From: Desertimonas flava
GTDB taxonomy: Bacteria; Actinomycetota; Acidimicrobiia; Acidimicrobiales; Ilumatobacteraceae
Direction of reading: 5' to 3'
Length of the DNA stretch: 64,000 nucleotides
Assembly (NCBI RefSeq): GCF_003426815.1
Contig: NZ_QKYK01000002.1
Span: 186,001 to 250,000 of the forward strand
Part shown: piece by piece, positions 1-64,000 of the stretch
How the letters are laid out: each line of letters starts with the position of its first letter
Position numbering within the stretch: the first letter of the stretch is position 1
Made by a program: the position numbers and the translations under genes
Notes under the pieces: generated by a model
The model's database searches: none
What the model was told of the DNA's origin: nothing
Seen by the model: only the letters and a program-made list of their open reading frames with translations

Positions 1-30
1 AGGCTGAGTGTCACGGCGCCGGGTGCGGCG

Positions 31-1509
31 TCACGCCGACTCGCCCTCGAGCGTCAGCTCGAACGCGTCGGTGTCGGTCGGCGGCGTGGCGTCGGTCGCC
101 GCCGTCGGCCCGGTCGACTCGGCGACCTCCTCGGACCGTCGCCGCAACCGTCGGGCGATGTTCGTCAGCCGCCCAGGACGGCGCTCGGGCCATGCGGACA
201 GGGCGGGTAGCAGTGGCGACAGCTGCCGCCGGGTGATGACGCCCTTCCACACCCCGACCCCGTAGGAGAAGTCGTCGAGCAGGCGGGCCGGACCGCCGTG
301 GATCATCGCCGGCACGATGGCGGCGGCGGCCAAGCGTCGAGCCCGGCGTGAACCGAGGGCGCCGAGACCCACGACGGGCAGCCAGGTACGCCGCACGGCC
401 GCGGCGAGCGAGCCTCCGGCGGCCAGATGGCCGGTGCCGGCGAGCCGGAGCGATTCGGTGGCGGGCACGCCGCGCAGCTTGGGGATGAGCGCCAGCGCCG
501 TCCCGCCGGCCACGCCGGCGGCCGACACCATGTGCCCACTGGCGGCCAGGCCCCACACCCCGAGGCTCCAGGGGCTCATGCGCACCGGGGCGACGGCACT
601 GCCGTGACGCGTGCCGAGCGCGGCTGCCGACTCGCCGTAGGCGATGCGCTGCTCGGACAGCTCCTTCCAGGTGCGCCGCGGCCGGTGCTCGACGACGACG
701 GCGGGTTCGTAGCGCCCGATCCATCCGGCGTCGGTCATCCGCCAGACGGCGTCGACGTCCTCACCGACGCGCAGGTCGGCGTCGAACCCGTCGATCTCGC
801 GCAGCGCGGCCATGCGCACCACCAGCACGGCGGCAGGGACGTAGGCGACCCGTGACCCGCGCTCGATCCGGGCCGGATCGGGACCGAGATCGAGGGGGGA
901 ATGCCGCTCCTCGTAGCGGGCGACCGCCACGTCGGCGCCTTCGAGCGCCGGTCCGCTCGCCACACGTGGCGCGACGAAGCCCACGGCGTCGTCGTCGAAG
1001 TGGGCGACGAGGCGTTCGAGCCACCCGCTGTGGAGCTCGACGTCGCTGTCGACGAAGGCCACCAGCGGGGTCTGCACGCCGCGGTAGCCGGCGTTGCGGG
1101 CGGCGGCGGGGCCACCGTTGTGGCGGAGGCGGACGACGTGGGCCCCGCGGACCCCGGTGATCGGCGACTCCGACCCGTCGTCGACGAACACCACGCCGGC
1201 CGTGTCGGCACAGTGACGCAGCAGCTCGTAGAGCCGCGCCGGCTCGTCCTCGTGGGTGGGGATCACCACCGTGACGTCGGAGATCCCGAAGCGGTGGGGG
1301 GTGTCGGGATCGACCGTCGGATGAATGGCCCCGGCGGCGAGGAGCCGCTCGGTGAGCGTGGAGGGTTCGACCGGGTCGCCGGCGGCGATGCGGTCGAAGA
1401 TCGCCCGTCCGGCGGCCGTGAGCCGGAACAGGCGCAGGGGCGACCCGCCGATGACGGTGGTGCCGTCGCCGACCGTGCGGGTCGTCGGGTCGAGGGAGAA
1501 GCGGTTCAT
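31..1509 (-). CDS. mftF: Mycofactocin system glycosyltransferase MftF
   Basis: Family 2 glycosyltransferase of 492 residues. It is expected to glycosylate the peptide-derived redox cofactor mycofactocin in the cytoplasm, near the membrane. The N-terminal ~75 residues form the small mycofactocin-associated region (start MNRFSLDPTTR). The GT-A fold begins near residue 78 with VTVVIPTHEDEPARL, followed by VVFVDDGSESP and VAFVDSDVELHSGWL, the nucleotide-sugar and metal-binding DxD region. FDADLRVGEDVDAVWRM carries the ED acceptor or base motif. A hydrophobic C-terminal third suggests membrane association. The ATG overlaps the stop of mftE by 4 bp (ATGA), so the two are translationally coupled. 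Family assignment rests on the fold motifs plus the adjacent MftE-type creatininase; confidence is high. Confidence 0.9.
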   Translation of the reverse strand: MNRFSLDPTTRTVGDGTTVIGGSPLRLFRLTAAGRAIFDRIAAGDPVEPSTLTERLLAAGAIHPTVDPDTPHRFGISDVTVVIPTHEDEPARLYELLRHCADTAGVVFVDDGSESPITGVRGAHVVRLRHNGGPAAARNAGYRGVQTPLVAFVDSDVELHSGWLERLVAHFDDDAVGFVAPRVASGPALEGADVAVARYEERHSPLDLGPDPARIERGSRVAYVPAAVLVVRMAALREIDGFDADLRVGEDVDAVWRMTDAGWIGRYEPAVVVEHRPRRTWKELSEQRIAYGESAAALGTRHGSAVAPVRMSPWSLGVWGLAASGHMVSAAGVAGGTALALIPKLRGVPATESLRLAGTGHLAAGGSLAAAVRRTWLPVVGLGALGSRRARRLAAAAIVPAMIHGGPARLLDDFSYGVGVWKGVITRRQLSPLLPALSAWPERRPGRLTNIARRLRRRSEEVAESTGPTAATDATPPTDTDAFELTLEGESA

Positions 1510-2198
1510 CGTGGAGGCAGCGGCCAGTCGACCCGGATCGCCTCTTCAACGGTGGCGACGAGATCGACGGTGATCTTGTCGAGCAGGGATGTGCCCGCGC
1601 TCAGTGTGGCATCCCGGGGGTCCCCGAGTACACCGTTCGCGCTGACCGCAGCCACCCCACCCGCCCTGAGCTGGGGCGCGAGCGCGGCGAGCGATTCGGT
1701 GTTGCCCATTTCCAGTCGGTCAGTGACCACGAGCTCGGGTCGCAGGGCGAGCATCAGCGACGTCTCGACCGTCCCGGCGTGGGCGTCTCCGCCGGCGATC
1801 TGCGGCCACCAGGACACGACCCGCCGACCCTCGGCCTCGATGGTGGCGACCGCCCGCTGCACGGCGGCCGCATTGCCGCCGTGGCCGTTGACCAACACGA
1901 GCCCGGCGGCCCAGTCGGCGGAGCGGGCCAGCTCGATCAGCACCATGGTCGTCACCTCGGTGCCGAGCGACAGGGTCCCGGGGAATCCGGCGTGCTCGCC
2001 ACTGGCCGACACGGTGATCGTCGGGCCGACGAGGATCTCCGGGATCCGTTCGGCGAGACGCTCGGCGAGCGCTTCGGCGATCATCGTGTCGGTGCCGAGC
2101 GGGAGATGCGGTCCGTGTTGTTCGCACGAGCCGACGGGAATCGCCAGGACGGGTGGCCGGGATGCGACGTCGGCGCTCGAACGCTCGACGAGCTTCAT
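1506..2198 (-). CDS. mftE: Mycofactocin system creatininase-family peptidase MftE
   Basis: Creatininase-family metal-dependent amidohydrolase of 230 residues. In the mycofactocin pathway MftE cleaves the modified precursor MftA to release the C-terminal Val-Tyr-derived core. Metal-ligand motifs are visible: GSCEQHGPHLPLGTDT near residues 23-38 (Glu, His, Asp), LVNGHGGN near residues 100-107, and GDAHAGTVETS near residues 135-145 with the conserved Glu. The start at 2198 is chosen because its ATG overlaps the stop of the upstream DedA gene (ATGA). The longer open frame upstream is only the shadow of that gene. Its stop in turn overlaps the mftF start. The radical SAM gene mftC and mftA/B/D are not in this window and probably lie elsewhere. 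Confidence 0.9.
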   Translation of the reverse strand: MKLVERSSADVASRPPVLAIPVGSCEQHGPHLPLGTDTMIAEALAERLAERIPEILVGPTITVSASGEHAGFPGTLSLGTEVTTMVLIELARSADWAAGLVLVNGHGGNAAAVQRAVATIEAEGRRVVSWWPQIAGGDAHAGTVETSLMLALRPELVVTDRLEMGNTESLAALAPQLRAGGVAAVSANGVLGDPRDATLSAGTSLLDKITVDLVATVEEAIRVDWPLPPR

Positions 2199-2845
2199 TC
2201 TGCCGAGGCGTCGGCGACCGCCGGTGGAGCAGCCTCCTTGCCCCTGTTGCGGACATGGCGGACGACCTCGATGACGACGGTGACGGCGATCGCCGAGCCG
2301 AACGCAACCAGGAAGGCGGCCGTGTGGTTGTCCTTGAACGTCTCCTTGCCGATCGCGCCGAGCAGCGACGCGTAGGTCGCCCAGATGATCGCCGCCGCGG
2401 CGATCCAGCCGGCGAACCACCGCCGCGGCTGTCGCGTGACACCGGACGTGATCGTCAGTGCGGTACGCCCGCCGGGGATGAAGCGGGCGGTGATGAGCAG
2501 GGGACCGCCGCGGGCACGGATCTGCGCCCGCGCCCATTCGAGACGCTCGCCGAACTTCGGGCGGCGGCCGGCGTACCGCTGCACCCGGTCGCTGAACCTC
2601 TTCCCGATCTCGTAGGCCATGTTGTCGCCGAGGAAGGCACCGAGTGCGCCGGCGAGAATGACGAGCGGGAGCCGGCCACCGAGGCCGGCGGCGATGCCGC
2701 CGAGGATCACGGTCGTCTCGCTCGGCACGACCGGGACCACCGAGTCGAGCAGGGCGACAGCGAAGATGACGAAGAGGAACCACCAGTTGCTCGCGACGTC
2801 GTCGAGCCACTCGGTGAAGTCGGAGATCACGCTGGCCAACACCAT
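2195..2845 (-). CDS. DedA family membrane protein
   Basis: Integral membrane protein of 216 residues in the DedA/SNARE-associated family, whose members act in lipid-carrier recycling and membrane homeostasis. Visible family features are the N-terminal hydrophobic segment FLFVIFAVALLDSVVPVVPS, the AGALGAFLGDNMAYEIG segment, and ARFIPGGRTALTITSG, the conserved F-[IV]-P-x-[GA]-R region of DedA proteins. Several hydrophobic helices follow, with a basic C-terminal tail. The start MVLASVISD is preferred over a longer frame reaching 3061, because that extension runs through an intergenic repeat and is Arg/Pro-rich. The 4-bp overlap with mftE suggests co-transcription with the mycofactocin genes. Confidence 0.82.
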   Translation of the reverse strand: MVLASVISDFTEWLDDVASNWWFLFVIFAVALLDSVVPVVPSETTVILGGIAAGLGGRLPLVILAGALGAFLGDNMAYEIGKRFSDRVQRYAGRRPKFGERLEWARAQIRARGGPLLITARFIPGGRTALTITSGVTRQPRRWFAGWIAAAAIIWATYASLLGAIGKETFKDNHTAAFLVAFGSAIAVTVVIEVVRHVRNRGKEAAPPAVADASAE

Positions 2846-2934
2846 GATCGTCCGGACGCTATCGGCGGCGGGCCCTCGTCCCCGGTGATACGGCCGGCGG
2901 CGACGGGCGTACAGTCGGGCCATGAGATCGCACC

Positions 2935-3065
2935 AGCGAGCGGAGCGAGCATCCCGCGGCACTCGCGGTCGAGATGTGCGGAGCGCTGGCGGAGCATGCC
3001 GCCCTCGCGGCCTGCGCGGCCGGGGAACGCCATGAACGGCCTGCGTGGCCGGGGAACGCAATGAA
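2935..3065 (+). repeat. Intergenic repeat carrying a tandem ribosome-binding-site unit
   Basis: The gap between dedA and the ferredoxin gene holds a composite repeat. At 2935-2959 lies an AGCGAGCGGAGCGAGC block followed by TCCCG. At 3008-3036 and 3037-3065 two tandem 29-bp units differ at only two positions; each has the form CGGCCTGCNNGGCCGGGGAA then CGCNATGAA. The second unit supplies the GGGGAA Shine-Dalgarno sequence and the ATG of the ferredoxin gene. The same two blocks recur upstream of sdhB (55097-55121 and 55138-55167). Confidence 0.8.
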
Positions 3066-3258
3066 GGTCGCCGTCGACACCGAGAAGTGCCAGGGTCACA
3101 ACCGTTGCTATGCGCTGGCTCCAGAGCTGTTCGACGTCGACGACTACGGGCAGGCGGTCGTCATCGGCACGGGTGAGGTGCCCCCTGGCCTCGAGGACAA
3201 GGCCCGTCTCGCCGCCGCCAACTGCCCGGAGTTCGCCGTCGTGATCGAGGAGCAGTGA
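3061..3258 (+). CDS. Small ferredoxin, 3Fe-4S or 4Fe-4S, P450 partner
   Basis: Ferredoxin of 65 residues predicted to pass electrons to the cytochrome P450 encoded immediately downstream. The cluster-binding pattern is CQGHNRC near residues 10-16, with His in place of the central Cys, plus a distal CP pair near the C terminus (AAANCPEFAV). This three-cysteine CxxHxxC...CP arrangement is typical of actinobacterial single-cluster ferredoxins next to P450 genes. The start MKVAVDTEK has a GGGGAA ribosome-binding site inside the repeat described above; a longer frame from 2974 is only repeat sequence. Only one base separates its stop from the GTG of the P450 gene. Confidence 0.88.
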   Translation: MKVAVDTEKCQGHNRCYALAPELFDVDDYGQAVVIGTGEVPPGLEDKARLAAANCPEFAVVIEEQ

Positions 3259-3259
3259 C

Positions 3260-4486
3260 GTGACATCGATGTACGGACCGGTCGAGGACTGGGCGACCGA
3301 CTTCGATCACGCCGACCCCGACTACAACCGGCAGGCGCACGACGTCTGGCGGCGACTCGTCGACGGCGGTTGTCCCATCGCCCACACCGACCGCTACGGC
3401 GGCATGTGGGCCCCGCTGACTCACGAACTGGTCTCGGAGATCGCCTACGACACCGACCACTTCACGAGCAGGGCCGTCGTGGTCTCGACCGCCGAGGAGA
3501 TCGAGGCCGAGGCGCCCATCGGCGGGGCACCACCGATCACCAGCGATCCGCCGTTCCACCATCACGCCCGCCGCCTGCTGCTGCCTCCGTTCGCGCCGAA
3601 GCAGATCGAGCCCTGGGAGCCCGAGGTCCGCCGGCTGTGCCGCGAGCGGCTCGACGACGCCCTGGCCGACGGCGCCACCACCATCGACGCCGCCACGCAG
3701 TACGCGCAGCACATCCCCACCGCGGTGATCGGCCGCATGCTCGGGCTTCCCGAGGGCGACGACGACCTGTTCCGCCGGTTCGTGCACAATCTGCTGGAGA
3801 ACGTCAACCAGCCGCCGGAGGTGCGCCAGGGGTACTTCGACGAGCTCGACGCCTATCTCGACGTGCAGGTGGCCGCGCACGTCGAGCATCCGGACGGCGG
3901 GCTGATCAACTACCTCCTCGACGTCGAGCTGTTCGGCGAGCCGCTCAGCGCCGACCACGTACGCGGCTCGATCGTGCTGCTGCTCCTCGCCGGCATCGAC
4001 ACCACGTGGAGCGCCATCGGTTCCAGCCTGTGGCACCTCGCCACCCACCCCGACGACCGCAAGCGGCTGGTGGCCGAGCCCGAGCTGATGCCCATGGCCA
4101 TCGAGGAGCTCCTCCGGGCCTATGCCCCGGTGACGATGGCCCGCATGGTCGCCAAGGATCACGACTTCCACGGCTGCCCGATGAAGGTCGACGACTGGGT
4201 CCTGCTGCCGTTCCCGGCGGCCAACCGCGACCCGACGGTGTTCGATCGCGCCGACGAGGTGGTGATCGACCGCGCCGAGAACCGTCACGCCGCGTTCGGG
4301 CTCGGTATCCACCGCTGTCTGGGCTCCAATCTCGCCCGCCTGGAACTGCGCGTGGCCGTCGAGGAGTTCCTCGCCCGCATTCCGGACTTCGAGCTCGACG
4401 ACCCGGCCGGCGACGGTGTCATCTGGAGCGCCGGCCAGATCCGTGGGCCGCGACGGCTCCCGCTGCGGGTCCTCGCGCCAGCCTGA
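3260..4486 (+). CDS. Cytochrome P450
   Basis: Cytosolic heme-thiolate monooxygenase of 408 residues, the normal length for a soluble bacterial class I P450. The I-helix oxygen-activation motif is LLLLAGIDTTWS, the K-helix ExxR is EELLRAY, and the heme loop is FGLGIHRCLGSNLARLE with the proximal Cys at residue 353. The I-helix has the usual acid-alcohol pair (Asp-Thr). The GTG at 3260 directly follows the ferredoxin gene; an in-frame ATG at 3269 is an alternative start. Co-translation with the ferredoxin indicates its redox partner. The substrate cannot be inferred. Divergent placement from mftE/mftF is suggestive of a shared redox theme but is not proof. Confidence 0.92.
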   Translation: MTSMYGPVEDWATDFDHADPDYNRQAHDVWRRLVDGGCPIAHTDRYGGMWAPLTHELVSEIAYDTDHFTSRAVVVSTAEEIEAEAPIGGAPPITSDPPFHHHARRLLLPPFAPKQIEPWEPEVRRLCRERLDDALADGATTIDAATQYAQHIPTAVIGRMLGLPEGDDDLFRRFVHNLLENVNQPPEVRQGYFDELDAYLDVQVAAHVEHPDGGLINYLLDVELFGEPLSADHVRGSIVLLLLAGIDTTWSAIGSSLWHLATHPDDRKRLVAEPELMPMAIEELLRAYAPVTMARMVAKDHDFHGCPMKVDDWVLLPFPAANRDPTVFDRADEVVIDRAENRHAAFGLGIHRCLGSNLARLELRVAVEEFLARIPDFELDDPAGDGVIWSAGQIRGPRRLPLRVLAPA

Positions 4487-4535
4487 GGAGCAAATCGATG
4501 AGGGTTGCCGGCGTCGCTCTCGCCCCGGGGCGTTC

Positions 4536-5303
4536 TCAACCGATGTCGGGAGAGCGGGCGAGCAACGAGCGGTAGATCGGCTCGAAGCTCGAGGTGCAGT
4601 GGTCCTCCGAGCCGGCGAGGGCCGACGCCACCTCATGGCGGACGCGCCGTGGAGTGCCGGCCTGCTCGGCGAGGATCTGGACCCGCACGGAGCGATCGAA
4701 GATCATGAAGCGGTAGGCGGCCGAGCCCACCGTCCGGCCGACGGTGAGCAGGCCGTGGTTGGCGAGGACGACGGCGATGTTGGTTCCCCCGACCGCGGCG
4801 GCCACCTTGCCGGCCTCGTCGCCCCCGGAGAACGGCCCGTCGTAGTCCTCGAACACCGAGTGACAGCCGTAGAAGATGCACGCCTCCTGGTTGATCGGAT
4901 CGAGCAGGCGACCGACCGCCGCCCATGCCTTGGTCGCGACGGGGTGGGCGTGCATCGCACTGTTGACATCGGGGCACGCGCCGTAGACGGCGGCGTGGAG
5001 ACGCCACGCCGACGGGCTGGGTGCCCCGTCACCCCCACCCACCGCGTTGCCAACCCGGTCGGAGAGTACGAGGTCGGCCGCGGTGATCAGCTCGAACGGC
5101 ACGCCGTCGGGATTGATCCAGAACAGCTCCGGATCGAGCGGGTCACGGACGCTCAGATGCCCGGCTGCGCCCTCGTCGAAGTCGAGCTCGTGGAACATGC
5201 GCAAGGCCGCCGCCAAGCGACGGCGCGCGTCGTCGCGTTCGGCGGAGGCGCCGAAGGCGGTCGAGGCGGAGAGGTCCGGTTGGTCGTGCAGCGTGCTGGT
5301 CAT
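4536..5303 (-). CDS. Class II aldolase/adducin family protein
   Basis: Protein of 255 residues in the class II aldolase/adducin fold, a zinc enzyme family that includes fuculose- and ribulose-phosphate aldolases and related decarboxylases. The zinc-binding HxH is visible in MHAHPVATKAWAA, and the third His in VLANHGLLTVG. The N-terminal GAAGHLSVRDP segment is the usual phosphate or substrate loop. The start at 5303 has an AGGAGG ribosome-binding site six bases upstream on this strand; the longer frame extends into the neighbouring gene and is rejected. It converges with the P450 gene. The substrate is unknown. Confidence 0.85.
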   Translation of the reverse strand: MTSTLHDQPDLSASTAFGASAERDDARRRLAAALRMFHELDFDEGAAGHLSVRDPLDPELFWINPDGVPFELITAADLVLSDRVGNAVGGGDGAPSPSAWRLHAAVYGACPDVNSAMHAHPVATKAWAAVGRLLDPINQEACIFYGCHSVFEDYDGPFSGGDEAGKVAAAVGGTNIAVVLANHGLLTVGRTVGSAAYRFMIFDRSVRVQILAEQAGTPRRVRHEVASALAGSEDHCTSSFEPIYRSLLARSPDIG

Positions 5304-5347
5304 GCGTCCTCCTGCGAGCGACAGTACCGAGTGCGCGCCTGTCTGGT

Positions 5348-6301
5348 TCAGGCGACGTCGACGTGGGCCAGCACGGCCTGGATCAGCTCGGCGTCGGCCG
5401 CCAGCTCGCCGGCCGACGCGCGGCCGTCGCGGCTCGTCGTCACCACGACCGCCGCGTCGGGCCCGGCGATCGCCGCGACCGCCGCGCCCGACAGCGTCCG
5501 GGTTCCCTGCTGGCTCGCTGCCACCGCCACGTACTCGGCACCGGCGACGCTCGTGTACTCGGGGCGAGACGCGCCGAGCGGCGCCGCCTCCGACACCGTG
5601 ACGCGCTCGGCCCCCGACATCTGGTCGTCGAGGAACCGGGCGAGGACGATCCCGGCGTCGGTCGGTGAGGCATCGGCGGCGACATCGATCGCGAACAGCT
5701 CGACGATCACCGTTCCGTCGGTGAACGCCGCGTAGTCGGCGCGCTGCTCGACGACGTCCCATCCGGCGAGCGAGTCGATCGAGGCGGGGGAGAGCTCGCC
5801 GATCGACGACGCATCCGCCGTCGTCACGGCCGGGGGCGGCGGGACCAGGTCGGGCAGCTCGACGGGTGTGCTTCCGAGTGGGGGAAGCTCCGCCTCGTCG
5901 GTCGGGGAGTCGATCGAGTCGACCGGTACGACGACACCCTCGTCACCCCCTGGCTCGTCGCCCACCGGTTCGTCGCCGGTCGATCCATTCAGTGGCAACG
6001 GCGGTCGCGGTGCCGCCTCGACGACGACGGTGCCCATCGTGGGGGCGTCGGGCGAGCCGGTGGCGACGGCGGGTCCGTCGATGTCGAGTGGCGCCTCCAG
6101 GCGGTCGGACGACGGCGAGTCGTCGTTGCCGGCGACCGCCGCGACGACGAGCCCGGCGATGCCGGCGAGCATCACCGCAGCCACGACGATGGCGACGACC
6201 AGGCGCGGGCGCACCCGGCCGGGGGCACCGACGTCGCTCGTCCCGTTGACGCCGGGTGCCGGTTGCTGTGGGGGCATCGGGGGAGTGGGCGGCTGGTTCA
6301 T
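5348..6301 (-). CDS. Single-pass membrane protein with extracellular domain
   Basis: Protein of 317 residues not assigned to a named family. It has a Pro/Gln-rich cytoplasmic N terminus (about 1-30), one transmembrane helix at about 34-58 (VVAIVVAAVMLAGIAGLVVA), and an acidic Ser/Pro/Asp-rich linker to about residue 180. The C-terminal domain of about 130 residues appears folded (Ala/Val-rich) and should lie outside the cell. It is last in a three-gene operon; its ATG overlaps the stop of the zinc-ribbon membrane protein gene by 4 bp. This suggests it belongs to the same envelope-associated system. Function unknown. Confidence 0.75.
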   Translation of the reverse strand: MNQPPTPPMPPQQPAPGVNGTSDVGAPGRVRPRLVVAIVVAAVMLAGIAGLVVAAVAGNDDSPSSDRLEAPLDIDGPAVATGSPDAPTMGTVVVEAAPRPPLPLNGSTGDEPVGDEPGGDEGVVVPVDSIDSPTDEAELPPLGSTPVELPDLVPPPPAVTTADASSIGELSPASIDSLAGWDVVEQRADYAAFTDGTVIVELFAIDVAADASPTDAGIVLARFLDDQMSGAERVTVSEAAPLGASRPEYTSVAGAEYVAVAASQQGTRTLSGAAVAAIAGPDAAVVVTTSRDGRASAGELAADAELIQAVLAHVDVA

Positions 6302-7542
6302 GACGGCGCTCCCACGTTCGCTCGTACGTTGTCGTGCTGACGGCGCTTCGACGTGGCGCGCACCGACGTGCCGCACGCGCTGCAGAACAGGGCGAGCGGG
6401 GCGAGGAACATGTCGCACTCACCGCAGTGCGCTTCACCGCGTACCTCGTGGCGGTTGGGACGGCCCCGTGCTGCCTCGAGCGCCGCCTCGAGCACCCCGA
6501 GATGCAGCTTCGTGCGGAGGGTGACGATCAGCCCGCCGGCGACGACGACACCCCAGGCCAGTCCGAGGGCGGCGCCCGGCGCGCCGCCGATCTCACCCGT
6601 CACCGCCACACCCAGGCCATAGGCCAGCATCGCCGAGGCGGCCACGCCGAGGCTCGTGGCGAACCGCCGTCCGAAGCCGTCGTAGCCGGGGCCGATGCCG
6701 GAGAATCCGGCCGCCGCGATGGCGAGGGCGGTGCTGTAGACGAGCGGCTTGACGATGGCCGCGTTGGCCACGATCGACAACCACAGGGCGGCGTCGCCGC
6801 GCCCGGGGCCGCCGTCGCCGACGAGGCCGTCGATCACGCCACGATGCATCATCAGCGTCTCGCCCGCGGCGTACGCGGCGCCGGCGACGGCGCCGAACGT
6901 CAGCCCGTCGATCATGTCGTCGAACCGCGGCCGGGACGCAAGGACCAGCGGCACCGCCAGCGCCAGGACGACGGCAACGAGCGGAGCGACGACGCCGAGG
7001 ACGGCGACGGTGCGGGTGTCGAACGAGTCGCTGGACAGGCGCTCGAGGCCGACCTTGTCGGCGGCGTCGAGGAGTGTGGCGTCGATCAGCCGGATGGCGA
7101 CGGCGCCGAGGGCGCCGGCGACGGCGATGCAGCCGAGGACCACGGGCACGGGCTGGTCGTCCCACTCGTTGACGTCGTAGAGGTACAGCGTGAACACGGC
7201 GGGCACGGCGAGGGCCGCGGCGACGAGGGCGAAGGGCACCCAGCCGGCGAGCACGGCGACCAGGGGGACGACGAGGCCGGCTGCGAATGCCCACTCGTAC
7301 GCGCGCACCCCGGCGGCGTTGGACAGCGGGAGCAGGGCGGTCACCGGATTGATCGAGCGCACCCGTTCCTTGGGCCGGACCACGTAGGCGCCGGCTCGCT
7401 CGTCGCGTAGACGCCGGCGGCGGTCCTCGATCGGGCGCGCGTCGAGGTGGTCGTGGCCGCAGCGATGGCAGTAGCGAGCCGCGGCGGGCTGCGCCGACTT
7501 GCACCGGGCGCAGGTTCGGGCGTTCATCGTGGCGTCGCTCAC
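6298..7542 (-). CDS. Zinc-ribbon multi-pass membrane protein, PrsW-like
   Basis: Protein of 414 residues with a zinc ribbon at each end, CARCKSAQP...YCHRCG near the N terminus and CGECDMFLA...FCSACG near the C terminus, flanking about eight hydrophobic helices. The segment FDDMIDGLTFGAVAGAAYAA followed by GETLMM resembles the D-x-x-DG-x-x-[YF]GA...E region of PrsW-type glutamic intramembrane proteases. However, the EExxK pair normally found one helix earlier is replaced by hydrophobic residues (APLVAVVLALAVPLVL). It may therefore be a catalytically dead or strongly diverged relative. The GTG at 7542 overlaps the upstream stop (GTGA); an ATG at 7527 is the alternative. Both flanking genes overlap it, so it is the middle of a coupled operon. 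Confidence 0.75.
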   Translation of the reverse strand: MSDATMNARTCARCKSAQPAAARYCHRCGHDHLDARPIEDRRRRLRDERAGAYVVRPKERVRSINPVTALLPLSNAAGVRAYEWAFAAGLVVPLVAVLAGWVPFALVAAALAVPAVFTLYLYDVNEWDDQPVPVVLGCIAVAGALGAVAIRLIDATLLDAADKVGLERLSSDSFDTRTVAVLGVVAPLVAVVLALAVPLVLASRPRFDDMIDGLTFGAVAGAAYAAGETLMMHRGVIDGLVGDGGPGRGDAALWLSIVANAAIVKPLVYSTALAIAAAGFSGIGPGYDGFGRRFATSLGVAASAMLAYGLGVAVTGEIGGAPGAALGLAWGVVVAGGLIVTLRTKLHLGVLEAALEAARGRPNRHEVRGEAHCGECDMFLAPLALFCSACGTSVRATSKRRQHDNVRANVGAPS

Positions 7543-9419
7543 TGGCCCACCGTCAAGTAGCCGTCGAGCGAGTCGACCACGGTGCCCGCGGCGTCGGTGA
7601 GCCGGAGCTGCACGTACACCGGTTGGCCGTCGGGGATCGGGACGTCGGTGACGGTCCACGGCCTCGACAGGTCGAGCGCCGGTGTCGTGGCCTCACGAAC
7701 CGGTGCGGCGCCGGGGCGCTGGATCATCACGATCGGGTAGGCCGTGTCGCCGGGTTGCGGTGCGTAGCCGACCACGGTTCCGACCGGGTCGAGGATCGTG
7801 AACGGACCCGAGGCGGCATCGACGGTGCGGTCCCAGTTGAGGTTGGCGATGGTGCCGTCGGCGCGCTGCAGCGTGAACTCGGAGTAGCCGTGGGAGCCGG
7901 TCGCCGTGGTGACGTAGCGCGTGAAGGGAACGGCCGCGTTGACGCCGTCGGAGATGGTGGTGAGCGTGGGCAGCAGCGTCACCGTGGCCCGGCCACCCTG
8001 CACCGTGCCGGAGTCGAGCTCGAAGAACGTCAGGTTGCCGGCGCTGTCGGGACGGGCGGCCAGGAGCTCGACCGTCCCGGTGAAGTTCGCCGTCACCGGC
8101 GCGTCGAGCAGGTACCAGCCCTCGGGCGCCCCGGTGGGCCGGGACACCGAGATCGACTCGGCCGTGAAGCCGATGTCGCTGTTGAGCACCACCTGAGCCT
8201 GGGCGTCGTAGAACGCCGACAGGAACGGCCGCCAGGCCTGCGACGTCGGCTGCTGCTCGTACGACGCGTGGTAGTCGCGCGGCTCGATCGGGAAGTACAC
8301 GGTCATGCCCGTGGCCTCGGCGTAGGTGGGGCTGCCGACCTGGGCGAGCACGGCGGCGTCGAGCGTGGCGAGCAGCGCGTCGCGGGCTGCGAGGGCCTGA
8401 GGCCCGATCCCGTCGAGCCCGTGGAGGAACTCGCCGAGGTCCAAGAAGCCGGGCCAGAAGCCGCCGCTCGTGCCGTACTGCCAGCCCGCACCCGCGGCCG
8501 CGAGATACGCCGCCGGGTTGGCCCCGACGTCGGCGGCCGCGGCCGTGCTGAACGAGGTGAGGGCGCCGCCCAGCGCCGCGGCCTGACCGAGGTCGATCAA
8601 GCTGAGCGTGGTCATGTCGGCCTGGCTCGGGGCCTCCTCCCGGATGTCGGCGAGGAAGCCGTCGGCGAGGGCGCCGAACGTGGAGACGATGTCGGCGTCG
8701 GGGGCGCTGGCGAACACCGAGAACGACTCGTAGTCGAGGCCGAGGCCGGGGACCAGCTCCTCGGAGGAGATGAGGTGACGGGCGCCGCCGGCCACCTCGG
8801 ACACGATCTCGTACGTCGCCATCAGGCAGGCATCGAGTGTCAACAGGTCGAACTTGTCGCGTCCCGCCGCCGCCAAGCCGGTCTCCATGGCGTGGCCGAG
8901 CTCGGCGGCGTCGATGTAGGTGGTGTTGCGGGTCGGCCCGTCGTTGGTGACGTCCTCGTCGAAGGCGATGCCACGCCATCCGAGCCCGTGGTCCCAGATG
9001 ACGAGCCCGATCCGCTGGGCCGGGTGGCGGCCGAGCGAGTCGGCGATGAACCAGGCGAGCGTGTCGGGACTGCCGCTGTCGACCTCACCGAGCTGCTGGA
9101 CGACCGTCGCCGTCCCGCCGGCGATCTCGACCACGATGGCGTCGCCGGTGTTCTGCACGGCCTGCGACGTCGACCACGTCGCTTCGGAGCTGTCGATGTA
9201 GACCGTGAACGTGGCCCCCGAGCGGCTGGCCGTCACCATCTCGTCGATGTCCGTGCCCAGGGGCAGGTCCGACGAGGAGTCGTTCACGGTGTACACGAGC
9301 GTGTGCCAGCCCGGCGCCAGCTGGGCCTCGGCGCGCGGCGACCACGGCAGTGACGCCGCCACACCCGAGACCGCCGTGGCGAGCACCGCAGCGGCGGCCC
9401 AACCCCTACTCATCGGCAT
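7539..9419 (-). CDS. Secreted clostripain-family (C11) cysteine peptidase
   Basis: Protein of 626 residues with a signal peptide (about residues 1-32, cleavage near AEA-Q). The peptidase C11 (clostripain) domain shows the catalytic His in LVIWDHGLGWRG and the catalytic Cys in LLTLDACLMATYE, the family's paired signatures. The C-terminal half, from about residue 400, is beta-rich and may be a carrier or substrate-recognition region. The start at 9419 has GAGGAG 11 bases upstream; M at 9413 is also possible. It heads a three-gene overlapping operon with the PrsW-like membrane protein and the single-pass protein. Activity against Arg or Lys bonds is typical of the family but unproven here. Confidence 0.85.
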   Translation of the reverse strand: MPMSRGWAAAAVLATAVSGVAASLPWSPRAEAQLAPGWHTLVYTVNDSSSDLPLGTDIDEMVTASRSGATFTVYIDSSEATWSTSQAVQNTGDAIVVEIAGGTATVVQQLGEVDSGSPDTLAWFIADSLGRHPAQRIGLVIWDHGLGWRGIAFDEDVTNDGPTRNTTYIDAAELGHAMETGLAAAGRDKFDLLTLDACLMATYEIVSEVAGGARHLISSEELVPGLGLDYESFSVFASAPDADIVSTFGALADGFLADIREEAPSQADMTTLSLIDLGQAAALGGALTSFSTAAAADVGANPAAYLAAAGAGWQYGTSGGFWPGFLDLGEFLHGLDGIGPQALAARDALLATLDAAVLAQVGSPTYAEATGMTVYFPIEPRDYHASYEQQPTSQAWRPFLSAFYDAQAQVVLNSDIGFTAESISVSRPTGAPEGWYLLDAPVTANFTGTVELLAARPDSAGNLTFFELDSGTVQGGRATVTLLPTLTTISDGVNAAVPFTRYVTTATGSHGYSEFTLQRADGTIANLNWDRTVDAASGPFTILDPVGTVVGYAPQPGDTAYPIVMIQRPGAAPVREATTPALDLSRPWTVTDVPIPDGQPVYVQLRLTDAAGTVVDSLDGYLTVGQ

Positions 9420-9564
9420 CGTTCGATCCACTCCTCGTTGCCGACCGAGGTGCGGTCGGGCCTGTCGTACCTGTCTGTCGTCCTTGACTGCGTCGATGGC
9501 TTCGGCCGACATCGGCCCGCGCACATCAAACCATGTGACGGGGCTTCCTTAGGATGAGTTCGCC

Positions 9565-12435
9565 ATGACTGATCAGAGAGCCGAGCCGGCCGCATCCGAC
9601 CCGCCGGGCCGCCCGGAGCACGACGACGCGACCGCTCACCACGGCCCCTCGCCACTCGACGGGCTCAATCCCGACCAGCTCGACGCAGTCGTGCACACCG
9701 GCGGGCCGCTGCTGGTGGTGGCGGGCGCCGGCTCGGGAAAGACGCGGGTGCTCACCCACCGCATCGCCCACCTCATCCACGAGGGGGCCCGCCCGTCGTC
9801 GATCCTCGCCATCACGTTCACCAACAAGGCGGCCGACGAGATGCGCCGCCGGGTCGCCGACCTCGTCGGGCCCGTCTCGCGCACGATGTGGGTGTCGACG
9901 TTCCACTCGGCCTGTGTGCGCATCCTGCGCGCCCACGCCGACCGCCTCGGCTTTCCCCGCCAGTTCTCCATCTACGACCAGGCCGACGCCACCCGGCTCA
10001 CTGGCTACGTCATCCGCGATCTGGGCCTCGACTCCAAACGGTTCACCCCGCGTGGCGTCATGGGGGCCATCAGCCGCTGGAAGAACGAGCTGATCGATCC
10101 GGCGGCCGCCGCCAACAAGGCGGCGTCGGCCGACATCTTCGGCCGCAAGCAGGCCGAGGTCTACGCCGAGTACCAGGCCCGGCTGCGAGCCGCCGGTGCG
10201 ATGGACTTCGACGATCTGCTCGGCAACACCGTCGCCCTGTTCCGGCTCCATCCTGACGTCTTGGCCCAGTATCAACAGCGCTTCCAGTACATCCTCGTCG
10301 ACGAGTACCAGGACACCAACCAGGCGCAGAACGAGATCATCCTCATGCTCGCCGCCGGCCACGGCAACGTCACCGTGGTGGGCGACACCGACCAGTGCCT
10401 GCCGGCGGGCACGATGATCCGCACCCCGCACGGCGACGTGCCCATCGAGAAGCTCTCCATCGGTGACCAGGTCGTCGGTGGTGACGGCCACGGTGCCGCG
10501 GTCGGAACGATCGCCCACGTGCATCGCGGCGAGAGCGCCGGTCCACTCGTGACGGTGACGGTGCTCGGTCCCGCTGGCGTGGCGACGCTTCGTGCGACGG
10601 CGGAGCACCGCATCCCCATCCTGACCGGTAACAGATGGTGCCAGGCACCATCTGTTACGGCCGATCGGCCGGCGGCGGCGTTGATCGCGCCGTGGGTCGA
10701 GCTCGGCGCGGCCGAGCTGGAACCGGGCACGCCGCTGCTCGTCGCCCGTGGTGAAGAGCTCGTCGAGGGCACGGTGGTCGACGTGACGCACGAGCCGTTC
10801 AGAGGGCCGGTGTTCGACCTTCAGGTCGAGCCGCATCACACGTACGTCGCGAACGGGGTGCTGGTGCACAACTCCGTGTACGCCTTCCGGGGCGCCGACT
10901 TCCGGAACATCCTGCAGTTCGAGGATGCGTTCGAGGACGAGGTGACCACCGTCGTGCTCGACCAGAACTACCGCAGCACGCAGAACATCCTCGACGCCGC
11001 CAACGCTGTCATCGCCAACAACGTCGAGCGGCGGCCGAAGAACCTGTGGACCGACACGGGCAAGGGCGATCGCATCGTGCGGTTCTTCGCCGAGGACGAA
11101 GGCGACGAGGCCCGCTACGTCGCCGCGACCGCCCACGATCTGCGCAACACCGACGCGATGAACTGGCGGGACATGGCGGTGCTCTACCGGACGAACGCCC
11201 AGAGCCGTTCGGTTGAAGAGGCGTTCATGCGCCTCGGCGTGCCGTACAAGGTGGTCGGCGGCACGCGCTACTACGACCGGCGCGAGATCCGCGACGCCAT
11301 GGCGTATCTCCGGGCGGTGGTCAACCCGTCCGACGAGGTGAGCGTGAAGCGCATCCTCAACGTCCCCAAGCGCGGCATCGGCGACGCCAGCGTGGCCAAA
11401 CTCGACGCCTACGCCGCCGAGACTGGGCGGGGCTTCTTCGACGCCATGCGCCACAGCGAGCTGGCCGGCGTCACCGGACCGGCCGTGCGCGGTCTGGCGT
11501 CGTTCGTCGAGCTGATGGACTCGCTGGCCGCGCGGGCCGGCGAGCTGGGCGGGGTCCTCGAGCTCGAGGGCGTCACCGACAACGGGCCGGCCGAGATCCT
11601 CCAGGCCGCCCTCGAGGGCTCCGGCTACCTCGGCGAACTGCAGGCCGAGAACACGGTCGAATCGGCCGGCCGCATCGAGAACCTCGAGGAGCTGATCGGC
11701 TCGGCGGCCCAGTTCACCCGCATCGACGAGTTCCTCGAGCAGGTGTCGCTCGTCGCCGACACCGACGAGATCCCCGAGGAGGCCGAGGACCAGGTGGTCC
11801 TCATGACGTTGCACGCGGCCAAGGGTCTCGAGTTCCCGGTCGTGTTCATCGTCGGGATGGAGGACGGCGTGTTCCCGAGCAGCCGGGCCCTCGACAACCC
11901 CGACGAGATGGAGGAGGAGCGACGCCTGGCCTACGTCGGCATCACTCGCGCCCGTCAGCGCCTCTTCCTGGTGCATGCGTGGAGCCGGATGCTGTTCGGC
12001 AACACGCAGTACAACCCGCCGTCGCGCTTCCTCGAGGAGATCCCCGCCGAGCTGGTGCAGACGCAGGGCAACGCGTCGGGCCGGTCGTCGTACGGGCGCC
12101 AGAGCCTGCGGCCACGCGATCGGGGCGGCTCGTTGCCGCCGTACCGCCGCGGCGGTGGCGGATCGCGCTACACCGATCAGTCCCGGTCCGACGCCCACCG
12201 CGACCGGGTGGTGGAAGCGGCGATGAGCGCCGGGCGCAGCGCCAGCGCCGTCGAGCCGTCCGACCCCACTGCCGTGCAGCTGCGAATCGGTGACGACGTC
12301 GAGCATCCGGCGTTCGGCGAGGGCGTGGTGCTCGAGGTCCGCGGTCGTGGCAGCGACATCGAGGCGACGGTGAACTTCAAGGGCGTCGGCATCAAGCACC
12401 TCTCGCTGTCGTTCGCTCCGCTCCGCAAGAAGTAG
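9565..12435 (+). CDS. pcrA: UvrD/PcrA family superfamily 1A DNA helicase containing an intein
   Basis: ATP-dependent 3'-5' DNA helicase of 956 encoded residues (797 after removing the 159-residue intein). Helicase motif I is GAGSGKTRVLTHR, motif Ia is AITFTNKAADEM, motif II is VDEYQDTNQAQN, motif IV is LDQNYRSTQNIL, motif V is LMTLHAAKGLEFPVVF, and motif VI is EERRLAYVGITRARQ. Motif III is split: VVGDTDQ lies before the intein and SVYAFRGAD after it. The C-terminal tail holds a Gly/Arg-rich linker and a PcrA-type tail (GDDVEHPAFGEGVVLEV) for RNA-polymerase or partner contacts. It probably acts in nucleotide excision repair and removal of recombinase or polymerase. The ATG at 9565 is preceded by a 145-bp divergent promoter region shared with the clostripain operon. 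Confidence 0.95.
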   Translation: MTDQRAEPAASDPPGRPEHDDATAHHGPSPLDGLNPDQLDAVVHTGGPLLVVAGAGSGKTRVLTHRIAHLIHEGARPSSILAITFTNKAADEMRRRVADLVGPVSRTMWVSTFHSACVRILRAHADRLGFPRQFSIYDQADATRLTGYVIRDLGLDSKRFTPRGVMGAISRWKNELIDPAAAANKAASADIFGRKQAEVYAEYQARLRAAGAMDFDDLLGNTVALFRLHPDVLAQYQQRFQYILVDEYQDTNQAQNEIILMLAAGHGNVTVVGDTDQCLPAGTMIRTPHGDVPIEKLSIGDQVVGGDGHGAAVGTIAHVHRGESAGPLVTVTVLGPAGVATLRATAEHRIPILTGNRWCQAPSVTADRPAAALIAPWVELGAAELEPGTPLLVARGEELVEGTVVDVTHEPFRGPVFDLQVEPHHTYVANGVLVHNSVYAFRGADFRNILQFEDAFEDEVTTVVLDQNYRSTQNILDAANAVIANNVERRPKNLWTDTGKGDRIVRFFAEDEGDEARYVAATAHDLRNTDAMNWRDMAVLYRTNAQSRSVEEAFMRLGVPYKVVGGTRYYDRREIRDAMAYLRAVVNPSDEVSVKRILNVPKRGIGDASVAKLDAYAAETGRGFFDAMRHSELAGVTGPAVRGLASFVELMDSLAARAGELGGVLELEGVTDNGPAEILQAALEGSGYLGELQAENTVESAGRIENLEELIGSAAQFTRIDEFLEQVSLVADTDEIPEEAEDQVVLMTLHAAKGLEFPVVFIVGMEDGVFPSSRALDNPDEMEEERRLAYVGITRARQRLFLVHAWSRMLFGNTQYNPPSRFLEEIPAELVQTQGNASGRSSYGRQSLRPRDRGGSLPPYRRGGGGSRYTDQSRSDAHRDRVVEAAMSAGRSASAVEPSDPTAVQLRIGDDVEHPAFGEGVVLEVRGRGSDIEATVNFKGVGIKHLSLSFAPLRKK
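10396..10872 (+). other. Mini-intein inside helicase motif III
   Basis: In-frame protein-splicing element covering residues 278-436 of the helicase (159 residues). Block A starts with Cys (CLPAGTMIRTPHGDVPIEKL), block B is LRATAEHRIPI with the TxxH pair, block F is VFDLQVEPHHTYVANG, and block G ends VHN before Ser+1. All four catalytic positions are present (Cys1, block B Thr/His, penultimate His, terminal Asn), so splicing is likely active. No homing endonuclease domain is present between blocks B and F. That linker instead encodes the palindromic repeat at 10628-10658. Insertion at GDTDQ/S in motif III is a highly conserved site, as expected for inteins. Confidence 0.93.
10628..10658. repeat. 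TGCCNGGCA-type palindrome inside the intein coding sequence
   Basis: Perfect inverted repeat with 15-base arms around a single A: GTAACAGATGGTGCC, then A, then the reverse complement. It is read through in frame as GNRWCQAPSVTA between intein blocks B and F. It belongs to the same family as the intergenic palindromes at 25188, 25227, 50288, 51006, 55979 and 60781. Confidence 0.9.
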
Positions 12436-12492
12436 CCCGTCCGTCTGCTCAGGCCCGTCCGCCGGTCGGCTCAGGAGCGGGCCGGAAGAACG

Positions 12493-12593
12493 GGAGGGTA
12501 TTTGCCCACCGTGGCGACCGGAGGGTACCTACCTGACGCTTCGGTGGGGTAGGTACCCTCCGGTCGTCGGTGGGCGGTGGGTAAATACCCTCC
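12493..12593. repeat. 101-bp nested palindrome between helicase and flavodoxin genes
   Basis: Two concentric inverted repeats. The outer arms (12493-12511 and 12575-12593, 19 bp, one mismatch) begin GGAGGGTATTT. The inner arms (12515-12533 and 12548-12566, 19 bp, perfect) are CGACCGGAGGGTACCTACC and its complement. The outer and inner arms share the GGAGGGTA motif. The structure could act as a bidirectional terminator, but it lacks a T tract and is much larger than a standard hairpin. It lies within the 188-bp gap, where no gene is seen. Confidence 0.8.
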
Positions 12594-12623
12594 GGACGCA
12601 GTGACGACCTAGATTTCTGGGCT

Positions 12624-13061
12624 ATGACGAAGGCAGCCCTGGTGATCGAGAGCCTGACCGGCAACACGTGGAGAGCGGCCGAGCTGGTGGCCGACGGTCT
12701 GAGCCAGTACGGGTGGTCGATCACCGGTCTGTCCAAGGTCAAGCAGCCCGACCTCGCGTCCATCCAGGACGCCGACCTCGTCGTCGTCGGCACGTGGGTG
12801 CACGGCCTGTTCGTCGTCGGCCAGACGCCGTGGGCGGTGTCCAACATCTCCAGCCTGCCGACGATGCGCAACAAGCGCTCGGCCGTGTTCTGCACGTTCG
12901 GTCTCAACCCCGGCCGCAGCCTCGACAAGCTCACCGGCGCCGTCGAGGCCACCGGCGCCAACGTGCTCGGTGGCCTCGCCCTCAACCGCTTCAAGCTCGA
13001 AGAGCACAGCGAGATCCTGACCACCCGTCTCGTCGACGCCTTCGACGCGGCGACCGTTTAG
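12624..13061 (+). CDS. Flavodoxin family protein
   Basis: Cytosolic protein of 145 residues with a flavodoxin-like alpha/beta fold. The FMN phosphate loop is IESLTGNTWRAAE near residues 8-20 (usual pattern T/S-x-T-G-N-T). The second loop is VVVGTWVHGLFVVGQ near residues 52-66, and the third is AVFCTFGLNPG near residues 87-97. Length matches short-chain flavodoxins. It is probably a low-potential electron carrier, but the partner is not evident. It stands alone, downstream of the nested palindrome. Confidence 0.82.
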   Translation: MTKAALVIESLTGNTWRAAELVADGLSQYGWSITGLSKVKQPDLASIQDADLVVVGTWVHGLFVVGQTPWAVSNISSLPTMRNKRSAVFCTFGLNPGRSLDKLTGAVEATGANVLGGLALNRFKLEEHSEILTTRLVDAFDAATV

Positions 13062-13274
13062 TTGCCCCGGCGGGAACGAGAGGCACCGACCGAACGGCCC
13101 GGAGGGATCCCGGCGGTACGAGACGACGCGACGCGGCCGAGAATCGGTGGCGGCGCGCCTCCACACCTGCGACGATGCGGGGACCGACGGCACCGGCGCC
13201 GACGGGGAACATGTCGTGCGCCGTGGGTTCGGGTCCCGACGCACGTCTGACCTCACCCGACAGAGGGAGCTGTG

Positions 13275-14090
13275 ATGTCCGACGTCGCCCCGATCGTGCT
13301 GATCCACGGACTGTGGATGACCCCGCTGAGCTGGGAGGGCTGGGCCGAGCGGTTCCGGGCCGCCGGCCATGAGGTCGTCGTCCCCGGCTGGCCGGGAGTC
13401 GGTCCCGGCCCCGAGGGCGTCGACGCCGTCCGCGCCGATCCGTCGGTGCTCGCCGGTCTCGGCGTCAAGGAGGTGGCCGACCACTACGAGACGATCATCC
13501 GCGGTCTCGACCGCGCGCCGATCATCATGGGCCATTCCTTCGGCGGGCTGCTGACCCAGGTGCTGCTGTCGCGAGGGCTCGGCGTCGCCGGCGTCGCCAT
13601 CCACTCGGCGCAGACGAGAGGCGTGATGCGGCTGCCGCTGTCCACCCTGCGGGCGGCCTTCCCCGTGCTGAAGAACCCGTTGAACCGGGGCCGCACGGTG
13701 GGACTCACGCCGAAGCAGTTCCACTACGCCTTCACCAACTCACTGTCGGCCGAGGAGTCGCAGGGGGTGTGGGACCGGTTGCACATCCCCGCCCCCGGTC
13801 GCCCCCTCTTCCAGGCGGGCCTGGCCAACTTCACGTTCGGCCGCAAGTGGCCGACGAGCGTCGACTACCGCAAGGCCGACCGGGCGCCGCTGCTGTTCAT
13901 CGCCGGTGGCGCCGACCACATCGTCCCGGCCAGCGTGAACAAGGAGAACGCCGGCAAGTACCGCAAGGCCGCAACGCCGGCGGAGTTCAGGGAGTTCGAC
14001 GGCCGCACGCACAACGTCGTCGGACAGGCCGGCTGGGAGGAGGTCGCCGACTACGCGCTGAGCTGGGCGACCTCGGCCGTCGGCAGCTGA
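13275..14090 (+). CDS. Alpha/beta hydrolase
   Basis: Alpha/beta-hydrolase fold protein of 271 residues. The oxyanion-hole motif is LIHGLWMT near residues 9-16, and the nucleophile elbow is IMGHSFGGLL with the catalytic Ser. The acid is probably Asp in FIAGGADHIVPAS, and the His is in DGRTHNVVGQ near the C terminus. No signal peptide is visible, so it is probably cytosolic. The ATG at 13275 is chosen because AGGGAG lies 6 bases upstream; the GTG three bases earlier is too close to it. Substrate unknown; esterase, haloalkane or epoxide chemistry cannot be separated by motif. The 213 bp upstream contain no recognised feature. Confidence 0.85.
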   Translation: MSDVAPIVLIHGLWMTPLSWEGWAERFRAAGHEVVVPGWPGVGPGPEGVDAVRADPSVLAGLGVKEVADHYETIIRGLDRAPIIMGHSFGGLLTQVLLSRGLGVAGVAIHSAQTRGVMRLPLSTLRAAFPVLKNPLNRGRTVGLTPKQFHYAFTNSLSAEESQGVWDRLHIPAPGRPLFQAGLANFTFGRKWPTSVDYRKADRAPLLFIAGGADHIVPASVNKENAGKYRKAATPAEFREFDGRTHNVVGQAGWEEVADYALSWATSAVGS

Positions 14091-14107
14091 TCGGCCGGAG
14101 GCGCCCG

Positions 14108-14614
14108 TCAGCGGGTGGTGTACTGCTGGCACACCTCGAGGCGGAGGCCGACGGAGATCGTCTCGCGGGATTCGACGATCGGGCATGCGGTCGTCGGCAC
14201 CTCGAGCTCGTCGACGCCGATCTCGCGCCCGTCGCAGTCGGTGAAGCGGTCGGTCCCCTTGAGCTGCTCGACGAGGCACGACGAGTCGCGGTCCGCCGGG
14301 AACGCCCAGTAGACGCGCCACCCCTCGGTCACGTCGGTTCCCGTGTGATCGAGCACAAGCGTGCGGTCGCCGACGGTCGTGTGGAGATCGGGGAAGAGCA
14401 GCGGCCCGTCCTCGTCGATCTCCTCGGCGACGTTGACGACCGAGCCGATCGACACGGTGCTCGGCGCCAGGCGCTCGGTGGACTCTGCGCCGCCTCGTGA
14501 GATCCACGCGGCGACTCCCCACGTCGCGCCGAAGATGGCGGCGATGAGGAGGATGCCCCCGGCGACGGGAACGACGGCGCGTCCCAGCGGCGTGGTGGGC
14601 CGGACGAGATTCAC
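14108..14614 (-). CDS. Membrane-anchored hypothetical protein
   Basis: Protein of 168 residues with an N-terminal hydrophobic helix (about residues 12-36, AVVPVAGGILLIAAIFGATW) that anchors a C-terminal domain outside the membrane. The domain contains four Cys residues (SSCLVEQ, FTDCDG, TTACPIV, LEVCQQY), which could form two disulfides after export. The GTG start at 14614 is chosen as the last plausible start before the hydrophobic helix; the open frame continues far upstream only as an antisense shadow of sucC. It converges with the hydrolase gene. No family recognised. Confidence 0.65.
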   Translation of the reverse strand: MNLVRPTTPLGRAVVPVAGGILLIAAIFGATWGVAAWISRGGAESTERLAPSTVSIGSVVNVAEEIDEDGPLLFPDLHTTVGDRTLVLDHTGTDVTEGWRVYWAFPADRDSSCLVEQLKGTDRFTDCDGREIGVDELEVPTTACPIVESRETISVGLRLEVCQQYTTR

Positions 14615-14845
14615 GACGCCAGGGTAGGACCCGCGTCGATCGACCGTGCGAGGCAGGCGGCGCTGGAAGGTGACCGGTTTCACGTGGCGTGAGCGGTCGG
14701 ATCCACCGAGAACGAGCGGGTCAGTTCGCCCGCAGAACCACGCCCCACTAACCTCGCCCCGGCACAGCGCCCAGGGCTCTCTGCCCCGACGCGTGCCGGC
14801 AATCACAGCACGGCAACCGCAGCGAGAAAGGTTGGGTCCGGACAA

Positions 14846-15997
14846 GTGGATCTCTTCGAGTACCAGGGCAAGCAGTACTTCGCCCGTTTCGGCATTCCGG
14901 TGAGTCCGGGCGGTGTCGCCGACACCGTGGACGAGGCGGTCGCCCAGGCCGACGCCGCCGGCTACCCGGTGGTCGTCAAGGCCCAGGTACAGGTCGGTGG
15001 CCGCGGGAAGGCCGGCGGCATCAAGCTCGCCAACGACGCCGACGAGGTGCGCCTCCACGCCGGGAACATCCTCGGCATGGACATCAAGGGCCACACCGTC
15101 GAGCGCCTCTGGATCGAGAACGCCTCCGACATCGAGGAGGAGTACTACGCCAGCTTCACGCTCGACCGGGCCGCCAAGCAGCACCTGCTGATGCTGTCGG
15201 CCGAGGGCGGCGTGGAGATCGAGGAGGTGGCCGTCACCAACCCCGACGCCATCGTCAAGCTCCACGTCAACCCCGTCGACGGGCTCAGCGTCGAGACGGC
15301 GCGCCAGGCCGCGATCGACGCCAAGATCCCCGAGCGGGCGCTCGACGGCGTCGCCTCCATCCTCGTCAAGCTCTACGACTGCTTCACCGCCGGCGACTGC
15401 GACCTGGCCGAGATCAACCCGCTGATCCTCAAGCCCACCGGCGAGGTGCACGCGCTCGACGCCAAGGTGAGCCTCGACAGCAACGCCGCCTTCCGTCACC
15501 CGGAATGGGAGGAGTACTCGGCGATCGAGGTGCTCGACGACCGTGAGCGCATGGCCAAGGACAGGGACCTGCAGTACATCGGCCTCGACGGCACGGTGGG
15601 CATCATCGCCAACGGCGCCGGCCTGGCGATGAGCACGCTCGACGTGGTCAACCAGGTCGGTGGTTCGGCCGCCAACTTCCTCGACATCGGCGGCGGCGCC
15701 AACGCCGACGTGATGGCCGCGGCGCTCGACGTGATCAACCACGACGAGAAGGTCAAGTCGATCTTCATCAACATCTTCGGCGGCATCACCCGCGGCGAAG
15801 AAGTCGCCAAGGGCATCGTCGAGGCGCTCAGCCGGGTCGCCCTGCGGGCCCCGATCGTGATCCGCCTCGACGGCACCAACGCCGAGGAGGGCCGCGAGAT
15901 CCTCGCCGCCGCCGGCATCCCGCCCGAACAACTCATCTCGAAGCCGACGATGCTCGATGCCGCCCGCGAAGCGGTGGCGATCGCAGGAGGAAACTGA
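14846..15997 (+). CDS. sucC: Succinyl-CoA ligase (ADP-forming) beta subunit
   Basis: Beta subunit (383 residues) of the TCA-cycle enzyme that converts succinyl-CoA to succinate with substrate-level phosphorylation. The N-terminal ATP-grasp domain starts MDLFEYQGKQYFARFGIPV and has KAQVQVGGRGKAGG for nucleotide binding. The magnesium and substrate region is DLAEINPLIL. The CoA-ligase-like C-terminal domain has IANGAGLAMSTLD and FINIFGGITRGEEVA. Length is typical. The GTG start has GAAAGG a little upstream. Its stop lies one base before the sucD ATG, so sucC and sucD form a heterotetramer-encoding operon. Confidence 0.97.
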   Translation: MDLFEYQGKQYFARFGIPVSPGGVADTVDEAVAQADAAGYPVVVKAQVQVGGRGKAGGIKLANDADEVRLHAGNILGMDIKGHTVERLWIENASDIEEEYYASFTLDRAAKQHLLMLSAEGGVEIEEVAVTNPDAIVKLHVNPVDGLSVETARQAAIDAKIPERALDGVASILVKLYDCFTAGDCDLAEINPLILKPTGEVHALDAKVSLDSNAAFRHPEWEEYSAIEVLDDRERMAKDRDLQYIGLDGTVGIIANGAGLAMSTLDVVNQVGGSAANFLDIGGGANADVMAAALDVINHDEKVKSIFINIFGGITRGEEVAKGIVEALSRVALRAPIVIRLDGTNAEEGREILAAAGIPPEQLISKPTMLDAAREAVAIAGGN

Positions 15998-15998
15998 C

Positions 15999-16895
15999 AT
16001 GGCGATCTTCGTAGACGCCTCCACCAAGGTCATCGTCCAGGGCCTCACCGGCGGCCAGGGCAAGTTCCACGGCCTGCGCAACCGTGACTACGGCACCCAG
16101 GTCGTCGGCGGCGTGACGCCGGGCAAGGGCGGCCAGGACGTCGACGGCATCCCCGTGTTCGACACCGTCGCCGACGCCGTCGCCGCCACAGGGGCCAACG
16201 CCTCGTTCATCGCCGTGCCGCCCAAGGCGGCCCCGGCGGCCATCCTCGAGGCGGCTGCCGCCGGCATCGGCTTCGTCGTCTGCATCACCGAGGGCATCCC
16301 GGCCCAGGACGAGGCCAAGGTCTACAACACGCTGGTGCGGGACTTCCCGGACACGCATCTGCTCGGCCCGAACTGCCCCGGCATCATCAGCCCGGGGAAG
16401 TGCAACATCGGCATCACGGCCGGTGAGATCGCCGAGCTGCCCAGCGAGAACGGCCCCAACGTCGGCATCGTCAGCCGCTCCGGCACGCTGACGTACCAGG
16501 CGCTGTACGAGCTCAAGCAGAAGGGGATCGGCGTGTCGACGTGTGTCGGCATCGGCGGTGACCCGGTGCCGGGCACGAACTTCATCGACTGCCTGAGCCG
16601 CTTCCAGGAGGACCCCGAGACCAACGCGATCATCATGATCGGCGAGATCGGCGGGTCGGCCGAGGAAGAGGCGGCCGAGTACATCACGGCCAACGTGACC
16701 AAGCCGATGAGCGCCTACATCGCCGGCGTCACCGCGCCGGCCGGCAAGAAGATGGGCCATGCCGGCGCCATCGTGTCGGGCGGCAAGGGCACCGCGGCGG
16801 GGAAGATGGACGCCCTGCGCGCCGCCGGCGTGAAGGTCGGACTCAACCCGACCGAGGCCGGCGAGCTGATGGCCGAGATCGTCAAGGGTCTCTGA
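15999..16895 (+). CDS. sucD: Succinyl-CoA ligase (ADP-forming) alpha subunit
   Basis: Alpha subunit of 298 residues, partner of SucC. The N-terminal CoA-binding Rossmann domain has VQGLTGGQGKFH, the middle has VGIVSRSGTLTYQA, and the phosphorylated active-site His is in KMGHAGAIVSGGKGTA (His254). The ATG has an AGGAGG site eight bases upstream that overlaps the end of sucC, implying coupled translation. Confidence 0.97.
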   Translation: MAIFVDASTKVIVQGLTGGQGKFHGLRNRDYGTQVVGGVTPGKGGQDVDGIPVFDTVADAVAATGANASFIAVPPKAAPAAILEAAAAGIGFVVCITEGIPAQDEAKVYNTLVRDFPDTHLLGPNCPGIISPGKCNIGITAGEIAELPSENGPNVGIVSRSGTLTYQALYELKQKGIGVSTCVGIGGDPVPGTNFIDCLSRFQEDPETNAIIMIGEIGGSAEEEAAEYITANVTKPMSAYIAGVTAPAGKKMGHAGAIVSGGKGTAAGKMDALRAAGVKVGLNPTEAGELMAEIVKGL

Positions 16896-16928
16896 TCGCA
16901 CGACGCACAACAAGCACCCACCCCTGAC

Positions 16929-16976
16929 TTCCTGTACTGGTTCTGGCCCGCCTACGGGACGAAATCAGTACAGGAA
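16929..16976. terminator. Inverted repeat between convergent sucD and membrane-protein gene
   Basis: Perfect 11-bp arms TTCCTGTACTG (16929-16939) and CAGTACAGGAA (16966-16976) separated by 26 bases. It sits in the 94-bp gap between two convergent genes, so a bidirectional terminator is likely. No T tract is seen, as is common in GC-rich actinobacteria. It could instead be a dispersed palindromic element. Confidence 0.55.
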
Positions 16977-16989
16977 CGTGGGGTGGTGA

Positions 16990-17589
16990 CTAGAAGCCGG
17001 TGTCGTCGTCGACGTCGAAGGGGCGGTCCTGCTCGGCGGCGGGGAGGCGGCGAGCGCCGGCATCGCCGGTCGACCGGCCGTCGGGAGGCGTGGACGTCTT
17101 GGGCCCGGTGCTCTGACGGGCGGCCCGGATGCGGCCCACCAGCGGGAGGTCGTTGACGGTGCCGCCGGACGCGATGAAGCTCAGGAACGAGCCCGCGGCG
17201 GCGGCCAGCCCACCGAAGAAGCTCAGCCACAGCGTGAACTTGCGGCCGACATTGGCGCCGCCGGCCCCGCTGATGAAGTCACCCGCCTCGGCGCCGATGA
17301 TGACGCGCACCAGCAGCAGGATGACGGCGATACCGGTCGCGAACAGGAAGATCGTCGGCCACGGCCACTTGCGGACGGTGAGGATGCCGGTACGGATCTG
17401 GAACGTGAGCAGCGCCGTCCCCACGATGAGCAGCCACGGGAACACCCCGGTGAGCGTGAACTTGAAGGCACTGGAGCTGATGCTCCCGGTGTCGAACCAG
17501 TCGAAGAACCCGAAGAGGAACACGACGGCGCCGCCGCCGACGATCAGCCAGTCGGGGAGTTTGAAGCACTTGGTGTCCACGTGCGTCAC
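16990..17589 (-). CDS. Four-helix membrane protein of unknown function
   Basis: Protein of 199 residues with about four hydrophobic helices between residues 10 and 135 (LPDWLIVGGGAVVFLFGFF, FPWLLIVGTALLTFQIR, TIFLFATGIAVILLLVRV, LWLSFFGGLAAAAGSFLSF). A charged disordered C-terminal tail follows that ends DVDDDTGF. It has the look of small actinobacterial envelope proteins but matches no named family that I can identify. GTG start. It converges with sucD and is divergent from purH. Confidence 0.75.
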   Translation of the reverse strand: MTHVDTKCFKLPDWLIVGGGAVVFLFGFFDWFDTGSISSSAFKFTLTGVFPWLLIVGTALLTFQIRTGILTVRKWPWPTIFLFATGIAVILLLVRVIIGAEAGDFISGAGGANVGRKFTLWLSFFGGLAAAAGSFLSFIASGGTVNDLPLVGRIRAARQSTGPKTSTPPDGRSTGDAGARRLPAAEQDRPFDVDDDTGF

Positions 17590-17658
17590 GGTACTTCGCG
17601 TTCACTTTCTGTTCAGGGATAACGACCCGTGCGTGGCCCGTGGCTACCCTCGCCTGAC

Positions 17659-19197
17659 GTGCCCACTGCGCTGCTGTCCGTGTACGACAAGACCGGGATC
17701 ACCGACCTCGCAGCGGGGCTTCATGCCGCCGGCTGGCGGATCCTCTCGAGCGGAGGCACGGCCGCAGCCGTCGCGGCGACGGGCGTACCCGTCACCGATG
17801 TCGCCGAACTGACCGGGCTGCCGGCCATCCTCGGCCACCGTGTCGTCACGCTGCACCCGAACGTGCACGGCGGCATCCTCGCCGACCGCGACGACGCGAC
17901 CCACGTCGCCGAGATGCAGCAGTACGGCATCGAGGCGATCGATCTCGTCGTCGTCAACCTCTACCCGTTCGCCTCTGATCCGGGCATCGAGCTGATCGAC
18001 ATCGGCGGCCCGGCGATGGTGCGGGCGGCGGCGAAGAACCATGCCCACGTCGGCGTCGTCGTCGACCCCGCCGACTACGCGACAGTGCTCGACGAGGTTG
18101 CCGCGTCGGGCGAGATCAGCCTGGCGACGCGGCGAACGCTCGCCCGCAAGGCGTTCACGCGGACCTCGGCCTACGACGCCGAGATCGCCGCGTGGCTCGC
18201 CGATGAGAACGAAGCCGTCGAGGCCGACGCGGTCCCCGCACGTGATCTGCCCGAGCGCATCGACCTGTCCCTGTCGAAGGTGCAGACCCTCCGCTACGGC
18301 GAGAACCCTCATCAGACCGGTGCCCGCTACCGGTTCGACGGCGCGACGGGCTGGTGGGACTCGGCCGTGCAGCTCGGCGGCAAGGAGCTGAGCTACCTCA
18401 ACCTTTTCGACGCCGAAGCGGCCTGGCGCCTCGTCCACCGCTTCGACCGTCCGGCCTGCGTGATCGTCAAGCACGCCAACCCCTGCGGGGTCGCCGTCGC
18501 CGGTGACATCACCACGGCGTACGTCCGGGCCAACGAGTGCGACCCCGTGAGCGCCTTTGGCGGCATCGTCGCGGTCAACGGCGAGGTGACCGTCGAGATG
18601 GCCGAGGCGTTGGCTCCGGTGTTCACTGAAGTCGTCGTCGCCCCGGCCTACGCCGACGGCGCCATCGACGTGCTCACGGCACGCAAGAACCTCCGCGTCC
18701 TCTCGGCCTCGTCGCCGGCGCCGCTCCCGTTCGACATGCGGCCCATCGACGGAGGACTGCTCGTGCAGCAGCCCGACCCGATCACGGTCGATCCCACGTC
18801 GTGGACGGTCCCCACCACGGCACAGCCGACCGAGCAGCAGTCAGCCGACCTCGCCTTTGCGTGGGTGGTCTGCGCGGCGGTCAGCTCCAATGCGATCGTT
18901 TACTGCCACTCCGACGGCGACGGCGTCCAGCAGGCCTTCGGGATCGGCGCCGGTCAGCAGAACCGCGTCGACTCGGCCCGCATCGCCGCCCGCCGCGCCG
19001 ACGGGCGCGCCGCCGGTGGCGTGTGCGCGAGCGACGCCTACTTCCCGTTCCGTGACGGCCTCGACGTGGTCGCCGAGGCGGGGATCACAGCCGTGATCCA
19101 GCCCGGCGGAAGCATCCGCGACGACGACGTCATCGCGGCGGCCGACGAGCACGGCATCGCGATGATCATGACGGGCGAACGACACTTCCGTCATTGA
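17659..19197 (+). CDS. purH: Bifunctional AICAR transformylase/IMP cyclohydrolase
   Basis: Enzyme of 512 residues that catalyses the last two steps of de novo IMP synthesis. The N-terminal MGS-like cyclohydrolase domain starts [15 protein letters not shown] and contains [14 protein letters not shown] and [16 protein letters not shown]. The C-terminal formyltransferase domain contains [31 protein letters not shown] (the KH pair for catalysis) and [14 protein letters not shown]. The GTG at 17659 aligns with the normal N terminus ([10 protein letters not shown]). No purN is adjacent. Its promoter region overlaps that of the divergent membrane-protein gene. Confidence 0.96.
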
Positions 19198-19328
19198 TAC
19201 GGTACGGACGATCAGGCGATCGATTGGACGTGTGTTCAACGTCACCAATCTGACGGCATCGGTCCGGGTGGGTCCGGGAACAACGCTCCTGAGAAGTACC
19301 GTTTGAGACATACCCGTGGCGGCAGGGC

Positions 19329-19580
19329 ATGAAAGGCTCCGACATCATGCTCCGACCGTCGCGCGTCCAGGCGTCCGGCTCCACGCTCCGCTCCAAGCTG
19401 CTGCTCGAACCGTCACACAGCCGCGCCGGGCTCCGCTGGCCCCGGCACGTGCGCTCGCATGCGGCGCTGATCTCCGGGCTGGCCTCGCTCGGCGAGGCCA
19501 ACCCGGGCCGACACCCGCCACCAGGACGTCGCCCTGACCGGGGGCGCGAGTGGACGGTCGGTAGCATCTTTTCGCTATGA
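19329..19580 (+). CDS. Possible small leader gene overlapping metF
   Basis: Candidate ORF of 83 codons whose TGA overlaps the metF ATG by 4 bp (ATGA). About 85% of its codons end in G or C, as in neighbouring real genes, but the product is Arg/Ser/Leu/Pro-rich, has no recognisable domain and no clear Shine-Dalgarno sequence. An internal ATG at 19347 is an alternative start. It could be a coupled leader peptide or a spurious frame; nothing in the sequence settles which. The rest of the purH-metF gap (19198-19328) shows no gene or known riboswitch. Confidence 0.3.
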   Translation: MKGSDIMLRPSRVQASGSTLRSKLLLEPSHSRAGLRWPRHVRSHAALISGLASLGEANPGRHPPPGRRPDRGREWTVGSIFSL

Positions 19581-20446
19581 CTCGGGTCGCGGACTTGTTG
19601 GGCGCGGGGCGGACGTTCTCGTTCGAGTTCTTCCCGCCGAAGGACGACGCCACACAGCTGTCGCTGGGCCGTACCATCGCCGAGCTCGAGCCGTTGCAGC
19701 CGAGCTTCGTGTCGGTCACCTACGGCGCCGGCGGCACCACGCGCGAGCGCACCCGCAACGTCGTCAACTGGGTGGCCAAGGAGACGGCGATCACACCGAT
19801 GGCCCACCTCACGTGTCAGGGCCACGTCCGCACCGAGATCGCCGACATCCTCGACGGCTACCAGGCGGCAGGGGTCGAGAACATCATGGCCCTCGGGGGC
19901 GACCCTCCCGCCGACCTGGCCGACCGTGGTCCGAGCGACTACCGCTACGCGTCCGACCTCGTCGCCGAAGTGGCCGCCACCGGCGCCTTCTCGATCGGCG
20001 TCGCCGCCCACCCCGAGGTGCACCCGGCGTCACCGGACCGGGCCGCCGATCGCCGGCACCTCGCCGCCAAGCTGGCCGCCGCCGATTTCGCCGTCACACA
20101 GTTCTTCTTCGAGGTCCGTCACTACGTCGACCTCGTCAACGAGCTGGCGGATCTCGATGTCACCAAACCGGTGTTGCCGGGCATCATGCCCATCACCAAC
20201 GCCAAGCAGATCGCCCGCATGGCCCGACTGAGCGGCGCCGAGCTGCCGGCGTGGGTCGTCGAGGCGGTCGAGCGCTACGACGACCCGGCCGACGTTCGCC
20301 GGGTGGGCGTCGAGCTGGCGTCGAAGCTGTGCTCCGACCTCCTCGAGGCCGGGGCGCCTGGCCTGCACTTCTACACGATGAACCGTTCGACGGCCACGCG
20401 TGAGATCTACGCCAACCTCGGCCTGGCATCGCTGAGGGTTTCGTAG
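19577..20446 (+). CDS. metF: Methylenetetrahydrofolate reductase
   Basis: Flavoenzyme of 289 residues that reduces 5,10-methylene-THF to 5-methyl-THF for methionine synthesis. The TIM-barrel signatures are FSFEFFPPKDD near residues 14-24, with the catalytic Glu and Pro-rich loop, FVSVTYGAGGTT, MALGGDPP, and VTQFFFEVRHYVDLV. Length and order match bacterial MetF. Only 12 bases separate its stop from the acyltransferase start, but the functions are unrelated. Confidence 0.95.
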   Translation: MTRVADLLGAGRTFSFEFFPPKDDATQLSLGRTIAELEPLQPSFVSVTYGAGGTTRERTRNVVNWVAKETAITPMAHLTCQGHVRTEIADILDGYQAAGVENIMALGGDPPADLADRGPSDYRYASDLVAEVAATGAFSIGVAAHPEVHPASPDRAADRRHLAAKLAAADFAVTQFFFEVRHYVDLVNELADLDVTKPVLPGIMPITNAKQIARMARLSGAELPAWVVEAVERYDDPADVRRVGVELASKLCSDLLEAGAPGLHFYTMNRSTATREIYANLGLASLRVS

Positions 20447-20458
20447 CGGAGCCTGCCC

Positions 20459-23026
20459 ATGCCCGATCCCGAGCTCACTGACCGGTCGGTGCCCCGCCGG
20501 CAGCGGTCGGGGATCTCGCAAGTCCCGTACCTTCCCGGCCTCGACGGGATGCGTGCGCTGGCGGTGGTCGCCGTCATGCTATACCACACCCACAACGGGT
20601 GGCTGCCCGGCGGGTTCATCGGGGTCGAGGTCTTCTTCGTCATCTCGGGATACCTCATCACGCTGCTGCTGATCGGCGAGCACGAGTCCACCGGACGGAT
20701 CAGCCTGCGGCAGTTCTGGGGTCGCCGGGCGAGACGTCTGCTGCCGGCGCTGTTCTTCCTCCTCCTCGCCCTCACCTCGTACACGGCGATCTTCCGGCGC
20801 GAGGAGCTGGGCCGGCTGCGCGGCGACGTCCTCGCCGGTCTCACGTACGTGTCGAACTGGTACCAGATCTGGACCAGCCAGGGCTACACCGCGGCAATGG
20901 AGTGGGCGCCGTTGCGGCACCTGTGGAGCCTCGCGGTGGAGGAGCAGTTCTACCTCGTGTGGCCGCTCGTCATGGCCGTGCTCCTGCGAGTAGGTCGTCG
21001 GCGGATCCCCAACCTCAGCCGGTGGCTGTTCCTCGCCGCGATCGTCATCGCGGTGATCACGGCGCTGCTGTTCCAGCCGGGCCGCGAGATCTCACCGGAT
21101 GCCACGCCGAATGCCTACTGGCATGTCGCCGGGCGCGACATCTCGAGGATCGACACGCTGTACCTGTCCACGATCACCCGGTCGACGGGCCTGCTCATCG
21201 GGGCCGCCTTCGCCATGATCTGGCGCCCCCTAGCCATCATGCGGGGCCCGCTGCGCCGGGCCGGTCACGCACTCGACATCGTGGCGGTCGTGGGTCTCGG
21301 CGCGCTGGGCGTCCTCGCGTGGCAGTTGCACCTCGTGACGTCGCGGGGCGGCGACGCGATGCTGTTCCGCGGCGGCCTCATCGCCGTGGCCCTGGCGACG
21401 GTGCTGGTGATGGCGGCCGTCACGCACGGCGGGTCATTCGTCGGCCGGCTGCTGGGAATCCGTCCGTTGCGCTGGATCGGGACCCGCTCGTACGGGCTCT
21501 ACCTGTTCCACTGGCCGATCTACCAGATCATCCGCGACGTGGCGGGCAACCGCCTCACCGTGTTCGAGTTCGTCATCGCCATGGCGATCACGGTGGTGAT
21601 CACGGAGTTCTCGTACCAGGTGATCGAGACCCCGATCCGGCGCCGCTACATCGGACGATGGTGGCGGCGGCTCAAGCGCAACCGCGACCCGGTGCCGCGG
21701 CGCATCATCGCCGTCACGTCGGCCCTGTGCATCACGATGTTCGGCTTCGCCGGTGTGAGCATCGCCACCGCCGAGCTCGAACCGACCGAGTTCGAGCAGT
21801 CGCAAGAGGCGGGCGAGGACGCCGTGACGCCGCTGATGCCCGTGGAACGGCCGCCGGCACCGCCGGACTCGTCGTTGCCGTCCCCGCCGGCCGCGTCGAG
21901 CGAACCCTCCGGCGGGGTGCCGCTGACGGCCGACGTGACGGAGTCGACCGAGGTGACGGGATCGACCGAGGTGGCGGAGTCGACGGAGGTGACGGAGTCG
22001 ACCGAGGTGACGGGATCGACGGAGGTGACGGGATCGACCGAGGTGGCGGAGTCGACCGAGGTGGCGGAGACGACCGAGGTGACGGAGTCGACCGAGGTGA
22101 CGGAGTCGACCGAGGTGGCGGAGTCGACGGACGTGACGGAGTCGACGGACGTGACGGAGCCGACGGAGGCCACCGACACCCCCGATGTGTCCGAGTCGAC
22201 CGAGCCGACCCTGTCGCCGAGCAGCGCCGACTCGACGGAGATCACCGAGTCGACCGACGTCGCCGAGTCGACCGACGTGACGGCCACGACGCGCCCCCGG
22301 CGAACCACCACTTCGGCGCCCACCGATTTGACCGACACGACCGAGGTGCCCGACGTCGCGGTGCGGCCGTCCTCCTCGGCGCCGCGCCGGACGACGACGA
22401 CCTCGACCACGCCGACGACGACCACCACGACTCCGCCGACGACCACCACCACATCCACCACCACGTCGACCACCACGACCACCACGACCACCACATCGAC
22501 CACGACCACCAGCACGAGCACGACGTCGACCACCACGATCCCGGCGATCCCGCCGACCGTGGTGCCGCCGGTGGTCCAGGCCATCGGCGACTCGGTGATG
22601 CTCGGGGCGGCCCCCAACCTCGCCGAGCGGGGCGTGATCGTCGACGCCGCCCAGAGCCGGCAGATGATCGACATGCTGCCCAGCGTCCAGGCCCTCGCCG
22701 CCCAGCGGGGGTTCGGCGACGTCGTCGTCGTCCATCTCGGCACCAACGGCTCGTTCAGCGAGGGCACGATGCGGGCCTTCTTCGACGCCCTGTCGAGTGT
22801 CCCGCGGGTGATCGTGCTCAACGTCCACGCCGATCGCGGCTGGACGCAGCGCAACAACGAGCTGCTCGCCACGTTGCCCGACATCTACGGCAACGTCACG
22901 CTCATCGACTGGAACAACGAGGTCGCCAACTGCGAGGGCAACTGCCTGTATGACGACGGCATCCACCTCCCGCCCGACGGGCGGCGCTTCTACGCTGACC
23001 TGGTGTTCCGGCATGTCGGAATCTGA
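20459..23026 (+). CDS. Acyltransferase-3/SGNH protein with long Ser-Thr-Glu-Val repeat linker
   Basis: Membrane protein of 855 residues. Residues about 20-390 form an acyltransferase-3 (OafA/YrhL) domain with about ten helices (GLDGMRALAV with a following YH, SLAVEEQFYLVWP, GTRSYGLYLFHWPIYQ), which acylates cell-surface glycans using cytoplasmic acyl-CoA. A low-complexity linker follows: hexapeptides of the T-E-S-T-E-V type (about 490-600), then a Thr-rich tract (about 645-700). The C-terminal SGNH domain (from about 705) has block I AIGDSVMLG, LGTNGSF and block V DGIHLPPDG with catalytic Asp/His. This fused OafA-SGNH layout is known in surface polysaccharide O-acetylation. The linker is far longer than in its tandem paralog and presumably spans the cell wall. 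Confidence 0.9.
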   Translation: MPDPELTDRSVPRRQRSGISQVPYLPGLDGMRALAVVAVMLYHTHNGWLPGGFIGVEVFFVISGYLITLLLIGEHESTGRISLRQFWGRRARRLLPALFFLLLALTSYTAIFRREELGRLRGDVLAGLTYVSNWYQIWTSQGYTAAMEWAPLRHLWSLAVEEQFYLVWPLVMAVLLRVGRRRIPNLSRWLFLAAIVIAVITALLFQPGREISPDATPNAYWHVAGRDISRIDTLYLSTITRSTGLLIGAAFAMIWRPLAIMRGPLRRAGHALDIVAVVGLGALGVLAWQLHLVTSRGGDAMLFRGGLIAVALATVLVMAAVTHGGSFVGRLLGIRPLRWIGTRSYGLYLFHWPIYQIIRDVAGNRLTVFEFVIAMAITVVITEFSYQVIETPIRRRYIGRWWRRLKRNRDPVPRRIIAVTSALCITMFGFAGVSIATAELEPTEFEQSQEAGEDAVTPLMPVERPPAPPDSSLPSPPAASSEPSGGVPLTADVTESTEVTGSTEVAESTEVTESTEVTGSTEVTGSTEVAESTEVAETTEVTESTEVTESTEVAESTDVTESTDVTEPTEATDTPDVSESTEPTLSPSSADSTEITESTDVAESTDVTATTRPRRTTTSAPTDLTDTTEVPDVAVRPSSSAPRRTTTTSTTPTTTTTTPPTTTTTSTTTSTTTTTTTTTSTTTTSTSTTSTTTIPAIPPTVVPPVVQAIGDSVMLGAAPNLAERGVIVDAAQSRQMIDMLPSVQALAAQRGFGDVVVVHLGTNGSFSEGTMRAFFDALSSVPRVIVLNVHADRGWTQRNNELLATLPDIYGNVTLIDWNNEVANCEGNCLYDDGIHLPPDGRRFYADLVFRHVGI
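21935..22285 (+). repeat. In-frame 18-bp tandem repeats encoding T-E-S-T-E-V units
   Basis: About 18 imperfect copies of an 18-bp unit of the form GACGGAGTCGACCGAGGT, with GTGACGG/GTGGCGG alternation, inside the first acyltransferase gene. Units encode STEVTE/STEVAE/STEVTG and later STDVTE hexapeptides. Copy number could vary by slippage. A separate ACC-rich tract at about 22385-22545 encodes poly-Thr/Ser. Confidence 0.9.
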
Positions 23027-23043
23027 TGGAGCGGTCCCCGGTC

Positions 23044-23080
23044 CCGATTGACTGGGGGCTTGGCATGCCCGGCCAATCGG
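23044..23080. terminator. Hairpin between the tandem acyltransferase genes
   Basis: Arms CCGATTG (23044-23050) and CAATCGG (23074-23080) with further internal GGGC/GCCC pairing, 18 bp after the first acyltransferase stop. It may terminate that transcript or simply be a spacer palindrome. The gap between the genes is 82 bp. Confidence 0.5.
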
Positions 23081-23108
23081 TGCCCGATCTGCCAGAGTTG
23101 AGTGTTCC

Positions 23109-25178
23109 ATGATCGAGGATCGACCGCGTACTGCCCGGGACCTGACGTCCCGCCCGCTCGAGTGGAATCCGCCGCGGGCCGCCATCTCGCGCGTTCCCTA
23201 TCTGCCGGGCCTCGACGGCATGCGCGCCATCGCCGTCGTCGCCGTCATCCTGTACCACACCAACAACGGGTGGGTGCCGGGCGGGTTCATCGGCGTCGAG
23301 GTGTTCTTCGTCATCTCCGGGTACCTCATCACGCTGCTGCTCATCGGCGAGCACGAGAAGACCGGGCACATCGACCTCAAGCAGTTCTGGTTGCGCCGCG
23401 CCCGGCGGCTGCTGCCTGCCCTGTTCCTGCTGCTCGGCTCCTTGATGATCTACGTCGCGCTCTTCAAGCGCGACCAGCTCGGCAACATCCGCGGCGACGT
23501 CATCGCCGGGCTCACGTACGTCTCGAACTGGTACCAGATCTGGGTTGGCCAGGGGTACACGTCGAGCCTCGACTTCGTGCCGCTCCGCCACCTCTGGAGC
23601 CTCGCCGTCGAGGAGCAGTTCTACCTCGTGTGGCCGCTGGTGATGGTCGGGCTGATCCGGCTCGGCCGGCGCCGCCTGCCGACGGTCGCCCTATGGCTCA
23701 TCGGCGCCGCCTTCGCCATCACTCTGGTCACGGCCCTCCTGTTCGCCGGTGGCCGGCCCGGCGAGGCGACGAACCTCACGTGGGAGATCAGCGGGCGTGA
23801 GATCGTCAAGAACGACGCCCTCTACCTGTCCACCATCACCCGGGCGAGCGGACTGCTCATCGGTGCGGCCTTCGCCATGCTGTGGCGCCCCGTCGCCGTG
23901 ATGCGCGGACCGCTGCGCAACCGGGGGCGCGAGCTCGACGTGCTGGCCATCGTCGGCATGGCCGGCCTCGTCGCCCTGGCCTGGAAGCTCCACGTCGCCT
24001 ACGAGGACGGCCGCGGCGATCCCTGGTTGTTCCGCGGCGGGTTCCTGCTCGTCGCCCTCTGCACCTTGCTCGTGATGGCCGCCGTCACGCACCGCGGCGC
24101 GGCGGCGGGGCCGATCCTCGGCAACCCCGTGTTCAACTGGATCGGCACCCGGTCGTACGGCCTCTACCTGTTCCACTGGCCGATCTACCAGATCCTCCGT
24201 GAGCAGGCCGGCAAGGAGCTGCCGTTCAACGACTTCGTCATCGCCATGATCCTCACCGTGATGATCACCGAGGCGTCGTACCGTGTCGTCGAGACGCCGG
24301 TGCGCAAGCAGCAGCTCGGCGCCTGGTGGCGATCGATCACCGAACGCTCCGACCCCCGGCCCCGTCAGGCCGTGGTCCTCGGCGGCACCGCCTTGGTCGC
24401 CCTGCTCGGCTTCAGCGCCGTCAGCATGGCCGGGGGCGACGTGAAGCTGAACGACGTCGAGGCGTCGCTGGCCGAGGCCGAAGACGACGTCACCAATCCC
24501 GGAGATCTCCTCGCCACCACCGGTACGACGGCCGCGGTGACGACGGCGCCGGTGACGCCGACGGTGGCACCGGAGCCGACCACCACGGTCGCCGGGGCCC
24601 CCGCCCCCACCACCACGGTCGCCGCGCCGACCACGACGGCGGCTCCGCCCGTCCCGGCGGGAGGAATGCTCGCCCTCGGTGACTCGGTGATGCGCGGTGC
24701 TGCCGCCGCGTTGAAGGACATCGGGTTCGACAACGTGGTCGCCGAGGAAGGTCGACAGTTCGCCGCCGAGGTCGAGCTCGTCCAGGGCCTCGCCGCGTCC
24801 GGCGCGCTGCCGCAGGTGGTGCTCGTCCACCTCGGCACCAATGGCACGATCGGCAGCCGCGACGCCGAGGCGTTCTTCACCGCGTTGAAGGACGTGCCGC
24901 TCGTGGTCGTCCTGACGCTCTGGATGCCGAATCCGAAGCCGTGGATTGCTCCCAACAACGAAGTGATCCAAGGCCTGCAGGCGACGTACCCGAACGTTCG
25001 GGTGGGCAACTGGGCAACGTTCGCCCCTGAATGCGACGCGTGGGCCGATCAGCAGGGCTACCAGAACGACTGCTATGGCTCCGACGGCTTCCACATGGGC
25101 GAAAACGGCGCCGAGTACTACGCCAACACGATCAACTACTGGGTCAACCAGTTCAAGGCCGAGCTCGGCCTCACCTGA
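23109..25178 (+). CDS. Acyltransferase-3/SGNH protein, tandem paralog
   Basis: Membrane protein of 689 residues closely related to the preceding gene: ISRVPYLPGLDGMRAIAV near residue 25, SLAVEEQFYLVWPLVM, and GTRSYGLYLFHWPIYQIL. The linker (about 450-520) is a shorter Thr/Pro/Ala region instead of hexapeptide repeats. The SGNH domain begins LALGDSVMRGAA near residue 518, has LGTNGTIG, and ends with DGFHMGENG (block V). The two genes probably arose by tandem duplication and have since diverged most in the linker and SGNH domain, suggesting different acceptor glycans or different reach through the envelope. Confidence 0.9.
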   Translation: MIEDRPRTARDLTSRPLEWNPPRAAISRVPYLPGLDGMRAIAVVAVILYHTNNGWVPGGFIGVEVFFVISGYLITLLLIGEHEKTGHIDLKQFWLRRARRLLPALFLLLGSLMIYVALFKRDQLGNIRGDVIAGLTYVSNWYQIWVGQGYTSSLDFVPLRHLWSLAVEEQFYLVWPLVMVGLIRLGRRRLPTVALWLIGAAFAITLVTALLFAGGRPGEATNLTWEISGREIVKNDALYLSTITRASGLLIGAAFAMLWRPVAVMRGPLRNRGRELDVLAIVGMAGLVALAWKLHVAYEDGRGDPWLFRGGFLLVALCTLLVMAAVTHRGAAAGPILGNPVFNWIGTRSYGLYLFHWPIYQILREQAGKELPFNDFVIAMILTVMITEASYRVVETPVRKQQLGAWWRSITERSDPRPRQAVVLGGTALVALLGFSAVSMAGGDVKLNDVEASLAEAEDDVTNPGDLLATTGTTAAVTTAPVTPTVAPEPTTTVAGAPAPTTTVAAPTTTAAPPVPAGGMLALGDSVMRGAAAALKDIGFDNVVAEEGRQFAAEVELVQGLAASGALPQVVLVHLGTNGTIGSRDAEAFFTALKDVPLVVVLTLWMPNPKPWIAPNNEVIQGLQATYPNVRVGNWATFAPECDAWADQQGYQNDCYGSDGFHMGENGAEYYANTINYWVNQFKAELGLT

Positions 25179-25187
25179 CGAGCGTTA

Positions 25188-25250
25188 CGGATGGTGCCTG
25201 GCACCATCCGCAACGCGTGGGATCTGACGGGAGGTACCAGGCACCAACCG

Positions 25251-25251
<1 letters not shown>
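25188..25251. repeat. Two TGCCNGGCA palindromes after the acyltransferase gene
   Basis: At 25188-25210 lies a perfect 23-bp palindrome, CGGATGGTGCC-T-GGCACCATCCG. At 25227-25251 lies a decayed copy of the ACGGTTGGTGCC-type palindrome with about three mismatches in the left arm. The second copy ends inside the TAA stop codon of the convergent UvrA-like gene. The position between convergent genes allows a terminator role. Confidence 0.85.
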
Positions 25252-27653
<2,402 letters not shown>

Positions 27654-27679
27654 CGGGTCTCCATGCGGGCGGTCGATCG

Positions 27680-27950
27680 GTTCTGCTGGAGCGAAGAGGC
27701 CGTGCCACGTCGTTCTGGCTCCAGCAGAACGGGGCGGATTGTTCTGCTGGCGCGAGAAGGCTGTGCCCCGTCGTTCTGGCTCCAGAAGAACCGGGCCGGG
27801 TGGTGGGTGCGAGCCTCGGGCGAGGGACGAGGCTGGACCGTCTGCTGGAGCGCAAAGGCCGTGCCACGTCGTTCTCGCGCCAGCAGAACGGGGCCGGTGG
27901 TTCTGTCGGAGCGACAAGGCTGTGGCATGTCGTTGCGGCTGCGGCAGAAC
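27680..27950. repeat. Cluster of four 51-bp palindromic repeats
   Basis: Copies at 27680-27730, 27741-27791, 27839-27889 and 27900-27950, each 51 bp. Ends form an inverted repeat, GTTCTGCTGGAGCG against the complement CTCCAGCAGAAC, around a fairly conserved centre with AAGGCCGTG and CGTTCT. The first and second, and the third and fourth, are separated by exactly 10 bp. This fills the 310-bp gap between the UvrA-like and VOC genes; no gene is seen there. Confidence 0.88.
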
Positions 27951-27963
27951 GGCGGGTCGTGGA

Positions 27964-28374
27964 TCAACCGACCTCGAAGATGCGGATCATGTTGCCGGCA
28001 GGATCGCGGATGGCGGCGTCACGCACACCCCACGGCTGCTCGGTCGGCTCCTGCACGATGTCGACGTCGCCCGCCTGGAGGCGGTCGAACGTCTCGGTGA
28101 GGTTGGGCGTGGCGAGGTTGATCCCGGCGAACGTGCCCTTGGCCATCATCTCGCTGATCACCCGGCGCTCGTCATCGGTGACGCCGGGGTCGGCGGCGGG
28201 CGGCGACAGGACGATGGACGTTTCGGGCTGGTTGGGGGGACCTACCGTCAGCCAGTGCATGCCGTTGTACTCGACGTCGTTGCGCACCTCGAAGCCGAGC
28301 ACGTCGCGGTAGAAGGTGAGGGAGGCTTCATGGTCGTCGTGGGGGAGGAAGGCCTGATGGATCGTGATGTTCAT
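27964..28374 (-). CDS. VOC (glyoxalase/bleomycin-resistance) superfamily protein
   Basis: Protein of 136 residues with the paired beta-alpha-beta-beta-beta modules of the vicinal oxygen chelate fold: MNITIHQAFLPHDDHEASLT, FYRDVLGFEVRNDVEY and WGVRDAAIRDPAGNMIRIFE. Members include metal-dependent lyases, dioxygenases and drug-binding proteins; metal ligands are only partly recognisable (a Glu near the C terminus). The start lies 5 bases after the AraC-type regulator gene, so they form an operon and the regulator may control this gene. Confidence 0.82.
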   Translation of the reverse strand: MNITIHQAFLPHDDHEASLTFYRDVLGFEVRNDVEYNGMHWLTVGPPNQPETSIVLSPPAADPGVTDDERRVISEMMAKGTFAGINLATPNLTETFDRLQAGDVDIVQEPTEQPWGVRDAAIRDPAGNMIRIFEVG

Positions 28375-28379
28375 GTCGG

Positions 28380-28835
28380 TCACCGTACGGGTGCGGTCGG
28401 AACGGTTGCTTCTCGATTCCTGACCGGTCTGGTGACCTGACGGACCACGCACGGGGGCATCCCCTCGGTGGGCCGCGTCGTCGCCGCCTGTCGCCGGTAG
28501 TCGCTCGGTGGGACGCCGACCAGCTCGGTGAAACGGGTGCTGAAGGTGCCGAGCGACGAACAGCCGACGGCGAAGCACACGTCGGTCACGCTCATGTCGC
28601 CGCGCCGCAAGAGCGCCATCGCCCGCTCGATGCGGCGGGTCATCAGATAGCTGTACGGCGACTCGCCGTAGGCCGCTCGGAACTGCCGGCTCAGATGGCC
28701 CGCCGACATGTGCACGCCGCGGGCCAGGGCCTCGACGTCGAGCGGCTCGGCGTACTCGCGATCCATGCGATCCCGGACCTTCCGCAGGCGAGCGAGGTCG
28801 CTCAAGCGTTTCGTGTCGTCGGCCCGCTCCGTCAC
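28380..28835 (-). CDS. AraC family transcriptional regulator
   Basis: DNA-binding protein of 151 residues that consists almost entirely of the AraC-type double helix-turn-helix: LDVEALARGVHMSAGHLSRQ as the first HTH and MSVTDVCFAVGCSSLGTFST followed by RFTELVGVPPSDYR as the second. There is no N-terminal sensory domain, so it may be constitutive or respond through another protein. GTG start (VTERADDTK). The stop lies 5 bases before the VOC gene. This two-gene AraC/VOC unit is common in actinobacteria. Confidence 0.87.
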   Translation of the reverse strand: MTERADDTKRLSDLARLRKVRDRMDREYAEPLDVEALARGVHMSAGHLSRQFRAAYGESPYSYLMTRRIERAMALLRRGDMSVTDVCFAVGCSSLGTFSTRFTELVGVPPSDYRRQAATTRPTEGMPPCVVRQVTRPVRNREATVPTAPVR

Positions 28836-28885
28836 CCGCCCGATCGTACGGGACGCTCCGAGCGACCGCGGCCGCGCCTCGGCCC

Positions 28886-28997
28886 GTTCTGCTGGCGCGC
28901 AAAGGCCGTGGTTGGGGGTTGTCGCGCCAGCAGAAGGCCGGGCCGTGTTCTGGTGGCGCGCAAAGGCCGTGGATGGGTGTCTTCGCGCCAACAGAAC
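28886..28997. repeat. Pair of 51-bp palindromic repeats
   Basis: Two copies (28886-28936 and 28947-28997) of the element also seen at 27680-27950 and 35680-35791, again separated by 10 bp. Arms are GTTCTGCTGGCGCG and CGCGCCAGCAGAA. They sit in the 182-bp gap between the divergently placed araC promoter side and the end of the dihydrolipoamide dehydrogenase gene; no gene is seen there. Confidence 0.87.
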
Positions 28998-29017
28998 GAA
29001 CGAGGCGGCGGGGCGGG

Positions 29018-30415
29018 TCAGGAGTGGAGGCGGTGGCCGAGTGCCGTGAAGACGGCTTCCTGCAGGGCCTCGCCCAGCGTGGGATGTGCCGGCACGACCG
29101 TGGCGAGATCCTCGAGCACGCAGCCCATCTCCAACGCGGTGGCGAAGGTGGTGGCGAACTCGGACACTTCGGCCCCCACGGCCTGGAGACCGACGACGGC
29201 GTGCGTGTCGCGCCGGGCAACCACCCGCACGAAGCCGTCCCGCCGCCCCAGGGTGAGCGCTCGTCCGTTGCCCATGAAGTTCGCCGTGGCGACGATCGCA
29301 TCGATGCCGGCGTCGGTGGCCTGGTCGGGGAGCAGGCCGGCGGTGACGATCTCGGGGTCGGTGTAGCACACCGCAGGGATCACCCGGCCGGCCAACTCCT
29401 CTCCGATTCCGGCGATGCGATCGGCGACCACCTCGCCCTGGGCCATCGCCCGGTGGGCCAGCATCGGCTCGCCGGTGACGTCGCCGATGGCCCACACGCC
29501 GTTCATCGACGTGCGGCCCTCCTCGTCGACCGCGATGTACCGGCCGTCCATCGCCAGGTCCAGCGTCTCGAGGCCGAACCCGGTGGTGACCGGGGAACGG
29601 CCCACGGTGACGAGCACCTTGTCGTACTCGGCCGGGTCGAGCGTGTCGGCCGAGACGCCGAGGCGCACGTCGACGCCGAGATCACGCAGGCGGGCGGCCA
29701 CCGGCTTGGTGAGCTGCTCGTCGTAGAGCGGCAGGATGCGTCCCTCGAGCTCGACGACGGTGACGCCGGTGCCGAGCTTGGCGAACGCCGTGCCCAGCTC
29801 GAGGCCGATGTAGCCGGCGCCGACGATGGCCAGGCGGGACGGCAGCGTGTCGAGGAACAGCGCTTCGGTCGAGCTGATGACCCGCTCGCCGTCGAACGGC
29901 AGGAACGGCAGCTCGGTCGGGCGGGACCCCGTGGCGATCAGGAGGTGCTTGGTCCGCACGGTCTCGACGGACTCGGCGCCGTCGTCACCGGCAGCGGTGA
30001 TCGTGACGGTCTTGCCATCGACGATGTCGGCCCGTCCGGTGATGCTGCGCACGCCGGCTCGCTTCACGAGCGAGGCCACGCCGCCGGTGAGTCGTTGGAC
30101 GACGCCGCGCACGGTGGCGGTGGTGTCGGCCATGTCGGCGGTGGCCGTCGACGAGGTGAGCCCGTAGCGACCACCCTTCACCGCCGCGCTGACGATGGCG
30201 AAGTCGTTGGCCTCGTGGATCAGCGCCTTCGACGGGATGCAGCCGACGTTGAGGCACGTGCCGCCGAGCGCGCCGGGCTTGCTGCCCCCCGGGCCGGCGT
30301 CGACGAGGACGGTGTCGAGGCCGTGCTGGGCGAGGCGGATGGCGGCGACATAGCCGCCCGGCCCACCGCCGATCACCAGCGCCTCACACGTCGAGTACGG
30401 CTCCGCAGTGCTCAC
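29018..30415 (-). CDS. lpdV: Dihydrolipoamide dehydrogenase (E3) of the branched-chain complex
   Basis: FAD-dependent oxidoreductase of 465 residues that reoxidises the lipoyl group of the E2 subunit with NAD+. The FAD motif is VIGGGPGGYVAAIRLAQ, the redox disulfide is GGTCLNVGCIPSKAL (Cys54 and Cys59), and the NAD-binding segment is AIVGAGYIGLELGTAFAKLG. The FAD-proximal ATG-motif is GVWAIGDVTGEPMLAH. The active-site His-Glu pair is in VVPAHPTLGEALQE near the C terminus. The GTG at 30415 has GGAGGG 7 bases upstream. It is 124 bp downstream of the E2 gene on the same strand, an E1a-E1b-E2-E3 order as in Pseudomonas bkd. Confidence 0.93.
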   Translation of the reverse strand: MSTAEPYSTCEALVIGGGPGGYVAAIRLAQHGLDTVLVDAGPGGSKPGALGGTCLNVGCIPSKALIHEANDFAIVSAAVKGGRYGLTSSTATADMADTTATVRGVVQRLTGGVASLVKRAGVRSITGRADIVDGKTVTITAAGDDGAESVETVRTKHLLIATGSRPTELPFLPFDGERVISSTEALFLDTLPSRLAIVGAGYIGLELGTAFAKLGTGVTVVELEGRILPLYDEQLTKPVAARLRDLGVDVRLGVSADTLDPAEYDKVLVTVGRSPVTTGFGLETLDLAMDGRYIAVDEEGRTSMNGVWAIGDVTGEPMLAHRAMAQGEVVADRIAGIGEELAGRVIPAVCYTDPEIVTAGLLPDQATDAGIDAIVATANFMGNGRALTLGRRDGFVRVVARRDTHAVVGLQAVGAEVSEFATTFATALEMGCVLEDLATVVPAHPTLGEALQEAVFTALGHRLHS

Positions 30416-30461
30416 CGTCGTGCCCTCCACGATCTGGGGCTGGATCGTGCCATTCTCGCTT

Positions 30462-30504
30462 CTGGGCGCGGATCGTGACGCTGAGCGTCACGGATCGCGC
30501 CCAG
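30462..30504. terminator. Hairpin between E2 and E3 genes
   Basis: Near-perfect 20-bp arms around a TGA loop: CTGGGCGCGGATCGTGACGC (30462-30481) and its near complement (30485-30504). It could attenuate transcription from bkdB into lpdV or be an RNA-stability element. Confidence 0.5.
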
Positions 30505-30539
30505 ATCGGGGCCCAGCCCACGGTCACTGTCGGTTGGGG

Positions 30540-32015
30540 TCATCGGGGTCCGATCAGCAGCGGAGCGGGAGACTCGAGGCGTCGCCGGATGACCTGCACG
30601 AACTGTGCGGCATCCCAGCCGTCGACGATGCGATGGTCGAAGCTCGACGACAGGTTCATCATCTGGCGAGGCACGAACGGCCCAGCCTCGGCGCCTGCGC
30701 CTGTCGACCCGTCCCACATGGGGCGGGTCTGCAGCTTGTTGACCCCGACGATGGCGACCTCCGGGTGGTTGATGATCGGCGTCGTGGCAAGCCCGCCGAG
30801 CGCGCCGAGCGACGTGATCGTGATCGTCGAGCCGCTCAGCTCGGCGGACGTCGCCGAGCCGTCGCGGGCCGCCGTGGCGAGGCGCTCGATCTCGGCGGCG
30901 ATCTGGAACAGGTCGAGCGTCTCGGCGTGGCGCAGGACCGGCACGAGCAGCCCGTTGTCGGTCTGCGTGGCGATGCCGACGTGCACGCCGTGGTGCACCC
31001 GCAGTGTGCCCGTGCCATCGGCCATGCCGTCTGCCGTGCCGTTGCCGGCGCTGTCGTCGAAGTGGGCGTTGAACGTCGGGTGCTCGCGAACCGCCTCGAC
31101 GATCGCCCCCACGAGGAACGGCAGCACCGTCAGTCGGGGACGGCCGGCCGTGGCGGCCTCGGCGTTGAGCGACTCCCGCAACTGCTGGAGGAGCGTGAGG
31201 TCGACCTCGTCGACGTAGCTGATGTGGGGGATGCGGTTGGCCTGGGCCATGCGCTGGGCGATGCGCTTGCGCAGACCGATCAGCTTGATGTCGTCGACGG
31301 TGTCGTCGGCGACCACGGTGGCGCTCCCGGATGTGACGGCCCGACCGATCGTGGTGTCGGCGGCGTAGCGGTCGAGATCGTCGTGGGTGACCCGCCCACC
31401 AGGGCCGGTGCCAGGTACGAAGCGCAGGTCGATGCCGGCGGTCCGGGCGCGCAGGCGCACGGCCGGGGCGGCCTGCGGGCGCGCGGTGACATCGTGGAGC
31501 GGGCGCCCTGCGGAGAGCGCTGCATCCCCAGGCACGCCCGACGAGCGGGTGGTCGGCGCCTGGGTCGAGCGGGGCGGTGCGCTCGCCGATCGTGACGGCG
31601 CAGCGGGCGTCGGCGCCGCGCTCGGCGCCGACGTCGACGCTCCCGAATCGGGCGTCGCTGTGCCCTCGGCATCGGAGTCGTTGGCCGCCTCCGTGGCGGC
31701 GGGCTCCGTGGTGGTGGGTGCCGTCGTCGATGGCTCCGGGGCGGCGGTGTCGCCGTTCGCCGATCCGGCGCCGGCGTCTGTCGCGATGCGAACCAGCTCG
31801 CTGCCCACCGCGAGCACGTCGCCGGGTTCGCCGGCCCGCCACGTGACCGTGCCGGCCACGGGGGCGGGGATCTCCACGGTCGCCTTGTCGGTCATCACGT
31901 CGGCGAGCGTCTGATCGGCGGTGACGACGTCGCCCACCGACACGTGCCATTCCACGAGCTCGGCCTCGGCCACGCCTTCGCCGACATCGGGCACCTTCAC
32001 CACCCGCTCGCTCAC
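30540..32015 (-). CDS. bkdB: Branched-chain 2-oxoacid dehydrogenase E2, dihydrolipoyl acyltransferase
   Basis: Core acyltransferase of 491 residues. The lipoyl domain (1-75) has the modified Lys in VMTDKATVEIP (Lys44). An Ala/Thr/Ser/Pro-rich linker follows. The peripheral subunit-binding domain, VRLRARTAGIDLRFVPGTG followed by PGGRVTHDD, comes next. The C-terminal catalytic domain ends with SSFDHRIVDGWDAAQF, the DHRxxDG motif. The GTG at 32015 is chosen (VSERVVKVPDVGEG aligns with family N termini); the upstream ATG at 32045 lies inside a palindromic repeat. It is in one operon with bkdA1 and bkdA2. Confidence 0.92.
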   Translation of the reverse strand: MSERVVKVPDVGEGVAEAELVEWHVSVGDVVTADQTLADVMTDKATVEIPAPVAGTVTWRAGEPGDVLAVGSELVRIATDAGAGSANGDTAAPEPSTTAPTTTEPAATEAANDSDAEGTATPDSGASTSAPSAAPTPAAPSRSASAPPRSTQAPTTRSSGVPGDAALSAGRPLHDVTARPQAAPAVRLRARTAGIDLRFVPGTGPGGRVTHDDLDRYAADTTIGRAVTSGSATVVADDTVDDIKLIGLRKRIAQRMAQANRIPHISYVDEVDLTLLQQLRESLNAEAATAGRPRLTVLPFLVGAIVEAVREHPTFNAHFDDSAGNGTADGMADGTGTLRVHHGVHVGIATQTDNGLLVPVLRHAETLDLFQIAAEIERLATAARDGSATSAELSGSTITITSLGALGGLATTPIINHPEVAIVGVNKLQTRPMWDGSTGAGAEAGPFVPRQMMNLSSSFDHRIVDGWDAAQFVQVIRRRLESPAPLLIGPR

Positions 32016-32042
32016 GACACCCCCCACGGCGCACCGTTCGTC

Positions 32043-32107
32043 CATCCGAGTACGGAAGGTCCCGTTTCCGGCCCTTCCATACTCGGGCGACGTCCAGTAC
32101 TCGGATG
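32043..32107. repeat. 65-bp dyad repeat between E2 and E1 beta genes
   Basis: Element with terminal inverted arms CATCCGAGTAC and GTACTCGGATG and internal GGAAGG/ACTCGGG blocks, 65 bp long. A second copy of the same length and same arms lies at 33187-33251. Confidence 0.85.
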
Positions 32108-32142
32108 AGAGACCTGGGGTGCCGCGAACGGGGAGGGGGTCG

Positions 32143-33156
32143 TCATGCCGACATCACCGACTTCAGCGCCGCACCGACCCGCTCGGGGCCGGGGAAGTAC
32201 GCCCACTCCTGGGCGTGGGGATAGGGCGTGTCCCAACCGGCGACGCGCACGACGGGGGCTTCGAGGGAGTAGAACGCGTGCTCCTGCACGAGCGCGGCGA
32301 GCTCGGCGCCGAAGCCCGACGTGAGCGTGGCCTCGTGGAGGACGACGCATCGCCCCGTCTTCTGCACCGAGGCGACGATCGTGTCGAGGTCGAGCGGGAT
32401 CAGCGACCGCAGATCGATCACCTCGGCGTCGATGCCCGTCTCGTCGGCGGCGGCCTCGGCGACGAAGACGGTGGTGCCGTACGTGACCACGGTGACGTCG
32501 GTACCCGGGCGATGGATGCGGGCCTCGCCGAGCGGCACGGTGTAGTGACCGTCGGGGACGTCGCCCAGCGGATGCTTGGACCAGGGCACGATCGGCCGAT
32601 CGTGGTGGCCGTCGAACGGGCCGTTGTAGAGGCGCTTGGGCTCGAAGATGATCACCGGGTCGTCGTCTTCGATCGCCGCGATCAGCAGACCCTTGGCGTC
32701 GTAGGGGTTGGACGGCACCACCGTCTTCAGCCCGGCGACGTGGGTGAACAGGGCTTCGGGGCTCTGCGAGTGGGTCTGGCCGCCGAAGATGCCGCCACCG
32801 CTCGGCATGCGGATGACCAGCGGCGCCGTGAAGTCGCCGGCGGACCGGTGGCGCAGGCGGGCGGCCTCGGAGACGATCTGGTCGTAGCCGGGATACACGT
32901 AGTCGGCGAACTGGATCTCGACGCACGGCCGCAGGCCGTACGCCGCCATGCCGATCGCCGCCCCGACGATGCCCGACTCGTTGATGGGGGCGTCGAAGCA
33001 GCGGTGCTTGCCGAAGCGCTCCTGCAGGCCGGCGGTGCAACGGAACACGCCGCCGAAGTACCCGACGTCCTCGCCGAACACCACCACCCGGTCGTCCCGT
33101 TCCATCGCCACGGCGTGGCCGTCACGGATCGCCTCGATCATCGTGCGCGACGTCAT
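32143..33156 (-). CDS. bkdA2: Branched-chain 2-oxoacid dehydrogenase E1 beta subunit
   Basis: Transketolase-like subunit of 337 residues that forms the thiamine-diphosphate-dependent decarboxylase with BkdA1. Family motifs are VVVFGEDVGYFGGVFRCTAG near residue 25, with the catalytic Glu, FDAPINESGIVGAAIGMA, VEIQFADYVYPGYDQI, and the C-terminal transketolase domain with GTTVFVAEAA and VVLHEATLTSGFGAEL. The start at 33156 has GGGGAGG nearby on this strand; the earlier ATG at 33189 is part of the 65-bp repeat. Sequence style resembles Pseudomonas BkdA2 more than pyruvate dehydrogenase beta. Confidence 0.92.
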   Translation of the reverse strand: MTSRTMIEAIRDGHAVAMERDDRVVVFGEDVGYFGGVFRCTAGLQERFGKHRCFDAPINESGIVGAAIGMAAYGLRPCVEIQFADYVYPGYDQIVSEAARLRHRSAGDFTAPLVIRMPSGGGIFGGQTHSQSPEALFTHVAGLKTVVPSNPYDAKGLLIAAIEDDDPVIIFEPKRLYNGPFDGHHDRPIVPWSKHPLGDVPDGHYTVPLGEARIHRPGTDVTVVTYGTTVFVAEAAADETGIDAEVIDLRSLIPLDLDTIVASVQKTGRCVVLHEATLTSGFGAELAALVQEHAFYSLEAPVVRVAGWDTPYPHAQEWAYFPGPERVGAALKSVMSA

Positions 33157-33186
33157 CGACCCGCCTCCCCGGGGCAGACGCCTGCC

Positions 33187-33251
33187 CATCCGAGTACGGA
33201 AGGGCCCAATCCGGGGCGCTCGGTACTCGGGTGACGTTCAGTACTCGGATG
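33187..33251. repeat. 65-bp dyad repeat between E1 beta and E1 alpha genes
   Basis: Second copy of the element at 32043-32107, same length and same CATCCGAGTAC/GTACTCGGATG arms, with a diverged centre. It occupies most of the gap upstream of bkdA2. Confidence 0.85.
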
Positions 33252-33274
33252 AGAGAGCGGGGTGGCGCACATGG

Positions 33275-34588
33275 TCAGTACCCGAGCTGCTGGCGTTGGC
33301 GGCGGATGTGGGGCGGGGCGACGGCGTAGAGGTCGTCGAAGATGTCGGCCGGCGACGCGGCGTCGTCGGAGCGCAGCGTGCCGTAGGACTCGGCGGTGGC
33401 CTCGGCCTCACGCACGGCCGTCTCGGCGGCCTCGACGGCGGCGGCGTGACGTTCCGCGTCCCACGCCCCGATGCGCACGAGGTGCCGGCACAGGCGGTCG
33501 ATCGGGTCGCCGAGGGGCCAGGCCGCCGCCTCCCCGGCGGGTCGATACGCCGACGGATCGTCCGACGTCGAGTGGGCGCCGGCGCGGTACGTGACCCACT
33601 CGATCAGCGTCGGGCCGTGGCCGGCCCGGGCGCGGTCGACGGCCCACTTCGACACGGCGTGCACGGCGAGGTAGTCGTTGCCGTCGACACGCAGCGACGG
33701 AATGCCGAACCCGAGTCCCTTGGCGGCGAACGTGGCGACCTCGCCGCGGGCCATGCCCTGGAAGGTCGAGATCGCCCACTGGTTGTTGACGATGTTCAGC
33801 ACGACCGGCGCCTGATAGGTGGATGCGAACACGAGGCCGGCGTGGAAGTCGGACTCGGCGGTGGCCCCGTCGCCGATCCACGCAGAGGCCACCTTGTCGT
33901 CACCCCGGATCGCCGACGCCATCGCCCAGCCGACGGCCTGGATGTACTGCGTGGCGAGGTTGCCCGAGAGCGTGAAGAAGCCGTGCTCCTTCGAGGAGTA
34001 CATCACGGGCAGCTGGTGACCCTTCATCGGGTCGTGACGGTTCGAGTAGATCTGGTTGATCATCGTCACCAGCGGATAGTCGTCGGCGATCAGCAGACCC
34101 TGTTGGCGGTACGTCGGGAAGTTCATGTCCCCGGGGGAGAGGGCCTTGCGATGCGCGCAGGCGATCGCCTCCTCGCCGAGCGACTGCATGTAGAACGACG
34201 TCTTGCCCTGGCGTTGCGAGCGCAGCATGCGGGCGTCGAACGCTCGCACCAGGAGCATGTCCTCGAGCCCCTCGATCAGCTGCTCCGGCGTCAGCGAGCC
34301 GGCCCACGGGCCGACGGCGTTGCCCTCGTCGTCGAGGACGCGGATGAGGCTGAACGACATCTTGCGGATCGGCCAGCCCTCGACATCGATCGGCGGCCGC
34401 TCGGCGCCACCCGGTTCGGCCGGGTAGCCCTCGATGGCGAGATCGTCGAACTTCAACGCCTCGCCGTGGCGCGTGCCGGGTTCGGGGACGTTGAGCCGGG
34501 GGGTGCGGGCGCCGGTGTTCGACGCCGGGTTCCCCGGCGCTGGGCTGTCCGGCGCTGGGCTGTCCGGTGTCCCCACAGGGCCGCTCAT
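33275..34588 (-). CDS. bkdA1: Branched-chain 2-oxoacid dehydrogenase E1 alpha subunit
   Basis: Thiamine-diphosphate enzyme of 437 residues that decarboxylates the 2-oxoacids of Val, Leu and Ile and passes the acyl group to E2. A Pro-rich N-terminal extension (about 1-45) precedes the domain. The thiamine-binding motif is WIGDGATAESDFHAG to VLNIVNNQWAIS (GDG...NN), and the phosphorylation-loop region is YRAGAHSTSDDPSAY. SFYMQSLGEEAIACAHR and MYSSKEHGFFTLSGNLATQ match the Pseudomonas BkdA1 pattern closely, arguing for the branched-chain rather than pyruvate enzyme. First gene of the operon, divergent from an Lrp-type regulator. Confidence 0.93.
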   Translation of the reverse strand: MSGPVGTPDSPAPDSPAPGNPASNTGARTPRLNVPEPGTRHGEALKFDDLAIEGYPAEPGGAERPPIDVEGWPIRKMSFSLIRVLDDEGNAVGPWAGSLTPEQLIEGLEDMLLVRAFDARMLRSQRQGKTSFYMQSLGEEAIACAHRKALSPGDMNFPTYRQQGLLIADDYPLVTMINQIYSNRHDPMKGHQLPVMYSSKEHGFFTLSGNLATQYIQAVGWAMASAIRGDDKVASAWIGDGATAESDFHAGLVFASTYQAPVVLNIVNNQWAISTFQGMARGEVATFAAKGLGFGIPSLRVDGNDYLAVHAVSKWAVDRARAGHGPTLIEWVTYRAGAHSTSDDPSAYRPAGEAAAWPLGDPIDRLCRHLVRIGAWDAERHAAAVEAAETAVREAEATAESYGTLRSDDAASPADIFDDLYAVAPPHIRRQRQQLGY

Positions 34589-34647
34589 CGTTCGGAGCTT
34601 GGCAAAGATGCGGCAGGACGTCAACTCATCCGGATAGATTTCGGAGA
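34589..34647. promoter_or_regulatory. Divergent bkd/lrp promoter region
   Basis: The 59-bp space between bkdA1 and the Lrp-type gene is unusually AT-rich for this genome, with segments such as CCGGATAGATTTCGG and, just inside the regulator gene, CCGAATATTTC. Lrp proteins bind such AT-rich, loosely palindromic sites. By analogy with BkdR the regulator probably binds here. No certain -10/-35 pair is called. Confidence 0.5.
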
Positions 34648-35133
34648 ATGGTTGGACGTCCGAATATTTCACCGGCCGATCGCCAGATTCTATTGCAACT
34701 CCAGTCGAATGCGCGGCAGACCAACAAGGCCTTGGCGGAGGCCGCGGGACTCGCCCAGTCCACCACACTCGACCGGGTCCGCGAGCTCGAACGGCGCGGC
34801 GTGGTCACCGGCTACCACGCCGACGTGTCGCTCGCCGCGTTGGGGCGGGACCTCCAAGCCATGGTGACGCTGCGGCTGCACCCGAAGACCGCCGACGGCA
34901 TCGACCGTCTCGTCGCCAGCCTCGAGGCGTTGCCGGAGGTCCTCGGCGTCTACCTCCTGTCGGGCGCCGACGACGTCCTCGTCCACCTCGGCGTGGCCGA
35001 CGCCGACCATCTCCGTTCGGTCGTGCTGGCCAAGATCGCCGGCCTCGAAGGCGTCGCCGACGAGCGCACGTCGATCGTCTTCGAGCACCGCCGCCGCACG
35101 GTCGTCGACGTCCTCCCCGACGACGGCGCCTGA
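34648..35133 (+). CDS. bkdR: Lrp/AsnC family regulator, probable bkd activator
   Basis: Regulator of 161 residues. The N-terminal winged HTH is ISPADRQILLQLQSNARQTN followed by KALAEAAGLAQSTTLDRVRE. The C-terminal RAM/ligand-binding domain is LQAMVTLRLHPKTADGIDRL with VYLLSGADDVLVHLGV. In Pseudomonas an Lrp homolog (BkdR) activates the bkd operon in response to branched-chain amino acids. The divergent placement next to bkdA1 supports the same role here, by inference. The ATG at 34648 has only a weak, close ribosome-binding site (GGAGA). Confidence 0.85.
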   Translation: MVGRPNISPADRQILLQLQSNARQTNKALAEAAGLAQSTTLDRVRELERRGVVTGYHADVSLAALGRDLQAMVTLRLHPKTADGIDRLVASLEALPEVLGVYLLSGADDVLVHLGVADADHLRSVVLAKIAGLEGVADERTSIVFEHRRRTVVDVLPDDGA

Positions 35134-35229
35134 GCCGTCGGACGCGAGCCGGGCGATGTCCACGCCGGACACCGGACGCACTCCGTCGCGACGAGATCTC
35201 GCGGCCCGCAGGCACGCTAGAACTGGCTG

Positions 35230-35670
35230 ATGCAGACCGACCCGATCATCGACGTCATCGCCCGCTGGCACGGGTTCATCAGCGGGGAGACGCCGGGGGC
35301 GCTCGAGGATCTGCTCGCCGACGACGTGGTGTTCTACTCGCCGATCGTCTACACACCCCAGCAGGGCAAGGCGGTGACGACGATGTATCTCACGGCCGCC
35401 GGTGCGACGCTCGGAGGCAACGACGCCGCCGACGGGAATGGACACGGCGCGGGGAAGTTCCACTACACCAAGCAGGTCCTGGCCGGCGACACCGCCGTGC
35501 TCGAGTTCGAGTCGTCGATCGAGGGCAAGTACCTCAACGGTGTCGACATCATCCGCTGCAACCCGGATGGTCAGATCGTCGAGTTCCGCGTGATGATCCG
35601 GCCCCTCCAGGCCATCAACGCCGTCCATGCCCAGATGAAGGCCGCGCTGGAGGCGATGCAGGCCGGCTGA
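35230..35670 (+). CDS. NTF2-like (SnoaL-type) domain protein
   Basis: Protein of 146 residues with a cone-shaped NTF2-like fold: IIDVIARWHGFISGETPGAL near the N terminus, LLADDVVFYSPIV, GKFHYTKQVLAGDTAVLEFE, and EFRVMIRPLQAINAVHAQMK. Members include polyketide cyclases, isomerases and many uncharacterised proteins. No catalytic pair can be assigned. It is followed by two 51-bp repeats. Confidence 0.75.
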   Translation: MQTDPIIDVIARWHGFISGETPGALEDLLADDVVFYSPIVYTPQQGKAVTTMYLTAAGATLGGNDAADGNGHGAGKFHYTKQVLAGDTAVLEFESSIEGKYLNGVDIIRCNPDGQIVEFRVMIRPLQAINAVHAQMKAALEAMQAG

Positions 35671-35679
35671 CGACCGGGA

Positions 35680-35791
35680 GTTCTGCCGGCGCGAAGACGC
35701 CGTCGCACGGTCTTTCGGCTCACCCAGAACCAGCGCCGCTGCTCTGGTGGCGCGAAAAGGCCCTCACACGGCGTTTCTGCTCCGGCAGAAT
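35680..35791. repeat. Pair of 51-bp palindromic repeats upstream of mdh
   Basis: Copies at 35680-35730 and 35741-35791 with arms GTTCTGCCGGCGCG and CTCCGGCAGAA; they are more diverged than the copies at 27.7 and 28.9 kb. Spacing is again 10 bp. They fill most of the 170-bp gap before mdh; no other element is seen. Confidence 0.82.
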
Positions 35792-35840
35792 GGATGCACC
35801 GGCTTCGTGACGGCGGAGCGTGGCCCGTAACCTTCGGCTC

Positions 35841-36827
35841 ATGACAACCCCCGTACGTGTCGCCGTCACCGGAGCCGCCGGTCAGATCGGTTACAGCCTG
35901 TTGTTCCGAATCGCGTCGGGCTCGATGCTCGGCCCCGACACGCCCGTCGCCCTGCAGCTGCTCGAGATCACGCCGGCCCTCGGCGCGCTCAACGGCGTGA
36001 AGATGGAGCTCGACGACTGCGCGTTCCCGCTGCTCACCGAGATCATCACCACCGACGACGCCGACGTGGCGTTCGGTGATGCCGACGTCGCCCTGCTGGT
36101 GGGCGCGATGCCGCGCAAGGCCGGCATGGAGCGGTCCGACCTGCTGTCGGCCAACGGCGGCATCTTCAAGCCGCAGGGCGAAGCGCTGTCGCGCAGTGCC
36201 AAGCGCGACGTGAAGGTGCTCGTCGTCGGCAACCCGGCCAACACCAACGCCCTCATCGCCCAGCGCAACGCCGCCGACCTCGATCCCGGCCGCTTCACGG
36301 CGATGACCCGCCTCGACCACAACCGGGCCGTGACGCAGATCGCCACCAAGCTCGGCACGAGCGTCAACGACGTCAAGAAGATGACGATCTGGGGCAACCA
36401 CTCCACGACGCAGTACCCCGACCTGTTCCACGCCGAGGTCGGCGGCAAGAACGCCTACGAGGCGGTCGGCGACCACGAGTGGGTCGACGGAACCTTCATC
36501 CCCACCGTCGCCAAGCGCGGCGCGGCGATCATCGAGGCCCGCGGCGCGTCGTCGGCCGCCTCGGCGGCCAACGCCGCGGTCGACCACATCCGGTCGTGGT
36601 CGCTCGGCACGCCCGAGGGCGACTGGGTGTCGATGGGCATCGTGTCCGACGGCAGCTACGGCGTGCCCGAGGGGATCATCTCCAGCTTCCCGGTCACCTG
36701 CAAGGACGGCGAGTACTCGATCGTCCAGGGCCTCGAGATCGACGACTACAGCCGGGGCAAGATCGACGCCTCGGCCGCCGAGCTCGTCGAGGAGCGCGAC
36801 GCCGTCGCCGAACTCGGCCTGATCTGA
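35841..36827 (+). CDS. mdh: Malate dehydrogenase
   Basis: NAD-dependent enzyme of 328 residues of the TCA cycle, dimeric cytosolic-type MDH. The NAD loop is [19 protein letters not shown]. Substrate-binding Arg residues are in [15 protein letters not shown], and the active-site His is in [24 protein letters not shown] carries the catalytic Asp/Arg region. The ATG at 35841 aligns with family N termini; an earlier in-frame GTG-like start at 35820 is less likely. A strong hairpin follows its stop. Confidence 0.96.
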
Positions 36828-36848
36828 CCTGATCTGAGTCAGTCGCGG

Positions 36849-36892
36849 TCCGGAGGGGTCGCTCGTGCCCACGGGTGCGAGCGACCCCTCCG
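36849..36892. terminator. Terminator hairpin after mdh
   Basis: Perfect 16-bp arms CCGGAGGGGTCGCTCG and CGAGCGACCCCTCCGG with a 12-base loop, between the convergent mdh and thioesterase genes. This stem is the strongest in the window, and it is a likely bidirectional terminator. Confidence 0.75.
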
Positions 36893-36924
36893 GTCGCGTT
36901 CCGGCGGCAACGAGGGAACCGGCG

Positions 36925-37779
36925 TCAGCCGCCCGCGAGGCGGAGCTGGTGCGAGGTGGCGAGGGTCGTTCCGTCGGGGGCCCACATGCGGCCCGACTCG
37001 ACGGTGTAGCCGTCGGCCGAGGCCGTCGCCTCCATCTCGGCGTAGACGTGGGCGCCGGCCGGGGCCAGGGCCCCCAGGTCGGACGCCAGCACGTGGACGG
37101 TGAAGTCGACCGTCGCCGCCGGCACCGGATGGTCGAGGCGGGAGAAGACGGCCGGCGGGAAGAAGTCCATCGCGCAGACGATCCACTCGGCCGTGATCGC
37201 CTCTCCATCGAGGGGGCGGAGCCAGCCCGCCAGGCGCGAGCGGTCCTGCGACCCGAACGGGACCGTGTCGGGGTCGAGGATGAGCTCGCTGTTGTCGAAG
37301 TGGCTCACCCGGTCGGGGCGCATCGCCTCGGGGGGCGGGGCGATGCGCCCGAGTCCGGCGGGCGGGGTGGCGGGCACCATGGCGGGCCGGGGGCGATCGT
37401 CGTAGTCGGTGCCAGGGCGCCCGCCGGCCAGCACGGCCGACACCACGAGGCGGACACGGCCTTCCTGGGTGAGCCGGGCCCGGGCGAACGTGGCGGTCCG
37501 GCCGGAGCGCTCGATGGTGACATCGACCTCGGCGGGCCCGGGCGCCGGCACGCTGACGAACTGGGTGGAGACGCTGCGGGTCGGGCGCGCCGGGTCGGTC
37601 ACCGACGCGGCGATCGCTCGAGCGACGATGGCCGAGCAGTAGCCACCGTGGATGCCCACGAGCGACGCCCATGCCGGGCTCAGATCGGCCGCGAAGCGGC
37701 CGGGACCGTCCGGCGTGACCTGGATGGCGGAGGCGAACGAAACGGTGGAACCTTCGAGTGGGGATGCGGTGACCGTCAC
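36925..37779 (-). CDS. Acyl-CoA thioesterase family protein, double hotdog
   Basis: Protein of 284 residues with two hotdog domains of the thioesterase-like (4HBT_3/TesB-related) family. First domain: GIHGGYCSAIVARAIAASV with SVSTQFVSVPAPGPAEVDV. Second domain: VDFTVHVLASDLGALAPAG with HVYAEMEATASADGY. Members hydrolyse acyl-CoAs in beta-oxidation or surface-lipid pathways. GTG start; divergent from the kinase gene. Confidence 0.8.
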   Translation of the reverse strand: MTVTASPLEGSTVSFASAIQVTPDGPGRFAADLSPAWASLVGIHGGYCSAIVARAIAASVTDPARPTRSVSTQFVSVPAPGPAEVDVTIERSGRTATFARARLTQEGRVRLVVSAVLAGGRPGTDYDDRPRPAMVPATPPAGLGRIAPPPEAMRPDRVSHFDNSELILDPDTVPFGSQDRSRLAGWLRPLDGEAITAEWIVCAMDFFPPAVFSRLDHPVPAATVDFTVHVLASDLGALAPAGAHVYAEMEATASADGYTVESGRMWAPDGTTLATSHQLRLAGG

Positions 37780-37835
37780 CCCCTGAGTTCTACCAGAGAA
37801 CTTAGGCCGGTGCCAACCCCTGGGACGGCCTGGCT

Positions 37836-39230
37836 ATGGTCGTCCCGGTGGCGTCGCTGTTCGCAGAGCGCTATCAGCTCACCGAGCTGGTGGGCACCGG
37901 AGGCATGGGTGCCGTGTGGTCGGCGTGGGACACCCGCCTCCACCGGCAGGTCGCGATCAAGCTCGTGCCTGTCGAGGGTCTCGCGGCCCCCGAGCGGGAG
38001 CGGGTGGTGCGCGAGGCGCGCGCCACGGCGCGCCTTCGCCATCCCAACGTCGTGACCCTCCATGACGCGGGCGAGGGCGACGGCTCGATCTACCTCGTGA
38101 TGGAGATCGTCGACGGGATCACGCTGGCCGACCGCATCGCCTCCAGTCCCGTGCCCGAGCCGGAGGCGGTTCGAGTCGCTGCCGCGGTCCTCGAGGCGCT
38201 CGCCGAGGCCCACGCCGCCGGCATCGTGCATCGCGATGTGAAGCCGTCCAACGTGCTGCTCGGCGCAAACGGGGACGTCAAGCTCGCCGACTTCGGGATC
38301 GCCCGCCGCCTCGACGAGGTCACCGGAGGTCTCACCGCGACCGGCCAGCACCTCGGCACCCCCAAGTATCTCGCGCCGGAGACGCTCGCCGGAGAGCCCG
38401 GTGGCGTGGCAAGCGACGTCTATGCGGTCGGCATCGTGCTGTTCGAGATGCTCACCGGCCGCCCGCCGTTCGACAAGGGATCGGCGATGGCCACGGCGAT
38501 GGCGCACGTCAACGAGCCGGCCCCCGACGTCCGCGCCGCCGCCCCGTCGACGTCACCTGCGCTGGCCGCCGTGGTCGCCCGCGCCCTCGACAAGGACCCG
38601 GCACGCCGATTCGTCTCGGCGCGCGAGATGCAGGCGGCGCTCGCCCGATCGGGTCCCAGCGCCGCATCGTCCGTCCCGCTCGCCGCCACCGAGGTGATGC
38701 CGACGGGACGGCCGCGCGCCGGTGGCGGGCGATGGTGGCTCGTTGCGGTGGCGGCCGCGCTCATCGCAGGAGTCGTCGCCACGCTGGTCGTCATCGGCGG
38801 AGACGATGACCCGGAGACCGGCGGCGCGACGACCACGAGCCCGGTGAGCACGAGCGCGGCTCCGACGACCTCGCCACCGACGACTGCGCCCACCACGCCG
38901 CCGACGACCAACACGTCGCCTGCGCCGCCCGCCGCGGCCGCTCCTGGCCCTGGTCCGGGCGACGAGGCGGCGGAGACGCCCCAGACGGTGGATCAGCTCG
39001 TCGCATGGCTGGATGCCGACCCCGGCGGGTCGGGATCACGCACGCCCGAGATCATCGAGCGTCTCGAGGATCTCGGCCGCGGGCGCAAAGCCAGCGACCG
39101 GGCCGCGGAGCTGCTCGAGGACGCCGAGGAGTGGGCCGCGAGCGGCGAGCTGGCCGCTGGTGCGCTCGACGTCATCCGTCCCGTGCTGGAACCGATCGCC
39201 GACGGTCCCGGCAACGGCGGCCGCCAGTAG
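37836..39230 (+). CDS. Ser/Thr protein kinase, PknB-like, membrane anchored
   Basis: Receptor-type kinase of 464 residues. The kinase domain (about 12-275) has P-loop VGTGGMGAVW, catalytic Lys42 in VAIKLV, HRDVKPSNVLL (HRD) and LADFGIARRL (DFG). A juxtamembrane segment leads to one TM helix (about 308-328, WWLVAVAAALIAGVVATLVV). The extracellular part is a Thr/Pro-rich stalk and a short C-terminal domain (about 385-460); there are no PASTA repeats, so the ligand differs from PknB. The start is taken as ATG 37836; GTG 37848 is possible. Confidence 0.92.
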   Translation: MVVPVASLFAERYQLTELVGTGGMGAVWSAWDTRLHRQVAIKLVPVEGLAAPERERVVREARATARLRHPNVVTLHDAGEGDGSIYLVMEIVDGITLADRIASSPVPEPEAVRVAAAVLEALAEAHAAGIVHRDVKPSNVLLGANGDVKLADFGIARRLDEVTGGLTATGQHLGTPKYLAPETLAGEPGGVASDVYAVGIVLFEMLTGRPPFDKGSAMATAMAHVNEPAPDVRAAAPSTSPALAAVVARALDKDPARRFVSAREMQAALARSGPSAASSVPLAATEVMPTGRPRAGGGRWWLVAVAAALIAGVVATLVVIGGDDDPETGGATTTSPVSTSAAPTTSPPTTAPTTPPTTNTSPAPPAAAAPGPGPGDEAAETPQTVDQLVAWLDADPGGSGSRTPEIIERLEDLGRGRKASDRAAELLEDAEEWAASGELAAGALDVIRPVLEPIADGPGNGGRQ

Positions 39231-39233
39231 CGG

Positions 39234-39944
39234 TCAGTCCTCGACCGCGATCCGACAGGCCGTCTTCATCATCTCGTCGACCCCGCGCTTGAGCTCGTCC
39301 TCGCTGATGCGGATGCTCTCGCCCGTCGACACCAGGTCGCTGACGGTCATCATCGCCAGGGCCTCCACCCGGTGCACGGCCGCGATCGTGTAGAGCATGG
39401 CCGCCTCCATCTCGATGGCGAGGTGCCCCAGGCGCTTCCACGTGGCGATGTTGGTCTCATCGGGATCGTAGAAGAGGGCGCTGGTGATCACGGCGCCGGC
39501 ATGCGTGCGGGCCCCCGACTCGCTGCTGGCCCGCATGGCCGCCGTCGCCAGCGAGAACGTCGCCGTCGGCGCATGGTTCATCCCGGCGTACTGCAGCGCG
39601 GTGGTGTCGACCGCCGACGCCGAGACGGCGACCACGGTGTCGGCCATCTGCAGGCCGTCGGCGATGGCGCCACACGTGCCGACGCGGATCATCCGGGTGA
39701 CGCCCAACTGCACGAGCTCCTCGTACACGATGCCGGCGCTCGGGCACCCCATGCCCGTGGACTGCACGCTGATCGGCCGGCCTTCGAACGTGCCGGTGTA
39801 GCCGAGCATCCCGCGTTCTTCGTTGACCAACCGGGCGCCGGCATCGAAGAACGTCTCGGCGATGTAGGTGGCCCGGCGCGGGTCGCCAGGACAGAGGACG
39901 GCGGGGGCGTAGTCGCCGGCGTCGGCGCGCAGGTGGATCGGCAC
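39234..39944 (-). CDS. deoD: DeoD-family purine/uridine nucleoside phosphorylase
   Basis: Hexameric-type phosphorylase of 236 residues for ribo- or deoxyribonucleoside salvage. Motifs: APAVLCPGDPRRATYIAE at the phosphate site, VQSTGMGCPSAGIVYEEL, IRVGTCGAI, and IEMEAAMLYTIAAV with the ribose-binding Glu. TVSDLVSTGESI is the base-site Asp loop. GTG start. In front of it, a 15-bp palindrome GGAGGGTAACCCTCC (39950-39964) holds the only good Shine-Dalgarno sequence on this strand, 14 bases from the GTG, which might reduce initiation. It is convergent with the kinase gene. Confidence 0.87.
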   Translation of the reverse strand: MPIHLRADAGDYAPAVLCPGDPRRATYIAETFFDAGARLVNEERGMLGYTGTFEGRPISVQSTGMGCPSAGIVYEELVQLGVTRMIRVGTCGAIADGLQMADTVVAVSASAVDTTALQYAGMNHAPTATFSLATAAMRASSESGARTHAGAVITSALFYDPDETNIATWKRLGHLAIEMEAAMLYTIAAVHRVEALAMMTVSDLVSTGESIRISEDELKRGVDEMMKTACRIAVED

Positions 39945-40018
39945 GGCGAGGAGGGTAACCCTCCGCCGGCTGGGGGCCGCACGAGCCAGGCATAAGGCAT
40001 CGAATGAGGAGGTGCCCG

Positions 40019-40783
40019 ATGCGCCGGCGCGACACCATCGTCACCATCGTCACCATGGGACGAAACGGATCACTACGGATGGCGATCGGAGCGGACGACC
40101 TCGGGTTCGGCGCGGCGACCACTGCGTCACCGACCCGCCGTCGCGGCCGCGGTCTCGTCAGGCTGGGCATCGCCGTACTCGTCGTCGGCGTGGCCGCCTT
40201 CATCGGTGGCTTCGTCCTGATGGGCGTCAACGCCTTCGAATCCGTCCAGGACGGCATCGACCCGCAACGGGATCTCGATCTCAGCGTCGGCGTGCCCGGC
40301 AACGGCACCGTCGAGCTCGACGCCGATCGCTACCAGGTGGTCGCCCTCGGCGACACGCTGGTCGCCGTGAGCGGGATGTCCTCCGACGCCGGTGGCTACA
40401 CGGTCAGTCGTATTCCGTTCACCGAGCCAGTGGTCACGATCACCGGTCCCGACGGCGCCGTGGTCGTCCTCGAGCAGCCGGGGCATGACCGGTTGTCGAG
40501 CACGCCCGGGCTCGACGCCGTGGGCATCTACGAGTTCACCGCACCGACCGACGGCATGTACGCCGTGACCGTCGCCGGCGAGGCACCGGCCGTGTCGTCG
40601 ATCGGCATCGACGAGGCCGATTCGCTCTGGGAGTCGGCGAAGCCGTGGATCACGTCGTCGGCCGTGATCACCGGCGGTGGGGTGCTGATGACGATCGGCG
40701 TGCTCGTGCTGGTGGGCGGAGTCGTCAGGTCGACGCTCGGATCGAGCCTCGGCGACCTGCGCCGGCTCGGCCGCATGCGCTAG
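40019..40783 (+). CDS. Two-helix membrane protein with periplasmic domain
   Basis: Protein of 254 residues with a TM helix near residues 45-70 (LVRLGIAVLVVGVAAFIGGF) and a second near residues 210-235 (VITGGGVLMTIGVLVLVGGV), enclosing an external domain of about 130 residues with a beta-sandwich look (TITGPDGAVVVLEQP; YEFTAPTDGMYAVTVAG). Such FTAPTDGMYAV wording recalls PPC-like or emp24-type beta domains. The ATG at 40019 has GAGGAGG 6 bases upstream; the ATG at 40004 is earlier but lacks one. Function unknown. Confidence 0.75.
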   Translation: MRRRDTIVTIVTMGRNGSLRMAIGADDLGFGAATTASPTRRRGRGLVRLGIAVLVVGVAAFIGGFVLMGVNAFESVQDGIDPQRDLDLSVGVPGNGTVELDADRYQVVALGDTLVAVSGMSSDAGGYTVSRIPFTEPVVTITGPDGAVVVLEQPGHDRLSSTPGLDAVGIYEFTAPTDGMYAVTVAGEAPAVSSIGIDEADSLWESAKPWITSSAVITGGGVLMTIGVLVLVGGVVRSTLGSSLGDLRRLGRMR

Positions 40784-40835
40784 CCGGATCGCGGATATCG
40801 CGGAACGTCGCGGCCAGGATCGCTACCGTTCGTTC

Positions 40836-41561
40836 ATGACCAACGGGGGATCAGGGCAGGCCGTCACGTTCGATGTGCAGTATCGGGAAGGGCTGAATCG
40901 TCTCACGACGTTCTTCCGCTACTTCACCGTGCTGCCCCACTCCATCGTGCTGGGGCTGTGGGGCTACGCCGTGCAGTTCGCCACGATCGGGCAGTGGTTC
41001 GTCACCGTGTTCACCGGCAAGCGATCTCGGGGCATCTGGGAGTTCCAGCGCTCGTGGCTCGCCTACGCCAGCCGCGTCAACTCCTACGCCTACCTCACCC
41101 ACGACGTGTGGCCCCGCTTCGGTGGCGGGTGGGGCGACGAGCCGGTCGCCTTCGACCACGGCTACGTCGAGCCGGCCAACCGGCTGACGTCGGCGCTGCG
41201 CATCATCTGGGTGATCCCGGCGCTGCTCATTCTCTTGGTGCTCGGCATCGGCCTCGCCGTGGTCGTGCTGATCAGCTGGTTCGCCATCCTCTTCACCGGC
41301 CGCATGCCCCGGGGGATGTTCGACTTCGCCGTTCGGGTGCACCGCTTCTCGCTCAACCTGACGGCCTACGAGTTCCTGATGACCGACACCTATCCCCGCT
41401 ACGAGGGTTCGTCGCCGGTCAGCACGTTGCCGCCGGGCGACCACGGCTCGGGCCGTGGGACCTACGGCCAGGTGTCGCAGTGGGCGTCGTCGCCGCCCCC
41501 GCCCGGACCGGCGGCCGCCCCCGGCCAGCCCCTGCCCCCGCCGTCCGGCCCGCCCGCCTGA
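40836..41561 (+). CDS. DUF4389 domain-containing membrane protein
   Basis: Protein of 241 residues. The DUF4389 domain covers about residues 10-190: NRLTTFFRYFTVLPHSIVLG, VFTGKRSRGIWEFQRSWLAY and FTGRMPRGMFDFAVRVHRFS are its paired PRG/RG signatures; there are two hydrophobic helix pairs. The C terminus is Pro/Gly/Ser-rich and probably disordered. Role unknown; frequent in actinobacteria. Confidence 0.85.
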   Translation: MTNGGSGQAVTFDVQYREGLNRLTTFFRYFTVLPHSIVLGLWGYAVQFATIGQWFVTVFTGKRSRGIWEFQRSWLAYASRVNSYAYLTHDVWPRFGGGWGDEPVAFDHGYVEPANRLTSALRIIWVIPALLILLVLGIGLAVVVLISWFAILFTGRMPRGMFDFAVRVHRFSLNLTAYEFLMTDTYPRYEGSSPVSTLPPGDHGSGRGTYGQVSQWASSPPPPGPAAAPGQPLPPPSGPPA

Positions 41562-41586
41562 CCGCGTCGACCGCGTCGCCGCTCCG

Positions 41587-42081
41587 TCACTCCGGTGGGA
41601 CGGGGTGGCCGGGCTCGATGTCCATGGCGCCGATGCGCAATGCGGTGTCGCCGGTGCTGCCAGTCGTGATGTCGACCGGGGCGAGGACGAACAGATCGTG
41701 GTCGCCGCCGACGTCGTGCCGGGCGGCCACCTCGAAGACGCCGCGTCGCGGGCAGTCGTCGAGGAGCGGCACGTCGAAGGCACCGGGTGTCCAGCGGCAC
41801 CGTTCGAACTTGTCGACCTCGTCTCCGGTCGTGCCGCCGAACAGCTCGGCGAGCTCGCGTTCGTCGTCGCTCAACACGTGCACCCCGAGGTGCGTCGCCC
41901 GCGCCGCCACGCCGTGGGTGTGGTTGGCGTGGGACACCCAGACTGCGAGCAGCGGGGGGTCGATGCTGCACTGTGCCTGGAAGCCGACGAGGCAACCGGA
42001 CCGTTCCCCTTCGACGGCCGCCGTGACGATCAATGCCGCCGGGTCGAGGGGCCCCACGAAGCGGTCGAAGTCACCGGCCAT
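41587..42081 (-). CDS. Flavin reductase-like / FMN-binding split-barrel protein
   Basis: Protein of 164 residues with the flavin reductase-like split-barrel fold: ALIVTAAVEGERSGCLVGFQ for FMN phosphate binding, PPLLAVWVSHANHTHGVA, and FVLAPVDITTG near the C terminus. No clear NAD(P)H motif, so it may use F420 or be an FMN-binding protein. It follows the DinB gene by 3 bp and is the last gene before the defence island on the lower side. Confidence 0.78.
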   Translation of the reverse strand: MAGDFDRFVGPLDPAALIVTAAVEGERSGCLVGFQAQCSIDPPLLAVWVSHANHTHGVAARATHLGVHVLSDDERELAELFGGTTGDEVDKFERCRWTPGAFDVPLLDDCPRRGVFEVAARHDVGGDHDLFVLAPVDITTGSTGDTALRIGAMDIEPGHPVPPE

Positions 42082-42084
42082 CGC

Positions 42085-42591
42085 TCAGAGGTCGAGCAGG
42101 CCGCGCAGGTAGGCGGCCTGCCCGGCGTGCTGCAGGCTGTCGTCGGCGATGCTGACGAGCCGGACGCCGAGGGTGACCGGCGGGTCCCACCGCCGATCGA
42201 CGATGCGGTCGAGGTCAGTCGTGGTCAGGTCGCTCAGCATCGCCCGGGTCCGTTCGTCGACGGCGGCGAGGTAGTCGAGCAGGGCATCGCCCGACTCCGC
42301 TCGCACCTCGCGTACGTCGGCAGGCGTGTGCCCATAGCCGATGTTCGCCGGGTCGGGGTCGAGCCCGAACCGGCTGGCCCAATGGCCGCCGGCCCAGATC
42401 TGGTCGGCGTCGAGGATCTCGGCGATGTGATGGTCCTGGACGCGCGCCAGGTGCCAGACGAGCCAGCCGATCGGATTCGTGCCGTCCCGCGGCGTTTCGG
42501 TGAGCCGATCGACGGGAACGCCGTCCACGGCGTCCTTCGCCAGCGGCGGGATCCGTCCGTACAGTTCGAGCAGCAGCCCGGCGACATCCAT
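42085..42591 (-). CDS. DinB/DUF664 family protein, mycothiol-dependent type
   Basis: Four-helix bundle protein of 168 residues: TNPIGWLVWHLARVQDHHIA has the metal-binding HxxxxxxH pattern; ADDSLQHAGQAAYLRGLL supplies a third His. In actinobacteria such proteins are commonly thiol- (mycothiol-) dependent transferases or maleylpyruvate isomerase relatives. It is the first host gene downstream of the left island junction. Before integration it would have been 76 bp after the MutM-family stop codon. Confidence 0.8.
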   Translation of the reverse strand: MDVAGLLLELYGRIPPLAKDAVDGVPVDRLTETPRDGTNPIGWLVWHLARVQDHHIAEILDADQIWAGGHWASRFGLDPDPANIGYGHTPADVREVRAESGDALLDYLAAVDERTRAMLSDLTTTDLDRIVDRRWDPPVTLGVRLVSIADDSLQHAGQAAYLRGLLDL

Positions 42592-42667
42592 CGCCCCAGT
42601 CCATCACAACGCCCCACGCGGCCGTGCGGTGCCGGTCGGCGCTGCGCCGGCGCAACGTGGTCGACGG

Positions 42668-42703
42668 CTACTTGAGGAACTTCGAGGTCGTGTTGTCGGC
42701 GAG
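42668..42703 (-). other. Left island junction with displaced 3' end of the MutM-family gene
   Basis: On the minus strand this encodes LADNTTSKFLK and a TAG stop, the same C-terminal residues as the intact MutM-family gene at 48977-49837, but here with host-like GC-rich codons (AAG TTC CTC AAG TAG). The 14-bp core GTGTTGTCGGCGAG (42690-42703) is identical to 48999-49012. Upstream of this point the frame is unlike MutM, so this looks like the host 3' end displaced by integration. Confidence 0.75.
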
Positions 42704-42813
42704 TTCGATCCGCAGGTATTCGCCGTTGCGCTGATTGGCTCCGCTCGAAACGTACCACCGGACACACTCCCGTTCGTCGGACGCGTCCCAGCACGCGGCG
42801 GGTGAGCCGAGCG

Positions 42814-43176
42814 TCAGCGTCGGTGTCGGCCGGCGGCAGCTGGTGCCATCGATCCCTGACCCGGCTCGAGGATCGTCAGCACCCGCTGGGCGATGTCGGT
42901 GCGAGCAGCGACCGCCCGGAACGTGGCCACGAGCCTCGGATCGAGCACGATCCCGGAACGGACCCCGACGATCGTCGGGCCTTCGGTGGGCCTCGATGAT
43001 GAGTCGGCACGCATGCCCTTGAACGCACCCCGCTGCGCCGCAATCTGCGACAGGTCGTGCCGTCGCCGATCATCGTCGGCAACCGGCGCGATGGTCGAGT
43101 TTGCAAGAGGACCGGCCGCCATGGGTGTCGCCGACTCGCTCGATGGTGCGGTAGGCGCACCGACCGAATCGTTCAT
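42814..43176 (-). CDS. Hypothetical protein inside the island
   Basis: Weakly supported ORF of 120 codons (MNDSVGAPTAPSSESATP...). Its middle, GPTIVGVRSGIVLDPRLVAT, with a following AVAARTDIAQRVLTILEPG, looks like a folded helical protein. The end drifts into another frame that continues to the left junction, so a frameshift may separate two halves. No Shine-Dalgarno sequence is clear and no family is recognised. Confidence 0.3.
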   Translation of the reverse strand: MNDSVGAPTAPSSESATPMAAGPLANSTIAPVADDDRRRHDLSQIAAQRGAFKGMRADSSSRPTEGPTIVGVRSGIVLDPRLVATFRAVAARTDIAQRVLTILEPGQGSMAPAAAGRHRR

Positions 43177-43663
43177 CGGGAGCAAGATCGGGCAGCACTC
43201 ACAGATAATCACCGGGACGGTCTGCACGTGAGCCGGGGCCTTCGGCGGGGCGGTGCCAAGTGCTGCGATGCAGCGATTGGCGAACACGCGAGCGGAAGCC
43301 GGTCGTTGACAGGTCGGCCGGGTCCAGGCCAGCCCAGGCGGCTTTGGGGCTTCAGTCGTTCTCGTTGCAGCCGGCGTTCGCGAGGCGAGATGCGTTGGCG
43401 AGCCCTGGTGCCCGATGGCCCGGGTGCGGTAGCCCAGCGTGGGGTGCTCGGAGGGCCTCCACCACTGGTACGCCGGGAGTTCAGGCGGGAGCAAGTCCGG
43501 GACGTGGTTGTGCTAGCGGCGCTCGGCCGTACTCTGCGGCCCGGCGAGGACACGCTCCCCTCCGCGGGAACGGTGTCACAGGGGACGGTCATACTGAAGA
43601 GCAGCTTGGCTTGCCCAGCCCATCGGCCTACGGCCCGCACCCCCGAATCTCAGGAGGATGAAC
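43177..43663. other. Island segment without a convincing gene
   Basis: About 490 bp upstream of the methyltransferase gene. Several overlapping frames are open on both strands but all give Arg/Gly/Pro-rich products without domains. GC-rich stem-like segments (for example GGAGGGCCTCC near 43456) are present. It probably holds the methyltransferase promoter and may encode a structured RNA, which I cannot identify. Confidence 0.4.
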
Positions 43664-44782
43664 ATGGCCAAGCCGAATTCTCACCGTCGATCACCGAGCG
43701 GTGGCGCCAATGCGCCTAGGTTGTTCGAGATGGCAACGACCGCACCGCAGTCCTCCGCTGCCAGGGCCGCCGAGGCATCGGCTGCGTTCCCGCGGCTGAG
43801 GTACATGGGGTCGAAGTACAGGCTTGTTCCCTATTTGGCGGATGTGTTTGCGGAGCTCGAAGGCGGCTCGGCCCTGGATGCCTTCTCAGGAAGCGGGGTC
43901 GTCTCCTACACCCTGAAGGCTATGGGCTACTCGGTGACGGCGAATGACTTCCTCGCCTTCCCGACAGTCATCGCAGATGCCACGGTTGCCAACGATGACG
44001 TCACGCTATCGGACGACGACGTTGCCCGGTTGACGGGTCCGGCCATCGACGATCGGGACTTCATCCAGACCAAGTTCGACGGGCTCTACTTCACGCACGA
44101 AGACCGTGTGTTCCTCGACTCGGCGTGGTCGCATATCGATCGACTTGACGGCGCCAAGCGAAGTATCGCCATCGCTTCTCTCGTCCTCGCCGCAGCGCGG
44201 AAGCAACCGCGAGGGGTGTTCACGTTCACCGACCTTCGCTACGACGACGGGCGGCGGGATCTCAGGCTTCCGCTTCGCGAGCACTTCGTCGAAGCGGCTG
44301 CGGCGTACAACTCAGTTGTCTTCGGCACCGGAGCACCGTGCAGAGCCATCCAATCGGACGTGTTCGAAATCGATCCCGTTGGCTTCGACCTCGTTTACCT
44401 TGATCCGCCGTACGCGCCACCGAAGGACGACAACTGCTACATCAAGCGTTACCACTTCCTCGAAGGGCTGAGCGTGTATTGGCGCGGCCTTGAGATCATG
44501 GAGGACACCCGAACGAAGAAGCTCACCAAGAGGTTCACTCCGTTCAGCTACAAGCGGACGATCGTCGACGCGTTGCGGGACACGTTCAAGAGGTTCAGCG
44601 AGTCGACGATCGTGCTGTCCTACTCCTCGAATGCAGTGCCTGACGCGGAAACGATTGAGCGCCTCCTCGGCGAGGTGAAGAGCGAAGTCGAGGTTCGTCG
44701 AATCGATCACCGCTACCACTTCGGAACGCATCAGGCCGCGTCACGGCGAGAAGCCGTCGAGTACCTCTTCATCGGTCGATGA
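43664..44782 (+). CDS. D12-class N6-adenine DNA methyltransferase
   Basis: Methyltransferase of 372 residues of the alpha (D12) class, which methylates adenine in short palindromic sites. Motif X is RYMGSKYRLVPYL near residues 46-58, the SAM motif I is DAFSGSG (72-78) and catalytic motif IV is LDPPYAPP with DPPY at 247-250. An about 40-residue disordered N terminus precedes the domain. The ATG at 43664 is chosen because AGGAGG lies six bases upstream; the ATG at 43658 abuts it. Its stop overlaps the endonuclease ATG (ATGA), so the two form a restriction-modification pair. Confidence 0.92.
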   Translation: MAKPNSHRRSPSGGANAPRLFEMATTAPQSSAARAAEASAAFPRLRYMGSKYRLVPYLADVFAELEGGSALDAFSGSGVVSYTLKAMGYSVTANDFLAFPTVIADATVANDDVTLSDDDVARLTGPAIDDRDFIQTKFDGLYFTHEDRVFLDSAWSHIDRLDGAKRSIAIASLVLAAARKQPRGVFTFTDLRYDDGRRDLRLPLREHFVEAAAAYNSVVFGTGAPCRAIQSDVFEIDPVGFDLVYLDPPYAPPKDDNCYIKRYHFLEGLSVYWRGLEIMEDTRTKKLTKRFTPFSYKRTIVDALRDTFKRFSESTIVLSYSSNAVPDAETIERLLGEVKSEVEVRRIDHRYHFGTHQAASRREAVEYLFIGR

Positions 44783-45618
44783 CAGTCGGATCTTTCGACC
44801 ACTACGTCGAGTCGCTCAGTCAACTCAGCAATCCATTCGACCCGACCGTCCCGACGGCCGAGAGCGAAGAGATCCGTACCGTCGCCACGCAACTGGCCGC
44901 CATTGGCACCATCGATCGAGCGAGCCTGGCCGAGTTCATCCGGGGTGAGGCCGATGCAGTCCCAGTGCTCGGGCTGGCGGTGGGGCTCACCCGCGAGAAG
45001 CTGAAGAACATCCTCCGCCACCACTTGGGCTCGTCTGGCTGGATAACGCTCGCGCGGGAGAGGTCAGCAGAGGTTGTTGCGATGCTCGACGACAACTACG
45101 ACGTTGTCCGGCTGGTTGACGAACAGCGGTCCCGGACGTACGACTTCGGGGACGTCCTTGTCGCGCGCGCTGGTACACGACGGACAGCAACAGATGCAGG
45201 TGCCACGGGCCGGCGCGTCGAGGACGAGATCGAGCAGGTAGCTACCGACCTGAAGCTCCCATCTGCGACCCGCACCCGATTCGAGGGCCGCAATGGTCAG
45301 ACTGCTCCTTGCGATCTGGCTATCCCGGCAGGGGGCAAGGATGCGCTCATCGTCGTTGCCGCCAAGGGTTTCGATTCCACCGGCTCGAAGCTCACCGACG
45401 CTGTGCGGGAGGTCGAGGAGATGGCCGAGAAGCGACTGCCGACCCAGTTCGTGATGGCGGCAATCGACGGGATCGGCTGGAAGAGCCGGCTCAACGACTT
45501 GCGGAGGATCTACGACCTGCGGGCATCGAACCAGATCGATGGCATGTACACCCTTGAAGGCCTCGGCGAGTTTCGGACCGATCTGGAGGCGGCCGCCAAG
45601 CGGCTGGGGCTGATCTGA
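44779..45618 (+). CDS. DpnII-like type II restriction endonuclease
   Basis: Protein of 279 residues. Residues about 1-120 form an N-terminal helical part; residues about 140-275 resemble the PD-(D/E)xK core of DpnII-type enzymes. The acidic residue is Asp179 in APCDLAIP and the following strand is LIVVAAKGFDSTG with Lys196. In related enzymes this strand reads EAK or EVK, whereas here position 194 is Ala, so the ExK glutamate is missing or supplied from elsewhere (Glu148, Glu150 or Glu152 are candidates). Coupled to the methyltransferase by a 4-bp overlap. The endonuclease call rests on context and the CDL...AK pattern. Confidence 0.75.
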   Translation: MTVGSFDHYVESLSQLSNPFDPTVPTAESEEIRTVATQLAAIGTIDRASLAEFIRGEADAVPVLGLAVGLTREKLKNILRHHLGSSGWITLARERSAEVVAMLDDNYDVVRLVDEQRSRTYDFGDVLVARAGTRRTATDAGATGRRVEDEIEQVATDLKLPSATRTRFEGRNGQTAPCDLAIPAGGKDALIVVAAKGFDSTGSKLTDAVREVEEMAEKRLPTQFVMAAIDGIGWKSRLNDLRRIYDLRASNQIDGMYTLEGLGEFRTDLEAAAKRLGLI

Positions 45619-45749
45619 TATGTCGCGGAGTCGATCAGGCTCCAACGGAGCTCGTTCCGACGACCGACCTGGTTCGGTGGCCGGAAGGGCGAGGGGAGTA
45701 CGCGCAAGCGCTCGGACGAGGCTGGGGCTGGGAGTGCCCGGGATGGAGC

Positions 45750-46601
45750 TCAGACCGCCCGGGATGCTCGCCAAGACACGTGCTCTCGGCTGATCGCTTC
45801 CTCGGCCTCGTTCACGAACGATGCCCAGGCGGCCTCTTCCCAAGCCGGGTTGCCGGTGATCTTGACGTCGATGGCCCCAAGCTCCGCGCTGGCAACTGCG
45901 TACGAGCGCGCCAGCGTCTGGTACTGCTTCACTGCCATCCAAGCCGCCACGGATGCGCCGATGGCGGAGAAGAGCCCAACGGCGTCGAGATCCCAGTCGT
46001 AGATCGCAGCGCCGACGCCGAAGCCGAGCGCCAATCCTGAGGAAAGAACGCCGACAAGCGACCAGATGGTGGCTCTCTTGGAGTTGAACTCTGACTTGCC
46101 TGCGTACCAGGAGCGTTGCGAGCGGATCCGCTCGGACTGATAGGCATCGATGCGCTCAGCGAGCGGTCGAGATCGGAGGGTTCGCATTTCGTCGGTGACG
46201 TGGGCGCCGTTGACAGGCACGGGCATGAGTTGGGCCACCTCACGGGCCACCTCGACCATGCGGGTCGCGAGCTCGATCTCCGACTGCTGGTTGTGAATGC
46301 CGAACGGTTCTCCGCCGACCACGAATCGCCATGCGGCCGTCTTTGCAGACTCAGCACCTGCTCGACCGTTCCACCACTTCTCGTCAGCGCGTGAGGTGAG
46401 CCGGTAGACCTGCGCCATTAGCGCCGTGCCGAACAGGAGCACGACCAACGCGGGTGGTCCGGCGAGCGAACCCACACCGGCGGCCAGAAGGAGCGCCGCG
46501 AGTTGCACCTTCTCAGTCCTCAGGTACCGCCGCTGCCACCGGACGGAGTGCTCGTCGGCGCGACAGTAGAACTCGGGATAGCGGTTCTCGATCAGGGGCA
46601 T
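45750..46601 (-). CDS. SLATT (DUF4231) membrane protein, likely defence effector
   Basis: Membrane protein of 283 residues. The first hydrophobic block (about 34-66) contains two short helices (LAALLLAAGVGSLAGPPALV and VLLFGTALMAQVY). The SLATT signature AGAESAKTAAWRFVVGGEPF lies near residues 82-101. A second membrane pair is near residues 179-200 and 204-225 (GVLSSGLALGFGVGAAIYD; LFSAIGASVAAWMAVKQY). SLATT proteins are predicted pore-forming effectors tied to nucleotide-signal or TIR sensors. Start MPLIENRYPEF; its first 10 bp overlap the end of the TIR gene, so they are translated together. The upstream frame extension is an antisense shadow. Confidence 0.88.
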   Translation of the reverse strand: MPLIENRYPEFYCRADEHSVRWQRRYLRTEKVQLAALLLAAGVGSLAGPPALVVLLFGTALMAQVYRLTSRADEKWWNGRAGAESAKTAAWRFVVGGEPFGIHNQQSEIELATRMVEVAREVAQLMPVPVNGAHVTDEMRTLRSRPLAERIDAYQSERIRSQRSWYAGKSEFNSKRATIWSLVGVLSSGLALGFGVGAAIYDWDLDAVGLFSAIGASVAAWMAVKQYQTLARSYAVASAELGAIDVKITGNPAWEEAAWASFVNEAEEAISREHVSWRASRAV

Positions 46602-47227
46602 GCCGAGTTGATCTTCCTCAGCGCGCGCTTGTTGTTGATGAGATTCGATCGCGAGTCGCGCGCCTTGAAGGCGTCCTCGATCCAGCCACGCAGATCGTCT
46701 GCAGACTGCGGGTAGTAGTGGTAGCGCGCGTAGCGGGATCCGTCCTTGGCCCAGTTGTCGGCGAATCGATCGGGCAACGTGTTGGTCGATCGATCGGCCG
46801 GTGTGAGGGCAAGCAGGCCGTTCCGCTTGTTCACAGGGTCGTTCCGCAGACTCGAGGAGAGCTCCCAATCCACGAACTTCCGAGCCCAGGTGCACTTACC
46901 GACGTACAGGATGGTCACGGTCGAGTCGGACAGGTACTTCGATCCGATCTGCTGCTTGATGTACTCCTCGTCCTCGCTGCTGACCGGGTCCTTGAAGTGG
47001 TCGCTGTCCGAGACGCCGACGACCCGTGGGATGAACACATCGTTGAACTTCTCGACGAAGTCGGTCACGCCCACGATGTCTGCGCCGTGGTACGAGATGA
47101 AGCACTTGTGGCGAACCGGCGCAGTTCGCCCCTGCCGGGAGGCGGCCTGCTTCGCCAGCTCGTAGCTGACCTCAGCTCTGGTCACCGCCTCGAACAGGCG
47201 CTTGCGTTGTTGGTCGGATGTGGACAC
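46592..47227 (-). CDS. TIR domain protein, ThsB/DUF1863-like
   Basis: Protein of 211 residues. After an N-terminal helical lead (about 1-38), the TIR-like domain begins HKCFISYHGAD (40-50), continues DFVEKFNDVFIPRVVG, and has STVTILYVGKCTWARKFVDW with the predicted catalytic Glu122 in WEL. This is the MTH538/DUF1863 subtype that in Thoeris (ThsB) makes ADP-ribose-based signals from NAD+. The start GTG at 47227 has AGAGGAG five bases upstream; the earlier GTG at 47254 lies inside the promoter dyad. It overlaps the SLATT gene by 10 bp. Confidence 0.88.
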   Translation of the reverse strand: MSTSDQQRKRLFEAVTRAEVSYELAKQAASRQGRTAPVRHKCFISYHGADIVGVTDFVEKFNDVFIPRVVGVSDSDHFKDPVSSEDEEYIKQQIGSKYLSDSTVTILYVGKCTWARKFVDWELSSSLRNDPVNKRNGLLALTPADRSTNTLPDRFADNWAKDGSRYARYHYYPQSADDLRGWIEDAFKARDSRSNLINNKRALRKINSACP

Positions 47228-47248
47228 GTCTTCTCCTCTGATCTCGGT

Positions 47249-47279
47249 TGTCACACCAGTATGAACGCGGGGTGTGACA
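47249..47279. promoter_or_regulatory. Operator-like dyad upstream of the TIR gene
   Basis: Perfect 9-bp inverted repeat, TGTCACACC (47249-47257) and GGTGTGACA (47271-47279), separated by 13 bp and ending 22 bp before the chosen TIR start. Spacing of about two helical turns centre to centre suits a dimeric repressor. No regulator gene is present in the island, so a host factor or the TIR/SLATT products themselves could bind. Confidence 0.6.
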
Positions 47280-47430
47280 TCGAAGTCGTGAGGTGGAAGC
47301 GGCGCCGCCCTCCCGGCCGTTTCGGACCGATCACATCAAGAGTGTCAGTGTTGCAGTGACGGCGCGGTTCGCCCCCGCCCCGCTGCACCGTCGAGGTGGC
47401 GAGGGGCTCTGCGGCTCGGGGTTCGTTGCC

Positions 47431-48900
47431 TCATGAGACGCCGTGCTCGACCGGCACCGGTTCGACCCGGCTGGGGTCGAAGTAGCGGCCTCGCTTGCCC
47501 TTCCGGATCACCACGTGCTCGACGAACAGGCCAATGAGGGCACGTTGCTGGTCGAGGTCCAGGCGATCCCAGCTGCCGGCTGTCACGCCCTCGAAGGCCG
47601 TGCCGTCGAGACTGGGGTCGACGGTCAGTTGGTCGAGTCGTCGCCTTGCGAGCAGCAGGCGAGCATGGATGGGATCCTGCGCAGCGAGGAACTGCGCACG
47701 GTTGATCCGCTGCGCGCCGTAGTCCGCCGCAAGGTCGGCGAGAAACTGTTCGTCGGTCTCGATCGAAGCCACCAGCTGGTGGGCGTCGCCGCCGGCTCGA
47801 CGAGCTCGGGCGGTCGCGATGTCGGTGTGTTCGAGCGCGGCGAGCACGTAGTCGACGACGATCTGCTCGACGTAGTCGGCCTTGACGGTGTTGGAGCCGC
47901 AACCGTGCCGGTTCGCCTTGTCGCACGCGAGCGTGCGACGCGGTGGGCGCTGGCCCGGCTTGAGTTCCTTGTCCATGCGTTCGCTGACCGCGGCCATCAC
48001 CGATCCGCACTCGGCACACCGGCACATCCCGGCGAGCAGGTTGACCTTCGGGCGGCGACCGATGGGCGCATGGGCGAGCCGGGAACGCACCTGCTCCCAC
48101 GTCGCCCGGTCGAGGATCGGCTCCCAGGTCGCCTCGCCGACCACCGTGCCCTTCGACTCCCGTAGGCCGGTGATCCGACCTGACCGCAGGATCATGCCCA
48201 GCGAACCGGGCCGCCACTTCTTGCCGTGTGCCGATGGGATGCCGCGCTCGTTGAAGTCGACGACGATCGACGCGAGCGAATGGCCAGCCAGCACTCGGGC
48301 GGCGGCCTCCCGAACGACTGAAGCCTCCTCCGACACGACCTCGATGCGGCCCTGTGCCACCCGCCGGTAGCCGTAGGAGCGGCCGCCGCCGCGGGCGTTG
48401 CCGCGCTCCGCGTTCTGGTGGTGCTTGGCGCTGACGCGTTCGCCGATGCGGGCGGACTCGTGCTCGGCCGCCGCCCCGAGAACCTGGGCGGTGAACCGGC
48501 CGCTCGCCGTGTTCAGGTCGACGTGACCGGCAGCGACCGTCCGGATCTCGACGCCGGCGGAGGCGACCACCTTGGTCAGTTCGACGAGGTCGGCAAGCCG
48601 CCGGTACAGGCGGTCGGGGTGGTAGGCGACGATGATGTCGATCTCGCGCCGGCGGACGAGGTCGAGTAGTCGCTCGTACTCGGGGCGGCACGCACCGGAG
48701 TAGGCGCTCAAGTCGTTGTCGACGAGCACCTCGTCGACGCTCCAGCCCTCCAGGTCGGCCAGGTGGCGGCAGGCGTCGATCTGTCGGCCGACACCGGCCG
48801 CCTCGCCGACCTTGTCCAACGAGATCCGGGCGTAGATCGCCGCGCGCCAGAACAGCGTGGGTGTGCCCGTGCGGACGTTCGACTGTCGCTTCGCCGTCAT
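47431..48900 (-). CDS. Large serine recombinase (integrase)
   Basis: Site-specific recombinase of 489 residues. The N-terminal resolvase domain has the catalytic Ser27 in IYARISLD and the conserved Arg/helix region IIVAYHPDRLYRRLADL. The recombinase domain (about 165-260) has GGGRSYGYRRV and FNERGIPSAHGKKW. The zinc ribbon (about 290-345) has CRCAECGSVM and further Cys in LACDKANRHGCGS. A coiled-coil-like segment follows near residues 375-435. It sits next to the right island end, as integrases usually do. No separate excision factor was seen. Confidence 0.93.
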   Translation of the reverse strand: MTAKRQSNVRTGTPTLFWRAAIYARISLDKVGEAAGVGRQIDACRHLADLEGWSVDEVLVDNDLSAYSGACRPEYERLLDLVRRREIDIIVAYHPDRLYRRLADLVELTKVVASAGVEIRTVAAGHVDLNTASGRFTAQVLGAAAEHESARIGERVSAKHHQNAERGNARGGGRSYGYRRVAQGRIEVVSEEASVVREAAARVLAGHSLASIVVDFNERGIPSAHGKKWRPGSLGMILRSGRITGLRESKGTVVGEATWEPILDRATWEQVRSRLAHAPIGRRPKVNLLAGMCRCAECGSVMAAVSERMDKELKPGQRPPRRTLACDKANRHGCGSNTVKADYVEQIVVDYVLAALEHTDIATARARRAGGDAHQLVASIETDEQFLADLAADYGAQRINRAQFLAAQDPIHARLLLARRRLDQLTVDPSLDGTAFEGVTAGSWDRLDLDQQRALIGLFVEHVVIRKGKRGRYFDPSRVEPVPVEHGVS

Positions 48901-48976
48901 TGGCTGCGCTGGCTCCTCGGCTGCTCGGGACTCCCTTCTGGAGTCCCACCTGTGGGAGCTGCTCAGCGCGTCGTGA

Positions 48977-49837
48977 TTACCTTAGAAATTTGGAGGTGGT
49001 GTTGTCGGCGAGGATCTTGCCGGCGGTCTGGCAGGTCGGGCAGTAGTTCACCGTGTAGCTGGAGTACTCGACGGCGCGGACGGTGTCGCCGCAGACGGGG
49101 CAGGCTTCGCCGGTGCGCCCGTGCACGCGCGACGGTCGGTCCTTCGACGAGCTCATGTCGGGTCGCTCGCGCTCTTCGGCGAGGCCCTCCTCGACGGCGT
49201 CGCGGATCGCCGCGACGAGCGGGGCGGCTCCGTCGGCGCCGAGCTTGCGGCTCATCGCGAACGGCGACAGCTTGGCCCGGTGACACACCTCGTTGGCGAG
49301 GCGCCGCCCGATGCCGGCGACTGCGCGCTGGTCCCGTAGCCATCCGTGGATGCGTGTGGACGGCAGTTCGGCGAGGCGTTCGGCGAGCTCGTCGGCGCCG
49401 ATCGTCGCCGCCTCCGGACCGAGCTTGTCGAGCGGCGGCACGGTCAAGGCATCGTCGGTGGGCACGCACCAAACCCCGGCGCGGCGTTCGGTGCCCTGCT
49501 CGGTGAGCAGGAGTGCCGGCGGCTTGGGGTCGTCGGGTCGGGGAGCGAACGTGAAGCGCGCCTGTCCGCCGCGCGGCTTGGCCGAGTGTTTCGTGTCGAC
49601 GAGGAGCCGGCCGCCCTGCATCAGGTGGACCACGAACGTGACCGGTTCGAACGTGACGAGCAGGTACTTGCCGCGCCGCCCGACCTCGACGAGCGGGTGC
49701 CCGTACGCCGCGTCGGGCGGAGGCGTCGCCGTCTTGAGAGCCGTGAACTGCAACGGCGTGAACCGTTGCAGCACGTCGCCGGCGAAGGCGGCGGTGAGGC
49801 GCTCGGCGTGGGCCTGCACCTCGGGCATCTCAGGCAT
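48977..49837 (-). CDS. MutM/Fpg-Nei family DNA glycosylase with integrated 3' end
   Basis: DNA glycosylase/AP lyase of 286 residues. It starts MPEMPEVQ, so Pro2 and Glu3 are the catalytic residues; Lys57 in GRRGKYLL is the conserved beta-hairpin Lys. The helix-2-turn-helix lies near residues 165-195. The C-terminal zinc finger has Cys246, Cys249, Cys266 and Cys269 (CPVCGDTV...YCPTCQTAGKI). The last codons AAA TTT CTA AGG TAA are AT-rich and unlike the rest of the gene; they come from the island. The native ending (AAG TTC CTC AAG TAG) is found at the left junction. The product is therefore intact but with FLR instead of FLK. Confidence 0.9.
   Translation of the reverse strand: MPEMPEVQAHAERLTAAFAGDVLQRFTPLQFTALKTATPPPDAAYGHPLVEVGRRGKYLLVTFEPVTFVVHLMQGGRLLVDTKHSAKPRGGQARFTFAPRPDDPKPPALLLTEQGTERRAGVWCVPTDDALTVPPLDKLGPEAATIGADELAERLAELPSTRIHGWLRDQRAVAGIGRRLANEVCHRAKLSPFAMSRKLGADGAAPLVAAIRDAVEEGLAEERERPDMSSSKDRPSRVHGRTGEACPVCGDTVRAVEYSSYTVNYCPTCQTAGKILADNTTSKFLR
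48993..49012. other. Right island junction within the glycosylase gene
   Basis: 20-bp window GAGGTGGTGTTGTCGGCGAG that matches the left junction (42684-42703) at 19 of 20 bases, with the 14-bp core 48999-49012 identical. Recombination by the serine recombinase probably occurred at a dinucleotide within this core. Left of it lies island DNA, right of it native MutM-family sequence. Confidence 0.78.
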
Positions 49838-49845
49838 CGGTCACC

Positions 49846-50259
49846 TCAACCATCGTCGCTGGTGACCTCGCCATAGTCGGTGTGCTCGCGAACCTCGGTG
49901 AACACCTCGTCGAGGGCGCCGAAGACCGGTTGGGCGTCGAGCAGTCGCTGCTGGTCGCCGGTGAGCAGGATGCGCCCGTTGATGAAGGCGTCCTGGGCGT
50001 TGATGGCGCCGGTGGCCACGCCGACGGCGGTCTCCCACGTCTGCTCCATCCGCACGTGCTCGGGCTCGGCGGGGCCGGCGCCGAAGCCGACGCTGCCGTC
50101 GCCGACCTGGAGGTGGTAGGTGACGTCGCCCTCCGGGCCCTCGGTGACGACCTGCGTGATGCCGACCTCGTGGTGCTGGGCGAGGGTCTGGAGCTCGTCG
50201 CTTGCCGCGATGCGGTCGGCGACGGCGTCGATCCAGTCGAGGCTCAGGTAGCGCGTCAC
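49846..50259 (-). CDS. SCP2 sterol-binding domain-like protein
   Basis: Protein of 137 residues with an SCP2-like lipid-binding fold: VTYHLQVGDGSVGFGAGPAE, VRMEQTWETAVGVATGAINA, and INGRILLTGDQQRLLDAQPV, the usual F-x-x-G-[KR]-[IL]-x-x-x-G pattern. GTG start (MTRYLSLDWI). Its stop lies 8 bases before the glycosylase ATG, so it is probably the first gene of that operon. Carrier role for lipids or CoA esters is inferred. Confidence 0.75.
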   Translation of the reverse strand: MTRYLSLDWIDAVADRIAASDELQTLAQHHEVGITQVVTEGPEGDVTYHLQVGDGSVGFGAGPAEPEHVRMEQTWETAVGVATGAINAQDAFINGRILLTGDQQRLLDAQPVFGALDEVFTEVREHTDYGEVTSDDG

Positions 50260-50287
50260 CCTCGTAGTCTGCCCGACGTCCGACCCA

Positions 50288-50312
50288 ACGGTTGGTGCCA
50301 GGCACCAACCGT
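50288..50312. repeat. TGCCNGGCA palindrome
   Basis: Perfect 25-bp palindrome ACGGTTGGTGCC-A-GGCACCAACCGT in the 83-bp divergent gap between the SCP2-like and following genes. Identical arms occur at 55979-56003. Confidence 0.9.
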
Positions 50313-50342
50313 GAGGTGCGTCGTTGTGGCAGAGTGCCGCGG

Positions 50343-51014
50343 ATGAGCGTCGACGGGGACCAACGGCGGGCCGAGGGTCGCCATGACGACGCTGTCGTGG
50401 AGGAGTGGCTGTTCACGTGCTGGCTGCCACCGGACACGCACGAACCGATCGGCGTGGTGTCGGGCTACCGGATCCTGCGCGACGGCGCGGCCGTAACGTC
50501 CTGGTACTGGGCGGCCGTCGCTCGTCCCGGTGCACCGCTCCTCCACGTGGCCGACTGGCACGTGCCGCCCCGGCCGGACCCGCTCCTCGTCAAGGGCGAC
50601 GGGCTGTGGGCCGAGCACGTGTGCGACGCCCCGATGGAACAGTGGACGGTGTCCAACGAGACCTACGCCACGGCGCTCGACGACCCCGACGACGCCCTCG
50701 GTCGCGCCTACGGCACGCCGACGGCCGTCGCTTTCGACCTCGAGTGGTACGCCACGGCAGCCCCGTCGCCGGTACCCGACGGCTACGAGCAGGCCGGCGT
50801 GGTGCACGGCGTCATCGAACTGGCGGGCGGGGCCGGGCTCCATCTCGACGAGGCACCGGCGCATCGTTGGCATCGATGGGCCGACGAACTGGGCCCGGTC
50901 GTGCTGCCGCCGGCCTTCGCCCACACCGGCGTGCGCGCGCCGTTCGCCTTCCCCGATGGGACCGTCGCCGACTGGGCGTTGACCCCCGAGGGCTGGCGAT
51001 CCCTTCCGAGATAG
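50343..51014 (+). CDS. Conserved hypothetical protein
   Basis: Soluble protein of 223 residues with no family I can name. It is Trp-rich (WLFTCWLPPD, SWYWAAVARPGAPLLHVADW) and reads like a beta-rich lipocalin- or AttH-like protein of actinobacteria. The start ATG at 50343 follows the palindrome. The final TAG stop lies inside the palindrome 51006-51032, so the repeat has supplied the end of the gene. It is followed closely by the DUF952 gene. Confidence 0.65.
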   Translation: MSVDGDQRRAEGRHDDAVVEEWLFTCWLPPDTHEPIGVVSGYRILRDGAAVTSWYWAAVARPGAPLLHVADWHVPPRPDPLLVKGDGLWAEHVCDAPMEQWTVSNETYATALDDPDDALGRAYGTPTAVAFDLEWYATAAPSPVPDGYEQAGVVHGVIELAGGAGLHLDEAPAHRWHRWADELGPVVLPPAFAHTGVRAPFAFPDGTVADWALTPEGWRSLPR

Positions 51015-51032
51015 TGCCAGGCACTATCTCGG
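51006..51032. repeat. TGCCNGGCA palindrome spanning a stop codon
   Basis: Perfect 27-bp palindrome CCGAGATAGTGCC-A-GGCACTATCTCGG. Its left arm contains the stop codon of the preceding gene, and it lies 19 bp before the DUF952 start. Confidence 0.9.
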
Positions 51033-51050
51033 AGCGAGCACACTGGCGGG

Positions 51051-51401
51051 GTGACTGCGCCGCTGTTCCACATCGCCCTGCCCGACGAGTGGGAGTCGGC
51101 CACGGCCGCCGGTACGTACGAGCGCAGCACGCGGGGGCGGAGCCTCGCCGACGAGGGGTTCATCCACTGCTCGCACCGCCATCAGGTGGAGGCCACCGCC
51201 AACCGCTTCTACGCCGAATTGCCGGCGCTCGTGCTGTTGACGATCGACCGGTCCCGGATCGACTCACCGATCGTCGAGGAGGCCGCGGTGGACGGCGGCG
51301 AGCTGTTCCCGCACATCTACGGTCCGATCCCCGTCGACGCCGTCGTCGACGCCACGCTCTGGCCTCGAGGCTCCGACGGCTTCGTTCTCGGCGCCGAGTG
51401 A
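51051..51401 (+). CDS. DUF952 domain-containing protein
   Basis: Protein of 116 residues of the DUF952 family: PLFHIALPDEWESATAAGTY at the N terminus, LADEGFIHCSHRHQVEATAN in the middle, and FPHIYGPIPVDAVVDATLWP near the end. The conserved Glu-Gly-Phe-Ile-His segment is diagnostic. The function is unknown; the fold is related to ADP-ribosyl-transferase-like or small mixed alpha/beta proteins. GTG start. Confidence 0.85.
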   Translation: MTAPLFHIALPDEWESATAAGTYERSTRGRSLADEGFIHCSHRHQVEATANRFYAELPALVLLTIDRSRIDSPIVEEAAVDGGELFPHIYGPIPVDAVVDATLWPRGSDGFVLGAE

Positions 51402-51473
51402 CGCAGATCTGACCCCGGCCCCGGATCCACCGGGCTCCGCGTTCGCGGCGGGCGGTCCTGCCACACTCGGCCC

Positions 51474-52298
51474 GTGCGTGTATCGAAGGGCCCAACGGGC
51501 TACCCCAGAGACATCCTCGACGACTTCGCCGACTCGAAGAAGCGGCCGACGTATCCGACCGTCGAGGTGGCGATGGGAATGGTGATCGAGGACCGCGCCA
51601 GCGGCTTCGTCGGCGACGTCGTGAAGTGGACCTCCGAGGCCGTCACGCTGCGCGACCGCCGCAACCAGCTGCGTCACTTCGGTTGGAAGGACGGCGGCTT
51701 CCTCCTCGAGGGCAGGCCGGTCACGCTGCGCCGCCCGGCCGTGCGACGCGACGCCAGCCTCGCCGACCGGATCACGGCTTCCGGATCGATCGCCGGGGAG
51801 CGACGAGCCGCCCGCGTGGCCGCGGGCGGTCGCATCTGGGTCGAGGGCAAGCACGACGCCGAACTGCTGGAACTGGTGTGGGGCGACGAGTTGCGAGAAG
51901 GCGGCATCGTCGTCGAGCCGCTGCACGGCATCGACCACCTCGCCGACGCCGTGGCCGAGTTCGCGCCCGACGCCAAGCGCCGCCTCGGCGTCCTCGTCGA
52001 CCATCTGGTGGCAGGATCGAAGGAGCAGCGCGTCGTGTCGGCGATCCGCTCGCCGCACGTGCTGGTCACCGGCCACCCCTTCGTCGACGTGTGGGCAGGC
52101 ATCCGGCCCAAGGTGATGGGCCTCGAGGCGTGGCCCGACGTGCCGCGCGGGGTCGAGTGGAAGGCCGGCATGTGCGCCGCCCTCGGCACCGACCTCGAGC
52201 GCTTCTGGCCGCGCCTGCGCAACAAGGTGACCTCGTACGCCGACCTCCGTCCCGAGCTCGTCGGCGCTGTCGAGCAGCTGATCGATTTCGTGGTGTGA
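51474..52298 (+). CDS. DUF3097 family protein
   Basis: Protein of 274 residues in the actinobacterial DUF3097 family. It has a conserved N terminus (YPRDILDDFADSKKRPTYPT), a small beta domain (GFVGDVVKWTSEAVTLRDRR) and a TOPRIM-like C-terminal segment (RIWVEGKHDAELLELVWGDE). Function unknown; a nucleic-acid-related role is suggested only by the TOPRIM-like EGKHDAEL motif. GTG start at 51474. Confidence 0.85.
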   Translation: MRVSKGPTGYPRDILDDFADSKKRPTYPTVEVAMGMVIEDRASGFVGDVVKWTSEAVTLRDRRNQLRHFGWKDGGFLLEGRPVTLRRPAVRRDASLADRITASGSIAGERRAARVAAGGRIWVEGKHDAELLELVWGDELREGGIVVEPLHGIDHLADAVAEFAPDAKRRLGVLVDHLVAGSKEQRVVSAIRSPHVLVTGHPFVDVWAGIRPKVMGLEAWPDVPRGVEWKAGMCAALGTDLERFWPRLRNKVTSYADLRPELVGAVEQLIDFVV

Positions 52299-52356
52299 CG
52301 GCACTCACCTGCCCCGATTTCGGGCGGGCAGTACCCTCGGCATTACCGTTCTGGCC

Positions 52357-53124
52357 ATGACGCAAGTGGTCACCCGGGGGCCGGTCAGCGCGACCGCGAC
52401 ACAGCAACGCAAGCGCAAGCCCTTCCTCATCGACTTCTACTCGACGGCCGTCGGGAAGAAGTACGTCATGGCCATCACCGGGCTGATCGGCGTCGGGTTC
52501 GTGGTCGTGCACATGATCGGGAACCTGAAGATGTACATCGGCTTGGTGAACCACCATGGCGAGCGGGTGTACGACATCGACATCTACGGCGAGTTCCTGC
52601 GCGAGATCCTCGTGCCGATCCTGCCTCGCACGGTGTTCCTCTGGCTGATGCGCTTCGTGCTCATCGGCGCCGTCGCCCTGCACCTGCACGCGGCGTACTC
52701 GCTGACGGTGATCAACCGCAAGGCCCGGCCCGTCGGCTACAAGTCGTCGCGGGACTACGTGGTGGCGAACTTCGCCAGCCGCACGATGCGCTGGAGCGGC
52801 ATCATCGTCTTGCTGTTCATCCTCTGGCACCTCGCCGACTTCACGTGGGGCTGGGTCAACCCCGACTTCGTGCGTGGCGCCGTGTACCGCAACGTCGATG
52901 CGAGCCTGTCGCGCATCCCGGTGTCGCTCCTCTACATCGTCGCCAACATCGCCCTCGGGATCCACCTGTTCCACGGGTTCTGGAGCATGTTCCAGACGAT
53001 GGGCTGGAACTCGCCGCGGTTCAACCAGTGGCGCAGGGCAGCAGCGATCGGCATCGCCACGCTGATCGTGGTCGGCAACGTGTCGTTCCCGATCGCCGTG
53101 CAGGCCGGAATCATCGAGATCTGA
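52357..53124 (+). CDS. sdhC: Succinate dehydrogenase cytochrome b subunit, single-anchor type
   Basis: Membrane anchor of 255 residues with five helices, the B-type in which one larger subunit replaces SdhC and SdhD. Heme or quinone-related His residues are visible: [36 protein letters not shown] and [17 protein letters not shown]. It starts the sdhCAB operon, 32 bp before sdhA. No separate sdhD is present. Acts in the cytoplasmic membrane and passes electrons to quinone. Confidence 0.93.
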
Positions 53125-53155
53125 CGATGAGCGAATCACTTGTAGGGAGCCCGTC

Positions 53156-55078
<1,923 letters not shown>

Positions 55079-55096
55079 GCAGCCTGTACGGAGATC

Positions 55097-55167
55097 AGCG
55101 AGCGCAGCGAGCGTCCCGAGGTTCGAGCGACCGCTCACGCGGCCTGCATGGCCGGGGAACGCAGTGA
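55097..55167 (+). repeat. Repeat with ribosome-binding site between sdhA and sdhB
   Basis: Second copy of the composite element at 2935-3065: AGCGAGCGCAGCGAGC followed by TCCCG (55097-55121) and CGCGGCCTGCATGGCCGGGG then AACGCAGTGA (55138-55167). The GGGGAA in it supplies the Shine-Dalgarno sequence of sdhB. Here it has only one 29-bp unit. It adds about 90 bp between otherwise closely spaced genes. Confidence 0.8.
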
Positions 55168-55168
55168 G

Positions 55169-55945
55169 ATGACGCACACCATCAAGAACCTCACCCTGAA
55201 GATCTGGCGGCAGAACGGTCCGGCCGACGCCGGTCGCTTCGAGACCCATCAGATCGCCGAGATCAGCGACGAGGCGTCCTTCCTCGAGGTGCTCGACATC
55301 CTCAACGAGCGCCTCATCGAGCAGGGCAACGAGGCCATCACGTTCGACCACGATTGCCGTGAGGGCATCTGCGGCACGTGCTCGCTGATGATCAACGGCC
55401 AGGCCCACGGGCCGCAGAAGGGCACGGCGACGTGCCAGCTGCACATGCGCAAGTTCACCGACGGCGACGAGATCGTCGTCGAGCCGTGGCGAGCCCGGGC
55501 GTTCCCCGTGATCAAGGACCTGATGACCGACCGCGCTGCGCTCGACCGCATCGTCGAGGCCGGCGGCTACATCACCGCGCCCACCGGCGGTGCCCCCGAC
55601 GCCAACATCACGCCGATCCCCAAAGTGGTCGCCGACGCTGCGATGGACGCCGCGGCATGCATCGGGTGCGGCGCCTGCGTGGCCGCCTGCCCGAACGGCG
55701 CGGCCAACCTGTTCACCGGCGCCAAGCTGTCGCATCTCAACCTGCTCCCGCAGGGCCAGGCCGAGCGTCTGTCGCGCTCGGAGGCGATGGTCGAGACGAT
55801 GGACGAGTACTTCGGGTCCTGCACCAACCACGGTGAGTGCGAGGCGGCCTGCCCGAAGGAGATCAGCATCGACGTCATCGCCCAGATGAACGGCGACTAC
55901 CTCAAGGCCAAGTTCAAGAACCGCAAGCTGCTCTCGAAGCGCTGA
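55169..55945 (+). CDS. sdhB: Succinate dehydrogenase iron-sulfur subunit
   Basis: Iron-sulfur subunit of 258 residues with three clusters. [2Fe-2S]: [12 protein letters not shown] near residues 62-73 and a fourth Cys in GTATCQLHM. [4Fe-4S] and [3Fe-4S]: [14 protein letters not shown] near residues 162-175 and [14 protein letters not shown] near residues 218-231. The ATG at 55169 follows the repeat-derived GGGGAA. It transfers electrons from SdhA to the membrane anchor. Confidence 0.95.
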
Positions 55946-55978
55946 CGGTCGCCGCGCCCCACCTCGCGACGCGACCCA

Positions 55979-56003
55979 ACGGTTGGTGCCTGGCACCAAC
56001 CGT
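55979..56003. repeat. TGCCNGGCA palindrome
   Basis: Perfect 25-bp palindrome ACGGTTGGTGCC-T-GGCACCAACCGT between convergent sdhB and the transporter gene. Same arms as 50288-50312 with T instead of A in the centre. Confidence 0.9.
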
Positions 56004-56032
56004 CGGGTCCACGCGGTGATCGTCGTTCGCGT

Positions 56033-57685
56033 TCAGGCGCTGACGAGTGTTGCTTCCGTTTCGTCGGCGGTGTCGGTCTCGGCACCGTCGGTGAGCTCGG
56101 CGACCGGGTCCGGCGTGCTCTCCACCGCCCGGGCGGGGAGGAAGCGCCAGGCGACGAGGGCGCCGAGCAGCACCACGCCGACCGAGACCCACGACCCGAC
56201 CCGCCACCCGTCGATGAACGAGGTGTTGATCGCGTCGTTGATGAAGTTCGCCGCGTCGGGGCCGACCTGCACACCGGCTTGCTCGGCGACCACCTTGGCG
56301 GCACCGACGGACTCCTGGGCGATGCCGACCGCTTCGGGCGGCACCGGAGTGCCGGCGAGGGCGTCACCGAGGCGGGCCGAGTAGATCGACGAGAACACCG
56401 AGCCGACGATCGCCACGCCGAGCGTGCCGCCGAGCTCTCGCGCCGTGTCGTTCACGGCCGAGCCGACGCCCGCCTTCGCCGGGGGCAGCGAGCCCATGAT
56501 CGACTCCGTCGCCGGCGCCTGCACGAGTCCGAGGCCGCCGCCCATGAAGAACATGGCCACGACGACGATCGAGTACGGCGTGTCGGCCGCCGCGCTGAGC
56601 GAGGCGATGAGGAAGCCCGCCGCCATCGAGACGAGGCCGGTGACGACGATTGCCTTGGTGCCGAAGCGACTCGCCAGCTTCTGTGACAGCGGTGCCATCG
56701 ACCCCGTGAAGACGGCGAACGGCACGGTGCGCACGCCGGATTCGAGGGTGCCGTAGCCGCGGACGAACTGGAAGTACTGCGTCACGACGAACACGAATCC
56801 GAAGAGGGCGAAGAAGGCGAAGGTCACGGCGAGGCTGCCGGCCGTGAAGCGCATGTTGGAGAACACCCGCACGTCGAGCATCGGGTGATCGATGCGGCGC
56901 TCCCAGGTGACGAACGTGCCGAGGAGGACGGCGGCGAGGGCGAAGGCGGCGATGCTCGTGCCCGATGCCCAACCGTGCTCCGGGCCTTCGATCACGGCCC
57001 ACACCAGCACGCCGATGCCGGCGATCGACAAGACCGTGCCGAGCGGGTCGAAGCGGTGGATGGTGGCGTCCCGTGACGTGGGGACGATGCGGCCGACGGC
57101 GACGATGGCGAGGATCACCACCGGCACGTTGATCATCAGCACCGAGCCCCACCAGAAGTGCTCGAGGAGGAAGCCGCCGGTGACCGGTCCGAGGGCGACG
57201 GCGACCCCTGCCGTGGCGGCCCAGACGGAGATCGCCACGGCCCGCTCCTTCGGGGCGGTGAAGACGTTGACGAGGATCGCCAACGTGGCGGGGAACAGCA
57301 GGGCGGCACCCACGCCCATGGCGGCGCGCCAGCCGATGAGCTCGGTGGGCGAGTCGCTGAGCGCGGCGAGCGCCGAGAATCCGCCGAAGAGGGCGAGGCC
57401 GATCTGCATCACCCCCTTGCGGCCGAACCGGTCGCCGATGCTGCCGGCGGCGATGAGCAACCCGGCGAACACCAGCACGTACGAGTCGACGATCCACTGC
57501 AGGTCGCGGTTGGAGGCGCCGAGCTCGGTGACGAGCGACGGGAGGGTGACGTTGACGATCGTGCCGTCGAGGACGACGACGAACACGGCGAGACAGAGGA
57601 CGCCGAGGATCGCCCACCGATTGCGGTGGGCTGAGCTGTTCGTGGACAGCGTCGGCGGTGCGGCCGAGGCGGGTGGTGCGGACAC
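56033..57685 (-). CDS. MFS transporter, DHA2 (14-helix) drug:H+ antiporter type
   Basis: Membrane protein of 550 residues with 14 predicted helices. Motif A is AGSIGDRFGRKGVMQIG; motif C is GPVTGGFLLEHFWWGSVLMI; N-terminal FVVVLDGTIVNVTLPSL carries the D1 motif (LDxTIVNVALP) of DHA2 exporters. A charged tail follows the last helix. It is divergent from a TetR-type gene with an operator-like dyad in between, so it is probably a regulated drug or metabolite exporter. GTG start. Confidence 0.9.
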   Translation of the reverse strand: MSAPPASAAPPTLSTNSSAHRNRWAILGVLCLAVFVVVLDGTIVNVTLPSLVTELGASNRDLQWIVDSYVLVFAGLLIAAGSIGDRFGRKGVMQIGLALFGGFSALAALSDSPTELIGWRAAMGVGAALLFPATLAILVNVFTAPKERAVAISVWAATAGVAVALGPVTGGFLLEHFWWGSVLMINVPVVILAIVAVGRIVPTSRDATIHRFDPLGTVLSIAGIGVLVWAVIEGPEHGWASGTSIAAFALAAVLLGTFVTWERRIDHPMLDVRVFSNMRFTAGSLAVTFAFFALFGFVFVVTQYFQFVRGYGTLESGVRTVPFAVFTGSMAPLSQKLASRFGTKAIVVTGLVSMAAGFLIASLSAAADTPYSIVVVAMFFMGGGLGLVQAPATESIMGSLPPAKAGVGSAVNDTARELGGTLGVAIVGSVFSSIYSARLGDALAGTPVPPEAVGIAQESVGAAKVVAEQAGVQVGPDAANFINDAINTSFIDGWRVGSWVSVGVVLLGALVAWRFLPARAVESTPDPVAELTDGAETDTADETEATLVSA

Positions 57686-57755
57686 GATGTGCTCCTTGTC
57701 GGGGTGGGGGTGGGGTGGGAGCGGCGTGATCGAGGCACGGTGACGGTGATCACGT

Positions 57756-57787
57756 TGCTATCACAGTGTTATCACACCGCGATAGCA
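57756..57787. promoter_or_regulatory. Operator-like dyad between transporter and TetR genes
   Basis: Inverted arms TGCTATC (57756-57762) and GATAGCA (57781-57787), enclosing TATCACA direct repeats at 57759-57765 and 57770-57776 with 11-bp period. The 110-bp divergent gap is AT-richer than its surroundings. A TetR dimer site controlling both genes is likely. Confidence 0.6.
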
Positions 57788-57795
57788 TTGTCTGC

Positions 57796-58479
57796 ATGAC
57801 GGTTGACACACCGACGGCGCAGTACGGTGAACAGGCCATGGATGCGCCGCCGACCGCTGCCCGAGACCAGGGCCCTCCACCGCGCCCGTCGGCGGGCGCC
57901 GGTGCGGACGAGACCCGCGCTGCGCTCCTCCAGGCCGCCCACGACCTGCTCGCCGCCGAAGGTCCCTCGGCGCTGTCGGTCCGGCGGATCGCCGCCGCCG
58001 CCGGGGTCAGCACGATGAACGTGTACTCGCGCTTCGGCGGCAAGGTCGGTGTGCTCGACGAGCTGTGGATCGACGGCTTCCGGCGCCTCGGCGAAGCGAT
58101 GCAGGACTTCCCGCTCACCGACGATCCGTTGGAGAACCTGCGGCGGTGCGGGCAGGCCTACCGCGCCTTCGCTCGCGCCAATCCCACGTACTACTCACTG
58201 ATGTTCGACCAGGCCGTCCGCGACTTCGAACCCTCCGAGCACGCCAAGGCGGTCGCCTTCGACTCGCTGAGCCGGGTCGTCGAGCGGGTGCAAGCGGCGA
58301 TGGACGAGGGGGCGATCCCGGCAGGAGACGCCTACCAGGTCGCCGTCGGGCTCTGGGCGTGCGAGCACGGGCTCGTCAGCCTCGAGATGCGCATGGAGCA
58401 CGACGGCGAGTTCGACTGGGACCACATCGCCCCGGCCACCGTCGCCGCCCTCGTCCGCGGGCTCGCCGCCGGGCGCTGA
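57796..58479 (+). CDS. TetR family transcriptional regulator
   Basis: Regulator of 227 residues. An about 40-residue disordered N terminus precedes the TetR HTH: ALLQAAHDLLAAEGPSALSV followed by RRIAAAAGVSTMNVYSRFGG (about 45-90). The C-terminal ligand domain is helical (WACEHGLVSLEMR near the end). Divergent from the DHA2 transporter; it probably represses that gene and itself. ATG at 57796 is chosen over an earlier in-frame ORF start that would lie inside the dyad. Confidence 0.9.
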   Translation: MTVDTPTAQYGEQAMDAPPTAARDQGPPPRPSAGAGADETRAALLQAAHDLLAAEGPSALSVRRIAAAAGVSTMNVYSRFGGKVGVLDELWIDGFRRLGEAMQDFPLTDDPLENLRRCGQAYRAFARANPTYYSLMFDQAVRDFEPSEHAKAVAFDSLSRVVERVQAAMDEGAIPAGDAYQVAVGLWACEHGLVSLEMRMEHDGEFDWDHIAPATVAALVRGLAAGR

Positions 58480-58494
58480 CGGCGGGCCGCCGCG

Positions 58495-59922
58495 TCAGGG
58501 CGTCGTCGCCTCCGTGTCCGGAGCGGTGCCGCCGGTGTCGTCCCCGGCGAACGGCCCGGTGACGGCGAACGTCGCGCCCGGGTCGTACATGTTGAAGAAC
58601 AGCGTCGACCCGTCGTCGCTGAAGTTGGCGCCGGTCAGCTCGCTGGCGTCACGGGCGTTGCGGGCGAAGATGCTCGTGCTGCCGTCGGGGGCGACCGTGA
58701 ACAGGTGCTGGGCGCCGGCGCCGTCGCAGCACACCAACAGCCCACCCCACGGTGACACCGTGACGTTGTCGGGCCCGTCGATGGCATCGCTCTCAGGAGC
58801 ATCGTTCAGCCCGAAGCGGACGACGAGCTCGAGGGTGCTCGCCGCCGGGTCGAGGCGCCAGATCTGCCCGTCGTGTTCCTGGGCCGAGCCGTCGCCGAGA
58901 CGGGCGAACGAGCTGACCACGTGCACGGCACCGTCTCCGAACCACATGCCTTCCAGCTTGCGCGCCCGGGTCACCTCGTCCAGCTGCGTGCGCGTGTAGG
59001 TCTCCACGGCCAGAGGGTCGGGGACCGGCACCCAGCCCACCGACAGGACCGTGCCGACGTCGGAGTACACCGACAGGTCGCCCACGAGGGTTCCCCCGTC
59101 CTTGGCGACGAGCGCCTCGAGCGACGCTCCGGCCCGCAGCGATGCCCAGCCACCGAGCGGACGCGAGGGCAGGGCCCGGTAGAGCAGCCCGTTGGGCTCG
59201 CTCGCGTCCTCGCTGAGGTAGACGATGCCCGTGGTCGGGTCGATGACCGCAGCTTCGTGGGCGAACCGGCCGAGGCCGTACAGGGGCGTGGGGTTGAGGT
59301 TGGCGAACGGATTCACGGGATCGACCTCGAAGACGAAGCCGTGATCCTTCGTGAGGCCGTTCTCGCCGGTCCGCCACTCGGTCTCCTCGCACGTGAGCCA
59401 GGTGGCCCACGGTGTCTTGCCGCCGGCGCAGTTGGCGACGGTGCCGCCGAGGCTGAAGTACTCGGCGACGACGCCGTGGGCGTCGTCGAGCTCGGTCGTC
59501 GTCGTCCCGCCCACGGCCGCCGGGTCGTAGGTGAGCTCGAGCGCGGCGATCACGTGATGCTCGTGGTCGGGCGGTAGCCATTGCTCGCTGTTGCGCACGA
59601 GGAAGCGCCGGCCGTCGATGTCGAACAGCCCGGATCCGTCGAACGCGTCGGGCAGTACCCCGGCGCCGCCGGTCAGGGGGCCACCCGACTCCGAGACGAT
59701 CTGGTACGTGAAGCCCGCCGGCAGGTCGAGCACGCCAGCCGGATCGGGCACGAGGTCGCCGTAGCCGTTGGCCCAGGAACGGACGGCGTTCCGCCGGGCA
59801 GATGCCGGGCGACCCGACGCCGCACCGGCGGTGGTGGAGAACAACGTCGACGTGCCGCCGGTGAAGACGAGGCCGGCGGTGGCGGCGCCGCCCTGGAGGA
59901 TCTGCCGGCGGGTCAGTCGCAT
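58495..59922 (-). CDS. Tat-exported PhoX-family phosphatase
   Basis: Protein of 475 residues with a twin-arginine signal (LTRRQILQGGAATAGLVF, cleavage near residue 35). The body matches the PhoX/DUF839 beta-propeller family: ESDAIDGPDNVTVSPWGGLL with downstream LVCCDGA, GRFAHEAAVIDPTTG and YLSEDASEPNGLLYR are recognisable propeller segments with acidic residues for Ca/Fe binding. PhoX enzymes hydrolyse phosphomonoesters outside the membrane. Convergent with the TetR gene; the ATG has no strong Shine-Dalgarno sequence. Confidence 0.87.
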   Translation of the reverse strand: MRLTRRQILQGGAATAGLVFTGGTSTLFSTTAGAASGRPASARRNAVRSWANGYGDLVPDPAGVLDLPAGFTYQIVSESGGPLTGGAGVLPDAFDGSGLFDIDGRRFLVRNSEQWLPPDHEHHVIAALELTYDPAAVGGTTTTELDDAHGVVAEYFSLGGTVANCAGGKTPWATWLTCEETEWRTGENGLTKDHGFVFEVDPVNPFANLNPTPLYGLGRFAHEAAVIDPTTGIVYLSEDASEPNGLLYRALPSRPLGGWASLRAGASLEALVAKDGGTLVGDLSVYSDVGTVLSVGWVPVPDPLAVETYTRTQLDEVTRARKLEGMWFGDGAVHVVSSFARLGDGSAQEHDGQIWRLDPAASTLELVVRFGLNDAPESDAIDGPDNVTVSPWGGLLVCCDGAGAQHLFTVAPDGSTSIFARNARDASELTGANFSDDGSTLFFNMYDPGATFAVTGPFAGDDTGGTAPDTEATTP

Positions 59923-59952
59923 GGGCGCACCGTAGTCGCCTCTCTCGCGGCG

Positions 59953-59992
59953 TCTGACGGAGGCCCCGCGCGACCGCGGGTGGGACGTCAGA
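59953..59992. promoter_or_regulatory. Dyad in divergent phoX/hydrolase promoter region
   Basis: Arms TCTGACG (59953-59959) and CGTCAGA (59986-59992) with an inner CCGCG/CGCGG stem, in the 107-bp space between the divergent PhoX and dienelactone hydrolase genes. It could be an operator or an RNA hairpin; nothing decides between them. Confidence 0.4.
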
Positions 59993-60029
59993 TTGCGCAG
60001 ATGGGACCGTGCCGGTCAAGAATCGGGCG

Positions 60030-60770
60030 ATGCCGACCGAGATCCTCCACATCGAGACCACCGATGGCGTGTGCCCCGCCACGCTCGTCACCCCCGACGG
60101 GGAGGGTCCATGGCCGGGGGTGATCTGCTACATGGATGCCGGCGGCGTCCGACCGGCGATGGTCGACGTCGCCGCCAACATCGCCGCGTTCGGCTACGCC
60201 GTGCTGGTGCCCGAGATGTTCTACCGGCATGGCGAGTACGCCCCGTTCGACATGCAGAACGTCTTCAGCGATGCCGGCGAGCGCGACCGGCTGATGTCGA
60301 TGGTGTTCAGCCTGTCCAAGGAGATGGCGCTGAGCGACACGGCGGCGTTCCTCGATGCCCTGTCGGCCCATCCGGCGGTCGCCGGGGACCGCGTCGGCAC
60401 GACCGGCTACTGCATGGGTGGGGGCATCTCGCTGGCGGCCGCCGGGCGCTTCCCCGACCGCATCGTGGCCGCCGCCTCGTTTCACGGCGGGCAGCTGGCC
60501 ACGGACGACCCCGACAGCCCGCACCTCGCAGCCGCGACCACCAGGGCGCGCGTCTACGTGGCTGCCGCCAGCGACGACCGGTCGTTCCCGGCCGAGCAGG
60601 AGGAGCGGCTGGCCGCCGCGCTCAGCGACGCAGGGGTCGACCACACGATCGAGACCTATCCCGCAGCCCACGGGTTCGTCCTCGCCGACACGCCCGTCTA
60701 CGACGAGGCGTGCGCTCGTCGCCACGACGCCGCCCTCGAGGCCCTCTTCGGCGCCACCCTCACCGCGTGA
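60030..60770 (+). CDS. Dienelactone hydrolase family protein
   Basis: Alpha/beta hydrolase of 246 residues. The catalytic Cys128 is in TGYCMGGGISLA, the Asp in AAASDDRSFPAEQ and the His in YPAAHGFVLADTP. Typical substrates are carboxymethylenebutenolides, though many members act elsewhere. The ATG at 60030 (MPTEILHIETTDG) aligns with the family; the GTG at 60009 is less likely. Confidence 0.9.
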   Translation: MPTEILHIETTDGVCPATLVTPDGEGPWPGVICYMDAGGVRPAMVDVAANIAAFGYAVLVPEMFYRHGEYAPFDMQNVFSDAGERDRLMSMVFSLSKEMALSDTAAFLDALSAHPAVAGDRVGTTGYCMGGGISLAAAGRFPDRIVAAASFHGGQLATDDPDSPHLAAATTRARVYVAAASDDRSFPAEQEERLAAALSDAGVDHTIETYPAAHGFVLADTPVYDEACARRHDAALEALFGATLTA

Positions 60771-60780
60771 GTGCCTGACC

Positions 60781-60799
60781 GGATGTGCCGGGCACATCC
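60781..60799. repeat. TGCCNGGCA-type palindrome, G-centred
   Basis: Short member GGATGTGCC-G-GGCACATCC between the convergent hydrolase and coiled-coil genes. Confidence 0.8.
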
Positions 60800-60809
60800 C
60801 GTCGGATGA

Positions 60810-62087
60810 TCAGCCGTCGAAGGAGTCGAACGAGTCGGCGCTGTCGAACGACTCGCCGCCGTCGAACCCGGACACGTCAGCCGTGACGTCGGCCGCGAAT
60901 CCCTCGTCGGCCGCGAACCCGCCGGCGTCGACGCCGAACGTCGGGTCGGGCGCGCTGTCGAAGGACTCGTCGATCGAGGTGTCGAACATCGTGACGCTGC
61001 TGCTGTCGAACTCGCCGGCGGCGCCCGAATCGGCGACATCTGTCTCCATCGACACGGGGTCGGCCATCGCCCCGCCGTCGCCGAGATCGGCACCGGGCTC
61101 GGAGGGTGACATGAGGCCGTTGTCGTCGCCGAGCGTCGCCGGATCCATCAGGTCGGAGTCGTTGCCCACATCGCCGCCGAGCGAGTCAGGACGCATGAGG
61201 TCGGTGTCGTTGTCCTGGCCCGGCCCGTCGGGAGCGGACTCACTCGAGGTGTCGTTCGGGTCCATCAGGTCGGTGTCGTCACCGGAGTCGGGCACGCCGA
61301 CACCGTCGACGTCGCTCGGGTTCATCAGGTCGGTGTCGTTGCCGGAATCCTCGGAGGCAGAGGCGTCGTCCGACTCGGCGCCGTCGGGCAGCGGGGGCGG
61401 CGGGTCGTCGTACCCCGGCGTCGCGTCGGGGAACGACGGGACGACGGTGCGGATGATGCTGCGATCGATCGAGATCGCCGCGGCCTGGGCGATCAGCGCC
61501 GCGGCGCCCGCCGAGGAGCCGTCGCCGACGCCGATCGACTCCTGCTGGTACTGCGTGCGCGCTTGCTGGAGGAGGTCGGCCTGCCGGTCGAGCTTGTCCA
61601 GCTCCGCCTCGGCGGCTCGCGCCTGCAGCGTGGCGTCCCGGCGCTCGACGTCGAGTTCGGTGACTCGCTGGGCGTGGGTCGCCGCCTGGCTGCGGTGCTC
61701 GGCGGCGTCGAGCGTCGCCTGACGCGCTCGAGCCTCGTGCTCGGTGATCTCGGTGCGCCGGCCGATGACGATCTCGCGGTCCTCGGCGGCGTCGGCATGG
61801 TCGCCCCGCTTCTCGGCGGCCACGGCGGCAGCCTCGAGTTCGGCGATCTCCTTCGCCGCCTCCTGCGAGAGACGCCGCGCCTGCTCGATCTGCTGATCGG
61901 CGGCCTTGGCCGCCTGTTCCGCGGCCTGCTGCTCGCGAGCGGCCTGATCACGGGCGATGCCGATCTCCGACCGGCGGGCGCCGACACCGGCAGCCATCTG
62001 TTCCCGCGCGCTCGCCGCCTCGGCGCGCAGGGCCTCGATCTTCGGCTTGAGGTTCCACTGCAGTTGGTAGGGGTCGTTCGGGGCCAT
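60810..62087 (-). CDS. Coiled-coil protein with acidic DxDLMxP repeat tail
   Basis: Protein of 425 residues not assigned to a family. Residues about 15-185 form a long Ala/Glu/Arg/Gln-rich coiled coil. A short Ile/Val-rich segment follows (residues 195-220). The C-terminal half is strongly acidic and Ser/Gly/Asp-rich and holds five repeats: DTDLMNP (251-257), DTDLMDP (271-277), DTDLMRP (294-300), DSDLMDP (310-316) and DNGLMSP (322-328). The end has repeated FDS/FDG. No signal peptide is visible. It could be a cytoplasmic scaffold whose tail binds partners or calcium; no function is implied by neighbours. Confidence 0.75.
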   Translation of the reverse strand: MAPNDPYQLQWNLKPKIEALRAEAASAREQMAAGVGARRSEIGIARDQAAREQQAAEQAAKAADQQIEQARRLSQEAAKEIAELEAAAVAAEKRGDHADAAEDREIVIGRRTEITEHEARARQATLDAAEHRSQAATHAQRVTELDVERRDATLQARAAEAELDKLDRQADLLQQARTQYQQESIGVGDGSSAGAAALIAQAAAISIDRSIIRTVVPSFPDATPGYDDPPPPLPDGAESDDASASEDSGNDTDLMNPSDVDGVGVPDSGDDTDLMDPNDTSSESAPDGPGQDNDTDLMRPDSLGGDVGNDSDLMDPATLGDDNGLMSPSEPGADLGDGGAMADPVSMETDVADSGAAGEFDSSSVTMFDTSIDESFDSAPDPTFGVDAGGFAADEGFAADVTADVSGFDGGESFDSADSFDSFDG

Positions 62088-62209
62088 GGATGCGACGGTA
62101 CGGATCGCCGTGGCGGCCGTCGCCCGGAAAACTCCCGGTTCGACGCCCCCGGAGTGCTCGAACGGGGGGCATCCGAGTCCGATCCGCTTGTCGTAGGCTG
62201 GCGACGCCC

Positions 62210-62283
62210 GCTCCAGTAGCTCAGTCGGATAGAGCGACTGCCTCCTAAGCAGTAGGCCGCAGGTTCGATTCCTGCCTGGGGCG
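62210..62283 (+). tRNA. tRNA-Arg (anticodon CCT)
   Basis: Cloverleaf of 74 nt. Acceptor GCTCCAG pairs with CTGGGGC (one G-T), D-arm TAGCTCAGTCGGATAGAGCG, anticodon stem ACTGC/GCAGT with loop CTCCTAA (anticodon CCT, reading AGG), T-arm with GGTTCGATTCC. No 3' CCA is encoded. It stands alone between the coiled-coil gene (opposite strand) and a convergent surface-protein gene; no att-site or integrase is linked to it. Confidence 0.95.
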
Positions 62284-62371
62284 CTCGTGTGATGTCGCCG
62301 GACATCCCGCACCAGCCGAGCCCCCGATGGAGACTCGGCTGATTCGGCCCCGGCCGCGAACTCCGTCCAGG

Positions 62372-63496
62372 TCAGCGGGTCGCGTCGTGGCGGCGTCCGC
62401 CGCGTGCGAGCAACGCCACAGCGACGCCGACGCCCGTCACGAGCAGCGCCCACACCATCGTCGACGGCGCCGACGTCGAGCCGGTGGGCGGGATCTGCGG
62501 CGTGGTCGTCGTGGTGGTCGGGGCCGGCTCACCCTGCGGACGGGACACCTCGCTCGCCGCGAGGGCCATGTCGAACAGCGTGCCGGTGGCGTTCAATTCG
62601 AGCACCGGAGTCACCTGTGCCGCAGCCCGGACACCGCTCGCCGGCGAGCGCAGAGCGGCCGGCCCGCTTCCGAGCGAGACGTGGAGGTCGAGTGTGGCGA
62701 CGGCCTGCAGGCCGACGGCGGTGGCCGAGTCGCTGCCGACGGTGGTCGCGGACTCGGCCGTCACCGTGATCGAACCGAACCACGACAGGACGGTCAGATC
62801 GTCGAACGGGAGGTCGGCGATTCCGCGGGTCACCTCTTCGAGCTGCGCGTCGGTCAGGAAGAACTCGCTCGTGATGGGCTGGTTGGGCACGAGGCCGAAC
62901 GGGATGCCGCCGATGGAGAAGGTCGCGACGTCTGCGGTTGCCGTCGGGGGGTCGACGGACCCGTTGTCGAGATCGTCGACGCGAGCGTCGGCCCGGGACG
63001 TGATCTCCTCAGCAGACAGGATCGGGATCGTGCCAAGTCGAGCCGAGGCGACGGCGATGCCGGAGAGGGCTTCGAGCCCGTCGTGGTACGACTGCCAGTA
63101 CGTGGAGTAGGCGGCGTCGGTCGCGCGAGCGGAGTGCACGGTCAGCTCGCTCAGCGACACCACCGGGCTCACCGCAGGGATCTCTGCCGCGGCCAGCTGG
63201 TCGTCGACGACTCCGTATGGTGCGTCCGGCGTGTCGGCTGCATCGGTGACGAAGCTCTCGCCGTCGATCAACGTGTCGCCGTTCAGCTGGGCCACCAGGC
63301 CCTCGAAGAGTGGACTGTTTGACGAGGCGTCGATGGTGATCTCACCGATCGAGACATCGGCGGCCTGCGCCTGGGCCGAGCCGCCGGCCGATGCCATCAC
63401 CGGCGTTTCGGCGGCCGCAGCGAGAGCGACACCGCCGACAGCGAGGCCTCCGGCAAGGGCCCAGCTGCGCACGCGTCGATGAGACTGTGAACGCAT
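62372..63496 (-). CDS. Secreted surface protein with PPTG-type sorting signal
   Basis: Protein of 374 residues with an N-terminal signal peptide (RVRSWALAGGLAVGGVALAA, cleavage near ASA/AQA). A large Ala/Ser/Thr/Val-rich extracellular domain (about 45-310) follows, then a Thr-rich stalk and an IPPTGSTS motif near residue 337. A hydrophobic helix (MVWALLVTGVGVAVALLARG) and an Arg-rich tail GGRRHDATR complete a cell-wall sorting-like signal. The pentapeptide is IPPTG rather than LPxTG. ATG start. The exact family is unrecognised. Confidence 0.75.
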   Translation of the reverse strand: MRSQSHRRVRSWALAGGLAVGGVALAAAAETPVMASAGGSAQAQAADVSIGEITIDASSNSPLFEGLVAQLNGDTLIDGESFVTDAADTPDAPYGVVDDQLAAAEIPAVSPVVSLSELTVHSARATDAAYSTYWQSYHDGLEALSGIAVASARLGTIPILSAEEITSRADARVDDLDNGSVDPPTATADVATFSIGGIPFGLVPNQPITSEFFLTDAQLEEVTRGIADLPFDDLTVLSWFGSITVTAESATTVGSDSATAVGLQAVATLDLHVSLGSGPAALRSPASGVRAAAQVTPVLELNATGTLFDMALAASEVSRPQGEPAPTTTTTTPQIPPTGSTSAPSTMVWALLVTGVGVAVALLARGGRRHDATR

Positions 63497-63663
63497 TGCG
63501 CGCTCCTTTCGTCGTGCGGTCCGCTCCGAGCCGCGCCCGCGCCTCGTGTCGAGGATCGCTGTCTAGGCGAATGGTCCCGCCGTCGAGCGACCTGGGGTAG
63601 AGGCGAAGGACCACACCGATGCGACGCGCCGACCGGACCCGGGCCGGCGCTGGCAGGCCGGTG

Positions 63664-64000
63664 CTAGCCGTCGGCGAGACGGGCGGGGAAGCCGCCCGTC
63701 GCGATCGGGCCCCACGACTCGATCTCGAGGCGCAGCAGGCACTTGCCCTGCGCGACCATCGCCGCCCGGTACTCGTCCCAATCGGGATGTTCGCCGGAGA
63801 TCGACCGGAAGTACTCGACGAGCGGCTCCAGTGCGTCGGGTAGGTCGATCACCTCGAGGCGACCCCACACCTGGATCCACGGACCGTTCCAGTCGTCCGA
63901 CAGGACGAGGGCCGAGCCGGCGGGGTTGCGCCGAGCGTTGGCGGTCTTGGCCCGCTCGGGGTAGGTCGACACGACGAGCCGGCCGTCATCGTCGACACCG
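63664..64000 (-). CDS. PPOX-class oxidoreductase, partial at window end
   Basis: C-terminal 112 codons of a pyridoxamine-phosphate-oxidase-fold, probably F420- or FMN-dependent protein; the 5' end is outside the window. The split-barrel motif LVVSTYPERAKTANARRNP is followed by SALVLSDDWNGPWIQVWGR, IDLPDALEPLVEYFRSISGE and the tail GPIATGGFPARLADG. An internal GTG at 63972 would give a truncated start and is not used because the motif continues upstream. This type is abundant in actinobacteria. Confidence 0.88.
   Translation of the reverse strand, partial: GVDDDGRLVVSTYPERAKTANARRNPAGSALVLSDDWNGPWIQVWGRLEVIDLPDALEPLVEYFRSISGEHPDWDEYRAAMVAQGKCLLRLEIESWGPIATGGFPARLADG

Follow-up and report, generated by a model that had tools for sequence, protein, structure and literature searches.

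Eukaryotes offer many well-documented arrays of short linear motifs carried on oligomeric scaffolds; few bacterial cases are known. Endocytic adaptors of the Eps15 and AP180 type have tails strung with such motifs, and Eps15 also has a coiled coil. The C-terminal end of Eps15 carries a series of 13-15 DPF triplets (PMC2238750). PopZ, the polar organising protein of Caulobacter, joins a helical oligomerisation part to an acidic, expanded disordered part; this disordered region, at -0.28 net charge per residue and with a Pro content of 23-29%, tunes condensate properties (PMC9512792).

The protein described here, of 425 residues, is encoded in a window of 64,000 nucleotides, the whole stretch of Desertimonas flava DNA that was analysed. 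As analogies, PopZ is its closest working counterpart for which numbers can be given, and Eps15 the closest for the string of motifs. In the tail (aa 233-425, 193 residues), 44 Asp and 9 Glu stand against a single Arg and no Lys, for a net charge of -52 or -0.27 per residue, close to the -0.28 given for PopZ (PMC9512792). With a pLDDT of 39-51 per ten-residue block in the AlphaFold2 model, it is an acidic and predicted disordered region, as in PopZ. The likeness is one of predicted architecture and of charge; no sequence relation was found, the whole protein having no match in Pfam at E<=1 and none above the NCBIfam cut-off. Unlike PopZ, the D. flava protein has its helical part at the N-terminus in the form of a long predicted hairpin, and the tail, with 7% Pro against 23-29% (PMC9512792), bears two motif arrays. 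The comparison with Eps15 and AP180-type adaptors is one of analogy only: the 425-residue protein has no Pfam domain at E<=1, and its motifs are LMxP and FD[STG] rather than DPF.

The gene and its setting

The gene occupies 62087 to 60810 on the minus strand, where the preliminary description had placed it, and translates from its ATG into 425 residues. Its codon-position GC of 0.74/0.50/0.91 is what is expected of a real coding frame, and the third-position value is 0.91 in the coil and in the tail alike. A longer in-frame start exists at 62453. A tRNA-Arg(CCT) gene lies at 62210-62284 on the opposite strand, and since a start at 62453 would traverse it, the ATG at 62087 is the likely start. 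The features are as follows.

60810..62087, minus strand: whole gene, 425 aa plus stop (ATG at 62087, translation, codon-position GC)
61809..62072, minus strand: helix 1 of the predicted hairpin, aa 6-93 (AlphaFold2, single sequence)
61530..61799, minus strand: helix 2 of the predicted hairpin, aa 97-186 (AlphaFold2, single sequence)
61392..61529, minus strand: linker, aa 187-232, with short predicted helices at 193-204 and 209-215 and a Pro-rich end (AlphaFold2, single sequence)
61101..61340, minus strand: tail block 1, aa 250-329, five LMxP, four of them DxDLMxP (motif and shuffle counts)
60813..61019, minus strand: tail block 2, aa 357-425, ten Phe, seven F-D-[STG], two G-F-A-A-D and no Leu (motif counts)

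A dienelactone hydrolase gene is convergent with the gene on one side and the tRNA-Arg gene is divergent on the other. The gene is thus solitary, and no operon partner hints at its function. Simple scans found neither promoters nor terminators. No signal peptide is apparent by eye in the N-terminal MAPNDPYQLQ, so the protein is probably cytoplasmic.

Several neighbours were noted in passing. A 374-residue protein encoded at 62372-63496 (minus strand) lacks a Pfam match at E<=0.01; judged by eye, its N-terminus is signal-like and its C-terminus is made of IPPTGS, a hydrophobic stretch and then RGGRR, which we take to resemble a sortase-type anchor. At 58495-59922 (minus strand) lies a PhoX-family alkaline phosphatase gene (E 5.7e-70), the product of which begins MRLTRRQILQGGAATAG and looks by eye to carry a Tat-type signal. 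An MFS transporter gene stands beside a divergent TetR-family regulator gene at 56033-58479, a usual efflux arrangement. GC dips to 0.637 at 44001-48000; the remaining 4-kb blocks of the window range from 0.668 to 0.723.

Predicted hairpin and acidic tail

The N-terminal part had been described as a long coiled coil. A single-sequence AlphaFold2 model of aa 1-245 shows two long helices with a mean pLDDT of 84.2, and the single-sequence model of the full-length protein shows the same two (mean pLDDT 62.7, pTM 0.42), so that this part is predicted to form a two-helix hairpin. A test of seven hydrophobic periods gave the maximum at 3.6 for helix 1 and at 3.4 for helix 2, neither of them the heptad value of 3.5. 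We therefore use the term helical hairpin rather than proven coiled coil: long paired helices are retained from the earlier account as a prediction, but the heptad periodicity is not. In the tail, where pLDDT falls well below that of the hairpin, the model contains neither helix nor strand, and disorder is predicted.

The tail contains two motif blocks that are segregated, with no Phe in aa 233-340 and no Leu in aa 341-425. The first array has LM pairs at aa 254, 274, 297, 313 and 325, in cores that read, in order, NDTDLMNP, DDTDLMDP, NDTDLMRP, NDSDLMDP and DDNGLMSP, for a consensus of [DN]-D-[TSN]-[DG]-L-M-x-P (n=5). The five DLM-Pro repeats reported earlier are correct as five LMxP motifs, but DxDLMxP is present in four of the five cores and the last (DNGLMSP) retains LMxP only. 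These counts lie beyond those of shuffled sequence. When the 193 residues of the tail were shuffled 200,000 times, D.DLM.P reached at most 1 (observed 4) and LM.P at most 2 (observed 5), and the four bare DLM were equalled once. Spacing from LM to LM is 20, 23, 16 and 12 residues, and the linkers separating the LMxP cores, of 12, 15, 8 and 4 residues, are dissimilar in sequence. The Leu codons vary between CTG and CTC and the Pro codons among CCG, CCT and CCC from copy to copy with the residues unchanged, and no DNA tandem repeat was reported in block 1 at a minimum score of 30. The LMxP array would look like the outcome of old duplications in which the motif is constrained, which is an argument from one protein and not a test. 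In the organism's own 6.22-Mb genome, DxDLMxP, sought as GAYNNNGAYCTSATGNNNCC with Leu as CTS, occurs four times, all in this gene; the reversed control of the pattern gave 0 matches.

A second array had been missed. The last 69 residues (aa 357-425) hold ten Phe, spaced by 8, 8, 8, 7, 6, 11, 6, 6 and 3 residues. Seven of them are F-D-[STG]; 100,000 shuffles of the last 77 residues averaged 0.74 such motifs and never gave more than 5. Bare FD is less extreme, its observed count of 7 being reached in 39 of 100,000 shuffles. An 18-base unit is repeated in tandem, in 2.4 copies, in the DNA at 60825-60867. Because the end of the gene is still such a repeat, part of the FD array is young and may stem from repeat growth. 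Collectively, the repeat-bearing acidic tail of the preliminary description is confirmed, and the feature is non-random, unusual and slightly richer than first reported, while being of a known general kind.

Search for relatives

The preliminary description did not recognise a family, and this holds: the full-length sequence matched no Pfam family at E<=1, and no enzymatic part is evident as a result. On the hairpin, Pfam returned just weak, unconvincing matches to Tubulin (E 0.12), YlqD (1.3) and SOAR (9.2). NCBIfam had none above its cut-off, with sub-threshold coil matches to pneumococcal surface protein A (E 0.0046) and SMC; PHROGs gave two weak matches to families of unknown function, and PDB sequences four weak ones to tail-needle or head-completion coils (E 0.02-0.03).

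Genome searches were carried out in samples that overlap at the order, family and phylum levels. Among 61 genomes, comprising the organism's own and those of relatives, the protein itself was the sole match at E<=0.001. In the order (397 genomes) 64 reached E<=1, and in the family (221 genomes) 9 reached E<=0.05, the organism itself counted each time; the best E-values apart from its own were 0.0013 and 0.0019, and neither sample held a convincing relative. In the phylum (376 genomes) there were 3 with E<=0.001 including itself, the other two (7.2e-4 and 8.0e-4) being judged unrelated. At most four candidates per genome were scored in the order and phylum and at most eight in the family, so a weak homolog could escape. 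Fourteen of the 29 weak-match loci were inspected by eye and dropped as relatives, none of the frames viewed showing an LMxP or FD array. They include what we take to be a GTPase (four genomes), a DNA-repair ATPase, an insertase, two deiminases, an RNA methyltransferase and a GntR-type regulator; others are likely wrong-frame translations, and one is a short helix with a Pro-rich tail (L059). A peptide pattern fitted 130 stretches of GTDB contigs, 0 of them confirmed by tblastn, and 6 stretches of IMG/VR, 0 confirmed; plasmids had no match to the protein at E<=0.1.

The pattern search for the motif that had been proposed was also run. A motif doublet sought in the 397 genomes of the order occurred in the organism's own genome only, with 3 matches all within the gene. 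The motif pattern had 0 matches in IMG/VR and one other in GTDB contigs, in Williamsia. This stretch (L054:3710-3783) was rejected as an ortholog: it is a 15-base tandem repeat reading (DLMDP)5 in an 80-codon frame, and the unit, in about five copies, lies near the start of another frame open for 312 codons. With Leu fixed as CTS in one or both copies, some motif copies could escape such patterns; as far as searched, the array is confined to the 425-residue protein. Occurrence in this protein alone, with repeats unconserved in orthologs, had been named as the outcome that would refute the observation. The first half of this is what we found, as far as searched; no ortholog turned up in which conservation could be checked.

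Synteny was sampled at tRNA-Arg genes elsewhere: 29 loci (17 CCT, 10 TCT and 2 CCG), taken from many matches in other genomes, contained nothing related to aa 1-236, tblastn reaching E 0.033 at best; the test is weak because several loci are cut by contig ends. A literature search on the motif letters returned nothing related, as judged by title. The protein is an orphan within the samples searched, where no convincing relative was found, and since the genus is represented by one genome, that of D. flava itself, this absence may reflect sampling.

Alternative readings

The main rival to a binding function sees in the tail an acidic low-complexity extension peculiar to the lineage, which would have grown through short duplications and serve only as a charged solubilising bristle, its motifs being relics of duplication and not binding sites. 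The D/S/G/A-rich composition, the visible 18-base tandem repeat in the C-terminal DNA and the lack of a convincing relative in the searched samples are consistent with it. Block 1, however, was not reported as a DNA tandem repeat at a minimum score of 30, and its LMxP residues persist while the linkers differ in length and sequence and the Leu and Pro codons differ. We consider the bristle unlikely, if a serious contender.

A second possibility is that a Ser/Thr kinase acts on the tail at several sites: the T/S preceding D-L-M would be phosphorylated and read by an FHA domain, switching the scaffold. Position 3 of the cores is T, T, T, S and N, acidic surroundings of Thr are a known kind of kinase site, and the organism's genome has 7 FHA matches over cut-off. 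Yet the fifth copy has Asn at this position, the invariant residues are LM and P rather than T, and FHA domains also match in 6 of 14 control genomes. Their presence thus discriminates little and permits the kinase reading without favouring it; we judge it improbable.

Calcium-binding repeats had also been put forward. D-x-D beside N and D, in a tail with 44 Asp among 193 residues, could suggest that calcium or another cation is bound, as in RTX or EF-hand-like loops. Against this, aa 246-425 (60813-61352, minus strand) matched 0 Pfam families at E<=10, within HMMER filters that can lose weak, short repeats; the irregular motif spacing fits by eye neither RTX nor EF-hand, a metal loop would not usually have a constant Leu-Met-Pro, and the protein is probably cytoplasmic, where free Ca2+ is low. 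Cation binding is very improbable, and this part of the earlier account finds no support here.

The hairpin itself was suspected of being a divergent PspA/IM30 (ESCRT-III-like) membrane-remodelling hairpin with an added tail, because its turn AEKRGDHADA resembles by eye the AEKAGDAAKA of the organism's own PspA. The alpha-helical hairpin predicted here would be a likeness to PspA, IM30 and Vipp1. PspA 1-144 (4whe) superposes with Z 9.9 (rmsd 3.1, 122 residues) and Vipp1 (7o3x) with Z 9.8 (rmsd 5.3, 152 residues), but other helical hairpins reach Z 11.7 among the matches listed. Foldseek gave 384 matches at E<=10 and none at E<=0.001; the 50 listed are assorted helical structures, some of them ESCRT-III-like. 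Within HMMER's filters, aa 1-245 had no match to PspA_IM30 (PF04012) at E<=10, and PspA is already encoded elsewhere in the genome, where neither of the two PF04012 matches at E<=10 is this gene.

PspA profiles were built from the order with 22 of 30 loci (8 omitted, including the four best Pfam matches) and then with all 30. After bias correction, 964 of 2000 heptad-kept shuffles reached the score of the protein with the 22-sequence profile, as did 775 of 2000 plain and 1278 of 2000 block shuffles. With the 30-sequence profile the counts were 322, 233 and 558, slightly more favourable to the PspA reading but still inside the decoy range. When the bias was added back, a mild excess appeared over heptad-kept shuffles (121 and 38 of 2000 reaching the protein for the 22- and 30-sequence profiles), but block shuffles still reached it in 529 and 234 of 2000. 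Against the 22-sequence profile the protein scored -17.8 bits and the 30 true PspA 86-457 bits, 22 of these being members of that profile. An ungapped comparison with the own-genome PspA did no better than chance, its score being reached by 164 and by 193 of 500 shuffles, and its best diagonal leaves the two turns unpaired. With bias-corrected profile scores within the decoys, no Pfam PspA match at E<=10 and fold matches shared by many hairpins, we do not assign the protein to PspA/IM30, the least probable of the alternatives. The own-genome PspA (L067) likewise ends, by eye, in an acidic, Ala/Pro/Glu-rich tail.

Discussion

We tentatively favour, at a little under an even chance, a cytoplasmic multivalent scaffold that combines a helical oligomer, an extended acidic tail and two blocks of stickers. 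The LMxP and FD[STG] counts lie far above shuffles, the blocks are segregated, and the motif residues are constant despite codon and linker variation. The charge of the tail is near the PopZ value, its pLDDT is low, and no enzymatic part is evident in the protein. Set against this, the hairpin comes from a single-sequence model and its hydrophobic period is off the heptad, the Pro content of 7% lies far below that of PopZ, and a recently grown low-complexity tail could yield the FD array without selection. The suggestion of a short linear motif in the preliminary description, the interpretation of which is partly supported, is the best available reading of LMxP, which recurs in a D/N/T context with varied linkers and predicted disorder.

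In such a scaffold, we infer that the predicted hairpin would self-associate and display several copies of the tail, which charge repulsion would keep extended. The five LMxP motifs may then act as hydrophobic stickers for a single kind of partner groove, and the about ten Phe motifs could serve a second partner or self-association. Single sites would bind weakly, and the many sites per oligomer might provide avidity or form a condensate.

A more specific proposal, which we regard as doubtful, is that the protein is an undescribed bacterial hub of one lineage, with the LMxP and FD[STG] arrays recruiting two partners to the helical oligomer or condensate. If true, this would be a bacterial analogue of the endocytic motif-string adaptors. 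If the arrays bind no distinct partners, the gene would be one more orphan with an acidic tail; if they do, it would be a compact example from nature, in a lineage that has been studied little.
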